A stretch of 44,877 nt of DNA. Source: Gemmataceae bacterium. Its GTDB lineage: Bacteria; Planctomycetota; Planctomycetia; Gemmatales; Gemmataceae. The notes below the pieces were generated by a model. That model saw only the letters and a list, made by a program, of their open reading frames with translations. It was not told the DNA's origin and searched no databases. Below are positions 1 through 44,877 of this stretch, one piece after another. The DNA lies in assembly GCA_028288765.1 (NCBI GenBank), contig JAQGHQ010000157.1, positions 1 through 44,877 on the forward strand, written 5' to 3'. Numbering within the stretch: position 1 is the stretch's first letter; each line of letters opens with the position of its first letter. A program made the translations under genes and the position numbers.

Positions 1-580
1 CGGCGAGCGGCCCGAGCAGCCACCCGACCCCGTACCCCCCGGCCAGCACCCCGCCGGCGAGGGCCGTCAGCACGATCGCCACCGGCCGCCAGACCCGCAA
101 CGCCCCGAGGGCCGCCCCGACCTTCCCGGGCTGGGCCAGCCGGGTCGCCTCCGCCCCGGCCAGGCTCTCGACCGTCGCCCGGCACGCCCCGTTCTCCGCG
201 AACAGCACGACCAGCAGCCCGAGGGCCAGCCACCCGCCAGGCCCGTCCGGGGCGGCGAGCGGGAGCAGGGCGGTGGCGGCCGCCAGCACGGCCAGGGCCG
301 CGACCAGGAACGGCTTGCGGGTGCCGGCCCGGTCGGACCACAGGCCGACCGGGAACTGGACCAGCCCGGCCGCCGCGGACAGCACCCAGACGAGGGCGAT
401 GCCGCGGTCGGAGAACCCCTTCTCCTCCTTCAGGTACAGCGGCAGGTACGGGAGGCAGAACCCGATCCCGGCCATCCCCAGGAAGTACGCCCCGTACAGC
501 CCGACGCGGTTCCGCACGTCCATGGTCGGGGCGACCGGCGGTGCGGGCCCGGTCGGTCGATCGCCAGCTTGCGGGTTCAT
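1..580 (-). CDS. MFS transporter, N-terminal part (runs off the left edge)
   Basis: Reading the minus strand from an ATG at 578-580 gives an open frame to the window edge, beginning MNPQAGDRPTGPAPP and then alternating hydrophobic helices (GLYGAYFLGMAGIGFCLPYL, ALVWVLSAAAGLVQFPVGLW). The short loop WSDRAGTRK matches the MFS loop 2-3 signature (D-R-x-G-x-R/K). About six transmembrane segments are visible in 193 residues, about half of a 12-helix carrier. The early LPLYLKEEKGFSDRGI stretch resembles the MFS_1-like/LacY-nucleoside symporter branch, but the substrate cannot be inferred. A GGAG lies about 11 nt upstream of the ATG. The C-terminal half lies outside the window. Confidence 0.85.
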   Translation of the reverse strand, partial: MNPQAGDRPTGPAPPVAPTMDVRNRVGLYGAYFLGMAGIGFCLPYLPLYLKEEKGFSDRGIALVWVLSAAAGLVQFPVGLWSDRAGTRKPFLVAALAVLAAATALLPLAAPDGPGGWLALGLLVVLFAENGACRATVESLAGAEATRLAQPGKVGAALGALRVWRPVAIVLTALAGGVLAGGYGVGWLLGPLA

Positions 581-719
581 CGTGGGTGTCGCTCCGGTTC
601 GGGTTCACGCTCTCCGGCGGCCGGCGACCGCACCAGGGCGAATACAGCGAGGAGGATCACCGTCCCCGCCGACCGCCGGGCTAGCCCGGCGGCCGCCTCC
701 GCCCGGTGTTCGAGCAGCC

Positions 720-1180
720 CTGCTCCTCGGCCTCCATCTCCCCGGTCAGCCGGCGGCCCTCGGCCCCGGCCGGCACTGAAAGGACCGAGGGACCTGATCG
801 AAGCGGGCCGCCCCGAGGCGGCCGAGAAGGCCCTCCGGGAGGGGGCAGGTCCACCCGAGCCCCGCCGTCGACGAGTGACTCGCCGAGATCGCGATCCGGC
901 TAGCCGGTTCGCCGAGGCGATCACGCACTTCAACGACTCCGAGGCGCGGAACGGCCCGGCCGCGTGCATCACCGCCCGGGTCGGCGCCGTGTGGGAGGCC
1001 GCCGGCCAACCCGCGAAGGCCCGCGAGAGCTGGCTCCGTGCGGTCCAGTCGGAAGTAGGTCTGGCCCTGAGGGGTACGCACCACAAGCTGGTTCAGTCGT
1101 TCGCGGTGGCAGGCGACAAGGCGGCCGCGGAACGGCACCGTGCCCGCGGCCACGACTTCGCACGGGAACCCAACGGGGGT
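720..1180 (+). pseudogene. Decayed TPR (tetratricopeptide) gene relic
   Basis: Several short segments in different plus-strand frames read like successive TPR helices. They are DLIEAGRPEAAEKALREG (about 795-846), LAEIAIRLA after an in-frame TGA (about 873-903), then a frame change to FAEAITHF (about 909-935), GAVWEAAGQPAKARESW (about 985-1035) and HHKLVQSFAVAGDKAAAERH (about 1081-1137). Order and spacing fit a 34-residue TPR array, but at least one stop and one frameshift interrupt it and no start is seen. I infer a pseudogene. It could alternatively be a region of sequencing errors. It lies just before a DUF1559 gene and about 3.8 kb upstream of an intact TPR gene. Confidence 0.6.
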
Positions 1181-1211
1181 ACCGTTCCGACTCGGTCACC
1201 CAGCCCGATTC

Positions 1212-1234
1212 AAGCGGGTAACTTCCACCCGCTT
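1212..1234 (+). terminator. Hairpin after the TPR relic
   Basis: AAGCGGGT and ACCCGCTT form a perfect 8-bp stem with a 7-nt loop, followed by a moderately T-rich stretch (catcctgtttcctta). It would end transcription arriving from the relic before the DUF1559 promoter region. There is no clean U-tract, so this is only a possible terminator. Confidence 0.4.
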
Positions 1235-1249
1235 CATCCTGTTTCCTTA

Positions 1250-1277
1250 TTGAAATTGGCGGGCGAGCGGGTATTCT
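1250..1277 (+). promoter_or_regulatory. Candidate sigma70-type promoter for the DUF1559 gene
   Basis: TTGAAA (1250-1255), a 16-bp spacer and TATTCT (1272-1277) resemble -35 and -10 boxes about 80 bp upstream of the ATG at 1359. The surrounding sequence changes from GC-rich to T-rich, as expected for a promoter/leader. This is based on consensus matching only. Confidence 0.4.
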
Positions 1278-1358
1278 GTCTCTACTCTCCTTTCCTCCCC
1301 AATTATTCTTATCGTTCGGGTAACATCCCCTCTCCCCTCTCTTTTTCGGGGGTGCGTC

Positions 1359-2360
1359 ATGCAGTTGATACGTGCCGAACGCCGGCGCCGCGGGGCCACC
1401 GGGTTCACGCTGATCGAGCTACTCGTCGTGATCGCGATCATCGCGATTCTGATCGGGCTGTTACTGCCCGCCGTCCAGAAGGTCCGGGAGGCCGCCGCCC
1501 GGGCCAAGTGCCAGAACAACCTCAAGCAGATCGGGCTCGGCCTCTTCAACTACGAAAGTGCGAACGGCACTTTCCCGGCGGGTCAAGAGGGGAACGTCAC
1601 GATCGGAAACTGGCGGGTGACGATCATGCCGTACATGGAACTCGGCAACGTCTACGACCAGCTGATCAACACCACTGCTACGGTCAACGGAAAGAGCGTG
1701 CCGAGGAAGGACGTGTACGACAGCCCCGTTTTGCAGAACTTGATCCTGCCGATCTACAAGTGCCCCTCGAACGCGCTGCCAGACCTCCAGCCGGCATCCT
1801 GGGTGACGTGGTGGACGAACAACAACCACATGGTACCGAGCTACCAGGGGATCATGGGGGCGACCCCCGACCCGGCCGGCAACACGTCCGCCATCTACCC
1901 CTCGAACTACGGCGGGTGGTGGTCGAACAACGGCATGCTGATCGCGAACGCCAGTACCAGGATCGCCGACTGCACGGACGGCCTGTCGAACACGGTCTTC
2001 GTGGGCGAACAGTCCGGGAAGGTGGCGAACTGTTCTTACGCCAACGGCGACGCCCGCAATGGCTACTTCACCCCGTGGGGCGGGCCTACTTTCAGCAACC
2101 CGATCGGCGTGCAGTCGCCGGGGGCGGACACCTGGGGCATGGGCCTGACCTGTGTGGCGTACCAGATCAACTCGAAGACCTGCCCGGCCGGGGCCGGGTT
2201 CAGCTGGGGCGGGAACACGGTCCTGAACTCGTTCCACACGGGCGGCATCAACATCCTGGGGGGGGACGGGTCGGTCCGGTTCGTTTCCGACAGCTTCGAC
2301 TTCCCGACGTTCCAGCGGCTCTGCACCAAGTCGGACGGACTGGTGGCCAGTTTCAATTAA
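1359..2360 (+). CDS. DUF1559 domain protein (pseudopilin-like N-terminus)
   Basis: This 333-residue protein has a type IV pilin/pseudopilin leader: basic [11 protein letters not shown], then [18 protein letters not shown], cut by a prepilin peptidase before F. The next stretch, [20 protein letters not shown] followed by [20 protein letters not shown], is the hallmark of the planctomycete DUF1559 (SBP_bac_10) family. The C-terminus carries the H-x9-DG motif ([18 protein letters not shown]). The family is hugely expanded in planctomycetes. Its role is unproven but presumed extracytoplasmic, possibly fibre- or secretion-related. A small lipoprotein gene follows after 74 bp, a common pairing, so the two probably form an operon. 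No strong ribosome-binding site precedes the ATG. Confidence 0.93.
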
Positions 2361-2434
2361 TCCGGCGCCACTCCCCGGACCGGGTCACCCGCCCGGGGAG
2401 GTAATCCCTTCCTTCCAACCAGGAACGAACCAGC

Positions 2435-2851
2435 ATGACGAGACGATTCGCCGCCCGGGGCCTCGGGGGCGGGCTGTTGACGGTCGCGGTCGTGTTCGCG
2501 GCGGCCGGATGTGGTAGCGGCGCCAAGCCGACCGGGACGGTAACCGGGGCGGTCAAGTACAACGGCAGCCCGGTGGCGGGGGGGTCAGTGAATTTCATCT
2601 CCACCACCGGGTCGGCCGCCCTGGCGCTGATCGACGAGGCCGGCGGCTACAAGATCGACAGCCCGCTGGAGGCGGGCGAGTACAAGGTGTACCTCCTCCC
2701 GCCGATCCCCGGGCAGCTGCCGCCCGGGACCAAGCCCGTGCCGGTGGCCAAGTTTAACGTCCCTCAGAAGTTCCGCGACCCCTCCTCCAGCGGGGTAACC
2801 ACCACGGTCAAGGCGGGGCCGAACGAGATCCCGATCGACCTGAAGGACTGA
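2435..2851 (+). CDS. Small lipoprotein with carboxypeptidase-regulatory-like fold
   Basis: The 138-residue product begins with a basic tip and hydrophobic segment ending in a lipobox, FAAAGC, with the acylated Cys at residue 26. The mature part starts GTVTGAVKYNGSPVAGGSVNF, the first strands of a transthyretin/carboxypeptidase-regulatory-like beta-sandwich. A glycine/proline-rich loop (PPIPGQLPPGTKPVPV) follows, and the end FNVPQKFRDPSSSGVTTTV plus EIPIDLKD is typical of planctomycete lipoproteins of this class. An AGGAA motif lies upstream of the ATG. The gene follows the DUF1559 gene, a recurring association, so it is probably an envelope partner. The specific function is unknown. Confidence 0.88.
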   Translation: MTRRFAARGLGGGLLTVAVVFAAAGCGSGAKPTGTVTGAVKYNGSPVAGGSVNFISTTGSAALALIDEAGGYKIDSPLEAGEYKVYLLPPIPGQLPPGTKPVPVAKFNVPQKFRDPSSSGVTTTVKAGPNEIPIDLKD

Positions 2852-2860
2852 ACCGCCGGC

Positions 2861-2884
2861 CTGGAGGGCCATCAGGCCCTCCGG
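2861..2884 (+). terminator. Hairpin after the lipoprotein gene
   Basis: CTGGAGGGCC pairs with GGCCCTCCGG (10 bp, one G-T pair) around an ATCA loop, 9 nt after the stop codon. There is no T-tract. It probably acts as a transcript end or 3' stabiliser for the DUF1559-lipoprotein unit. Confidence 0.55.
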
Positions 2885-3001
2885 GCGGGTTCCTCAACCC
2901 TGCTCGGCTGCCGCCTGCACCCATCGCCGCTTCCCGGCCCATGGCGTCCGCCTCATACAGTCCGCCTTCTCCGTCGGGGTAAGCCGCGGGTCTGGGGGAG
3001 C

Positions 3002-3015
3002 GGGTAATATTACCC
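3002..3015. promoter_or_regulatory. 14-bp perfect palindrome upstream of the CRTAC1 gene
   Basis: GGGTAATATTACCC is a perfect palindrome with an AT core in GC-rich surroundings, 36 bp before the ATG at 3051. Its position and symmetry suit a dimeric-regulator operator. No regulator can be named. Confidence 0.35.
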
Positions 3016-3050
3016 AACCACGGGCTTTCCTCCCCGTAGCACACCCACCA

Positions 3051-4766
3051 ATGAAACTCGTTCCCGCCCTGACCTGGCTGATCGCCCTCGGCAGCACCTC
3101 GGCCGCCGGGTGTTCGTCCGCCCCGCCGCCCGCACCCGCCGCTACCAGTCCGGCCTGGTTCGAGGACGTGACCGATCGCGTCGGGATCAATTTCGTGGTC
3201 GACCCGGGGCCGGTCGGCTCGTACCGGATGCCGCAGATCGTCGGGACCGGGTGCGCGGTATTCGACTGCGACGGGGACAGCCGGCTCGACCTGTACCTGA
3301 TGCACAACGTCGCCCCCGATTCGGCCAGCCGGAACCGGCTGTACCGGCAGCGGCCCGACGGGACGTTCGAGGACGCGTCGGCCGGCTCGGGGCTGGACTT
3401 CGCCGGACCGTGCATGGGGGCCGCGGTCGGGGACGTCGATAACGACGGCCGGCCGGACCTGCTCGTCACCCTGGTCGGGGGGGTGCGGCTGTTCCTCAAC
3501 CTGGGCGGGGGGAAGTTCGCCGACGCGTCCGCCGAGGCCGGGATCCGCAACCCGGGGTGGGCCACGTCGGCCGCGTTCCTCGACTACAACCGGGACGGCC
3601 GGCTCGACCTGTTCGTCGTCAATTACGTGGACTACGACCCGTCCGTGCCCTGCCTCGGGGCCGGTGGGGAGAAGGACTTCTGCTCCCCGAAGTCGTTTCC
3701 CGGGACGGTGAGCCGGCTGTTCCGCAACCGCGGCCCGGTGCCGGCGGCGGGCGGCCGCCCGGCCGCCCGGGTGGGCTTCGAGGACGTATCCGTCCTGTCC
3801 GGGGTCGGCACCCTGCCCGGTCCCGGGCTGGGGGTGTACTGTGCCGACCTGACCGGGGACGGGTGGCCGGACGTCTTCGTCGCCAACGACGGGGCCCCGA
3901 ACCGCCTGTGGGTGAACCAAAGGGACGGGACGTTCAAGGACGAGGCGGCCTCTCGGGGGGTAGCGTACACCATCATGGGACAGGCGTTCGCCGGTATGGG
4001 CGTCGCGGCCGGGGACCTGGACAACGACGGGCTGGTCGACATGTACGTCACCCACCTGTCGAACGAGACGAATACCCTCTGGAAGCAGGGGCCGCGGGGG
4101 ATGTTCAGTGACCGGACGGCGGAATCCGGGCTGCCCGCCACCGACTGGCGGGGGACCGGGTTCGGGACCGCGGTGGCCGATTTCGACCACGACGGCTGGT
4201 CGGACCTGGCACTGGTGAACGGCCGGGTCGTGAAAGCGAATCCCGAGCCGGCCCCGGGGCTGCCGGGGTTCTGGGCGCCTTACGCCCAGCGGAACCAGCT
4301 GTTGGCCAACACCGGGGGCGGGCGGTTCAAGGACGTGTCGGCGGCGAACCCGGCCTTCAGCGGGCGGTCGAACGTCGGCCGCGGGCTGGCGTGCGGGGAC
4401 CTGGACGGGGACGGGGCGGTCGACCTCGTGGTGACCGCGACCGCCGGCCCGGCCCGGGTGTACCGAAACGTGTGCCCGGACCGCGGTCACTGGCTCCAGG
4501 TCCGGGTGGTCGATCCCCGGTGGAATCGGGACGCGTACGGGGCCGAGGTGACCGTTACGGCCGCGGGGCAGCGGCGGCTGCGGGTGGTGACCGCGGCCGG
4601 GAGTTACCTGTGTAGCAGCTCCCCGGTGGTCCACTTCGGGCTCGGACCGGCCGCCGCGGTCGACGCGGTCGAGGTGACGTGGCCGGACGGGCTGGCGGAG
4701 CAGTTCCCGGGCTGTCCGGCGGACCGCGCCCTCACGCTCCGCCGGGGCGAGGGGGCGCGCCGATAG
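3051..4766 (+). CDS. CRTAC1-family lipoprotein (FG-GAP repeats, ASPIC/UnbV domain)
   Basis: This 571-residue protein has a lipoprotein signal ending TSAAGC (Cys21) and a Pro/Ala linker. At least seven calcium-binding FG-GAP-like repeats follow, each with a D-x-D/N-x-D-G-x-x-D core: FDCDGDSRLDLYL, VDNDGRPDLLV, YNRDGRLDLFV, LTGDGWPDVFV, LDNDGLVDMYV, FDHDGWSDLAL and LDGDGAVDLVV. Together they predict a beta-propeller. The C-terminal GHWLQVRVVDPRWNRDAYG to PVVHFGLG and VEVTWPDG is the ASPIC/UnbV module. The family (human CRTAC1 relatives) is extracellular or surface-bound, and its substrate is unknown. The start was chosen for the signal peptide; no clear Shine-Dalgarno sequence is seen. A TPR gene follows beyond a large hairpin, a pairing often seen in planctomycetes. 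Confidence 0.93.
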   Translation: MKLVPALTWLIALGSTSAAGCSSAPPPAPAATSPAWFEDVTDRVGINFVVDPGPVGSYRMPQIVGTGCAVFDCDGDSRLDLYLMHNVAPDSASRNRLYRQRPDGTFEDASAGSGLDFAGPCMGAAVGDVDNDGRPDLLVTLVGGVRLFLNLGGGKFADASAEAGIRNPGWATSAAFLDYNRDGRLDLFVVNYVDYDPSVPCLGAGGEKDFCSPKSFPGTVSRLFRNRGPVPAAGGRPAARVGFEDVSVLSGVGTLPGPGLGVYCADLTGDGWPDVFVANDGAPNRLWVNQRDGTFKDEAASRGVAYTIMGQAFAGMGVAAGDLDNDGLVDMYVTHLSNETNTLWKQGPRGMFSDRTAESGLPATDWRGTGFGTAVADFDHDGWSDLALVNGRVVKANPEPAPGLPGFWAPYAQRNQLLANTGGGRFKDVSAANPAFSGRSNVGRGLACGDLDGDGAVDLVVTATAGPARVYRNVCPDRGHWLQVRVVDPRWNRDAYGAEVTVTAAGQRRLRVVTAAGSYLCSSSPVVHFGLGPAAAVDAVEVTWPDGLAEQFPGCPADRALTLRRGEGARR

Positions 4767-4767
4767 T

Positions 4768-4866
4768 TGACAGCCGACAGCTGACAGCCGACAGCTATCA
4801 GCCAAACCAGATCCAGCCACCTAATTGTCTGGCTGATAGCTGTCAGCTGTCGGCTGTCAGCTGTCA
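4768..4866. repeat. Large inverted repeat built from heptad units
   Basis: The left arm (4768-4804) and right arm (4830-4866) are 37 nt each, match at 34 positions in inverted orientation, and enclose a 25-nt loop. Each arm is made of 7-bp units of the type (T/C)GACAGC plus one TATCAGC. The element starts one base after the CRTAC1 stop codon and ends 31 nt before the TPR start codon. It could act as a terminator, attenuator or extragenic palindromic element; there is no T-tract. Confidence 0.85.
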
Positions 4867-4897
4867 GCGGTCTCACGTCCGCCCGTCGGAGCAGACC

Positions 4898-6310
4898 ATG
4901 AGTACCGGCCCTACCGAAAGTCAGCCGGCTTCTCCCACCGCCCGGCCGCGCCGCCGACGGCTCCTCCTGCTCGCCCTCGCCGCCGTCGCGGTCGGGGTCG
5001 CCGGCGGGTGGTGGCTCCGGACGGGCGGACCGGCCCCGCCGGCCGTCCCGGAGGGGGTCGGGGCGGACGTCGGGGCGGCGATCTCCGCCGCCCGCGGGGA
5101 GGTGGTCGCCGACCGCACGAGCGCCGCCGCGTGGGGCCGCCTCGGGCTGGTCTTCACCGCCCACGGGTTTGACGACCGGGCGGCCGACTGCTACCGGGAG
5201 GCCCACCGGCTCGACCCGACCGATGACCGCTGGGCCTACATGCTCGGCCTGTACAACCTCCACGACGGCCGCGACCCGGCCGCCGCCGTCGGACAGCTCG
5301 AAGCCGCCCTCGCGTGCCGGCACCGGACCACGGCGCGGGAGGGCGCGATCCGCCTCCGGCTGGCCGAACTCTACCTGGCCGAGCGGCGGCTGGGGGACGC
5401 CGAGCGGCTGTTCCGCGAGCACCTCGAGCGGGACCCTCTCGACCCCCGCTGTCGGCTCGGGCTCGGGGTCACCCTCCTGCACGCCGGCCGCCCGGCCGAG
5501 GCCGTCGAGTCCCTCAAGGGGGCGACGGCCAGCCCGCTCACCGCCCGGCAGGCGACGACCACCCTGGCGGCCGCGGCCCGCCTCATCGGCGACCAGGACG
5601 GCGCCGCCCGGTACGAGCAGCAAGCGGCCCGCCTGCCCGAAGACCTGGCGCCGCCGGACCCGTTCGCCGCCGACGCGGCTGCGGCGCGGGTGGACCGCCA
5701 GGACGGGTACGAGCAGGTGGCCGCCCTGGAGCAGGCCGGGCGCCTTCGGGAGACGGTCCCACTGTTAACCAGGATGGCCGAGGACCCGGCGGACGTACGG
5801 GCCGCCGTCACGCTCGGTCAGACCCTGTCGCTGCTGGGAGAGTTGGACGCCGCCGAGCGGTACCTGCGAGCTGCGTGCGCCAGGGACCCGGCGCACGTCC
5901 GGGCGGCCCTCCTACTCGGAACGGTACTGTTCGACCTGGCCCGAAAGGAAACCGCGGACGGTGACCGGAGAACCCGGCTGTACCGCGAGTCCGCCGACAC
6001 GTGCCGGCGGGCGGTGGAGTTGAAGCCGGATCTGGCGATGGCCCACTTTTGTCGGGGCAAGGCGACACAAGGGCTCGGCGACCTCCCGGCCGCGATCCCG
6101 CACTTCCGCCGGGCGGTGGAGTGTCGGCCGGAGGTCCCGCAGTTCCACCTCGGGCTGCTTCAGGCCCTGGCGGACAGCGGGCTAACGGAGGAGGCCGCGG
6201 CCCGCCTGCCTGCCGCCGAGCGGGTCATCCCGGCGGATCACCCGGAACTAATCCTCGTCCGCAAGCGGCTCGGCGGCGGAGGCAAACCCGACTCGCAGTC
6301 GAAATCCTGA
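4898..6310 (+). CDS. Membrane-anchored TPR protein
   Basis: The 470-residue product starts with a Pro/Ser-rich cytoplasmic tip, an RPRRRR stretch and one transmembrane helix (LLLLALAAVAVGVAGGWWL, about residues 23-41). The rest consists of helical tetratricopeptide repeats such as AAAWGRLGLVFTAHGFDDRA, LRLAELYLAERRLGDAERLF and TLGQTLSLLGELDAAERYL. The C-terminal repeats include MAHFCRGKATQGLGDLPAAI. TPR arrays mediate protein-protein contacts, so this is probably an envelope scaffold facing the periplasm. ATG 4898 is preferred because GGAG at 4888-4891 precedes it and the TM segment then lies at the N-terminus. It probably works with the upstream CRTAC1 lipoprotein. Confidence 0.88.
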   Translation: MSTGPTESQPASPTARPRRRRLLLLALAAVAVGVAGGWWLRTGGPAPPAVPEGVGADVGAAISAARGEVVADRTSAAAWGRLGLVFTAHGFDDRAADCYREAHRLDPTDDRWAYMLGLYNLHDGRDPAAAVGQLEAALACRHRTTAREGAIRLRLAELYLAERRLGDAERLFREHLERDPLDPRCRLGLGVTLLHAGRPAEAVESLKGATASPLTARQATTTLAAAARLIGDQDGAARYEQQAARLPEDLAPPDPFAADAAAARVDRQDGYEQVAALEQAGRLRETVPLLTRMAEDPADVRAAVTLGQTLSLLGELDAAERYLRAACARDPAHVRAALLLGTVLFDLARKETADGDRRTRLYRESADTCRRAVELKPDLAMAHFCRGKATQGLGDLPAAIPHFRRAVECRPEVPQFHLGLLQALADSGLTEEAAARLPAAERVIPADHPELILVRKRLGGGGKPDSQSKS

Positions 6311-6574
6311 AGCCTGTAGGCCGGGTTCCGCCACTCCCCGCAGTCGGACTTACGTTCGAGAAATCGCGATGCCGATCTAGCAAAAACCGGGGCCTGTTCG
6401 GTCGGTATCCCGAGACCGGGAAGGTCGGCAACGACCTCCTGGTCGTGGGCCGCCGGTCTCGGTCCGCCGGTATCCCCGCCCGGACCCGCCTTCCGGTGCC
6501 CGCCCGATCTTCGCCGCGTTCACCACGTCGGGAGCGGAACCGAGTCGGGCGATCTGCTCGGGCGCCGCCCGGGG
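6311..6574. other. Intergenic region, convergent ends
   Basis: No gene is evident between the TPR stop and the convergent hypothetical gene. On the minus strand the stretch near 6315-6360 reads GGAACCCGGCCTACAGGC, which recalls the 3' end of bacterial RNase P RNA. The rest of that RNA is not recognisable here (see findings). Confidence 0.5.
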
Positions 6575-7069
6575 TCACCTCCAGAACTGCCACCAGGCTT
6601 TGTCCGTGCGTCCCGGAAGGCGGCTGGACGGCCGGACGTCGCCGTCCGTCGCGATCATCGTCGGCGCGGCGCATTCCAGGTCTTCCGGCCGGGCCCCGGT
6701 GTCCAGGGCTTTTCGGATCGCCTGGTATTCGGGGCTCCGCTCGATGAGCGCCAGGAACACTTCGTCTCCCATCTCGCTAATCTCGCCGGCCACCGTCAGA
6801 CCTTCACGGTAGACCGGCTCGTCCATGAGCTTTTTCAGTCCGACCGTCTGCCCGCGGGGGGTCTGCCGGACGTACTCGTCCGCGAACCGGATGCCCATCC
6901 CGTCGAGAACGGCCCGCGCCACGGCGAGGGGTAAGAACTCCACGATGTCCGCGGCCAGTGGGACCGGTATGCCGTCGCTCACCAACCGGTCGCGGATGAA
7001 GTACACGTCGGCGGTCGGGTGGGCCGCGAAGACGGGTACGGCCCGGCGGATCGCTTCGGTCACCGTCAT
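6575..7069 (-). CDS. Conserved-looking hypothetical protein
   Basis: This 164-residue soluble protein starts MTVTEAIRRAVPVFAAHPTA, with a good Shine-Dalgarno sequence (GAGGGAGGGATC) directly upstream, which decides this start over a longer frame. It is mostly helical with mixed charge: a long central part (VPLAADIVEFLPLAVARAVL), a QTPRGQTVGLKKLMDEP segment and the C-terminal end KAWWQFWR. No catalytic motif, signal peptide or TM helix is seen and I do not recognise the family. The evenly distributed charge and clean start argue for a real gene. A 72-residue gene lies 80 bp upstream on the same strand. Confidence 0.75.
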   Translation of the reverse strand: MTVTEAIRRAVPVFAAHPTADVYFIRDRLVSDGIPVPLAADIVEFLPLAVARAVLDGMGIRFADEYVRQTPRGQTVGLKKLMDEPVYREGLTVAGEISEMGDEVFLALIERSPEYQAIRKALDTGARPEDLECAAPTMIATDGDVRPSSRLPGRTDKAWWQFWR

Positions 7070-7149
7070 TGCGATCCCTCCCTCCCGTTGTTCCAAGGTC
7101 CCGCGACGGACGGCGCTCCGCCCGCCGGAGAGAGAGCCCACCGCGGCGC

Positions 7150-7368
7150 TTATACTCCCGGGCGCATCGTTGGTCGAAGGTCCACACGATAGCCGTTGTA
7201 CGCGGCGTGGACGGCGAGGGCGGGGACGTGATCCTGGTCGAAGGAAACGCGGATCATCCCGGCCCCGTCCTTGTCCCGGTCGATCCCCACGGCGTACCAC
7301 CCGTTCCACCGCCCGGCGATCGCCCGGGAAAGTGCGTTCGCAGCGTCCGCCAAGGTCTGGTCGTGCAT
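7150..7368 (-). CDS. Small hypothetical protein (72 aa)
   Basis: The frame from ATG 7366-7368 encodes MHDQTLADAANALSRAIAGR, then WNGWYAVGIDRDKDGAGMI and RVSFDQDHVPALAVHAAYNG, ending YRVDLRPTMRPGV. The alternation of an N-terminal helix with strands, and the pattern VGI-x-DKDG...I-V...VP...YNGY-V, resembles the small N-terminal modules of some trypsin-like/Nal1-type proteins. This is a weak resemblance only. Only a weak GAGAA-type Shine-Dalgarno sequence is present. Composition and structure-like pattern favour a real gene, possibly co-transcribed with the 164-residue gene downstream. Confidence 0.55.
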   Translation of the reverse strand: MHDQTLADAANALSRAIAGRWNGWYAVGIDRDKDGAGMIRVSFDQDHVPALAVHAAYNGYRVDLRPTMRPGV

Positions 7369-7775
7369 TGGTAGATTCTCGTGAGGGTCGCCAAGAATCG
7401 TGTAAAATGCCCACCGCTTTCACACGAGGCCGCACCGCACCCCGGCCGGGGTAATCGTTATTCTAGCTGGGAGAGGATGTTCCGGCCGTCCACCAAATTC
7501 GGACCGCCGGCCGGCCTCCGGCGGGGCCTGGCCCGGCTGAAATGGGAGCCCGTCCCCTGACGGGCGAATAATCCTGCCGGAGGCCGCGGGCCGATTGACG
7601 CCAGGGCCGAAACCCTTGCGGGAAAGCCGACCCTCCGGGGTGTAGACGATTCCCGCCGGTGGCTGGTGGCGGGCCGCACGAAAGAGGCCCGCCACGTTCT
7701 TGCGCCGCGGAACGGCCGGGTCGCATTTCGCGACCACCCGGGTCGGCGAACTGATGCGCTCCCATTTGACCACGT
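7369..7775. other. Gene-free region with hairpins
   Basis: No coding region is supported here. The region holds a 7-bp hairpin GCCCGTC/GACGGGC at 7548-7565 and the 10-bp hairpin at 7666-7695. The remainder shows nothing recognisable. Confidence 0.5.
7666..7695 (-). terminator. Hairpin downstream of the oxygenase gene
   Basis: GTGGCGGGCC and GGCCCGCCAC form a perfect 10-bp stem with a 10-nt loop about 80 nt past the stop codon of the minus-strand oxygenase. There is no T-tract, so termination is inferred from the stem and position. Confidence 0.5.
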
Positions 7776-8528
7776 TCACTTCGCGTCGTGGAAAATGATC
7801 CCGGCCGTGTGGCGGCTCCCCGACCGGACGCGACTCACCCCGTGCCGGACGTTGACGCGGTAGGTGCCGCGAGTACCCTGGACCGGCCGGTGGCGGACGG
7901 GAAAGATCACGCCGTCCCCCCGCCGGAGGGGGACGACTTCCGCCCGCGACTGCATGCGCGGCCGCTGCTCGGTGAGGACGAATTCCCCACCTGTGAAGTC
8001 GGTACCGGGTTCCTTCAGCAGGACCGCGACCTGGAGCGGGAAGACGTGGTCGCCGTACACGTCCTGGTGCAAGCAGTTGAAATCGCCGGGGCCGTACTGG
8101 AGCAGGAGCGGCGTCGGCCGGACCTGGCCGGCCTCGTGGCACCGCTCGACGAACGCGGCGTGCCCGGGCGGGAACCGGACGTCGATGCCCAGCGCCGCGT
8201 TCCAGCGGTCCGCGACCTCGGCGAGGAGTGGATAGAGGGAGACCCGCAGGGCCGCGAGGACCGGCGGCAGGGGGTACGCGAAGTACCTGTACTCGCCCCG
8301 GCCGTACCCGTGCCGGGACATGACCACCCGGCTCCGGAAGTGCTCGTCCGCCGGGTACATGTCCGCGACTGCCGCGCACTGCGCCGGGCCGAGCAGGGAG
8401 CCGATCGTGGCCCAGCCGTGGGCGTCCAGGTCGGCCGAGAGGGCCCGCCAATCCAGGGCCGCGACGCGCTCGATGACGTCATCACCCGCCCCCCCGGCTG
8501 GTCGCCCGGTAACATTCGGTTTTGGCAT
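7776..8528 (-). CDS. 2-oxoglutarate/Fe(II)-dependent oxygenase
   Basis: This 250-residue protein has the complete iron/2OG set of a prolyl-hydroxylase-like double-stranded beta-helix. The HxD pair is H154 and D156 in LHQDVYGDHVFPLQV, the distal His is 229 in VRHGVSRV, and R239, ten residues later, is placed to bind the 2OG carboxylate. The GGEFVLTEQRP and GDGVIFPVRHRPV segments fit strands around the core. It would hydroxylate a substrate using O2 and 2OG; the substrate (protein or small molecule) is unknown. The start ATG 8526-8528 has a weak GGAT upstream, and an AT-rich promoter-like stretch (TATGAT) lies just before it. It is preceded by a long non-coding region, so it is probably monocistronic. 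Confidence 0.9.
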   Translation of the reverse strand: MPKPNVTGRPAGGAGDDVIERVAALDWRALSADLDAHGWATIGSLLGPAQCAAVADMYPADEHFRSRVVMSRHGYGRGEYRYFAYPLPPVLAALRVSLYPLLAEVADRWNAALGIDVRFPPGHAAFVERCHEAGQVRPTPLLLQYGPGDFNCLHQDVYGDHVFPLQVAVLLKEPGTDFTGGEFVLTEQRPRMQSRAEVVPLRRGDGVIFPVRHRPVQGTRGTYRVNVRHGVSRVRSGSRHTAGIIFHDAK

Positions 8529-8888
8529 GAATCATATCCAATTGTCTATTTAATCATTCGGTCTCGCCGTGGACGAATGATACCACGGGTGCATGGTGGC
8601 AGAGCCGCGATCCGGCCGCCACCCGTCAAGCACGGAACGCCCCGCCGGGGTCCGCACTCCGGTTTTTGCTTTCAAATTCTTTTTCCGGACCGGCTTCAGT
8701 CGTCTTTGTTCTCTGTCATGAGCCATCGACTCCTGGGCCCGCCGTGCAGGGTACGAGACAATCCGATTTTCGACAGGATAACGGGATCGACCCGATTCGG
8801 TATCCATCCCGCCCATCCTGTTATCCGGTCAAACCTCTTCTCTCTGGCTGGAAGACTAGAGTCATATCTCGCTCGTAGCCGTCTTGTA

Positions 8889-8943
8889 GGGCACGCACGG
8901 CGTGCCGTTTCGCGATGAAAAAACCGGCACGCCGTGCGTGCCC
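8889..8943. repeat. REP-like inverted pair of palindromes
   Basis: The 19-nt arm at 8889-8907 (core GCACGCACGGCGTGC) is perfectly inverted at 8925-8943 around a 17-nt A-rich spacer. Each arm is itself nearly self-complementary (GGCACGC-ACG-GCGTGCC), so the unit can form one long or two short hairpins, as in BIME/REP elements. It is intergenic and probably present elsewhere in the genome (inference). Confidence 0.75.
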
Positions 8944-9044
8944 TCCGAGGCGTGCGGAGCGAATCGCAGGTCTGTTTCTTCCGACCGCTCTCCTGAATCC
9001 GACGACTTCGCGAGGGTCGGGTTCAGGGCCGGGTTCACCCCGCG

Positions 9045-9244
9045 AGGGGTATCTGCCGGACTACATCTTCCGGCTGGCCGACGACGACGGGCGGAACCTC
9101 GCGATGAAGGCGAAGTGGAACGAGATCCGGCGGAAGAAGGACGCCCACTACGCCCCGGGACACGCGGTTCTGCAAGTACAGTGCGGAGTGCGAGCACTGA
9201 CCCCGGAGTCTCTCGGGTCGCACGCCGGGTACATGAGGCGGTAG
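9045..9244 (+). pseudogene. Short protein-like relic
   Basis: The plus frame reads REGYLPDYIFRLADDDGR, then AMKAKWNEIRRKKDAHYAPG and HAVLQVQCGVR before a stop at 9242-9244. The balance of charged and hydrophobic residues looks like genuine protein. The upstream part of the frame is Arg/Pro/Ser-rich noise overlapping the palindrome pair, and no start with a Shine-Dalgarno sequence is present. I infer a fragment of a former gene. The family is not recognised. Confidence 0.35.
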
Positions 9245-9264
9245 TGGGCGGGCGGGAAAACGGA

Positions 9265-9291
9265 CCGGGCCGGGATGGCTCCCCGGCCCGG
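9265..9291. terminator. Strong GC hairpin after the relic
   Basis: CCGGGCCGGG and CCCGGCCCGG form a perfect 10-bp stem with a 7-nt loop, 20 nt after the relic stop codon. There is no T-tract. Its position suggests it once ended transcription of the decayed gene. Confidence 0.45.
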
Positions 9292-9663
9292 CGTGTTGCT
9301 GCGGTGTGTCCTACCGGACGTGCCCATCCGGGGGGCTCACGGGGCCGCCGACCCCGGGGCAGGTGGGCCCCTCGGGGTCATCTCGGACCGCATGATGATT
9401 CCAGGTCCCGCAGGGGATATCCCTCCCTGCGGCGGAAGCAATCCTGAAACAGCACCCTCGCGTGAGTCGGCGTGCGATACGCCGGAGCGGAGTCACACCT
9501 TCTTGTTGGAAAGGGTACGCCAGACATTCGGCCGCAGAAACAATATAGATGGTAACTCGTTCGCCAGAGAGATGCAAGGCAGTGAGCTCATAAACCGCCC
9601 GGCCGCCGGGCCCCCACCCCACCCGCAAGGAATAGACAGATCAACCTGTCGACCGGAGGCGAC

Positions 9664-9691
9664 CCGGCCCGCGGGAGTACCCGCGGGCCGG
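9664..9691 (-). terminator. Hairpin downstream of the WXXGXW gene
   Basis: CCGGCCCGCGGG and CCCGCGGGCCGG give a perfect 12-bp stem with a 4-nt AGTA loop, about 33 nt past the stop of the minus-strand gene. It is a likely transcript end, though no U-run follows. Confidence 0.55.
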
Positions 9692-9724
9692 CACCTCGGA
9701 CCTACCTTCTTCGACCGGTCGCAC

Positions 9725-11524
9725 TCATTGCTTACCCTTCGGTGGAGGCACATGAGCGGGGTGCGGCATCCCGGTGATCGGGGGTGGAACGGGGTGAACG
9801 GCGGGCGGGGGGGGCGTCACCCGGACCGGAGGAACGGTTGATGGCGGAACCGGGGGAACGGCGGGCGGGGGGTTCACGCGGACCGGGGGGACAGCTGGTG
9901 GCGGGGCAGGCTGTACCGGCGCCGGGACGTGACCCACTCGTCTGTCGAAACCGGGGTGAAGTACCTCCTCCGGGTGAGGGAGGGTGCCCGGTGGCCGCGG
10001 TTGCGGCTGTGGTGGCCGGGCCTCGATCTTGGGCGGGGGCTGCGGCGGTCGGGCCTCGATCTTGGGCGGGGGCTGCGGCGGCCGGGCCTCGATCTTGGGC
10101 GGGCGCTGCGGCGGCCGCGCCTCCGGCTTCCGGGTCAGGTCTGGCTGTGGGTGAACGGGTTGCTCGGGCCATCCCTTCGGGGCGGCCGGGCGAGTGACCG
10201 TCGCCCCGGTGAACCGCGGAGCTTCCGGTAATCGCAGCTTGACCGGGGCCGGGGGCGCGGCACCCACAGCCGGGCCTCGCTCTTTCACCCGGTCTCCCTC
10301 CAGTCTCGCTCGCTGGGCCCCGAAGTCTCGCACCGACCGGGCGTGTTGCGCCGCTTCCTTCACCCGGGCGATGTCGACCCGCTCCATTTTGAACGGCAGG
10401 TCCTTCGCCGTCCGAAATTCAGCAAGCGGCCGGACCAGGGCGGCGTCCCCGCGGTCAACCGTCCCGCGTGCGTAGTCCCGGTAGAGGGGGGCCGGCCGGG
10501 AGGCGGCCTGATCCCGCCGCGTGTAATACACCTGCCGGAGCTTGGACTCCCAATCGATATTCTGCCGCCCGTACGCCCAGTCCGTATGGGCGAATAACGG
10601 GTCATACCCGTACCGGGTGTTGTGGTACGAGAACCACGGGTAGTACCCGTTCTGGAGATAGTTGTTCGCGTAGTAGTCCCCGAAGTAGTAGGACCCGGTC
10701 CGGGGGCGGGCGAACAGGGAGTAACCCAGATACGCGGTATTCAGGGCCAGCCGGGGCGTGTAGGGGACTCCGGGCTGGAGGGCGGAGAACGTCGCCGGGG
10801 CGAACAACAGGCCCCGCCGCCAGAGCGGGTAGTCCCAGTACCCGGGGATATACGCATACCCTAACGGGGACCACTGGTAGTGGGCCGGCATCCACACCCA
10901 GTCCGGTGATCCGGCGGACCAGAACCCCGGCCGCCAGGCGTACCGGTTCGTCTGCCAGACCCACATTCCCGGGACCCAAATCTGATCCGCCGCCGGCGCG
11001 TCCCCGGGCGGGCCGGCTTCCAGACTCGCGGGCGGTTCCGGGAGGTACTCGACATCCGCTGGCGTGTCCGCCGTTCCGGCCGGCGCCCAGTACCCGCTCA
11101 CCCACTGGCTCCCCTGATCCGTCCGGTTCCAGTACCCCGGTACCCAGACCCGGCCGGGGGGCAGGTCCCGCCAGAACCCGCTCACCCAGACAAACTGGTT
11201 CTGGTCGTCGTCCCACGCCCAGTACCCCGGTATCCAGGTGACGTTGTCCCCGGCCGGCCGTTCGTCCGGCGGGATCTCCTCGACCGGGGCAGGGGGGTCC
11301 TTGGGGGCGATGGGCCCGGGCTGTGGGTCGAACACCACGGGTCGGCCGAACGCCTCGTGGATGGGGCCCCGAGTCAGTTCCTCGACCCCGGCCGGTGCGC
11401 CGACCGCAGGGACCGATTCCGGGGCTGGTGGTGGGGGCGGCTGCCGGGCAGTGAGAAGGGGCGTGCCGATCAGGAGGCCGAGAACGGGGACCGTAAACAC
11501 AAACCGAGCCAGGAAATCGGGCAT
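9725..11524 (-). CDS. Secreted WXXGXW-repeat protein with Pro-rich tail
   Basis: The 599-residue product has a signal peptide (MPDFLARFVFTVPVLGLLIG). A Trp/Tyr/Gly-rich middle follows with many W-x-P/S-G-Y/F-W units (WIPGYWAWDD, WVSGFWRDLP, WVPGYWNRTD, WVSGYWAP, WVPGMWVW, YIPGYWDYPLW), the YXWGXW/WXXGXW repeat type. A helical segment (about residues 340-440) comes next, then a low-complexity Pro-rich C-terminus with 11-residue repeats KIEARPPQPPP and VPPVRV units. This is probably an envelope or extracellular-matrix protein; its function is unknown. The start was chosen by the signal peptide and GGAG upstream of ATG 11522-11524; a longer in-frame extension lacks these. Confidence 0.85.
   Translation of the reverse strand: MPDFLARFVFTVPVLGLLIGTPLLTARQPPPPPAPESVPAVGAPAGVEELTRGPIHEAFGRPVVFDPQPGPIAPKDPPAPVEEIPPDERPAGDNVTWIPGYWAWDDDQNQFVWVSGFWRDLPPGRVWVPGYWNRTDQGSQWVSGYWAPAGTADTPADVEYLPEPPASLEAGPPGDAPAADQIWVPGMWVWQTNRYAWRPGFWSAGSPDWVWMPAHYQWSPLGYAYIPGYWDYPLWRRGLLFAPATFSALQPGVPYTPRLALNTAYLGYSLFARPRTGSYYFGDYYANNYLQNGYYPWFSYHNTRYGYDPLFAHTDWAYGRQNIDWESKLRQVYYTRRDQAASRPAPLYRDYARGTVDRGDAALVRPLAEFRTAKDLPFKMERVDIARVKEAAQHARSVRDFGAQRARLEGDRVKERGPAVGAAPPAPVKLRLPEAPRFTGATVTRPAAPKGWPEQPVHPQPDLTRKPEARPPQRPPKIEARPPQPPPKIEARPPQPPPKIEARPPQPQPRPPGTLPHPEEVLHPGFDRRVGHVPAPVQPAPPPAVPPVRVNPPPAVPPVPPSTVPPVRVTPPPPAVHPVPPPITGMPHPAHVPPPKGKQ
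10018..10116. repeat. Three 33-bp tandem repeats in the WXXGXW gene
   Basis: Units at 10018-10050, 10051-10083 and 10084-10116 are nearly identical and encode the 11-residue unit KIEARPPQPPP on the minus strand. Degenerate copies flank them on both sides. The near-identity at DNA level suggests recent expansion or slippage, so copy number may vary between strains. Confidence 0.9.
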
Positions 11525-11802
11525 GGCACTGCTCCGGGTCGAGACGAATACTACCGGGCGAGGATCAATCGATGCAAGCGGCATACCAGTTGATGAGAGC
11601 ATCGATGCCCGAACCGGTTTCGGAGCAGCTCGGCGAACGGAGGAACCGGCAGATCTGGAATCGCCTGATGTTCGGGGATGGATGCGGCGGCATACGTGGA
11701 GTCTGACACAGGAACACGGCGAAAACCCGGTGTTCCCGGGCCGGTCACACCTGACTCGGAGCGGGTCGTGTGTCGATCCGCTCTTGCCGACCCCACCGCC
11801 TT

Positions 11803-12249
11803 TCACTGGCGGGACCGGGTGGACTTCTTCCCGAAGTTCTTCCGCAGGACGACCGCCCATCCGGTATCCGTCCGCCGCAACGACGCGCCGTCCTTGAACG
11901 ACTTCATCACGGTCCCCGAGACCCCCCGGAAGACGGCCACCGCGGACGCCTGGTCACCCGTTTCGCTGACGGTGACGGACACGTCCGTCGGAGCAAAGTC
12001 GATGAGCCCCCGGTACGCCTGACCGAGTTTCGCGAACCCGTCCTTTGAGCACCACGCCCGGCTGCCGGGGTCGAGTGTTCCGTACGCGGCGGTCCAGTCA
12101 TCCCGCAGGAGTGCCTCGAAGAAACTTTTCGCAACCTTCTCGGCGCCGGTATCGGTCCGCGGCGCAGGTGGGGGGGCCTTCGCGCAGCCGGCATGCGCGG
12201 TCAGGGCGAGGAGGAAGACACAAACCCGGCTCCAGAATCGCGCGTTCAA
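11803..12249 (-). CDS. Small lipoprotein, NTF2-like candidate
   Basis: The frame continues upstream, but TTG 12247-12249 is the best start: GAGGGG lies about 7 nt before it, and it places a basic tip and hydrophobic signal (RVCVFLLALTAHAGC, lipobox Cys22) at the N-terminus. The 148-residue protein then reads EKVAKSFFEALLRDDWTAAY, followed by GLIDFAPTDVSVTVSETGDQ and VAVFRGVSGTVMKSF, a helix-then-sheet pattern like NTF2-fold/DUF4878-type lipoproteins. It ends WAVVLRKNFGKKSTRSRQ. It is probably anchored in the envelope; its role is unknown. Use of TTG is inferred. Confidence 0.75.
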   Translation of the reverse strand: MNARFWSRVCVFLLALTAHAGCAKAPPPAPRTDTGAEKVAKSFFEALLRDDWTAAYGTLDPGSRAWCSKDGFAKLGQAYRGLIDFAPTDVSVTVSETGDQASAVAVFRGVSGTVMKSFKDGASLRRTDTGWAVVLRKNFGKKSTRSRQ

Positions 12250-12427
12250 TCGAATCCCCTCGTCGGGACGGACCCGGTGCGGACGACCGCCCCGGAATGA
12301 AGGCCCGACCGAGGGGCCGGCCCAGTCGAGATTCGGAGACACGAAAGTCGGGGGGGTGAAACGAGGTTGCGGGCCTGGTGCGAGAGCGATCCAGGCCGAG
12401 GACAGGTCGACCGGGCCGCGCCGCCCG

Positions 12428-13315
12428 TCAGTTCCCGCCCCAGGGGTCGTCGTTCGAGGTTTCGGTCGAGAAGAACCCCGGGGTCGTCAGGCGGACCGCC
12501 GAAATCTGGTAGGTGTTCGAGCCGCCCGAAGAGAACCGGAAGGAGTCGGGGAACATGGAGACGCCCGCCGGGCTGATCGGGTCGAGATACGGCCAGGTGT
12601 ACGAGGTAACGTGCCCGTCCAGGAACAGGTAGTTGGCGTGCCCGCCGTGCCGGGTGGTGGCGACCCAGAGCTGGAAGACATCCACTCCCAGCCAGATGTC
12701 GTAATCATCCTGCCGCGGGTCGCCGCCCTGGGGCGAGTTCATGATACCGGCCGCGTCCCGCTCGCAGTAATCGATGAAGTTCGACGTCCCGACGTTGCCG
12801 GCCAGGCCGGCCAGGTTCCACCGCCCCCACCGGCGGGTCTTATGACTCAGCTGGGAGTTGAGCAGGTAGCTTGCCCGGTTCCCCCACCCGTCGGGCTGAC
12901 CGTCGTTCAGGAATATGCTCCGGACCGACGTGTCTTCCGGGCAGCGGAAGATGGCCTCGGTCGGGTTGTTCTGGCCGGCCTTTACCCCCGCCTCGTTCGC
13001 CTCGAAGCTCGCGCCGATGAACGGCAGGATCTTGTCCTCCCAGTAGATTTCGGCGAAAGAGTTGGCGTCGGCCAGGTTCGCCAGGACGTCCGCGTTGAAC
13101 GGGTGGTGGAGGAAGAATTCGCCCTGGTTATTGTCATAGTATTGTTGGGTGGCCAGGCCGATCTGGCGCAGGTTGTTTTGACACTGGGCGCGGCGGGCGG
13201 CGGACCGGACTTTCTGGACGGCGGGTAAGAGGAGTCCGATCAGGACGGCGATGATGGCGATTACCACCAGTAGTTCCACGAGAGTGAATGCCATGCGGGC
13301 GGGTTGTTTCGGCAC
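12428..13315 (-). CDS. DUF1559/GspG-like pseudopilin protein
   Basis: The 295-residue product has the class III leader MPKQPARMA followed by [18 protein letters not shown], then [20 protein letters not shown] and [18 protein letters not shown]. The C-terminal motif is [15 protein letters not shown] (H-x-DG type), as in planctomycete DUF1559 and H-x9-DG proteins. Compared with the protein at 1359, the middle differs strongly ([20 protein letters not shown]), so this is a diverged paralogue. The GTG start at 13313-13315 was chosen because GGAGGG lies 8 nt upstream and the leader peptide is then of normal length. It is probably processed by prepilin peptidase and exported. Function is unproven. 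Confidence 0.88.
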
Positions 13316-13818
13316 GGTGGACACCCTCCGGGGCGGGCGAAGCTCCTCGGTACTACGGATCTTGAGATTGTAATACCGGTGGGGACGGCCGCAAGAGCAG
13401 AGCCGATTTTTCAGCCGCCTCATTCATCCGTCGGGTGCGATCCACTGCCCTTTTTTCGTGACAGTCCTGTGCCTCGATTCTCCGCACAATCGGACTTCAT
13501 CATTGACCGACCAGCCTGTGAAGTACCATTTCCGAAAGTGAACTCCGGCCGACCACTCTGGCTCGGGTGAAACCACTCTCGTCCGGTGTTCGCCTCGCTC
13601 ACCGTTCGGTAAGCATTCTCCAACTGATTCCCACCGGGCGTCCGCGACCCGCTTCCGTCGGACTGCTCTCCCCCGTTCGATGACCCATCCAAACTGAGGC
13701 TTGCCGCACCCGATCGTGGATGGAAATAGGTCGTACCTCACCAGACCTGCGCACGGTCCGAGAAGAGGGTACAACCGCTTCGGCACGGGCGGGTGGAGTT
13801 GCCTCCTGAATCGGGCAA

Positions 13819-13848
13819 TTGTCAATAGCCCGGGCGCGAGTTAATAAT
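13819..13848 (+). promoter_or_regulatory. Candidate promoter upstream of dabA
   Basis: TTGTCA (13819-13824), an 18-bp spacer and AATAAT (13843-13848) match sigma70 boxes at 5/6 each. They lie at the start of an AT-rich island that is rare in this GC-rich window. The long distance to the ATG at 14342 would imply a leader RNA of almost 500 nt. Confidence 0.4.
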
Positions 13849-13922
13849 GAACAAATGTATATGTACTAGGCGATTTACCGTCGGCTGTGTTGGCAGAAGG
13901 TCGGGTGGGCTTCGTCAACGTG

Positions 13923-13942
13923 CAAATCTTAACAAATCTTAA
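13923..13942 (+). repeat. 10-bp direct tandem repeat
   Basis: CAAATCTTAA occurs twice head-to-tail. The one-helical-turn spacing is what OmpR/PhoB-type response regulators recognise, but no regulator is encoded nearby. It lies downstream of the candidate promoter. Confidence 0.6.
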
Positions 13943-14016
13943 CTCACCAGAGTGGTTCTTTCGCCGGAAGGCGTTTCAGGTTCGAGGGTTTAGGAGACTT
14001 ATGCTGGTAAGTGTTT

Positions 14017-14046
14017 AATCGGCCGGAATCGGCCGGAATCGGCCGG
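14017..14046 (+). repeat. Three tandem copies of a 10-mer
   Basis: AATCGGCCGG is repeated three times exactly without spacing. Each unit contains the palindrome CGGCCG. It may be a slippage product or clustered binding sites in the dabA leader. Confidence 0.8.
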
Positions 14047-14341
14047 ATGATGTTGCTGGTCTGGTGTATGGGCAAGCCCCGCTCCCGAGCTCGGGGAAAC
14101 TCCCCCCCGCTGGCGATCCCGGTTGGTTGCGGGCCAACGATTCATCACGGACGCGAACGTGAAGGCTGTATACGTCCGGCACGACTCCTGCTTCTCCCCC
14201 CTCCCACGAGACGACGTCCATTACTGCAGTCCTGATGTTGGCCCGTACGGACCATCTGTTCCCGCGGTTGATTCCCGGCCCCGGGACGGTCGCCATTCAT
14301 TCCCCCCCAGGAACCTCCAGACTCGCCGGAAGGGTGTCGTG

Positions 14342-17300
14342 ATGCCGCAGTTCGACCTCAAGGGCTCCACCTCGCTTTACACCTTACCCCCGACCGGAGC
14401 GTACTCCGACGCGGGGCTCCAGAAGCTTGAAGAGGTGATCGAGTACTCGGCCCAGCTGCTGCCGGCCGAAGGCCCGGTCGGGGCGTTCGTATTCCTGAAC
14501 CCGCTCCACGCCTTCGAAAACATACCGTTCGCCAAGGCCGTCCCCGAGGCATCCCGGCTCTTTCAGTGCCAGCCGTTCATGCCCGAAACGCGATACCGCG
14601 AGGAGCTAAACCGCGGGCGGATCGCCGTTGCTGATCTCCGGGCCGTGTTGGAGGACGAGCTCGGGCCGCTGGCGTGGGAATCGGTCGGCGGGCTGGGTTC
14701 CCGGCTCGACCTCCGGCTGACCATGCTCTGCACCCCGTCCCTGTTCGGGACCCCGGAGGAAGTGGACTGGTTCCTCGCGGAGTCGGACGGGTACAGCCGG
14801 TTCCAGGCCGACGTCGGCGAGTGGGCCCGGGACCGGATCGTCGGGGACGCCAAGCGGTGGATTTTCGGGGAGGTGATCAACACGGGCGCCGGGGGTGACG
14901 GATACCAGGACCCCGCCCCGGGCGACCGGCGGCGGGCCCACGTCCTCTGGCCGCTGGTGGACGTCGTCCGGCCCGTCCTCCGCGGGCCCAGCGGGTCCGT
15001 GACCGACCGGCAGACGAACACGCTCTGGGAGGAGTTCTCCATCCGGGCCCTCTGGCAGGTGTGCCGCCGGGGCGTCGAGGCGTGTTCCCCGACCCCCTCC
15101 GGGCAACGCGACACGACGGCCCGGCATCGCGACCTGCTCCTGGAGGCGACGGGCCGGGACTCCGACGCGCACGTCAACGACGTCCTGATCCGGTACTGCG
15201 CGGCCTTCGCCGACCAGGGGTTCGCCGCGTGGCGGCTGCCCGCCTGGGAGGCCGGGTTCTTCAAAACCTTCCTCCAGATGTACCGGCAGCCGGGCGGGCC
15301 GCCCGACCGGTGGCTGCGGGACCTCTGCCGGGAGGCGGCCCGGCTCGACGACGCGGGGGCCGGGCCGATGGAGTCGGTCCGCGAGTCGCTCGAGATCCTC
15401 GGGGTGCCGGAGGCCGAGTGGGAGGACTTCGTGGCGGCCACCGTGGTGACGCTCCGCGGGTGGGCGAGCATGCTCCGCCAGATGGAAGTCCGGGCCGACC
15501 GGGTGCCGACCCCGGCCCCGCGGGGCACGTTCGTGGAGTTCCTGGCCGTCCGCCTGCTACTCGAACGGCTGGCCCTGACGCACGTCGCCCGGACCGAAAT
15601 GGATTACCGGGGCGCCCTCCGGGACCTGCGGAAGCACCTGGCGGCGCAGGCCCCCCCGCCGCCGGCCCCGGCCGTCGAGCCGCGGACGTTCCTGGTGTTC
15701 CGCCTCGCCCAGGTGCTCGGGTGGTGCCCGTCCTACCTGCACGGGATGACCCCGGCCGAGTGGGCGGTGCTGCTGGCCGAGGTCGAGGCGTTCCCCGATC
15801 TCGCCCGCCGCACGGTATTCCACCTGGCGTACGAGCGGCAGTACCGGACCCGGGCCCTGGACGCGATCGCGACCCACGCTGCGGTTCCCCGGGCCAGGCC
15901 GGCGGCCCCGCGGTTCCAGGCGGCGTTCTGCATCGACGCCCGGGAAGAGTCTTTCCGCCGGTACATCGAGGAAGTGGCCCCTGACTGCGAGACGTTCGCG
16001 GCGGCCGGGTTCTACTGCGTCCCGATGTACTTCCGCGGGGTCGGCGACGCCCACGCGGCTCCCCTGTGCCCGATCGTGGTCCGGCCGCAGCACTGGGTCG
16101 GGGAGGAGGTCGTGTACCCGCTGGCCGAGACCCACCGCCAGCGGCAGAAAACCCGGCGGGCGATCGGCCGCGGCGCGCGGCGGTTCCACCTGGGCACCCG
16201 GGGGCTGGCCGTCGGGGCGTTGCTGACGGCCGGGGCGGGGCTCCTGGCCTCGGTCCCGCTCGTCTCCCGGATCCTCTTCCCGCGATTGAGCTCGGTGCTG
16301 CTCCGGTTCGCCCGCAGCTTCGTCGAGCCGCCGTCGGTCACCCGGCTGGTGCTCGAGCGGGCGGCCCCGACCCCCGGGCCGCACGGGCCGCACCTCGGGT
16401 TCTCGGTCGAGGAGATGGCGAACATCGGCGAGCGGGTGCTCCGGGACATCGGGCTCACGTCCGGGTTCGCCCGCCTGGTGTTCTTCTTCGGGCACGGGTC
16501 GCACAGCCTGAACAACCCGCACATGGCCGCGTACAACTGCGGGGCGTGTTCGGGCGGGGCCGGCGGGCCGAACGCCCGGGCCCTGGCCGCGATGCTGAAC
16601 GACCCCCGGGTCCGCACGATCATCGCCGGCCGGGGGCTGCCGGTGCCCAAGGAGACGGTGTTCGTCGGCGGGCTGCACAACACGGCGGCAGACACCCTCA
16701 CCTACTACGACCTCGACCTGTTGCCGAAGTCGCACCTGGCCGACTTCGAGGCCGCCCGGGAGGTGCTCGAACGGGTGTGCGAGCGAAACGCCCACGAGCG
16801 GTGCCGGCGGTTCGATTCGGTCCCCCTGTCGGTCTCCCCGCCCGACGCAAGGGCATACGCCCAGGAACGGGCCGAGGACCTGGCCCAGACCCGGCCGGAA
16901 TTCGGGAACGCCTCCAACGCGCTCTGCGTCGTCGGCCGGCGGCAGCGGACCCGCGGGCTGTTCATGGACCGGCGGAGCTTCATGCACTCGTACGATCCGA
17001 CCCAGGACGACGCCGAGGCGACGATCCTCGCCCGGATCCTCGCGCCCGTGATACCGGTCTGCCAGGGGATCAACTTGGAGTATTTCTTCTCCGCCGTCGA
17101 CCCCTCCGGGTGGGGGGCCGGGAGCAAGCTCCCGTTCAACGTCACCTCCATGCTCGGGGTGATGGACGGGGCGATGAGCGACCTGCGGCAGGGGTTGCCC
17201 TGGCAGGGGGTCGAGATCCACGAGCCGCTCCGATGCCTGTTCGTTATTGAGGTGGCCCCCGAGAAGATGTTGAAGATCATCGACCGGAATCCGTGGATCG

Positions 17301-17491
17301 GTCGGATCATCCGGAACGGGTGGGCCCAGCTCGCGGTGCTGGATCCGGAGTCGGCGGACCTGCGGGTGTATCGGAACGGGGAGTTCCAGCCCTACAAGCC
17401 CGAGAAATCCGTGCTCCCGACGGCCGAGTCGTCGCTCCGGTGGTACACCGGCCGCCGGGACCACCTGGAGTTCGCCTCGGTCGGGGCGTAG
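14342..17491 (+). CDS. dabA: DabA-type inorganic carbon transporter subunit (DUF2309/UPF0753)
   Basis: This 1049-residue protein matches the DUF2309 family throughout (AFVFLNPLHAFENIPFAKAV near the start; FCIDAREESFRRYIE; FFFGHGSHSLNNPHMAAYNC; the GINLEYFFSAVDPSGWGAG region). In characterised DabAB, DabA is a beta-carbonic-anhydrase-like zinc protein that, coupled to the ion-translocating DabB, converts CO2 vectorially to bicarbonate. The expected zinc/catalytic residues are all present: C530 and D532 in CID, and H718 with C733 (15 apart, as in the founding member). Start ATG 14342 is set by GGAAGGG 7 nt upstream. No DabB (NuoL-like) gene is adjacent, unlike most dab operons. A terminator follows at 17649. 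The role in a presumed heterotroph would be CO2/bicarbonate supply for carboxylases (inference). Confidence 0.93.
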   Translation: MPQFDLKGSTSLYTLPPTGAYSDAGLQKLEEVIEYSAQLLPAEGPVGAFVFLNPLHAFENIPFAKAVPEASRLFQCQPFMPETRYREELNRGRIAVADLRAVLEDELGPLAWESVGGLGSRLDLRLTMLCTPSLFGTPEEVDWFLAESDGYSRFQADVGEWARDRIVGDAKRWIFGEVINTGAGGDGYQDPAPGDRRRAHVLWPLVDVVRPVLRGPSGSVTDRQTNTLWEEFSIRALWQVCRRGVEACSPTPSGQRDTTARHRDLLLEATGRDSDAHVNDVLIRYCAAFADQGFAAWRLPAWEAGFFKTFLQMYRQPGGPPDRWLRDLCREAARLDDAGAGPMESVRESLEILGVPEAEWEDFVAATVVTLRGWASMLRQMEVRADRVPTPAPRGTFVEFLAVRLLLERLALTHVARTEMDYRGALRDLRKHLAAQAPPPPAPAVEPRTFLVFRLAQVLGWCPSYLHGMTPAEWAVLLAEVEAFPDLARRTVFHLAYERQYRTRALDAIATHAAVPRARPAAPRFQAAFCIDAREESFRRYIEEVAPDCETFAAAGFYCVPMYFRGVGDAHAAPLCPIVVRPQHWVGEEVVYPLAETHRQRQKTRRAIGRGARRFHLGTRGLAVGALLTAGAGLLASVPLVSRILFPRLSSVLLRFARSFVEPPSVTRLVLERAAPTPGPHGPHLGFSVEEMANIGERVLRDIGLTSGFARLVFFFGHGSHSLNNPHMAAYNCGACSGGAGGPNARALAAMLNDPRVRTIIAGRGLPVPKETVFVGGLHNTAADTLTYYDLDLLPKSHLADFEAAREVLERVCERNAHERCRRFDSVPLSVSPPDARAYAQERAEDLAQTRPEFGNASNALCVVGRRQRTRGLFMDRRSFMHSYDPTQDDAEATILARILAPVIPVCQGINLEYFFSAVDPSGWGAGSKLPFNVTSMLGVMDGAMSDLRQGLPWQGVEIHEPLRCLFVIEVAPEKMLKIIDRNPWIGRIIRNGWAQLAVLDPESADLRVYRNGEFQPYKPEKSVLPTAESSLRWYTGRRDHLEFASVGA

Positions 17492-17879
17492 CGCGGGCCG
17501 CGGCACGGGTGCCGTCATCCCGGTCGTGAGGACTGTGCCTGCCGTCGGACGGCATCCCGCCGCGGTTCGAGTGGTTGATACTGGACGCCCGCGCCCCGCC
17601 CGTGGTAGACTCTCCCCCACTTACCCGGATGGGCGCCGGGTCGGGCCACACGACCCCCGGTTTTGAACCAGGGGTCGTGCCGTTTTCCCCGCCACTGATA
17701 AAACCAGTCACCGCCGGCCCGTCCCGCTTTCGGTACCCCGCGGGAGGGACGAGCCGGGTTCGGTCGAGCCCTCGGCCGCGGCGGTCCGAGGCCGTGACCC
17801 ACGTTGCGTGAGGGTGGCGAATAGCACAACCCCGCGCCCCGCCCGGTCCGACCGACCTCCCACCATTCGAGGAGCCATG
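17492..17879. other. Intergenic region after dabA
   Basis: Apart from the terminator at 17649-17690 no feature is supported. The short plus-strand frames here are Arg/Pro-rich noise. A promoter for the following 63-residue gene is presumably within 17690-17860, but no good boxes are visible. Confidence 0.5.
17649..17690 (+). terminator. Rho-independent terminator after dabA
   Basis: CACGACCCC (17649-17657) pairs with GGGGTCGTG (17671-17679), with an inner GGTT/AACC stem around a TTG loop, and is followed by ccgttttcc. Stem, loop and T-tract all fit an intrinsic terminator about 160 nt past the dabA stop. Confidence 0.75.
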
Positions 17880-18071
17880 ATGACACCGACTGACCTTTCC
17901 GAGGACCGCCGCCGGGTGGTTTTCGCCGCGCTCGTGGCCGCCCAAGACGAGGGGCTCACGGTGGTCGCGTCCCGGGATCTCGTGGCCGGTCGGCACGGAC
18001 TCACCGCCGAGCAGGTCCGGGCGATCGAGCGGGAGGGGCTCGACCAGGGATGGCCGCCACTCGGCGACTGA
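17880..18071 (+). CDS. Small helical hypothetical protein (63 aa)
   Basis: The product reads MTPTDLSEDRRRVVFAALVA, then an extended stretch LTVVASRDLVAGRHGLTAEQ and VRAIEREGLDQGWPPLGD. The pattern (helix, turn, LTxxQVRAIEREG helix) looks like a small helix-turn-helix-like fold. The second of two adjacent ATGs is preferred because GAGGAG (17869-17874) is then 5 nt away. There is no signal peptide or TM segment. It lies upstream of a zinc-ribbon protein on the same strand, 123 bp apart. The family is not recognised; a DNA- or RNA-binding role is conceivable only. Confidence 0.75.
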   Translation: MTPTDLSEDRRRVVFAALVAAQDEGLTVVASRDLVAGRHGLTAEQVRAIEREGLDQGWPPLGD

Positions 18072-18141
18072 GCCCCCCGGCAGATCCTACCCACGCATTG
18101 CAACCCGAATAATGGGGCTAGCGGACAGGGTCGATGTCATG

Positions 18142-18147
18142 TATAAT
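18142..18147 (+). promoter_or_regulatory. Perfect -10 box upstream of the zinc-ribbon gene
   Basis: TATAAT lies about 50 nt before the GTG start, in a local AT-rich patch. No good -35 box is present at the usual distance, so an activator or extended -10 type promoter would be needed. Confidence 0.4.
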
Positions 18148-18194
18148 TTGACTATCGCCCTATTCTTTGAATTCGCACCCCCCAGGATCTGCCT

Positions 18195-18620
18195 GTGACC
18201 AGCACCACCGCCGTGAGAGAGAAGGAAAAGGAGACCGAAGAGCTCCGCCAGCTCGTGATCCAGGCCCGGGCGTCCGCGGAGGTCGAGTCCCAGGCCGACA
18301 AGTGCCTCGACCGCCTCCGCCAGCTCTACACCGCGGACCCCGCGCAGTTTTCGACCGAGGACGTCCGGTGGGTGAACGTCCTCCGCGGGTTCCTGGCTGT
18401 CCGGCTCGCCGCCCACGGGCCGAAGGTGAAGGGTGCTCCGCCCGTCCGCACGCCGAAGCGGAAAGGCGATACCCTGGACCACTGCTGGCGGTGCGAGACC
18501 CCGGTGGACGCGCGGTTCTCCGACATCTGTCCGGAGTGTGATTCGAAGGCGTACCACTGGCGGGTCTGTCCGGTCTGCCGGGCCTGCGGGTGCCAGCGGT
18601 CCGGGAAGATCCTGGTCTGA
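18195..18620 (+). CDS. Zinc-ribbon hypothetical protein
   Basis: The 141-residue protein has a charged helical N-terminal half (VREKEKETEELRQLVIQARA; KCLDRLRQLYTADPAQFSTE) and a cysteine-rich C-terminal half. That half has C97-x2-C100, C112-x2-C115 (CPEC) and C125-x2-C128 followed by C131 and C133, enough for two zinc sites. It ends RACGCQRSGKILV. The N-terminal helix followed by LYTADPAQFSTEDVRWVNVL suggests an adaptor or nucleic-acid-binding protein. The GTG start is supported by AGGATCT 4-5 nt upstream. The family is not recognised. Cytosolic, no TM segment. Confidence 0.82.
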   Translation: MTSTTAVREKEKETEELRQLVIQARASAEVESQADKCLDRLRQLYTADPAQFSTEDVRWVNVLRGFLAVRLAAHGPKVKGAPPVRTPKRKGDTLDHCWRCETPVDARFSDICPECDSKAYHWRVCPVCRACGCQRSGKILV

Positions 18621-18775
18621 TCCGGCAAGCCGGGCCCGAGAGGGGTGGACGGGGTGACGGCCTCGTCCACCGATCCGATTCGTTCGCGAACCGAGATCCA
18701 CGACCGTCATCCCGACCCGATGGGGTGTATTGTTGAGAAACAGGGTGCGTCAAATTAACAATGGTATGTTGCCCG

Positions 18776-18794
18776 CGCGAAGGCCTTCTTCGCG
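18776..18794 (-). terminator. Hairpin downstream of birA
   Basis: CGCGAAG and CTTCGCG pair perfectly (7 bp, 5-nt loop) about 50 nt past the birA stop codon on the minus strand. There is no T-tract; weak terminator candidate. Confidence 0.35.
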
Positions 18795-18845
18795 TCTCGT
18801 CGAATCGCCTGGTCCGGAAAGGTGCCCCGCCGGCGCCCGGAAATC

Positions 18846-19616
18846 TTAGCGGTCCGCCCGCACGTGGGCGACGGTTTCCGGCACGACCACCCGGCGCCCG
18901 CCGGCGGGCGTTTCCACCTCGAGCCCGTCGAACCCCATGTCCAGCATCCGCCCGGTGAAGGTCCCGCCGTCGGTCAGCTCGACGACGACCCGCCGGCCGA
19001 GTAATCCCGTCCGCCACGTCCAATCCGCCGCCACGGCCCCTCGCTCCCCGGCGAGTAACCGCCCGTATTCGTCGTCCAGGTGCCGGACCACGGCTCCGGC
19101 GGCGGCGCGGAGGTCGACACCGGCCCCGGACACCGCCGCGAGCGATGTGGCGTCGGGAAGTCCGGCGGCGACGAACTCGTCGGCGGACTGGTTCAGGTTC
19201 AGCCCGATCCCGGCGACGACCGCCCGGGCCTGCTCGATGAGGATGCCGCAGACCTTCTTCCCTCGAATGAGCAGGTCGTTCGGCCATTTGATTCGTGCCT
19301 GGACGCCGGTGAGGTCATAGACCGCACCGCCCACCGCCACGGCGGCCCAGGCCGTCAGGACCGATGCCCGCAGCAATTCGGCCGGCGGGAACAGAACGAC
19401 GGACACCAGGAGCGAACTGCCGGGCCGGCTCTGCCACACCCGCCCAAACTGTCCCCGTCCTCCGGTCTGATTCTGGGCGAGGATGACGAGCCCGTTGGCG
19501 TCGGGGTGGGCGAGCTGGTGGGCGAGGGTGTTGCTGCTCGCGACCTCGTCGAAGACGAGAACCCGCCGGCCGATCAGGCGCGTGTCGAACTGCCATTCGG
19601 TGTGAGGAGTCGTCAT
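18846..19616 (-). CDS. birA: Biotin--[acetyl-CoA-carboxylase] ligase
   Basis: This 256-residue enzyme activates biotin with ATP and attaches it to the biotin carboxyl carrier protein. Catalytic motifs are intact: GGRGQFGRVW (residues 52-61, biotinyl-AMP loop), KWPNDLL (110-116) and the GILIEQARAVVAGIGLNLNQ core. The C-terminal cap domain is present (LLGRRVVVELTDGG; GLEVETPAGGRRVVV). It starts directly at the catalytic domain and lacks the N-terminal winged helix of E. coli BirA, so it is a monofunctional class I ligase that should not repress biotin genes. It lies 90 bp downstream of nadC on the same strand, likely one transcript. Confidence 0.93.
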   Translation of the reverse strand: MTTPHTEWQFDTRLIGRRVLVFDEVASSNTLAHQLAHPDANGLVILAQNQTGGRGQFGRVWQSRPGSSLLVSVVLFPPAELLRASVLTAWAAVAVGGAVYDLTGVQARIKWPNDLLIRGKKVCGILIEQARAVVAGIGLNLNQSADEFVAAGLPDATSLAAVSGAGVDLRAAAGAVVRHLDDEYGRLLAGERGAVAADWTWRTGLLGRRVVVELTDGGTFTGRMLDMGFDGLEVETPAGGRRVVVPETVAHVRADR

Positions 19617-19706
19617 CGCCGGACCTATCAGGTGTCGGGACTGTCGCGGTCCCGTGCCGCCGCCACGACCCGGCGGGGTCGACCCGGCCGGTGGTCCGTC
19701 GCGACA

Positions 19707-20576
19707 CTAATCGAGATAATCCAGCCCGATGTCGAGGGCCGGGGCGGAGTGGGTGAGGGCCCCGACGCTGATCCGGTCGACGCCGGTCGCGGCGATCTCG
19801 CGGACCGTGGCCAGGTTCACCCCGCCGGAGGCTTCGAGCTTCGTATCGGGCGCCACCGTGTCCCGGCGGACGACGGCAGCCCGCATCCGATCGGGCGTCA
19901 TGTTGTCGAGCAAAACGATATCGGCCCGCGCGGCGAGCGCCGCCTCCAGCTGCTCCGGCGTGTCCACCTCAACCTCGACCGGCAGCCAGTCGTTGTCGGG
20001 CGCGGCGCGGGCTGTCTCGACAGCAAGCCGGACGTCGCCGCCGAGCCCGGCGAGGTGGTTGTCCTTGATCAGGATGCCGTCGTACAGGCCGAGCCGGTGG
20101 TTCGTTCCGCCGCCCATCCGGACCGCGTACTTCTCCAACAGCCGCCAGCCCGGCGTCGTCTTCCGCGTGTCAAGGATCTTTACCGGAAAGCCGGCGGCCG
20201 CGTCGACGTACTTGCGGGTCAGGGACGCGACCCCGCTGAGTCGCTGGAGGAAATTCAGGGCGGTCCGCTCGGCCGAGAGGATCGACCGGAGCGGGCCTGA
20301 GACGACGGCGAGGACCATTCCCCGCTCGACGGGCGATCCGTCACAAACCGCGGCGTCGAACGTCAAGGAGTCGGAGACGCCGGCGCACACCGCCGCGGCG
20401 GCAGGGAGCCCGGCGACGACCCCGGTGGTGCGGGCGACCAAGGCCGCCCGGCCGCGGTGGTCGGCCGGGATAAGAGCCCGGCTGGTCCGGTCTCCTGTCG
20501 GGCCGAGGTCTTCGGCGAGGGCGAGGTCGATCAGCCGGCGGCAGGCTTCCGCCTCGTCGGGGGTGAATCCGGTCAT
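19707..20576 (-). CDS. nadC: Nicotinate-nucleotide diphosphorylase (carboxylating), QPRTase
   Basis: The 289-residue protein catalyses quinolinate + PRPP to nicotinate mononucleotide + CO2 + PPi in de novo NAD synthesis. Family signatures are clear: LALAEDLGPTGDRTSRALIP, AERTALNFLQRLSGVA, ILDTRKTTPGWR, RMGGGTNHRLGLYDGILIKD, VEVEVDTPEQLEAAL, DIVLLDNM, LEASGGVNLATVREIAATGV and DRISVGALTHSAPALDIGLD. These carry the expected substrate-binding Arg, Lys and His residues, and the length is typical. AGGGTAAAG precedes the ATG at 20574-20576. birA follows. nadA/nadB are not in the window. Confidence 0.96.
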   Translation of the reverse strand: MTGFTPDEAEACRRLIDLALAEDLGPTGDRTSRALIPADHRGRAALVARTTGVVAGLPAAAAVCAGVSDSLTFDAAVCDGSPVERGMVLAVVSGPLRSILSAERTALNFLQRLSGVASLTRKYVDAAAGFPVKILDTRKTTPGWRLLEKYAVRMGGGTNHRLGLYDGILIKDNHLAGLGGDVRLAVETARAAPDNDWLPVEVEVDTPEQLEAALAARADIVLLDNMTPDRMRAAVVRRDTVAPDTKLEASGGVNLATVREIAATGVDRISVGALTHSAPALDIGLDYLD

Positions 20577-20750
20577 GTCTTTACCCTACGCGGGCAGACC
20601 GGAGAGGAGAAGTCGAGGAGTCGTCCCAGGGAGCCGGGGAGCAGCGACGGGGTTTCGGACATCCGGTGTGGATCAAATTCGGGGTAAAACCCGGAAGAGA
20701 AAAAGCCGGTCGGCCCACGCCCCTGTGTGACCGAAGACCGTGCCCCGATT

Positions 20751-20773
20751 GCTGCCCTCACAAACAGGGCAGC
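20751..20773 (-). terminator. Hairpin downstream of the S41 protease gene
   Basis: GCTGCCCT (20751-20758) and AGGGCAGC (20766-20773) form an 8-bp stem with a 7-nt loop, extended by CCCC/GGGG beyond an internal bulge. It lies about 35 nt past the minus-strand stop codon. Confidence 0.45.
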
Positions 20774-20807
20774 GGGGCTGTTCTCCCCCGCGGGGAGGGG
20801 AGGTGCT

Positions 20808-22535
20808 TCACCCGTTCGGCGAGAGCGGCAGCGGGGAGCGAGGGACCATCGGCTGGAGGAGTTCCAGTGCCCGCTCGACGGCAACATCCCACTGTCTCAT
20901 CGGATCCGCCTCGACAACGTGTGGGGTGACACCGACGCCGTTGATCGGCGATCCGCGCGGGGCAATGAGCTTGGCGATCGTCAGCCGAACCGTGCCGGAC
21001 TTCCCGCGCGGCCGGTCCGGGTCGTCCGCGGCGGTCAGTTTCAACGGGTACTGGATCGTGCCCTTTCCGAAGGTCGGCATCCCGACCAGCACCGCCCGGT
21101 TGTTGTCCCGCAGCGCGGCGGCGACGACCTCGGCGGCGGACGCCGTCTCGGCGTCGATCATGACGACGAGGGGCACGTCCACCGCGTTCATCCCACTGTC
21201 CGACGAGAATACCTGCCCGGCGACCTGCCCGAGCTGGCCCTGAGTGGTGACGATCAGCCCGGCCGGAAGCAGCCGGCGGGCGACCTCGACACCGGCCACG
21301 AACGAGCCGCCGCGGTTTCCCCGGAGGTCGAGGAGCAGCGCTCGCATCCCCTGGAGTTTCAGCTTGGCGATGGCGTCACCCAGTTCCCGCGGCGTGCCGG
21401 CGTGGAACTCGCTGACCCGGACGTACCCGATCCCATCGTCCAGGTTCACAATCCGGTCGCCGTAGACCGTCGGGACGGCGACCGGGAGACGGACCGTCGC
21501 GTGTGGGCTCTCCGTCTTGGAGGGCGGAGGGAGGTCGATCTCGTGGAATCTCCCCGCCGGTGTCCGGAGCGCGTCCGCCAACCCACCCGTATCGACCACC
21601 CGTCCGTTGACACGGGCGATCCGGTCACCTTTCCGCAGGGAGGTGTGAAACGCGGCCCAAGACCCGGGGGCAACACCCTCGACGACGAGCCCGCCGTCAT
21701 GGAATGCAAGATAGAGGCCGTACACGGACAGGTCCGAACAAGTGTCGATGACCTCGACGGTGTAAGCCGGGGTCAGAAATACCGTGTACTCATCAAGGCC
21801 CGAACACGCCCCGCATACGAATTCGACCGCTAGAGCAGCTGGGTACCGGATGGGGAAGGTGTCTTGTGCGGCGGCAAGAAGTTGTTTCAGAGCGGCCCGT
21901 GCCTCGCGGGCGTCGTTCACTGGTCGCTTTGCCCAGAACGCCCGCAGGTTGAGCCGGAACGCTTCGACCTTGTCGGTCGGCGGGTTGCTGCTGAGGAACG
22001 CCTGACGAAAGGCCGCGCCCCCGAGTGCGCGCTCCAACTCTTCAACTCCATTGGTCCAGAGGTGTTGCGGCGTAGCCCGAACCGGCTCGGCGAACATCCC
22101 CGGTACTTTGGAAGTTATCTCGGAGAAGAGGTTTACGGCATCGGCCGTCGACAGGGCGGAGACGAACTGCAAGAACCCGGGATCACGATGACGACGGACT
22201 TGTTGAACCCGGCGAAGCGCGACGTTCAGTTTCTCGCGGACGTCGGGCGAAGTGCGGTCGGCGGCGTGGAGTTCGCAGTACGCGGCGAAGACCATCTCCC
22301 AATCGCCGGTTTTCTCGGCCGCAGTCGCGCGGGCTCGCAATTGCGCGGGGGTGGGCTTCGTGAGGGAAGAGGGCTTGGTCGCGGTGATCGGCTCGGCGGC
22401 GGCTTCCCACTGAGTCGGGTTCGTCGCGGGAGTCGAGAAGAATGGCTCGGCGGCCGAGAGCGGGCGGGTCAAACCGACGAGAACCAGGAGTGTAGTCCCG
22501 ATCCCGAAGCCGCGGTGTGTGAGCCACGCGGTCAT
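20808..22535 (-). CDS. S41-family (C-terminal processing) peptidase
   Basis: The 575-residue protein has a signal peptide (HRGFGIGTTLLVLVGLTRPL to SAAE) and a helical N-terminal region of about 230 residues. A PDZ domain follows (SVYGLYLAFHDGGLVVEGVA to GDRIARVNGRVVD), then the S41 catalytic domain (GIGYVRVSEFHAGTPREL; LLLDLRGNRGGSFVAGVEVA). The Ser-Lys dyad is S466 (AETASAAEVV) and K491 (PTFGKGTIQ), 25 residues apart as in Tsp/CtpA. It is probably a periplasmic protease. ATG 22533-22535 was chosen over an in-frame TTG two codons upstream because AGGGAG is 9 nt away. The long helical N-terminal domain is unusual and may serve substrate delivery. Confidence 0.92.
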   Translation of the reverse strand: MTAWLTHRGFGIGTTLLVLVGLTRPLSAAEPFFSTPATNPTQWEAAAEPITATKPSSLTKPTPAQLRARATAAEKTGDWEMVFAAYCELHAADRTSPDVREKLNVALRRVQQVRRHRDPGFLQFVSALSTADAVNLFSEITSKVPGMFAEPVRATPQHLWTNGVEELERALGGAAFRQAFLSSNPPTDKVEAFRLNLRAFWAKRPVNDAREARAALKQLLAAAQDTFPIRYPAALAVEFVCGACSGLDEYTVFLTPAYTVEVIDTCSDLSVYGLYLAFHDGGLVVEGVAPGSWAAFHTSLRKGDRIARVNGRVVDTGGLADALRTPAGRFHEIDLPPPSKTESPHATVRLPVAVPTVYGDRIVNLDDGIGYVRVSEFHAGTPRELGDAIAKLKLQGMRALLLDLRGNRGGSFVAGVEVARRLLPAGLIVTTQGQLGQVAGQVFSSDSGMNAVDVPLVVMIDAETASAAEVVAAALRDNNRAVLVGMPTFGKGTIQYPLKLTAADDPDRPRGKSGTVRLTIAKLIAPRGSPINGVGVTPHVVEADPMRQWDVAVERALELLQPMVPRSPLPLSPNG

Positions 22536-22855
22536 GGCCAAAGTCTCCCTGGGAGCGGTTTCCGCTCAGATGCCGGTCGGGAGAGGAGTTAAAGCGGATG
22601 ATACCCTCTTCCGCCGGCCCGAGTCAAAGGATTGTTACACCCGAGTTACCCCAAGTCTTCACATCGCAGATCCTCTATCCTACCCGACGATTCAGCCGGC
22701 ACGGTTGTTGGCAAGACCTGACGGGGTGTTACCCCGGGGATACATTACGGAGACCCCTCTCGAATTCGGAACGTCCCTTCATGTCGGGGTCGCGACCCGA
22801 GCGGTGAGGGACCGTGCAAGACTCTCCGGCCGGGTGCTGGTACGAGGCTACCGTC
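22536..22855. other. Divergent intergenic region, S41 protease / proB
   Basis: This region must hold the promoters for two divergent genes. I see no strong -10/-35 pair, no riboswitch and no additional gene. Confidence 0.4.
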
Positions 22856-24004
22856 ATGACCGATCTGGTCCGCAAGGAAGTTATCTCGCGGGCGAATATG
22901 GTGGTCATCAAGGTCGGGACCAACGTGCTCGCGAACCCGGCCGGGCATCTCGACCGTAGCCGCATCCAGTCACTCGCCGATCAGCTCCATCGCATTCGGT
23001 CGGGGGGCCGGAAGGTCGTGTTGGTCAGCTCAGGGGCGATCGGCGCGGGAGTCGGCAAACTCGGACTCGGAAAACGCCCCGCCGACCTACCCCATCTTCA
23101 GGCGTGCGCGGCAGTCGGCCAGTCGGCGCTGATGCAGCTTTATCAGGAAAGTCTTATCCCACATGGGGTTCAGACCGCCCAAATCCTGCTCACAGCGGGC
23201 GACTTCGATAACCGGGCCCGATACCTGAACGTCCGAAACACGGTCCTCACGCTTTTCGAGTACCACGCCCTCCCGATCATCAACGAAAACGACACGGTTT
23301 CCGTGTCGGAGATCAAGTTCGGTGACAACGATCATCTTGCGGCAATGGTCACGAACCTGCTCCGGGCACCTCTGCTCATCCTCCTCACGAACGTCGACGG
23401 ACTGTATGCCGAAGACCCGCGGGGGAACCCGAATGCAGAACTCCTCGCGACCGTCCCCCACATCGATCAGTCGATTACGGAGATGGCCGGAACGAGCAAA
23501 AGCGAGCTCGGAACCGGGGGGATGCGGAGCAAAATACGAGCCGCCCGACTGGCAACGGCGGCCGGTGAATCGGTGATCATGGCGAACGGGTCGGTCGACG
23601 GGATCCTCGATCGGGTCTTCGCGGCCGAACCAGTTGGTACGCTGTTTCTCCCCCACGGTCAAGACGTGCCGGCCTGGAAAAGATGGGTGGGGTACACGGC
23701 TCGGCCGAAGGGGAAGCTCCGTGTGGATGCAGGCGCGCGTCGGGCGGTGGTCGAACAGGGTAAGAGTCTCCTTCCGGTCGGGGTAACCGTGGTGGAAGGA
23801 GACTTCCGTAAGGGAGACGTCGTGTCGGTGTGCGACGAAACTGAGCAGGAAATCGCCCGCGGATTAAGCAATTATTCGGCCCACGACGCCGAGCGGATTC
23901 GTGGTCGGTCGAAGGAGCAAATCGCCACCCTGTGGGGGACCGCTCCCTATCCCGAACTCATTCACCGGGACAATCTTGTCGTGATCGCCACGGGGCCGGT
24001 GTAG
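22856..24004 (+). CDS. proB: Glutamate 5-kinase with PUA domain
   Basis: The 382-residue enzyme phosphorylates L-glutamate at the gamma carboxyl, the first step of proline synthesis. The amino-acid-kinase core is complete: VVIKVGTNVLANPAGHLDRS, KVVLVSSGAIGAGVGKLGLG, LPIINENDTVS, FGDNDHLAAMVTNLL, ILLTNVDGLYAEDPRGNP and GTGGMRSKIRAARLATAAGE. The C-terminal PUA domain (GKLRVDAGARRAVVEQGKSL to HRDNLVVI) is also present. ATG 22856 is preferred over a GTG 14 codons upstream because GAGG is 8 nt before it and the protein then begins like E. coli ProB. proA is not adjacent. Confidence 0.95.
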   Translation: MTDLVRKEVISRANMVVIKVGTNVLANPAGHLDRSRIQSLADQLHRIRSGGRKVVLVSSGAIGAGVGKLGLGKRPADLPHLQACAAVGQSALMQLYQESLIPHGVQTAQILLTAGDFDNRARYLNVRNTVLTLFEYHALPIINENDTVSVSEIKFGDNDHLAAMVTNLLRAPLLILLTNVDGLYAEDPRGNPNAELLATVPHIDQSITEMAGTSKSELGTGGMRSKIRAARLATAAGESVIMANGSVDGILDRVFAAEPVGTLFLPHGQDVPAWKRWVGYTARPKGKLRVDAGARRAVVEQGKSLLPVGVTVVEGDFRKGDVVSVCDETEQEIARGLSNYSAHDAERIRGRSKEQIATLWGTAPYPELIHRDNLVVIATGPV

Positions 24005-24124
24005 AATAACGATACACATTCTTTGGGCCCCCAGAAACTCTCTCTCGGGGCTGTTAGAACCTCTGGTCGGCATCGTCAGTATGGTGACGAGAGAAGCTGA
24101 CCGCGATCCCGGCCGACCGCAGTG

Positions 24125-24715
24125 ATGCCGAATGGCTCCGCGAACGACTCTGGCCTGCCATCGGGGTCCGCCCGACGGGCGGAGTTTGAATCGCTGTATC
24201 AACACTACAGCCGGGAAGTCTGGGCACTGTCCTACGCCCGCTGGATGGACGCGGATCTCGCGATGGACGTGACGCAGGAGGCGTTCCTGCGGCTGTGGCG
24301 GCAGTGGGAGGCCGGGGAGGACATTCAGAACCCCCGGGCGTGGCTCCTACGGGTGGCCCGCAATTTGGCGGAGGATTACGCCAAGAGCGCCTTCCGACGG
24401 AACGGGACGCAACCCCCGGAATTCCTGAACGGGGTGCGGTCGTCCCAACCGCTGCCGGTGGAGATGTTGGAGAAGGAAGAGTTGTTCGCCCGGCTACGGG
24501 CGGAGCTGGAAGAACTCTCGCCGGGCGACCGAGACATCTTGACCCTGCGGTACGCCCTCGATTACGACGCGAACACGATCGCCGAGTTACTCAACGTCAA
24601 CGTGACCGCGGTTCACATGCGGCTGAGCCGGGCCCGACAACGGTTGGCCGAACGGCTTTCAGTACACGGCGACTTTACCCCAGACAACCCCGCCGAGCGA
24701 GGGACGAATAGATGA
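24125..24715 (+). CDS. ECF-type RNA polymerase sigma factor
   Basis: The 196-residue protein has sigma region 2 (EFESLYQHYSREVWALSYAR; DLAMDVTQEAFLRLWRQWEA; NPRAWLLRVARNLAEDYAKS) and region 4 (LEELSPGDRDILTLRYALDY; IAELLNVNVTAVHMRLSRAR). There is no region 3, as in ECF sigma factors. The ATG at 24125 directly follows an in-frame GTG, and no clear Shine-Dalgarno sequence exists. Its stop codon overlaps the next start (ATGA), giving translational coupling to a small TM protein that is probably its membrane partner. Target genes are unknown. Confidence 0.93.
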   Translation: MPNGSANDSGLPSGSARRAEFESLYQHYSREVWALSYARWMDADLAMDVTQEAFLRLWRQWEAGEDIQNPRAWLLRVARNLAEDYAKSAFRRNGTQPPEFLNGVRSSQPLPVEMLEKEELFARLRAELEELSPGDRDILTLRYALDYDANTIAELLNVNVTAVHMRLSRARQRLAERLSVHGDFTPDNPAERGTNR

Positions 24716-25119
24716 GCCAGAGTATCATTCAACCCGACGCGATCGACTCGTTTCTTTCCGATTTCTTCAAGTCTCGGATGCGGCACCCGTGGCCCGCGGC
24801 TCCCGTCCCCGTGTCGGCCCAGCCGTCGGCCCTGGTAGCCCCCCGGGTTGCCTCGTCGCAGATGGACACGAACGGTCGTGCCCGAATAACGCTTGCGGCC
24901 TCGGTCGCGCTTTTAATCGGGACCTGCTGGTATCTCTCGAACGGATGGCAATCCGCCGACCGCTCGCTTTCGAAACCCGGTCAGGGCGGCGGCCCGAACG
25001 TCCTGCCCGAGTCGACCGCGGAGTCCCCCGGGGCGTTCGAGAAGAATCGTAAAGACAAGGCGAGTCAGACGAAAGATCCGATGGCCGGGTTCCAGCCGGG
25101 GCCGATCACGCTGCCGTGA
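24712..25119 (+). CDS. Small single-TM protein coupled to the sigma factor
   Basis: The 135-residue product overlaps the sigma gene by 4 nt (ATGA). It has an N-terminal segment with FLSDFFKSRMRHPWPAAPVP, a transmembrane helix (ITLAASVALLIGTCWYLSNG, about residues 59-78) and a Ser/Pro/Gly-rich outer tail ending GFQPGPITLP. Membrane topology and coupling suggest an anti-sigma or signalling partner of the sigma factor. It lacks the HxxxCxxC zinc anti-sigma motif, so this is inference from position. A strong terminator follows. Confidence 0.82.
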   Translation: MSQSIIQPDAIDSFLSDFFKSRMRHPWPAAPVPVSAQPSALVAPRVASSQMDTNGRARITLAASVALLIGTCWYLSNGWQSADRSLSKPGQGGGPNVLPESTAESPGAFEKNRKDKASQTKDPMAGFQPGPITLP

Positions 25120-25140
25120 CCTTTCGAATCCAACCCACAC

Positions 25141-25176
25141 CACGCCCACCCCTCCTCGGGTGGGCGTGTGCGTTTT
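25141..25176 (+). terminator. Rho-independent terminator of the sigma operon
   Basis: CACGCCCACCC and GGGTGGGCGTG form a perfect 11-bp stem with a 6-nt loop, followed by tgcgtttt. It lies 21 nt after the stop codon of the small membrane protein gene. Confidence 0.85.
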
Positions 25177-25396
25177 CCGCGAGGCAGATTCTCGGTTTAA
25201 GGCGAACACAAATGCCCGTAAGTGGTGCGGGATGGTGGGGAAAGTCTTGCCCGCTCGATTGGCGAAGGGTGGGCGACAACCCTCCCATCTGGGCAAGCCG
25301 CCTAGACAGAGCAGGGTGGGAGACTTTAAGATAGGTGAGAAAGATGATTCCGCGTTGTCGCGGTTCGCCCTTCTTTACCTCGCACATACACCAACG
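25177..25396 (+). other. Leader region of the DEAD-box helicase gene
   Basis: This 220-nt stretch between the terminator and the helicase ATG has no coding pattern. RNA helicase mRNAs often have regulated leaders (cold shock), but no conserved cold-shock box or riboswitch is recognisable here. Confidence 0.4.
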
Positions 25397-27064
25397 ATGG
25401 AGCCTAGGTTGAGTTCCGATCCTGTCGCGGAAGACCGGACTTTCCCCGCGACCGATGCTGAGTCCGCATCTTCCCCTCGGCCGGCCACCGAACCGGCTGA
25501 CGAATCCACCTCTGCCCGCCCGCCCCACCACGTCCCGACCTCCGATCTCCGATCCGAAGCAGCGGACGAAGGTGCAGAGGTGGACGCCGACGACGGGGTC
25601 GACCTCGGGGAAAGCGAGGGCGGGCACGCCGATCCCGACGCCGATCTCGACCTCGACGCCGAACCGCCGGAGCACGAACTACCGCCGGAAACCGACCCGG
25701 CGATGACATTCGCCGACCTGAAGCTGATGCGGCCGCTGTACGAGGCGGTGACGCGGGCCGGGTACGAACATCCCACCCCCGTTCAGGAAGCGGTCATCCC
25801 CGTCGCCATGCGCGGCAAGGACGTGATCGGCCAGGCCCAGACCGGGACCGGGAAGACGGCGGCCTTCCTGCTGCCGTTCATGAACCGGTGGCGGCCGCAC
25901 AACCTGAAGGGGCCGATCGGGCTGGTGATGACGCCGACCCGGGAACTCGCCCTCCAGGTGGCGACCGAAGCGGAAAAGCTGGCCCCGAGCCTGCGGTTCC
26001 GGACCGTCGCGGTCTACGGCGGGGCGAAGATGGGTCGGCAGCTCCAGGGCCTCTCCCGGGGGTGTGACCTGGTCGTCGGCACCCCGGGCCGGATGCTCGA
26101 CCACCTCCGCCGCGGATCGATGAGCCTGAACGACGTGCGGTTCGTCGTCCTCGACGAGGCCGACCGGATGCTCGACATCGGGTTCCGCCCGGACATCGAG
26201 CGCATCCTGAAGCGGTGTCCGCTCACGCGCCAGACACTGCTCATGTCGGCGACCGTGCCCGAGCCGATCAAACGGCTCGTCCACCGGTACATGACCAACC
26301 CGATCCACCTCCAGATGACCCCCGAGGTGCTCACCGTCGACAAGATCCGCCAGTCGTACTTCACGGTGGACGCGGAGAAGAAGTTCGACCTGCTCCTGAG
26401 GGTGATCGACCGGGAGCGGCCGCGGCAGTGCCTGATCTTCGTCGAGCGGAAGCGGTGGGCCGACAACCTGTACCGCGACCTGAAGCGGAAGGTGCCGAAC
26501 GCCGCGGTGATCCACGGCGACCTCCCGCAGTCGCACCGGGAGCGGATCATGGCGGCGTTCCGGACCGCCGAGATCCAGTACCTGATCGCGACCGACGTGA
26601 TGAGCCGGGGGATCGACGTGTCGGACCTGTCACACGTGATCAACTTCGACCTGCCGCAAGACATCGAGAGCTACGTCCACCGGATCGGCCGGACCGGGCG
26701 GATCGGGAAGGACGGGATCGCGATTTCGTTCGTGACCCCGGAGCAGGGCGGGCTGCTGACCGACATCGAGATGATGATCAACAAGCTGATCGACGCGGAC
26801 GAGGTCCCGGGCGGCCCATGGTACACTCCGTCCCAGCGGGTGCAGGAACGGACCCGGGTGGCCCCGCAACTGACGGAGGCGTCGGACCGGGCGGCCGAGG
26901 TGCGGGACGAGTCCGGGTGGGGGATTGACGAGGAGGACCTGGCCGGCGGGAAACTCGGCATCGAGGAGGGGGCGCGACCGGCACCCGAGCCCGATACGAC
27001 CGCCGCCCCGGAGAAGAAACCGGTCTTTGGTAAGTCCCGCCGCCGGTACACCGACCGGTTGTGA
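25397..27064 (+). CDS. DEAD-box ATP-dependent RNA helicase
   Basis: This 555-residue protein has all helicase motifs: Q motif (FADLKLMRPLYEAVTRAGYE to HPTPVQ), I (AQTGTGKT), Ia (PTRELALQ), Ib (TPGRMLDHL), II (VLDEADRMLDIGF), III (SAT), then V (ATDVMSRGIDV) and VI (YVHRIGRTGRIGK). It belongs to the RhlE/CsdA-like group that remodels RNA or ribosome precursors. A roughly 100-residue acidic, disordered N-terminal extension (EGAEVDADDGVDLGESEGGH and similar) precedes the core, and the C-terminus is Pro/acidic and ends basic KSRRRYTDRL. The start is the first ATG after the leader; the ribosome-binding site is weak. An upstream in-frame extension is Arg/Trp noise and was not used. Confidence 0.94.
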   Translation: MEPRLSSDPVAEDRTFPATDAESASSPRPATEPADESTSARPPHHVPTSDLRSEAADEGAEVDADDGVDLGESEGGHADPDADLDLDAEPPEHELPPETDPAMTFADLKLMRPLYEAVTRAGYEHPTPVQEAVIPVAMRGKDVIGQAQTGTGKTAAFLLPFMNRWRPHNLKGPIGLVMTPTRELALQVATEAEKLAPSLRFRTVAVYGGAKMGRQLQGLSRGCDLVVGTPGRMLDHLRRGSMSLNDVRFVVLDEADRMLDIGFRPDIERILKRCPLTRQTLLMSATVPEPIKRLVHRYMTNPIHLQMTPEVLTVDKIRQSYFTVDAEKKFDLLLRVIDRERPRQCLIFVERKRWADNLYRDLKRKVPNAAVIHGDLPQSHRERIMAAFRTAEIQYLIATDVMSRGIDVSDLSHVINFDLPQDIESYVHRIGRTGRIGKDGIAISFVTPEQGGLLTDIEMMINKLIDADEVPGGPWYTPSQRVQERTRVAPQLTEASDRAAEVRDESGWGIDEEDLAGGKLGIEEGARPAPEPDTTAAPEKKPVFGKSRRRYTDRL

Positions 27065-27113
27065 CCCGACAAGCGGACCGGCCAGAGACAACCGACTGAC
27101 GATCTGAATCGAA

Positions 27114-27143
27114 CGGGGGGCGTATGCCCCCCGGTTTCGTTTC
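27114..27143 (+). terminator. Rho-independent terminator after the helicase gene
   Basis: CGGGGGGC (27114-27121) and GCCCCCCG (27126-27133) flank a GTAT loop and are followed by gtttcgtttc. It lies 50 nt past the helicase stop codon. Confidence 0.8.
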
Positions 27144-27206
27144 GGCTCCGATTGCGGACTACCGCAAAGGCGCGGTACAACCGGTGGACCGGACGAGGAC
27201 TTCCGA

Positions 27207-27812
27207 ATGACCATGATCCTCCAGGGTGGCCCCTTCAAAGCCCCGGTGGCGGGTTTCCGCCGGTTCACGGTCGACGAATACCACAAGCTGATTCAGATCG
27301 GGGTGCTGACCGAAAACGACCGGGTCGAACTCCTCGAAGGCTTCCGGGTAGAGAAGTTGCCTCACGATCCACGCCACGACGGGACGATCCAGCTGGTCGG
27401 AGATGCCTTCTCCCATGTCCTTCCGGCCGGGTGGGACGTTCGGGTGAAGATGGCGGTTACTCTCGGGGAGAGCGAGCCCGAGCCGGATTTGGCGGTGGTT
27501 CGGGACGAAGCGAGCGGGTACATGGGCCGCCACCCCGGGCCCGGAGATTTCGGGATCGTGATCGAGGTGTCCAACACCACTCTCGACAGCGATCGGGACG
27601 ACAAGTCGCGAATCTATGCCGAGGCGGGATTGCCGGTGTACTGGATTGTGAACTTGATCGACTGGCGCGTCGAGGTGTACGAGCAGCCTTCCGGCCCGAC
27701 CGCAGATCCCGGTTACGGGGTGAGTCACGCCTACACGGTCGGTGGGGCCGTGCCGCTCGTACTGGGCGGCCAGCTGATCGGTTCGATCCCGGTATCAGAC
27801 CTCCTGCCGTAG
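27207..27812 (+). CDS. Uma2-family (DUF820) PD-(D/E)XK nuclease-like protein
   Basis: The 201-residue protein has the usual Uma2 layout: TVDEYHKLIQIGVLTENDRV then ELLEGF near the start, and the PD-(D/E)XK-type core D94 (EPDLAVV), E120 (GIVIEVSNTT) and K133 (DDKSRIYAEAGLPVYWIVNL). It ends in the typical IPVSDLLP tail. These proteins are abundant in cyanobacteria and planctomycetes. They are structurally restriction-endonuclease-like, but their biological role is unclear. GAGG lies 8 nt upstream of the ATG. The gene is separated from the helicase by a terminator and converges with purB, with only 16 bp between stop codons. Confidence 0.9.
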   Translation: MTMILQGGPFKAPVAGFRRFTVDEYHKLIQIGVLTENDRVELLEGFRVEKLPHDPRHDGTIQLVGDAFSHVLPAGWDVRVKMAVTLGESEPEPDLAVVRDEASGYMGRHPGPGDFGIVIEVSNTTLDSDRDDKSRIYAEAGLPVYWIVNLIDWRVEVYEQPSGPTADPGYGVSHAYTVGGAVPLVLGGQLIGSIPVSDLLP

Positions 27813-27828
27813 CCGAGGAAATCGCTCG

Positions 27829-29289
27829 TCAGACACTCAACTCCGCCTTCATCCCCAGGGCCGATGCGTACCGCTTTCGGATCGGCTCGACGTGCTCGGC
27901 GATGAACTCGGCGACCTGCTCCGGGGCGCGGCCCACGAAACCCCGCGGGTCGAGCACCGCGGCGAAGTCGACCTTCCCGAACGCCTTCTCCGCCTTCAGC
28001 CGGTCGAACAGCTCGATCGGCGAGCCGGTCCCGTCCTTGACCCGGGCCGTCACCGCGTGGCTGTGTTGCCGCACGACCTCGTGGACCGCCTGTCGATCCC
28101 CGCCCGCCTGCACCGCCGCCATCATCAGGTTCTCGGTCGCCATGTACGGCAGGTAGTCGCGGACGTTCCGCGCGATCACGGGACGGTTTACCACCAGCCC
28201 GTTCGCCAGGTTTAGGGCGATTCGGAGGACCGCGTCGGCGGAGAGAAATCCTTGCGGGATGTACAGCCGGCGGGCGGCGCTGTCGTCGAGGGTCCGCTCG
28301 AACCACTGCGTCGCGGCCGTATTCGCGGCCATCGCCGGGAGTCCCGTCAGGTAGCGGGCGAGCGAACACATGCGTTCGGCCCGCATCGGGTTCCGCTTGT
28401 ACGCCATCGCCGACGAGCCCACCTGCTCGGCCTCGAACGGCTCGTCGACCTCCTGCCGGTGGGCGAGCAGCCGCAGGTCGTTGCCCCACTTGTGGGCCGA
28501 CTGGGCGAGCCCGCTCAAGGCGTCGAGGATCTGTGTGTCGAGCTTCCGCGAGTAGGTCTGGCCGGTCACAGGGAAGACTCGATCGAAGCCCATCTTCCGC
28601 GCGACCAGGCGGTCGAGCTGTTTCACCTTTTCGTGGTCGCCGCGGAAGAGGGCGAGGAAGCTCGCCTGGGTCCCGGTCGTCCCCTTCACCCCGCGGAACG
28701 GGAGTTCGTCGCGGCGGCGTTCCAGTTCCCCTAGGTCGAGGACGAAGTCGAACAGCCAGAGCGTCGCCCGCTTGCCGACGGTCGTGAGCTGAGCCGGCTG
28801 GAAGTGCGTGAACCCGAGCGTCGGCTCGTCCTTCCAGGTGTTCGCGAACGTCGCGAGGGCGTCGATCACCGCGGCCAGCGTCCGGCACAGCTGCCCGAGA
28901 CCTTCCCGCATGAGGATCAGGTCGGCGTTATCGGTGACGTAGCACGACGTGGCCCCGAGATGGACGATCTTCCGGGCGTTCGGGGCGACGTCCCCGAGGG
29001 CGTGGATGTGGGCCATCACGTCGTGCCGGAGCCGCTTCTCGTGCTCCGCGGCCCGCTCCAGGTCGACGTCGTCGAGGTGGGCCCGGAGTTCGGCGAGGTG
29101 GTCGGGCCGGATGGCGGGGGAAACGCCGTCGTCGGCGAGCATCCCGAGCTCCGCCTCGGCCTCCGCGAGCGCCAGCCACAGCCGGCGCCAGGTGCGGAAC
29201 TTCCGGAGCGGCCCCCAGCGCTCGGCCATCTCCTTCGAGGCGTAGCGGCCGATGAGCGGGTTGTCGTACACGTCGTGCGTGGTGGTCAT
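27829..29289 (-). CDS. purB: Adenylosuccinate lyase
   Basis: The 486-residue enzyme cleaves SAICAR and adenylosuccinate in purine synthesis. The fumarase/aspartase superfamily signature GSSAMAYKRNPMR is intact, as are the His-containing motifs VMAHIHALGD and TLGFTHFQPAQ. The N-terminus (YDNPLIGRYASKEMAERWGP; FRTWRRLWLALAEAE) and length resemble the eukaryotic-type/ADSL branch rather than the shorter E. coli-like enzymes. The start ATG 29287-29289 gives the expected N-terminus. A small secreted-protein gene lies divergently upstream. Confidence 0.95.
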   Translation of the reverse strand: MTTTHDVYDNPLIGRYASKEMAERWGPLRKFRTWRRLWLALAEAEAELGMLADDGVSPAIRPDHLAELRAHLDDVDLERAAEHEKRLRHDVMAHIHALGDVAPNARKIVHLGATSCYVTDNADLILMREGLGQLCRTLAAVIDALATFANTWKDEPTLGFTHFQPAQLTTVGKRATLWLFDFVLDLGELERRRDELPFRGVKGTTGTQASFLALFRGDHEKVKQLDRLVARKMGFDRVFPVTGQTYSRKLDTQILDALSGLAQSAHKWGNDLRLLAHRQEVDEPFEAEQVGSSAMAYKRNPMRAERMCSLARYLTGLPAMAANTAATQWFERTLDDSAARRLYIPQGFLSADAVLRIALNLANGLVVNRPVIARNVRDYLPYMATENLMMAAVQAGGDRQAVHEVVRQHSHAVTARVKDGTGSPIELFDRLKAEKAFGKVDFAAVLDPRGFVGRAPEQVAEFIAEHVEPIRKRYASALGMKAELSV

Positions 29290-29518
29290 GTCGGCTTGAA
29301 TAATTCTCGCGAACCGCAGAGGACAAAGGGCGGAGGTCGGTGTTACCCCCCGCGCCCGTGCTCGCGATTCGCCAAGTGGTTTAACTCGCAGATCGTTCTA
29401 CGATTTCTGCCCGCGGCGGGGGGTGGTGGGCGGCCCGCGGCCGGTCTGTCGGGTACGCTTTCCTCGACAGGAAGTCCGTCCGGAGCTCTCCGGTCGGCTG
29501 TCGGAATGGAGGACGACA

Positions 29519-29830
29519 ATGCTTCGGAAATGGCTTCCGCGGGTGGCCGCCGTGGCGCTCGCGGTGGCAGCCTGGTCCGGGTCGGGGTCGCGGGCGACCG
29601 CCGCGAACGAGCCGCCGCTGCCCAAGTTCTACTACTACCCGTACTACTACTACCCCCACAGCTACTGGCCGGCGAACAGCCCGCAGTGGCCGGAGCCGAA
29701 GGGACACCCGTACGTCCGCCCGCCGGCGTACATGGCCTACCCGCCGTTCCAGGAACCGGGTTGGAGGTACGAGCTGTGGAACCCGATGAAGTACTACCGC
29801 GGGAACCACTTCTGGCTCGACCAGTTCTGA
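29519..29830 (+). CDS. Small secreted Tyr/Pro-rich protein
   Basis: The 103-residue product has a signal peptide (LRKWLPRVAAVALAVAAWSG, ending ATAA). The mature domain is rich in Tyr, Pro and Trp: PKFYYYPYYYYPHSYWPANS, then PQWPEPKGHPYVRPPAYMAY and a WNPMKYYRGNHFWLDQF end. GGAGG lies 6 nt upstream of the ATG, which decides the start. Such Tyr-rich secreted proteins occur in planctomycetes; this one may be a wall or matrix component. Its composition echoes the WXXGXW protein at 9725. Function unknown. Confidence 0.85.
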   Translation: MLRKWLPRVAAVALAVAAWSGSGSRATAANEPPLPKFYYYPYYYYPHSYWPANSPQWPEPKGHPYVRPPAYMAYPPFQEPGWRYELWNPMKYYRGNHFWLDQF

Positions 29831-29841
29831 TTTGACGACAG

Positions 29842-29869
29842 CCCCGGGGTGCGCCCCCGGGGTTTCGTC
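29842..29869 (+). terminator. Terminator after the Tyr-rich protein gene
   Basis: CCCCGGGG occurs at 29842-29849 and 29855-29862. The two copies can pair as an 8-bp stem with a 5-nt loop, followed by tttcgtc. It could also serve the convergent minus-strand gene ending at 29871. Confidence 0.75.
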
Positions 29870-29870
29870 T

Positions 29871-30305
29871 CTAATGGGTGTGAACTTTCTTGAAGTGTTC
29901 GACCATCTTTTCGTTCGAGACGTGCCAGCCGCAGTCGTCGCACGAGGTGACTGTCGGGTAGCACTTCGGGCAGTACAGCGGGCCGCCGTGGAGGAATTGC
30001 TCAACCCGCTTCTTCTCGAGCCCGGTCAGGCCCTCGACGCTGAGCGGGAACGTCACGTCGGTTTTGCACTTCTCGCACGGGCGGTGGTCGTGCGCCGCGA
30101 TGACCGGCCGGTAGTGGTCGTGGACGCCGCGGGGAACGACCCCGGAGCCGGTACACAGCGGGCAGGTCATTCCGAACTGGGCGAGAATCGCCTTCCGGAT
30201 GAACTCGCTCTTGTTCGGCAGTTTATCCAGGAAATCGGCCAGGTCCGGCTCGACCTTGAACGCAACGATCTGCGACTTCTGCGTCTTCGTATCTTTCCGG
30301 GCCAT
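29871..30305 (-). CDS. RHH-like protein with C-terminal zinc-finger sites
   Basis: The 144-residue protein begins with a ribbon-helix-helix-like segment (SQIVAFKVEPDLADFLDKLP NKSEFIRKAI, about residues 11-40). The C-terminal part is packed with potential metal ligands: C48-x2-C51, His62/64 and His72/74, C77-x2-C80, C112-x2-C115, and C122-x2-C125 with H137 and H142 in a C2H2-like arrangement ending HFKKVHTH. RHH proteins dimerise and bind DNA, so this looks like a DNA-binding regulator with structural or sensory zinc sites. This is inference from motifs. GGGGGGA lies just upstream of the ATG. The family is not otherwise recognised. Confidence 0.78.
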   Translation of the reverse strand: MARKDTKTQKSQIVAFKVEPDLADFLDKLPNKSEFIRKAILAQFGMTCPLCTGSGVVPRGVHDHYRPVIAAHDHRPCEKCKTDVTFPLSVEGLTGLEKKRVEQFLHGGPLYCPKCYPTVTSCDDCGWHVSNEKMVEHFKKVHTH

Positions 30306-30437
30306 GGTCCCCCCGGGCGGGCGTGGATGGTTGTATCCCGTCATCGTATTTTCACACCAGCACACCCGCAAGCTGAACACCCCGACCCGTCCAAGATCCA
30401 GGCTTCTGGCCGGCCTACCAGCTGGAGCGAAACAACG

Positions 30438-30465
30438 CGGCCCGGCCGATTGATCGACCGGGCCG
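30438..30465 (-). terminator. Hairpin downstream of the 108-residue secreted-protein gene
   Basis: CGGCCCGG pairs with CCGGGCCG, with an inner CGAT/ATCG extension. On the minus strand the stem is followed by cgttgtttcg. It lies 23 nt past the stop codon of the gene ending at 30488. Confidence 0.65.
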
Positions 30466-30487
30466 GGTGGTCTGGCCGTAGGATAGG

Positions 30488-30814
30488 TCAGGGGGCCGGC
30501 TTCTTGCCGCCCTTGGTCGTGATCTCCGTAATCTCTCCCTTTTCGACCGTGGCCTCGATCTTCTTGCCGGCGACGTCCTCGCCGCTCAACATCTTTTCGA
30601 CGCGGGTCACGTCCCCTTCGGCCTTGCTCCCGTCCTTCTTGATCCGGGTCACTTTCGTCTTCTCGGTCAGCCGACCGGCGACCTCGTTTCCACCCTTGTC
30701 CTTCAGGGCGATGACTTTTTTCTCCTTGTCGTAAGCGAGAATCGTGTACTCGGTGGCGAGAACCAGGCCGGACATCAGTAACAGACAGACGACTGAGAGA
30801 AGCAGCTTCCGCAT
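30488..30814 (-). CDS. Small secreted hypothetical protein
   Basis: The 108-residue product has a clear signal peptide (MRKLLLSVVCLLLMSGLVLA). The mature region is Lys/Glu/Thr-rich with short strands (YTILAYDKEKKVIALKDKGG, TKVTRIKKDGSK, KKIEATVEKGEI) and a basic GKKPAP end. It reads like an all-beta repeat or OB-like fold, but no family is recognised. GGAG is 9 nt upstream of the ATG. It is expected in the periplasm; abundant lysines are unusual for this Arg-rich genome. Confidence 0.82.
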   Translation of the reverse strand: MRKLLLSVVCLLLMSGLVLATEYTILAYDKEKKVIALKDKGGNEVAGRLTEKTKVTRIKKDGSKAEGDVTRVEKMLSGEDVAGKKIEATVEKGEITEITTKGGKKPAP

Positions 30815-31206
30815 GGGTGACACTCCGGAGAGGGAGAGGGGATCAGGTGCCGCGGCAGCAGTTTGCGGCTTCCCCTGATCCAGTTTGATAGATGCGTTTG
30901 TGGTTGTTGTCACGAAACCCGAAATCCGGACAAACGTTGAGACCACAGCGACACCCGTTCCGTTCGGGGTTACAGTCTTCGGCGTTCAGCGGAATCGGAC
31001 TGTCAGGGTCGAGGGTCTGGTTCCGAATGAAGCCTGTATGCGCGGAAGGTCAGAGAGGGAGAAGTCATTCCGTTCGGGCGGGTTGCGCTCGTCGGTCCGT
31101 CCGCGTGGGCGAAGGCTTCTTTCCCACCACGAACAAGGCGCATCGGCATGATATCATGTACTATTCGGTCGGCCAACGGCCCCGAGCGGTTCCAGGACAA
31201 TTCGTC
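30815..31206. other. Divergent intergenic region with a 12-bp palindrome
   Basis: No gene is supported in this 392-bp stretch between two divergent genes. It includes the perfect palindrome CATGATATCATG at 31147-31158, 48 bp before the plus-strand start, a possible operator. Confidence 0.5.
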
Positions 31207-34023
31207 ATGACTCAGACTGCACATCCCGGCTACAACTTCGCCCGGCTCGCGGTCTTCGCCGGCTTCGCGCTGGCCGCGGGCCTCGTCGCCCTGGCCGCCC
31301 AGCCGCCCGAAGTCGAGGACCCCAAGGCCAAGACCCCCTCCAAGAAGGTGGTCGTCGAGGACGAGGACCCGAAGGGGGCGGTCAAGAAGAAGGTTGTGGT
31401 GGACGATCCCGATCCGAAGCCCAAACCGACCCCGGCGGGGGGGGCGGAACCGGCCGGCGGGAACACCCCCGACGCCCGGCTCGACGAGCTCGCCCGCGCC
31501 GCCGACGAGGCGACGCATCCGGCGGCGAAGGCCATGCTCGCCCGGTTCGTCGTCCCGTTCGATCGGCTGGTCGAGGTGAAGGGGCAGGCCCGCGTCAAGC
31601 CGATCCCGCTCTTCCGCGGCGACCGATTCCCCCGCCAGTTCGGGGTGAACGAATTCGACGCCGCCAACCGCCCGAAGGAGCTCCGGAACGTCACGCACGC
31701 CGAGGTCAGGCAAGTCGACTACTTCGAGGAGATGGTGGCCGCCGAGGTCGAGCGGTGGCTGAAACAGAAGCCGTTCGGGACCGGTCCCGGGCCGGACGAC
31801 CTGACCGCCGACGACCAGCTCGCCGCGGCCGAACAGCTACTCGCCGCCGCCGTCCGGTTCCACGACTACGCCCGGACCCATCCTTACCCGGACGGCCAGA
31901 TCGCGATCCGCAGCGGGAAGCTCTGGGACGACCCCCGCCGGCCGCTCGTCGACCGCCTCAAGGATGTCCGGCTTCGGCAACTGCAGCGCGCGGTCGCCGG
32001 TGCCGACTGGCAGCGGGCCCGTCAGCTCGGCACGAAGCTGATGGTCGCCTACCCGAAGGACACCGGGGTGGCCAAGGAAGTCGCCGTGGCCCGCGTGGCC
32101 GAGGCCGAACTCCTGATGAAGGCGGGGAGCCACGCCGACCGGGTGAAGGCGCGGGAGCTGTTGGACGAGTTCGAGTCCCGGTTCCCCGGCGGCGGGGGCG
32201 ACGCGGCCCGCCGGCTCCGGAAGGATCTGACGCTCGAGGCGGTGCGGCAGTACGAGCGGGCGAAGCTGCACAAGTCGGCCGGAAACTCGGTCGAGGCCCG
32301 GAACGACCTCGACAGGGCGGAGGCCCTCGACCCGACGATCGCGGGGCTCCGCGACTTGAAGCGGGAACTCGGGAGCGGGTATCCGGTCCTTTACGTCGGG
32401 GTGCGGACGTTCCCGGAACGGATGTCGCCGGCCACGGCCCGGTTCGACAGCGAGCGCCAGGCGGTCGAGCTGCTGTTCGAAGGACTTCTGGAGGAAGTGC
32501 CGGACGGGACCGGCGGGGCCCGCTACCGGCTCGGCGCCGCGCTGGGCTTCCCGACCGTCGTTCCGGGCGGGCGAGACGTCCTTATTCGCCAGATCCCGCG
32601 GCAGGCCGGGGGGATCGACGGGTTCGACGCGCACGACGTGGTCGAGACCGTGAAACTTCTGCGGACTCGCCCGGAGCTGGAAATCGCGGCCGGCCTCTCC
32701 TGGCTGGACGATCTGCCGGCCCCGACCGGCGACGGGTCGTTGCGCGTCGCCTTCCGGCAAGGGCACCCGGACCCGCGGTCATTGGTCTCGTTCAAGCTCC
32801 TCCCGGGCCGGTGGCTGGCCGAGCGGGGGAAAAAGGTCGACGACACCGGGTTTGCCGAGCGGCCGTTCGGGACCGGCCCGTTCCGCCTCCATGCCGTTCC
32901 CGTGACCGGCGCCGCCAACCAGCGGCAACTCGTCTTCGTCGACAACCCCGGCTACGGCCGCTGGCGGGACCGGGTCGGGCGGCCTCACCTCCGCGAGATC
33001 CGGTTCGTCGAGGCCGCCGGGCTCAACGACTTCCTCGACGACTTCCGCCGCGGCCGCCTTCACATTCTGCCGGACCTGACTCCTTCCGAGATGACCCGGG
33101 CGTTGAGCCAGGGGGGGGCAGAACTCGGCGGGAAGGGGATCGTGGTGACCGCCGCGACCAACCGCCGGGTCCACATCCTTGCCCTGAACCACCGCCGCCC
33201 GGCGATCCAGAACGGCGACCTGCGGCGGGGGATCGCCGCGGCGATCGACCGGGAGGGGATTCTGAACGAGGTGTTCCGGACCGACCGGCCGGAACACCGG
33301 CGGTTCACCGCCCCGATGTCCGGCCCGTTCCCGCCGGCCGCCTGGGCCACTCCCCGGACCCCGGCCGGGCAGCAGATCCCGCTCCTGAACCGTGACGAGG
33401 CCCTCGTCCGGCTCCGCCGGTATCTCGAATCCCCTGGCGCCACCCCGGAACTCCGGCTCGCCTACCCGGCCGGCGACGCTCAAGCAGCGGCGGCGTGCGA
33501 CCGGATCAAGAACCACGTCGAGAGCCTGTTCAAGGACGCCGCCGACGGGCGGAAAATCACCCTGATTCTCGACCCGATCGAGCCGAGGAAGCTGCTCCTC
33601 CAGACTCGCGAAGAGTTCCGTTTCGATCTCGCCTATATGCCCTACGACTATCCGGACGACTGGTATCCGTTCGGCCTGGCGTCGTTCCTGGATCCCGCCA
33701 CCGCCGGGCGGGATGGGCGGAATTACACCGGCTTCCTGTCAGCCGGGACGAACCCGGATGCGGAGGGACGGGCCCTCGGCGGGGAACTCGCCGGGCTCGT
33801 GGAACACAGGGACTTCGCCGGCCAGATCGCTCCGCGGGCGGGCCGCATCCACAAGCTGTTCAACGAGGCCGTGCCGTTTGTCCCGCTCTGGCAGCTCGAC
33901 AGGCACATGCTCGTACACACGGGGCTCAAGGTTTTCGTCGACGACGCGGTCGACCCGTCTCCGCCCCAGCTGCTGAACCCGACCGTCCTGTTCCACAACG
34001 TCGCCCGCTGGCGGCTCGAGTGA
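31207..34023 (+). CDS. Family-5 extracellular solute-binding protein with N-terminal helical domain
   Basis: This 938-residue protein starts with a signal or anchor sequence (LAVFAGFALAAGLVALAAQ) and a Lys/Asp/Pro-rich linker (KKVVVEDEDPKGAVKKKVVV). A helical TPR-like region follows (LAAAEQLLAAAVRFHDYART; AVAGADWQRARQLGTKLMVA; VRQYERAKLHKSAGNSVEAR). The C-terminal 550 residues match family-5 peptide/nickel-binding proteins: VDYFEEMV-type charge pattern early, SLVSFKLLPGRWL, DNPGYGRWRDRVG, LRRGIAAAIDREGILNEVF, FRFDLAYMPYDYPDDWYPFG and LFNEAVPFVPLWQLDRHMLV. No permease or ATPase is nearby, so it may act as a sensor or work with a distant ABC transporter. AGGAC is 9 nt upstream of ATG 31207. Confidence 0.85.
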   Translation: MTQTAHPGYNFARLAVFAGFALAAGLVALAAQPPEVEDPKAKTPSKKVVVEDEDPKGAVKKKVVVDDPDPKPKPTPAGGAEPAGGNTPDARLDELARAADEATHPAAKAMLARFVVPFDRLVEVKGQARVKPIPLFRGDRFPRQFGVNEFDAANRPKELRNVTHAEVRQVDYFEEMVAAEVERWLKQKPFGTGPGPDDLTADDQLAAAEQLLAAAVRFHDYARTHPYPDGQIAIRSGKLWDDPRRPLVDRLKDVRLRQLQRAVAGADWQRARQLGTKLMVAYPKDTGVAKEVAVARVAEAELLMKAGSHADRVKARELLDEFESRFPGGGGDAARRLRKDLTLEAVRQYERAKLHKSAGNSVEARNDLDRAEALDPTIAGLRDLKRELGSGYPVLYVGVRTFPERMSPATARFDSERQAVELLFEGLLEEVPDGTGGARYRLGAALGFPTVVPGGRDVLIRQIPRQAGGIDGFDAHDVVETVKLLRTRPELEIAAGLSWLDDLPAPTGDGSLRVAFRQGHPDPRSLVSFKLLPGRWLAERGKKVDDTGFAERPFGTGPFRLHAVPVTGAANQRQLVFVDNPGYGRWRDRVGRPHLREIRFVEAAGLNDFLDDFRRGRLHILPDLTPSEMTRALSQGGAELGGKGIVVTAATNRRVHILALNHRRPAIQNGDLRRGIAAAIDREGILNEVFRTDRPEHRRFTAPMSGPFPPAAWATPRTPAGQQIPLLNRDEALVRLRRYLESPGATPELRLAYPAGDAQAAAACDRIKNHVESLFKDAADGRKITLILDPIEPRKLLLQTREEFRFDLAYMPYDYPDDWYPFGLASFLDPATAGRDGRNYTGFLSAGTNPDAEGRALGGELAGLVEHRDFAGQIAPRAGRIHKLFNEAVPFVPLWQLDRHMLVHTGLKVFVDDAVDPSPPQLLNPTVLFHNVARWRLE

Positions 34024-34113
34024 TGCCGGTAGTCGTGTCCGTGAGACGCCCGGGCCTGCTTCGCTCGATTTCCTGACCGATCCTGGTTCATGCGGCGTTT
34101 GCCTCTCACCGGC

Positions 34114-34146
34114 AAAAAAAGCGGCACAGGTGGGAACCTGTGCCGC
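34114..34146 (-). terminator. Strong rho-independent terminator
   Basis: GCGGCACAGGT and ACCTGTGCCGC form a perfect 11-bp stem with a 4-nt loop. On the minus strand it is followed directly by seven T residues (34114-34120), the best intrinsic terminator in the window. It ends the 123-residue secreted-protein gene and may also stop plus-strand readthrough from 34023. Confidence 0.92.
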
Positions 34147-34191
34147 GGACGAATCACTGCGTTAGTCCTCAACTGCGCCGAGGTGCCGTCA

Positions 34192-34563
34192 TCACGGCCG
34201 GTAACCGCCACCAGGGGAGGGCGTGACCGCCGGGGGGATGGTGTAACCGTAGCTATAGCTCGGCATCCCTCCCGAACCGTACGTGTCGAGATAGTACCCC
34301 GGGTAGGAATACCGGGACAACCACACCTGCTGCGCGACCCGGGCCTTGTCGAGCGCGTCGACGTAGTTCTCCAGCCGCTTCTGCTGACCAGCTCTCAACT
34401 TGTCGATGGTGTCGGGATAGCTGTCGACGATCTTATCCACTCCGGACTCCAGCTTGGCGAGCTGGTCGTAGTACGCCTGCCAGTCGGCAGCTGCCTTTTG
34501 GGCAAACGGCGATACGCCGAGGGCGAGTGTCGCAACCGCACTAAGGAACAAGTAGCGTGTCAT
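34192..34563 (-). CDS. Small secreted hypothetical protein (123 aa)
   Basis: A signal peptide (YLFLSAVATLALGVSPFAQK, cleavage near AAA) precedes a helical region (YDQLAKLESGVDKIVDSYPD; LDKARVAQQVWLSRYSYPGY) and a Tyr/Gly/Pro-rich tail ending SPGGGYRP. It is probably periplasmic or surface-exposed. No catalytic motif and no recognised family. A strong terminator follows. Confidence 0.82.
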   Translation of the reverse strand: MTRYLFLSAVATLALGVSPFAQKAAADWQAYYDQLAKLESGVDKIVDSYPDTIDKLRAGQQKRLENYVDALDKARVAQQVWLSRYSYPGYYLDTYGSGGMPSYSYGYTIPPAVTPSPGGGYRP

Positions 34564-34770
34564 GATGGGGCCTCACTTCCAGGCTGGCCGACCTGAGGGA
34601 TGCGTCCCATCTGTTGGGTAAGCAACCGCTGTGCCAACAGACATTCTGCTTCAGAACGCTTTCCCACCAGCTCGATCAACATCCTCGAATCCAACCGTTC
34701 CCACGCCAAACCCTCTGCTTAAGGATTACGTTTGAACCGGGTGAATCTTTCACGCTGGGGGATCCGCGGT

Positions 34771-36111
34771 TCACTTGACCGGCCTGACGTAGTCCCCGCG
34801 CATGTAACCGCTATCCGCGGGAGGCGCGTAGCGGATGTCCAGGTCCGGCGTTACCAGCTGCTTCGACTCTTTCGCCCGCGACTCAAGGGCGTAGTCGAGA
34901 ATCCCGCCGGTGAGCTGGGTCCGCTCGACGGGGTAGGGCGGGGTGCCTTTCTGCAGGAACGTCTCGACGTGTGAGGCGAGGGCTTCGAGGAACGCCGCGC
35001 CGGGTGGCGGGGGGAGCAAGAACAGGGTCGAGACGGGCTTCGCCTCGCCGTCGACCCGGGCCGCGAAAGTCTCGTCCGCGACGTGTCCGTCGAGCTGGAG
35101 GACGGTCGCCTTGAGCCCGTCGCGGTACTCGAGATGGAAGGCGATCGGCCCGGGGGTGCTGAACCCCCACGCCGCCGAGCGCTGGAACCGCCGGCAGTTC
35201 GCGCGCACGTCTCCGGCGTTCCGCGACGGGCTCCGGCCGACCGCGTGTTCGAGCAGCTCCCACGACCAGAGCCCGTCGTCGGCCGCCTTCCAGACCGCCT
35301 CGCCCTGGAGGCAGGTGACCGCCTTCGTCCCCTGCTCCGGGAGGCCCCCCCCCGCCGGCCCGCCCTTGAACCGCCGTTCGGTCATGCACTGGAGTGCTTC
35401 GAGGGCGTGGATGCCGTAGATTTCGAGCTCCCCGCGCGAAACGAGGAGCGCGTCCTTGAGCTTCACCCCGAGCGGGAGTTCGAGCTCCGGCCGCCGCCAC
35501 GTCACCGGCAGGCTCGACCCGGCCATGAGCGGGAAGCCCATCTTCTTGGCCGTCGCCACCATCGCCGCGGCCTTGGTGTGGTCGTAGCTCAGGTGCTTGT
35601 CGCAAAACACCGGGACCGACCGGCCGGACTTCTCGAAGACGTCCACGATCTTGCGGAAGAACTCGTACCGCGGGTACAGCTTCTGGCCCTTCGCGTTGTA
35701 CGGGTAGTCGCCGTGCTCGCAGATAAGCAGGACCCCGTCGACCGCGAGTTTGCCGGTGCCGAGGGTAAGGGCGTCTTCGATCGTGGGGGCAATCCGGAAC
35801 CCGTGTTCCTTGGCGAGATCCCGGCTCAGGTCGTTCCGGGGTTGCTCGACGTAGGCGCTTGCGACGCCGAATTCCGGGAAGTGGTGCTGGTCGCCCACCA
35901 TGTACCCGTCGAGGAACCGGCCGGCGATGTGGTAGGCGTGGGACAGATACCAGTACACGGACGCCACCACCGCGACCTTCTTCGCCGCGGGTTTGGCGCG
36001 CTTCGGCGGTCGGGTGCGCGGAAACTCAGCCCCGGTGAGCGGGGGACAGAAGCCCCCCGACACACCCAGGGCGGTGGAAGCAAGGAAGGAGCGGCGGGTC
36101 AGCGGCAGCAT
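34771..36111 (-). CDS. Tat-exported hypothetical protein
   Basis: The 446-residue protein begins MLPLTRRSFLASTALGVSGG, a twin-arginine signal, so it is exported folded. The mature part starts KVAVVASVYWYLSHAYHIAG, like a Rossmann-type strand, with LLICEHGDYPYNAKGQKLYP and VPVFCDKHLSYDHTKAAAMV following. In planctomycetes such proteins are often annotated as Gfo/Idh/MocA-like or simply Tat-signal hypotheticals; an NAD-binding role is not shown. The C-terminal part (PIAFHLEYRDGLKATVLQLD; FLEALASHVETFLQKGTPPY) suggests a second alpha/beta domain. GGAG lies about 10 nt upstream of the ATG. Confidence 0.85.
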   Translation of the reverse strand: MLPLTRRSFLASTALGVSGGFCPPLTGAEFPRTRPPKRAKPAAKKVAVVASVYWYLSHAYHIAGRFLDGYMVGDQHHFPEFGVASAYVEQPRNDLSRDLAKEHGFRIAPTIEDALTLGTGKLAVDGVLLICEHGDYPYNAKGQKLYPRYEFFRKIVDVFEKSGRSVPVFCDKHLSYDHTKAAAMVATAKKMGFPLMAGSSLPVTWRRPELELPLGVKLKDALLVSRGELEIYGIHALEALQCMTERRFKGGPAGGGLPEQGTKAVTCLQGEAVWKAADDGLWSWELLEHAVGRSPSRNAGDVRANCRRFQRSAAWGFSTPGPIAFHLEYRDGLKATVLQLDGHVADETFAARVDGEAKPVSTLFLLPPPPGAAFLEALASHVETFLQKGTPPYPVERTQLTGGILDYALESRAKESKQLVTPDLDIRYAPPADSGYMRGDYVRPVK

Positions 36112-36270
36112 GTGTGATCGACTCCGGAGCTGGTGAGAGGCGGTTCCAACTGTAACCCACCCGCCCGACCGCTCCCAGTAAGAAACCCGTTCCCCACGGT
36201 CTGCCGGTGTGATTCAATATGACTTCCCGCCTCACTCCCCCCGCCCCCGGATCTGCCGGAGAACCCCATC

Positions 36271-37509
36271 ATGCGTTTGCGAATCTCCACGGCCGTGACC
36301 GGCCTGCTCCTGCTCGCCGGCCTGTCCGCCGCCGAGGACTGGCCGGGCTGGCGCGGGCCGCGGGCCGACGGCACCGTGTCCGATTCCGGGTACGCGCTGA
36401 CGTGGACCGACACCCAGAACGTCCGCTGGAAGACGCCCATTCCCGGGACCGGCCACTCGTCGCCGGTGGTAAGAAAGGGGAAGGCGTTCGTCACCGCGTG
36501 CATCGAGGGCGAGAAGAAGCGGGTGCTCTACTGCCTGGACCGGGCGAGCGGCAAAATCCTCTGGGAGCGGGTTTCGATCGTCTCCGACCTGGAGAAGAAG
36601 CACGCCGAGAACAGCTTCGCCAGCTCGACCCCCGCGGCCGACGGGGAGCGGGTGTACGTCACGTTCTTCGACCGCCCCCTGATGCGGGTCTTCTGCTACG
36701 ACTACGCCGGGAACAAGGTGTGGGAGGCGAACCCGGGCGAGTTCTACTCCGTTCACGGATTTTGCAGCCCGCCGACGCTCTACAAGGACCTGGTGATCGT
36801 CAACGGCGACCAGGACGCCCCGAACGGGAAGCGGGCGTTCATCGTCGCGCTCGACCGGCAGACCGGAGAGGAGCGGTGGCGGGCCGACCGGCCGAACCGG
36901 CTGCGGTCGTACTGTCCGCCGGTGATCGTCGACGCCGCCGGTAAGAAACAACTCGTGCTCACGGGTAGCAAGTGTGTGTCCAGCTACGACCCGGATACGG
37001 GCAAGCAGAACTGGATCATCGATGGGCCGACCGAGCAGTTCGTCTCCAGCATGGTGATGCACGACGGGGTCCTGTTGATGACCGCCGGGTTCCCCGACCA
37101 CTGGGTGATGGCGATCAAGCCGGACGGCTCGGGGAACGTGACGAAAACGCACGTCTTGTGGGCGAAGAAGAACGAGGGCGGGTACGTGCCAAGCCCCGTG
37201 GCCCACGCCGGCAAGCTCTTCCTGGTGGACGACAAGGGAGTGGCGAGCTGTTGGGACGTGAAAACCGGCGAACGGTACTGGAAGGAGCGGCTCGGCGGGA
37301 AGGGACACCACGCCTCGGCGGTCGCGGCCGACGGCCGGGTCTATTTCACCTCCGACGACGGGATCACCTACGTGGTGAAGGCCGGGACCGAGTTCGAGGT
37401 GCTGGCCCGGAACCCGCTCGGCGAGAAGGTGTACGCCTCACCGGCGTTCTCGGACGGCGAGATCTTCCTGCGCGGGGAAAAGCATCTGTGGTGCATCGCC
37501 GGGAAGTAA
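36271..37509 (+). CDS. PQQ-like beta-propeller repeat protein (secreted)
   Basis: The 412-residue product has a signal peptide (AVTGLLLLAGLSAAE). Successive blade motifs follow: WPGWRGPRADG, RVLYCLDRASGKILWERVSI, RVFCYDYAGNKVWEANPGEF, FIVALDRQTGEERWRADRPN, CVSSYDPDTGKQNWIIDGPT, SCWDVKTGERYWKERLGGKG and FTSDDGITYVVKAG. This is the outer-membrane BamB/PQQ-like eight-bladed propeller type, very common in planctomycetes. No PQQ-dependent dehydrogenase catalytic residues are evident, so a structural or binding role is likely. GGAGAA precedes the ATG. The Tat-protein gene is divergent upstream. Confidence 0.92.
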   Translation: MRLRISTAVTGLLLLAGLSAAEDWPGWRGPRADGTVSDSGYALTWTDTQNVRWKTPIPGTGHSSPVVRKGKAFVTACIEGEKKRVLYCLDRASGKILWERVSIVSDLEKKHAENSFASSTPAADGERVYVTFFDRPLMRVFCYDYAGNKVWEANPGEFYSVHGFCSPPTLYKDLVIVNGDQDAPNGKRAFIVALDRQTGEERWRADRPNRLRSYCPPVIVDAAGKKQLVLTGSKCVSSYDPDTGKQNWIIDGPTEQFVSSMVMHDGVLLMTAGFPDHWVMAIKPDGSGNVTKTHVLWAKKNEGGYVPSPVAHAGKLFLVDDKGVASCWDVKTGERYWKERLGGKGHHASAVAADGRVYFTSDDGITYVVKAGTEFEVLARNPLGEKVYASPAFSDGEIFLRGEKHLWCIAGK

Positions 37510-37512
37510 TCT

Positions 37513-37576
37513 CCTGGGAGCGCGGCCATCTTGGCCGCTTTTCATGCTAAGCGGGCGAGACGCCCGCGGTCCCAGG
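37513..37576. repeat. Interspersed composite palindrome
   Basis: The outer arms CCTGGGA (37513-37519) and TCCCAGG (37570-37576) enclose two hairpins: GCGGCCA/TGGCCGC (37522-37538) and GCGGGCG/CGCCCGC (37551-37567). Similar elements, translated spuriously as peptides like MKSGQDGRAPR, are scattered through planctomycete genomes (recalled from general knowledge). The first hairpin plus TTTT may also terminate the beta-propeller transcript. Confidence 0.75.
37522..37542 (+). terminator. Terminator after the beta-propeller gene
   Basis: A 7-bp stem GCGGCCA/TGGCCGC with a 3-nt loop is followed by TTTT, 12 nt after the stop codon. It forms part of the composite palindrome. Confidence 0.65.
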
Positions 37577-37656
37577 GGGGAAATCGGTGACGCCGCCCGA
37601 GAGTCGGCGGGGATAACATCAGTGAGGGAGGTCGAACTGGTTAGAGGGATGTGGCC

Positions 37657-39543
37657 GTGAGGGGGCGCACCGGAGAAGTATTGAGCCGGCTGGTCCGGCC
37701 AGAGCCGGATGCCAGCTCGCTCACAGACCGGGAACTCCTCCACCGGTTCGCCGAGAGTGGGGACGAGGCCGCATTCGCGACCCTGGTCGCCAGGCACTCC
37801 CGGATGGTACTCGGCGTCTGTCGGCGACAGCTGCCCACGGTGCAGGACGCCGAGGACGCCTGCCAGGCCACGTTCCTGATCCTCGCCCGAAAGGCCGGGG
37901 GCGGGCGGTGGCAGTCTTCGGTCGCCAACTGGCTGTACACCACAGCCCGGCAGGTGGTCGCGAAGGCCCATCGCTCGGCCGCCCGCCGGACGAAACGGGA
38001 AGGCCGCGCCGCGGTGTCGGAGGCAGTCCCGGCGCTCGACGAGATCTCAGGGCGGGAACTGTTGGCGGTACTGGACGAGGAACTGGGGAAGCTCCCGGCG
38101 CTGTACCGCGAGCCCCTCGTGTTGTGTTACCTCGAAGGGTTGAGTCGCGAAGACGCGGCGGCCCGGCTCGGGGTTCCCTGGGGCACCGTGAAAACCCGCC
38201 TGGAGCGGGGCCGGAAACGGCTCGAAGCCGCCCTCACCCGGCGGGGCATCGGGCCCGGGCTCGGCCTGCTCGCCCTCGCGATCACTTCGCCGGTGGGGGC
38301 ATCTCCGCCACAACTAGCCGATACCGTCCGGGTCGCGGTTTCCGGGTCGCCCCCGGCGGCCGTCGCCGCACTCGCACAGGGGGCGCTCGTGAACAGGGTA
38401 CTTCGCAAAGTTCTCGTCGTGGTCGCGGCCGGCGCCTCGGCCGTCGGACTTGGTCTCGGGTGGCATACGGTCGGGCCTGTCGCGGTCGGGCAGGTGACGG
38501 ACACGCACGCCGGTTCGCTTCGGCCCGCGGGTGTGGGAACCGCGCCCGCGCGTTCGGCCGTCAAAGTCCCGCCCCCGCTGACCCCGGGCTTCGTCACAGC
38601 CGCCCCGGTGCCGAAGGAAGGGGACGAGCAGTTCCTGAAGGACGTTGCTGCCGCGCGCGAAAAGGCGATCCGGTTCCTGAAAGGGCGTCAAATGCCCGAC
38701 GGGACATGGGACGGGCCCGTTTCGAAGGCCTTGACGGACATGGAAGGCGGGGGGACCACCCTGGTCGCGCTGGCGCTGCTCGAAGCCGGGGTCCCGACCG
38801 ACGACCCGGTGGTCGCGAAGACGGTCGACTACCTCGTGAAGCTATCGCCGAAGAAAACGTACGTCGTCAGTTTGCAGACACAGGTGCTTGTTAAGGTGGA
38901 TCCCAAGAAACACGCGGGCCAGATCCAGAAGAATACCGACTGGTTGATCGACCAGGCGATCGGGCTCAATGATAAGGGTCGGCTGGCCGGCTGGTCGTAC
39001 CCGGGCGGCCAGAGTGGAGACGGGTCGAACACACATTTCGCGGTGTTCGCCCTCCACACCGCGGCCCGGGCCGGGGCCAAGGTGGACGACAAGATATGGG
39101 TGGCGATCCGGGAACACTACGTCCGGACGCGGAAGGACGGTGGCTGGGCGTACCAAGATGTGGACTTCGCGTTCCCGACCGAATCGATGACGGCGGCTGC
39201 GCTGGTCGGTCTCGCCGTTGCGGGGAAGTACGACAGGAACTCGGCCGCCGGTCGTGAGGCATTCGAGAAGGGGATGAACCGGTTACTCGCCATGTCCACC
39301 GACAACCCGAAGAGTGCCGGATATCAGATGTTGGTGACCGCGGAACTCGGGCGGGCGATCGGGTCGGCCGTGTTCAAGTCCGGGGACAAGGTCGTTGCGT
39401 GGTACACGGACGGAGCGACGAAACTGGTGAGGGGACAGCAGTCGGACGGGTCGTGGGTAGTACATGGAAAGGGAGTAGACGGGGACGAGGTGATCAGCAC
39501 AGCGTTCGGGCTGTACTTCCTCGGCCCGCCGGAGAAGAAGTAA
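37657..39543 (+). CDS. ECF sigma factor fused to a TM segment and alpha-toroid domain
   Basis: The 628-residue protein combines an ECF sigma factor with a membrane helix and a large C-terminal domain. Sigma region 2 (about 25-110) includes DEAAFATLVARHSRMVLGVC, DAEDACQATFLILARKAG and NWLYTTARQVVAKAHRSA. Region 4 (about 125-190) includes LPALYREPLVLCYLEGLSRE and LGVPWGTVKTRLERGRKRLE. A TM helix follows (LRKVLVVVAAGASAVGLGLG, about 240-260), then a roughly 300-residue domain with QW-like motifs (QMPDGTWDG, RKDGGWAY, QQSDGSWVV), as in prenyltransferase/squalene-cyclase-like alpha/alpha toroids. The domain should sit outside the membrane and sense or bind something; the catalytic aspartate motif is not seen. 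GTG 37657 fits GAGGG 8 nt upstream. Fused ECF sigma factors are known in Gemmata relatives. Confidence 0.92.
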   Translation: MRGRTGEVLSRLVRPEPDASSLTDRELLHRFAESGDEAAFATLVARHSRMVLGVCRRQLPTVQDAEDACQATFLILARKAGGGRWQSSVANWLYTTARQVVAKAHRSAARRTKREGRAAVSEAVPALDEISGRELLAVLDEELGKLPALYREPLVLCYLEGLSREDAAARLGVPWGTVKTRLERGRKRLEAALTRRGIGPGLGLLALAITSPVGASPPQLADTVRVAVSGSPPAAVAALAQGALVNRVLRKVLVVVAAGASAVGLGLGWHTVGPVAVGQVTDTHAGSLRPAGVGTAPARSAVKVPPPLTPGFVTAAPVPKEGDEQFLKDVAAAREKAIRFLKGRQMPDGTWDGPVSKALTDMEGGGTTLVALALLEAGVPTDDPVVAKTVDYLVKLSPKKTYVVSLQTQVLVKVDPKKHAGQIQKNTDWLIDQAIGLNDKGRLAGWSYPGGQSGDGSNTHFAVFALHTAARAGAKVDDKIWVAIREHYVRTRKDGGWAYQDVDFAFPTESMTAAALVGLAVAGKYDRNSAAGREAFEKGMNRLLAMSTDNPKSAGYQMLVTAELGRAIGSAVFKSGDKVVAWYTDGATKLVRGQQSDGSWVVHGKGVDGDEVISTAFGLYFLGPPEKK

Positions 39544-39555
39544 GGCTTCTCGCGT

Positions 39556-39595
39556 GTCCCGGCCGCCCCAAACGGGGCGCCCGGGGACTTCTTTC
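39556..39595. terminator. Bidirectional terminator between convergent genes
   Basis: CGCCCC/GGGGCG with outer GTCCC/GGGAC pairing forms a long GC hairpin, followed on the plus strand by cttcttt. It separates the sigma-fusion gene from the convergent cytochrome gene. Confidence 0.65.
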
Positions 39596-39608
39596 GGAGT
39601 CACGACTA

Positions 39609-42600
39609 CTACTTCGCCACAAGCCCCTTGAGCAACTCGTTGTCGTCCTTCGGCAGGCCCCAAACGAGGAGGGCGAATGCGAGCGTGAGCGGGGCCTTGG
39701 TCTCGGGCAGCCGGACGACCGCCTGCCAGCCGCCGCCCTGCTTCGGCACGAAGCGCCAGCTCGTTCCGGTCGGGGCTCCTACCAACTCTAAAACAGTTGC
39801 CTTGTCCCCGTCGCCGGGCAACACCACCTTCACACCGTCGGCCCCGACGGTCGGGTCGCCGAGTTTCGGGATCGGAGCGACCGACCCGTCGGCCCGCACG
39901 ACCCGCGGCTCCTTCGTCCCCTGGCCGGCGAGCAGCCACGCCCGGTACCCGGCCGGCACCTCGACCTCGATCTTCCGGGTGAGTCCGGCCGCGATCCCGG
40001 TCTTGATCGGAACGGGCGTCTCGGCCACCTTCAAAACAGCGCCCTTGTCGTTCTCCGTCAGGTGATACCGGAAGGTGGGGAGGCCGTCCGGGTCGAGTGA
40101 GTAGCCGTCGAACTCCACGGCCCGAGGACCGTCGTACACCCGTGCCGGATCGAGCGGGAGCGGGGTGCCGAATGCCGGGTTGTTGGCCCGCCCGACGAAA
40201 TCCGGCGGGAGGTCGGGGTTGACCGTCAGGCCCCAGGGATGTCCGTCCGGGCCGGTCCAGAACTTCGGCCCGAGCAGCTTCGCCGGCGCGCCGCCGCGGT
40301 TGTTCCACACCGGCGAGGCGTCGAGGAAATTCCCCGCCCACCCGTAGGCGAGCCGGCACTGGTCCGCGCTGAACGCGACCGACACGCCCCCCGGGTAGCC
40401 GACCGCGATCGCCTTGCTCCCCGCGTCGGGCATGAACGTGCGGAGCAGTTCCGGCCGGCCGTTCACGGCGATGATGAGACCCTTCGGCGGTTCCATCCCT
40501 TCGGGCAGCGGAAGCCCCGGCCCCAGCGACAGGTACGCCCACATCGCCTCGGCCTGCGCTTCCGGGTTGCCGTTGAGGACCGTGGCGAGGGTCGACTTGT
40601 TGTCCACGAACGCCTGGGGCATGCGGGTGCCGGGGGCCATCCGGAGCGGCTGGTGCAGCCACCGCTCGTACCAGTCGAACCGGACCCGCTGGTTGATCGT
40701 GGCGAGGTCCGGGCCGCGGGTCCCGGTGTTCGGAATGCCGGCGATGTCGTGACAGGAGATGCACCCGAGCCCGCCCTTGCCGACGATCGTTTTCCCGGCC
40801 CCGACCCTGGCCGCGGTCAACGGCACCTTGTGAACGGTATCGTCCGGGGTGGTCCCCTCGAGGAGCGCGAGGGCCACGGGCAGTGCGCCGACGTTCCCCT
40901 CGCCGTACTGCGGCATGCGCAGCTGCATCCACGGCCGGGCCCGGCCCCCCTGGGTCAGTACCGACTTCAGCCAGGTCGTCCGCGACTTGTGCCCGATCCC
41001 GGTGAGGAGTGGCGGCCGGACGTCGTCGGCGTTCTCGGCCTTTTCGAGCAGGCGCATCTGGTCGGCCAGCTCGACGGAAATCCCGCCTTCCCCGTCCTTG
41101 CTGTGACAGTTCAGGCAGTTGAAGCGCCGCAGGGCGAGCCTGGTGGCGTGGGTCGGCGCCGGCGACCCCGCCCCCGACAGCCCGTGAGTGAGGAACGCGG
41201 CGATGGCGGCCTGCTCTGGGGCGGCGAGCTGGTAAGTCGGCAGTTTCGTGGGATCTGGCCTGGAGGTCAGACAGCCGTGTCCGGCCTCGACCTTCTTGAG
41301 ATCATTAAGGGACGAGAACTTCGCTGTCGGGGCGAGCACCTTCCCGCCCGGTTCGACCGCGTGGCAGTTCACACACCCCTTGGTGACCAGCAGCTTCCGC
41401 CCGAGGTCGATCCACTGCGTATCGGGTGGCAGGTTGTGGAACGCCTCGCGCTCGGCCGGCTTTGCCCCGAACGCCTCGTAAACCCGGTCGGCGATCCTCG
41501 ACGGCTTGAGTCCCTTGCCGGTCGGCGCGGCGGGTTCCAGTGTTTCGTCGGTCACGCGGCACAGGTAGCGGGCGATGTCGGTGGCTTCCTTCGCTTCCAG
41601 GTTCCCGTGGGGCATTCGCCCGGACGGGTTCACCTTGAGGGGATTCTGGAGGTACGCGGCGAGCGTTTCCGGGCGGTACTTGCTGCCGACCGCCCCGAGA
41701 CTGTACCTGGCGGACGGCCCGGCGGACGTCCCCGCCCCGTAGATGTAATCGTCCGGACGGAGGGGTTCCCTGTCGTCCTCCTCGTCGCGGGCCGGCTTCT
41801 TCGTCTGCGCCTCGGTGTGGCACGCGGCACACCCGGTCACGCTGAACAGGACTCGCCCACGTTCCATGCTCTGCTTGTAGTCGTTCGAGAGGGTCGGCGG
41901 CTTCACCGGTTCGAGTGCCGTACCCGCGAGCGAGACGAGGTACTTCACTACCGCATATCGCTCCGCCTTTCCCGTCTCGTCGGCGGAGAACATCTTCGGC
42001 ATCGCCGTTTGCGGGCGGAGCCTGGCCGGGTCGGCGAGCCAGGCGTCGATCCACCCGGCGTAGCTCCGTTTGCCGACGTCGGTCAGGTTCGGGGCGGGCC
42101 GGTCGGCGAGGCCCTTGGCCATCTTGTCGGTCGCGTCGGGTTTGTGACACCGTGCGCAGGCGAGTTCCTCGAACTGGAACCTGCCGTGTTCGAGCTGGGC
42201 GTCCGTGGCGAGGGTGGCCGGGCGGTCCTTGGGCAGGTGGCCGAAGAACATGTAGGGGACCGGTTCGTTACGGAACCCGGGGCCGTGCCAGAACAGCTCG
42301 ACGCAGGCCTGGTCATCACCTTGTGAGGTGAACGTCGCTTGGAACGGCTGCACCCCGCCTTCCAGCGTCACCTCGGCCCCGGTCTTTGTCGTCGCCTCCT
42401 TGGTGTCGCCCAGGGCGGATAACACCTGCTTCCCGTTCACCTGGGCGCGAAGGATGCCACCCCTAACGGACGCCGAGAACGTGTATTTCCCCGGCCGCAC
42501 GACGTTGATGTACCCGGACCACCGGGCCGACATCAGCCCCGCCAGCCGGGGGTGGGGCGCCTCCCCGGCCTGAAGCGAAAGGGCAACCGTCGGTTCCAGC

Positions 42601-42746
42601 CTGACGACCCCTGGCGGCGGCTGGCCCTTGTGCGGTTCGAGGTACTGGACGACCAGCCCCGGCTTGAGCTCCGACGGTTCGATTGCGTTGGCCGCCGGGA
42701 CGAGTGAAATGAGGGTAAGGGTGGGCAGGAAATAGCGGTGGGTCAT
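39609..42746 (-). CDS. PA14-domain pentaheme c-type cytochrome
   Basis: This 1045-residue exported protein has a signal peptide (YFLPTLTLISLVPAANA) and an N-terminal PA14-like beta-sandwich (LMSARWSGYINVVRPGKYTF; VEVTLEGGVQPFQATF-like strands; CVELFWHGPG). It has five CXXCH heme sites: CARCH at C197, CAACH at C306, CVNCH at C458, CLNCH at C544 and CISCH at C662. Met ligand candidates follow in MPKMFS, GRMPHGN, RMPQYGEG and TRMPQAF. The C-terminal 350 residues resemble a sugar- or protein-binding beta-rich domain. It is probably a periplasmic electron carrier or oxidase partner; PA14 often binds carbohydrate. Partner dehydrogenases are not adjacent. Confidence 0.92.
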   Translation of the reverse strand: MTHRYFLPTLTLISLVPAANAIEPSELKPGLVVQYLEPHKGQPPPGVVRLEPTVALSLQAGEAPHPRLAGLMSARWSGYINVVRPGKYTFSASVRGGILRAQVNGKQVLSALGDTKEATTKTGAEVTLEGGVQPFQATFTSQGDDQACVELFWHGPGFRNEPVPYMFFGHLPKDRPATLATDAQLEHGRFQFEELACARCHKPDATDKMAKGLADRPAPNLTDVGKRSYAGWIDAWLADPARLRPQTAMPKMFSADETGKAERYAVVKYLVSLAGTALEPVKPPTLSNDYKQSMERGRVLFSVTGCAACHTEAQTKKPARDEEDDREPLRPDDYIYGAGTSAGPSARYSLGAVGSKYRPETLAAYLQNPLKVNPSGRMPHGNLEAKEATDIARYLCRVTDETLEPAAPTGKGLKPSRIADRVYEAFGAKPAEREAFHNLPPDTQWIDLGRKLLVTKGCVNCHAVEPGGKVLAPTAKFSSLNDLKKVEAGHGCLTSRPDPTKLPTYQLAAPEQAAIAAFLTHGLSGAGSPAPTHATRLALRRFNCLNCHSKDGEGGISVELADQMRLLEKAENADDVRPPLLTGIGHKSRTTWLKSVLTQGGRARPWMQLRMPQYGEGNVGALPVALALLEGTTPDDTVHKVPLTAARVGAGKTIVGKGGLGCISCHDIAGIPNTGTRGPDLATINQRVRFDWYERWLHQPLRMAPGTRMPQAFVDNKSTLATVLNGNPEAQAEAMWAYLSLGPGLPLPEGMEPPKGLIIAVNGRPELLRTFMPDAGSKAIAVGYPGGVSVAFSADQCRLAYGWAGNFLDASPVWNNRGGAPAKLLGPKFWTGPDGHPWGLTVNPDLPPDFVGRANNPAFGTPLPLDPARVYDGPRAVEFDGYSLDPDGLPTFRYHLTENDKGAVLKVAETPVPIKTGIAAGLTRKIEVEVPAGYRAWLLAGQGTKEPRVVRADGSVAPIPKLGDPTVGADGVKVVLPGDGDKATVLELVGAPTGTSWRFVPKQGGGWQAVVRLPETKAPLTLAFALLVWGLPKDDNELLKGLVAK

Positions 42747-42904
42747 CGGCGAGGGTGCCTGGGGGTGGGACTACTGGCGGGGAGAATGGTACTGATTATG
42801 CCGACCCCTGTTCCGGCCGCAAGCGGAAACGGGAATCGCCGTTCCGTCCGATGCCGATAGAGGTACAATCAGTTTGCCTGGCACCAATTGATGAGGGTGG
42901 AATC

Positions 42905-44089
42905 GTGTTCGATCTGGGCGCCGTTCAGACCGCGGTTCGAGAGTTCGGCTTCGACGGCTGGCTCTTGTACGACTTCCGCGGCATCAACATTCTTGCCCAG
43001 CGGGTGGTCGACCTCGCCGGTAAGTCGCTCTCCCGGCGCTGGTTCTACTACATTCCTGCGGTCGGTGAGCCGACCAAGCTGGTCCACGCGATCGAACCGG
43101 CCGCCCTCGACCACCTGCCGGGAGCCGTGAAGACCGTGTACCGCCGGTGGCAGGATCTGGAAACGGGGGTCGGCGAGCTGGTGATCGGGGCGAAGCGGGT
43201 GGCGATGGAGTACTCCCCCCGGAACGCGAACCCGTACATCTCCCGCGTCGACGCCGGGACGATCGAGCTGGTCCGGTCGTACGGGGTTGAGGTGGTCCCC
43301 TCGGGAGACCTCATCCAACTCTTCGAGGCGACCTGGGACGGCGACCAGGAACAATCGCATTTCGGGGCTGCGGATCTGTGCCGGGCGGCCTACGACGTCG
43401 CGTTCGGGTTCATAGCGGAGGAGATCCGCGCGACCGGCGAGACGACCGAGGCGGCCGTTCAGGCCCGGATCTTGAAGCACTTCGCCGACCACAGTCTGAC
43501 GACGTATAGTCCGCCGATCGTGGGCGTCGGCCCGCACAGCGGCGACCCGCACTACGAGACCACGCCCGCCTCGAACGCCCCGATCCGCCGCGGCGACTGG
43601 GTCCTCGTCGACCTGTGGGCGAAGTTCGACAAGCCCCGCTCGGTCTACGCCGACTACACCCGGGTGGCCTTCGTCGGGGAGAGCGTGCCCGAGAAATACG
43701 CGAAGGTGTTCGGGATCGTCGCGGCCGCCCGGGACGCCGGGATCGCGCGGGTGAAAGAGGCGTTCGCGGCCGGCGAGCCACTGCTCGGCTGGCAGGTGGA
43801 CGACGCCACCCGCGGGATGATCGAGAAGGCCGGCTACGGGGAGCAGTTCACCCACCGGACCGGGCACAACATCGGGCAGGAGGTCCACGGCAACGGGGCC
43901 CACATGGACGGCCTCGAAACCCGCGAGGACCGGCACGTGATCCGCCGGACGTGCTTCAGCATCGAGCCGGGGATTTACCTGCCCGAGTTCGGGGTGCGGA
44001 GCGAGGTGGACGTCTACATCGACAGGGACGGCAAGGTCCACGTGACCGGCGGCGAGCCCCAGACCGAGGTCCACCGGATCATCGTGTGA
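42905..44089 (+). CDS. M24-family metallopeptidase (Xaa-Pro aminopeptidase-like)
   Basis: The 394-residue protein has an N-terminal creatinase/prolidase-like domain (FGFDGWLLYDFRGINILAQR; VAMEYSPRNANPYISRVDAG) and a pita-bread catalytic domain. Its five metal ligands are conserved: Asp in VLVDLWAKF, Asp in YADYTRVAFVG, His in HRTGHNIGQEVHGNG, Glu in FSIEPGIYLP and Glu in VRSEVDVYI. It should release N-terminal residues before proline or act on similar dipeptides. GTG 42905 is chosen because GAGGG lies 7 nt upstream; a longer frame begins in Gly/Arg noise, and an ATG at 42851 lacks a ribosome-binding site. The cytochrome gene is divergent upstream. Confidence 0.92.
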   Translation: MFDLGAVQTAVREFGFDGWLLYDFRGINILAQRVVDLAGKSLSRRWFYYIPAVGEPTKLVHAIEPAALDHLPGAVKTVYRRWQDLETGVGELVIGAKRVAMEYSPRNANPYISRVDAGTIELVRSYGVEVVPSGDLIQLFEATWDGDQEQSHFGAADLCRAAYDVAFGFIAEEIRATGETTEAAVQARILKHFADHSLTTYSPPIVGVGPHSGDPHYETTPASNAPIRRGDWVLVDLWAKFDKPRSVYADYTRVAFVGESVPEKYAKVFGIVAAARDAGIARVKEAFAAGEPLLGWQVDDATRGMIEKAGYGEQFTHRTGHNIGQEVHGNGAHMDGLETREDRHVIRRTCFSIEPGIYLPEFGVRSEVDVYIDRDGKVHVTGGEPQTEVHRIIV

Positions 44090-44159
44090 TGGCCGCGACG
44101 TCCTGTGCGGTTCTGGTTCCCCATGAAGCCGACCGAATTACCCGGGCTTCCAGTTACTG

Positions 44160-44270
44160 CTACGGCGCACCGCGACGGTAGACGCGGTAAGCGAGAAGCA
44201 ATCCCAGGCCGTTTAAGCTTACGCCTACGGCCGACAACACGATCTGAACGACAGCTAGTTCGGGTTGCAC
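44160..44270 (-). CDS. 36-residue predicted membrane peptide
   Basis: A GTG start at 44268-44270, with GAGGAG 4 nt upstream, opens a 36-codon frame: MQPELAVVQIVLSAVGVSLN then GLGLLLAYRVYRRGAP. It has one clean transmembrane helix with a basic Arg/Tyr cytoplasmic end, the usual architecture of bacterial small membrane proteins. It is too short for standard gene callers. It converges with the M24 gene, 70 bp away. Function unknown; it could be a regulator of a transporter or a toxin-like peptide (speculative). Confidence 0.6.
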   Translation of the reverse strand: MQPELAVVQIVLSAVGVSLNGLGLLLAYRVYRRGAP

Positions 44271-44441
44271 GTTTCTCCTCTTTCTTGGTCTAGGGGTACT
44301 GGAGGCGGCTCTTACAGCGCAACGAGTAGGTAAAAAGGACTGTCAGAGAGTGGGCGGAACGGATCAGCCTGAGGATGTGGTCGCACGGGAACAGCTCGCA
44401 GGGTCCGGGGCATCCCATCGTGCCCCTACACCTATTGCGAG

Positions 44442-44476
44442 CCGTCACGTGTGAATCGCGTGACGGGCTTGTTTTT
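44442..44476 (+). terminator. Orphan rho-independent terminator
   Basis: CCGTCACG and CGTGACGG form an 8-bp stem with a 9-nt loop, followed by gcttgtttttc. No plus-strand gene ends just before it; the nearest, M24, ends 350 nt upstream. It may end the M24 transcript or an unannotated small RNA. Confidence 0.7.
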
Positions 44477-44501
44477 CAGGGGAAAGTGAAGCGAAAGTCT
44501 G

Positions 44502-44752
44502 TCATGACGGCCTGTGACGGCGCTTATGGCGGCGATTCTCTTCGGCCTCTTCGGCTTTTTGTTCTTCTATCAGCGCGGCGATCTCATCAGGCCTGGCACA
44601 ATCAGCCGGGATTGCAGCCTGCATAGTCTCGGACAGCGATACTTCCCTTTTCCCCGGCTTCGCTTCAGCGTCTCGGCGATCGCGGAATGCTTTCCAGGCG
44701 GCGGTATTACTTACCGTGCCCGCGCTCACTCCGGTTCCGGCGGCCACGGCAT
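44502..44752 (-). pseudogene. C-terminal part of an HTH-like gene interrupted by an IS3 element
   Basis: The minus-strand frame reads NAVAAGTGVSAGTVSNTAAW, then KAFRDRRDAEAKPGKREVSL and SETMQAAIPADCARPDEIAA, ending EENRRHKRRHRPS at 44502. The start of this frame (GVSAGTVSNTAAW) looks like the recognition end of a helix-turn-helix. The frame runs directly into the inferred right end of the IS element at 44753, and the apparent start codon (44763-44765) lies inside the IS. The gene is therefore probably truncated by insertion, its 5' part lying beyond the element. Confidence 0.65.
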
Positions 44753-44877
44753 TGATCTTCCCCAAGAAAAATGGAGACGAGGTTAACGGTGTTTCTGGTT
44801 GTACGTCCGTTCAAACTCGACCGGGGATAAGAACCCCAAGGAGGAGTGCAAGCGGACGCGGTTGTAGAACACTTCCA
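44753..44877 (-). mobile_element. IS3-family insertion sequence, right end
   Basis: The terminal segment TGATCTTCCCCAAGAAAAAT (44753-44772) fits the IS3 inverted-repeat style (TG...CCCC...AAA), followed after a few bases by the transposase stop codon, as usual for IS3 elements. The element continues past the right edge of the window. Family-level assignment rests on the transposase C-terminus. Confidence 0.75.
44783..44877 (-). CDS. IS3-family transposase OrfB, C-terminal fragment
   Basis: The minus strand encodes EVFYNRVRLHSSLGFLSPVE then FERTYNQKHR and a TAA stop at 44783-44785. The YNRxRxHSSLGxLSPxEFE block is the conserved C-terminus of IS3-family (rve integrase, DDE) transposases. The catalytic DDE residues lie outside the window. 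The stop codon is about 30 bp from the inferred inverted repeat end, as expected for this family. Confidence 0.88.
   Translation of the reverse strand, partial: EVFYNRVRLHSSLGFLSPVEFERTYNQKHR

Follow-up and report, generated by a model that had tools for sequence, protein, structure and literature searches.

Jogler et al. in 2012 and Casas-Pastor et al. in 2021 are said to have described ECF sigma factors of planctomycetes with WD40 domains at the C-terminus (ECF57). The passages on ECF57 in PMC8999054 describe the WD40 C-terminal extension as prevalent, suggest regulation by protein interaction, and report that sigma2 and sigma4 each hold one conserved cysteine. In Tuwongella, according to part of PMC8567305, ECF sigma factors were recovered in Triton/SDS fractions. 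Other sigma factors combine all parts in one chain. IutY of Pseudomonas putida (ECF243) consists of a cytosolic sigma factor, a transmembrane (TM) segment and a periplasmic domain; once trimmed to a stub of about 50 periplasmic residues it is cleaved by Prc and RseP (PMC5411451). In Actinobacteria (SCO4117), ECF48, ECF52 and ECF53 are also single chains with a TM segment, and ECF52 carries an outer carbohydrate-binding domain (passages of PMC5826349).

The gene described here occurs in a 44,877-nucleotide stretch of a Gemmataceae genome (contig JAQGHQ010000157.1), referred to below as the window, and encodes an ECF sigma factor, a predicted TM helix and an alpha/alpha-toroid in one chain (Table 1). 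It is like ECF57 in the long C-terminal extension on an ECF sigma factor and in belonging to an expanded family. Unlike ECF57, its outer domain is a toroid and not a WD40 propeller, and a TM segment is predicted, whereas the ECF57 passages of PMC8999054 include no TM sensor. The order of sigma factor, TM segment and outer domain is shared with IutY, whose own activation, in the passages cited, is by proteolytic release. IutY has a FecR-type anti-sigma domain, in contrast to the window protein, where Pfam gave no FecR family match at E up to 1. ECF48, ECF52 and ECF53 come from another phylum and differ by a zinc-finger anti-sigma domain before the TM segment, no zinc-finger family being matched in the window protein, again at E up to 1 in Pfam. 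The literature searches, whose reach stopped short of the main ECF classification papers, showed no paper on an ECF-toroid fusion among those listed. The layout is already of a known kind; new here are the toroid as its outer domain, with free relatives beside M28 peptidase genes, the apparently independent fusions, the upstream element and the candidate internal start.

Table 1. Features of the gene and its upstream region, with positions in the window
Feature	Position	Strand	Basis or remark
Two-block element TGACGCCG-N12-CGGGGATAA, candidate sigma-specific (autoregulatory) promoter	37588..37616	+	Upstream alignment, 95-genome search
One-chain ECF sigma factor-TM-toroid gene	37657..39543	+	628 aa; alternative start GTG 37651
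Sigma-70 region 2	37783..37989	+	Residues 45-113; Sigma70_r2 PF04542, 42.9 bits (cut-off 24)
Sigma-70 region 4	38071..38223	+	Residues 141-191; Sigma70_r4_2 PF08281, 55.1 bits (cut-off 25.7)
Juxtamembrane stretch, family motif L..GV...M...K in paralogues	38224..38394	+	Consensus of 27 own paralogues
AGGGGG + GTG (38389), candidate internal start of translation, upstream of the hydrophobic segment	38378..38391	+	Duplex -9.4 kcal/mol
Predicted single TM helix, residues 247-264	38395..38448	+	AF2 helix, hydropathy, constant place and positive-inside flank in paralogues
Predicted disordered extracytoplasmic linker, about 56 residues, TAAPVPK at its end	38449..38616	+	pLDDT <50 at 262-320
Alpha/alpha-toroid domain, residues 321-628	38617..39540	+	Pfam match, solved relatives, AF2, Foldseek
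D-G-S-N of the DxSN(T/S/V)xxA motif	39019..39030	+	Kept in 50/50 toroid rows

The frame (37651-39543, +) is open throughout and gives 630 aa from GTG 37651 or 628 aa from GTG 37657. The sequence GAGGGA at 37644-37649 stops 7 nt short of GTG 37657, and an in-frame TAG lies at 37642. Both sigma2 and sigma4 are present and TIGR02937 scores 74.3 bits (cut-off 42.9), which identifies the N-terminal half as an ECF sigma factor. In the full-length AF2 model (14 sequences; pLDDT 75.7, pTM 0.54) sigma helices extend up to residue 195, residues 247-264 form a further helix, 262-320 are disordered and the toroid begins at 321; the juxtamembrane stretch forms short helices of low confidence. The same chain is found in two congeners, G002 (65% identity to the window protein) and G001 (57%). 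By part, identity in G002 and G001 is 77 and 67% for the sigma factor, 66 and 60% for the toroid, and 46 and 35% for the linker with the TM segment. Codon position 3 is the most variable in every region of the chain among the congeneric orthologues. Because the orthologous chain occurs in both congeners, with both halves conserved and with this codon-position constraint, it is more than a chance joining. The initial annotation had read sigma factor, TM segment and toroid in one 628-residue frame, and the uninterrupted frame, the Pfam matches, the AF2 model and the two orthologues bear this out; no frameshift splits the halves, and the chain is kept in three congeners. By these comparisons the gene is confirmed as real and conserved. 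Three cysteines (C55, C69 and C157) are invariant in the three congeneric fusions; the passages on ECF57 leave the positions of its cysteines unspecified.

In the window the gene is directly preceded by one for a PQQ/BamB-like propeller protein (36271-37509, +), which does not occur in the orthologues' stretches. A multi-heme cytochrome c protein of 1045 aa with a PA14-like match just under cut-off (39609-42746, -) is encoded convergently with the sigma gene; this gene is not beside the orthologues. A second ECF-like sigma gene (24122-24715, +; 197 aa) lacks an extension.

Taken alone, the hydrophobic segment of the window protein is unremarkable. Its Kyte-Doolittle value is 1.76, and shuffles of the 150 residues after sigma4 equal its hydropathy in 43% of cases (p 0.43). 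The segment is convincing only because the paralogues keep it at a constant place. When the same genome was searched with the window protein, 150 of 152 candidates were scored, which gave at least 72 matches at E up to 0.001; 70 matches, the gene itself counted, overlap the sigma half. Among 29 of the genome's ECF loci with a BLAST sigma match, 24 have an extension of at least 150 aa and were used for the position count, five being left out. The most hydrophobic 19-residue window begins +45 to +70 after sigma4 in 23 of the 24 (window protein included), a range set after viewing the data. The N flank is more positive than the C flank in 22, with one tie (p 2e-5); as the paralogues share ancestry and the range was chosen afterwards, p values serve only as a guide. 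We infer a topology with the sigma factor inside and the toroid outside, as had been predicted, from this positive-inside flank and from the signal-peptide-like starts (judged by eye) of the nearest free toroids.

A TM-like segment at the same place occurs in at least 22 of the paralogues, which leaves a singular design unsupported. The outer domains on the 27 paralogues scanned, ten of them also one by one, include PD40/WD40 (PF00400 on four), CarboxypepD_reg, Rotamase, HlyD, Secretin_N and SBP_bac_10/DUF1559. Outside the genus, five of six close sigma relatives have CarboxypepD_reg as outer domain and the sixth has WD40. A sigma factor and TM segment with an exchangeable outer domain is thus a common design in these bacteria. 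One ECF paralogue (L007, G000:C277) is broken by a TAA stop.

The toroid domain of the window protein matches SQHop_cyclase_C with 28.6 bits, just over the cut-off of 26.1. In the three other fusions described below the scores (24.2, 16.5 and 20.6 bits) are all under the cut-off, so the toroid assignment depends on the structure model. The AF2 model of the domain (19 toroid sequences) is largely helical, with pLDDT 88.1 and pTM 0.89. Foldseek places AprG transaldolase, SHC-like cyclases and MstE as the best folds at a TM-score of about 0.6, with GH76 also a neighbour; at E up to 0.001 there are 14 matches, all of them AprG, SHC-like or MstE chains. Prediction and search both agree with the toroid that had been proposed, and the modelled ring of paired helices corresponds to an alpha/alpha-toroid fold. 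The nearest solved structures by sequence are squalene-hopene cyclases (1gsz, E 4.9e-15, over a repeat). These resemble the window toroid in repeat sequence and in fold; unlike them, it is a single domain and lacks DxDD.

DxDD is the catalytic motif of class II terpene cyclases such as squalene-hopene cyclase. It is missing in all 11 short or fused toroids, and among the 50 toroid rows it occurs in two, both long-frame proteins (L039 and L041), away from the DxSN site. The conserved DxSN likely marks a site in the toroid. A role as an isoprenoid sensor, raised in the initial annotation, is unsupported, given the missing DxDD and the modest likeness in fold. The complement-like TED is marked by the thioester motif CGEQ, which occurs in none of the 50 toroid rows; PF07678 is weak in some toroid relatives, and one (L070) is just over cut-off (22.6 vs 22). 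Zavarzinella formosa has three toroid loci (L083, L084 and L087) with DNSNV instead of DNSNT.

Within the genus the fusion occurs in three of six genomes (G000, which is the window's genome, G001 and G002; not G003, G004 or G005). A profile of these three congeneric fusions recovered at least four full fusions from 95 family genomes, the fourth in G081, with at most 13 candidates per genome scored, so that the count is a lower bound. A toroid relative at E up to 1e-20 is present in 53 of 59 genomes, the window's own included. Most of the frames listed are roughly 740-940 aa long, and the one scanned (L063) contains DUF4159 (PF13709); the long proteins are about 29-42% identical to the window toroid. 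The closest relatives are free proteins of about 330 aa, 46-55% identical, which share the toroid and, unlike the window protein, have a signal-peptide-like start and no sigma domain. The long DUF4159 protein encoded in the same genome is disfavoured as the source of the toroid, fused and free short toroids grouping apart (100/100). The long toroid protein at L063:9513-12029 adjoins a purL-like gene, as do those in L065 and L067, where a prephenate-dehydrogenase-like gene is also adjacent (both gene names assigned by eye).

In 30 chosen genomes the short toroid is free in seven and fused in four, and in none does it occur in both forms. The free toroid adjoins an M28 peptidase in all seven. 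The gene order in G064, G065, G067 and G070 is esterase-like gene, CysC, unnamed protein, toroid and M28. The window's genome has the same four genes without the toroid at its M28 locus (L151), and in G081 the fusion lies on the other side of M28 in the esterase-like/CysC/M28 locus. The residues APVP are found at the expected mature start of five of the seven free toroids and directly before the toroid in three of the four fusions; they are missing in the free toroids of G070 and G077 and in the G001 fusion. The fused outer domain corresponds to the mature part of the free protein with its signal-peptide-like start. Another ECF sigma factor (about 580 aa) lies beside the M28/free-toroid pair in G064, G065 and G067 (L118, L119 and L121), and a Pfam scan of the outer part of the one in L118 gave no match. 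The G081 sigma half is not orthologous to the ECF gene beside M28 in G064, the two falling in different parts of the sigma tree.

The sigma half of the G081 fusion is 47% identical to that of the window protein; six sigma factors whose outer domains are of other kinds reach 62-69%. A single clade of all four fusions is rejected both by the sigma tree (44 rows, p-AU 0.0015), whose bootstrap had not settled, and by the toroid tree (50 rows, p-AU 0.0034), from which matches under 240 residues and identical rows were left out. The three congeneric fusions group in the toroid tree (97/99) and are unresolved among nine rows in the sigma tree. The rejection in both trees is read as at least two captures of the toroid, and the G081 fusion seems to have arisen independently. 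One old fusion followed by many later fissions or swaps is a less simple alternative.

Upstream of all three congeneric fusions the alignment shows an element of two blocks, TGACGCCG-N12-CGGGGATWA, alike in blocks and spacing. In the window it ends 34 nt before GTG 37651 and 40 nt before GTG 37657. The distance to the longest frame is 38 nt in G002 and 36 nt in G088, and in G001 the frame begins 5 nt after the element. The exact element occurs at four sites in the 95 family genomes, all upstream of members of this sigma subclade; three of the four served to derive the pattern, and the site in G088, where the outer domain is CarboxypepD_reg, is independent of the definition. Sites with one mismatch number eight, against four in the reversed control, and none precedes a sigma gene. 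The best match in the upstream regions of 28 other ECF genes of the window's genome is at most 13/17. When 27 upstream regions from the subclade and its neighbours are compared, the element is exact in four, and two more have N12 versions at a similar place (shuffle p <0.05); the remainder are individually unconvincing, and the element is intact only in G088 among the 24 further regions. A wider regulon was rejected: allowing up to two mismatches in three genomes yielded 10 sites, the reversed control yielded 5, and none of the seven two-mismatch sites precedes a sigma gene. Since all four exact sites precede this subclade, the element suggests an autoregulatory promoter, tied to the sigma half and not to the outer domain. 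It could instead be an operator or an ordinary promoter. No known target of the subclade came up in the searches, and the element gives it a testable candidate promoter.

The best explanation overall, which we hold to be about evenly balanced between right and wrong, is a Gemmataceae 'chassis' in which an ECF sigma factor, self-contained and tethered to the membrane, is released upon an outside signal. The chassis would combine sigma2-sigma4 and the conserved juxtamembrane stretch with a single TM helix, a flexible linker and the exchangeable outer domain, and the sigma factor would stay inactive while tethered. A protein, peptide or glycan that binds to the toroid, or ceases to bind, would make the disordered linker accessible to site-1 proteolysis, after which the TM helix would be cleaved by an M50 site-2 protease. 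The freed sigma factor would take RNA polymerase to its own promoter and possibly to looser sites. The linker is near in length to the periplasmic stub of IutY given above. M50 proteases give 13 matches over cut-off in 8 frames of the window's genome; the family is matched in 14 of 14 control genomes as well, so its presence is unspecific. The M28 gene beside the free toroid is a hint that the ligand has to do with peptides or proteins. A separate anti-sigma factor would be unnecessary, and the initial proposal that it is bypassed gains from the scanned neighbours, which contain no anti-sigma family. No partner gene besides the fusion itself is common to the window and the G001, G002 and G081 stretches, and a shared partner or anti-sigma gene was rejected.

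Release need not involve cleavage if the anchored sigma factor is active and the toroid modulates only its clustering or exposure, for which ToxR is a comparison. The low-confidence, probably flexible stretches on both sides of the TM helix in the AF2 model would suit such tethered transcription, as would the lack of a protease gene shared beside the fusions, but IutY, the one such single chain with experimental characterisation in the review PMC8999054, works through release by proteolysis (also PMC5411451), and we consider this reading unlikely. It is less probable still that the toroid has an enzymatic role (as a cyclase, as a transaldolase or on glycans) and is anchored by chance. Its Foldseek neighbours are mostly enzymes and the invariant DxSN suggests a site, but the short and fused clade lacks DxDD, the likeness in fold points to no enzyme class, and the double fusion to a sigma factor is left unexplained. 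The window's genome is a draft of 615 contigs, in which a frameshift or misassembly could join a sigma gene to a separate toroid gene; this is scarcely credible, since three congeners have the same chain amid different neighbours and the codon-position constraint runs through the linker.

A different reading, possible but doubtful, is that the gene yields two products, the full chain and a separately translated outer domain. Translation of the latter would begin inside the frame, at GTG 38389 here and at an ATG in most paralogues, behind a Shine-Dalgarno sequence of its own. The outer domain would be secreted or anchored, with the TM segment as its signal peptide; sigma factor and sensor would be made in a fixed ratio, and free sensor could titrate the ligand or pair with the tethered one. 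In 40 ECF proteins scored, three of them near-copies, ATG occurs near the TM start (16 residues before to 2 after) in 30 and any start codon in 38, the latter count being weak because GTG and TTG are common. The anti-Shine-Dalgarno duplex at this site has a median of -8.0 kcal/mol vs -3.0 at 277 other in-frame ATGs (p 6e-13, using the best candidate per gene, which biases toward the pre-TM site), but conserved amino acids account for most of this energy, a methionine just before the TM segment being part of the family motif in many paralogues. After synonymous recoding of 38 genes an excess remains (-7.62 observed vs -6.02 expected, Fisher p 0.0057), against p 0.67 or more at four control places. 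These tests left out extensions under 150 aa, and the recoding test also two near-copies. Singly, p <0.1 is reached in only 5 of the 38 genes, vs 6 of 38 at one control place, and the fusions themselves give 0.13 (window), 0.22 (G002), 0.79 (G001) and 1.0 (G081, energy -3.5). Among the nine members of the sigma subclade, four have ATG at the aligned position and five have GTG, every valine there being GTG, which makes up 40% of valine codons. Against this stand the common ancestry of the paralogues and the possibility that Shine-Dalgarno-like stretches serve pausing during membrane insertion. The start-like sequence would reflect either separate translation of the outer domain, or an aid to membrane insertion, or a relic. 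The initial annotation had held that an internal start would speak against one chain; the pre-TM start has gained moderate evidence, and the full chain stands unrefuted. The toroid may, on the same moderate evidence, also be made separately.

More speculative than the internal start itself is a picture of the expanded Gemmataceae ECF family in which one frame would give both a tethered sigma factor and a secreted outer domain, secreted domains having been captured repeatedly behind a start/TM cassette and served by private promoters. The putative internal start is testable and bears on many paralogues in one genome. The preferred reading, of a tethered sigma factor released upon an outside signal, suggests a route to new outside-to-inside switches, in which the mature portion of a secreted protein is joined to a fixed sigma-TM cassette, as has apparently happened twice with the same toroid.
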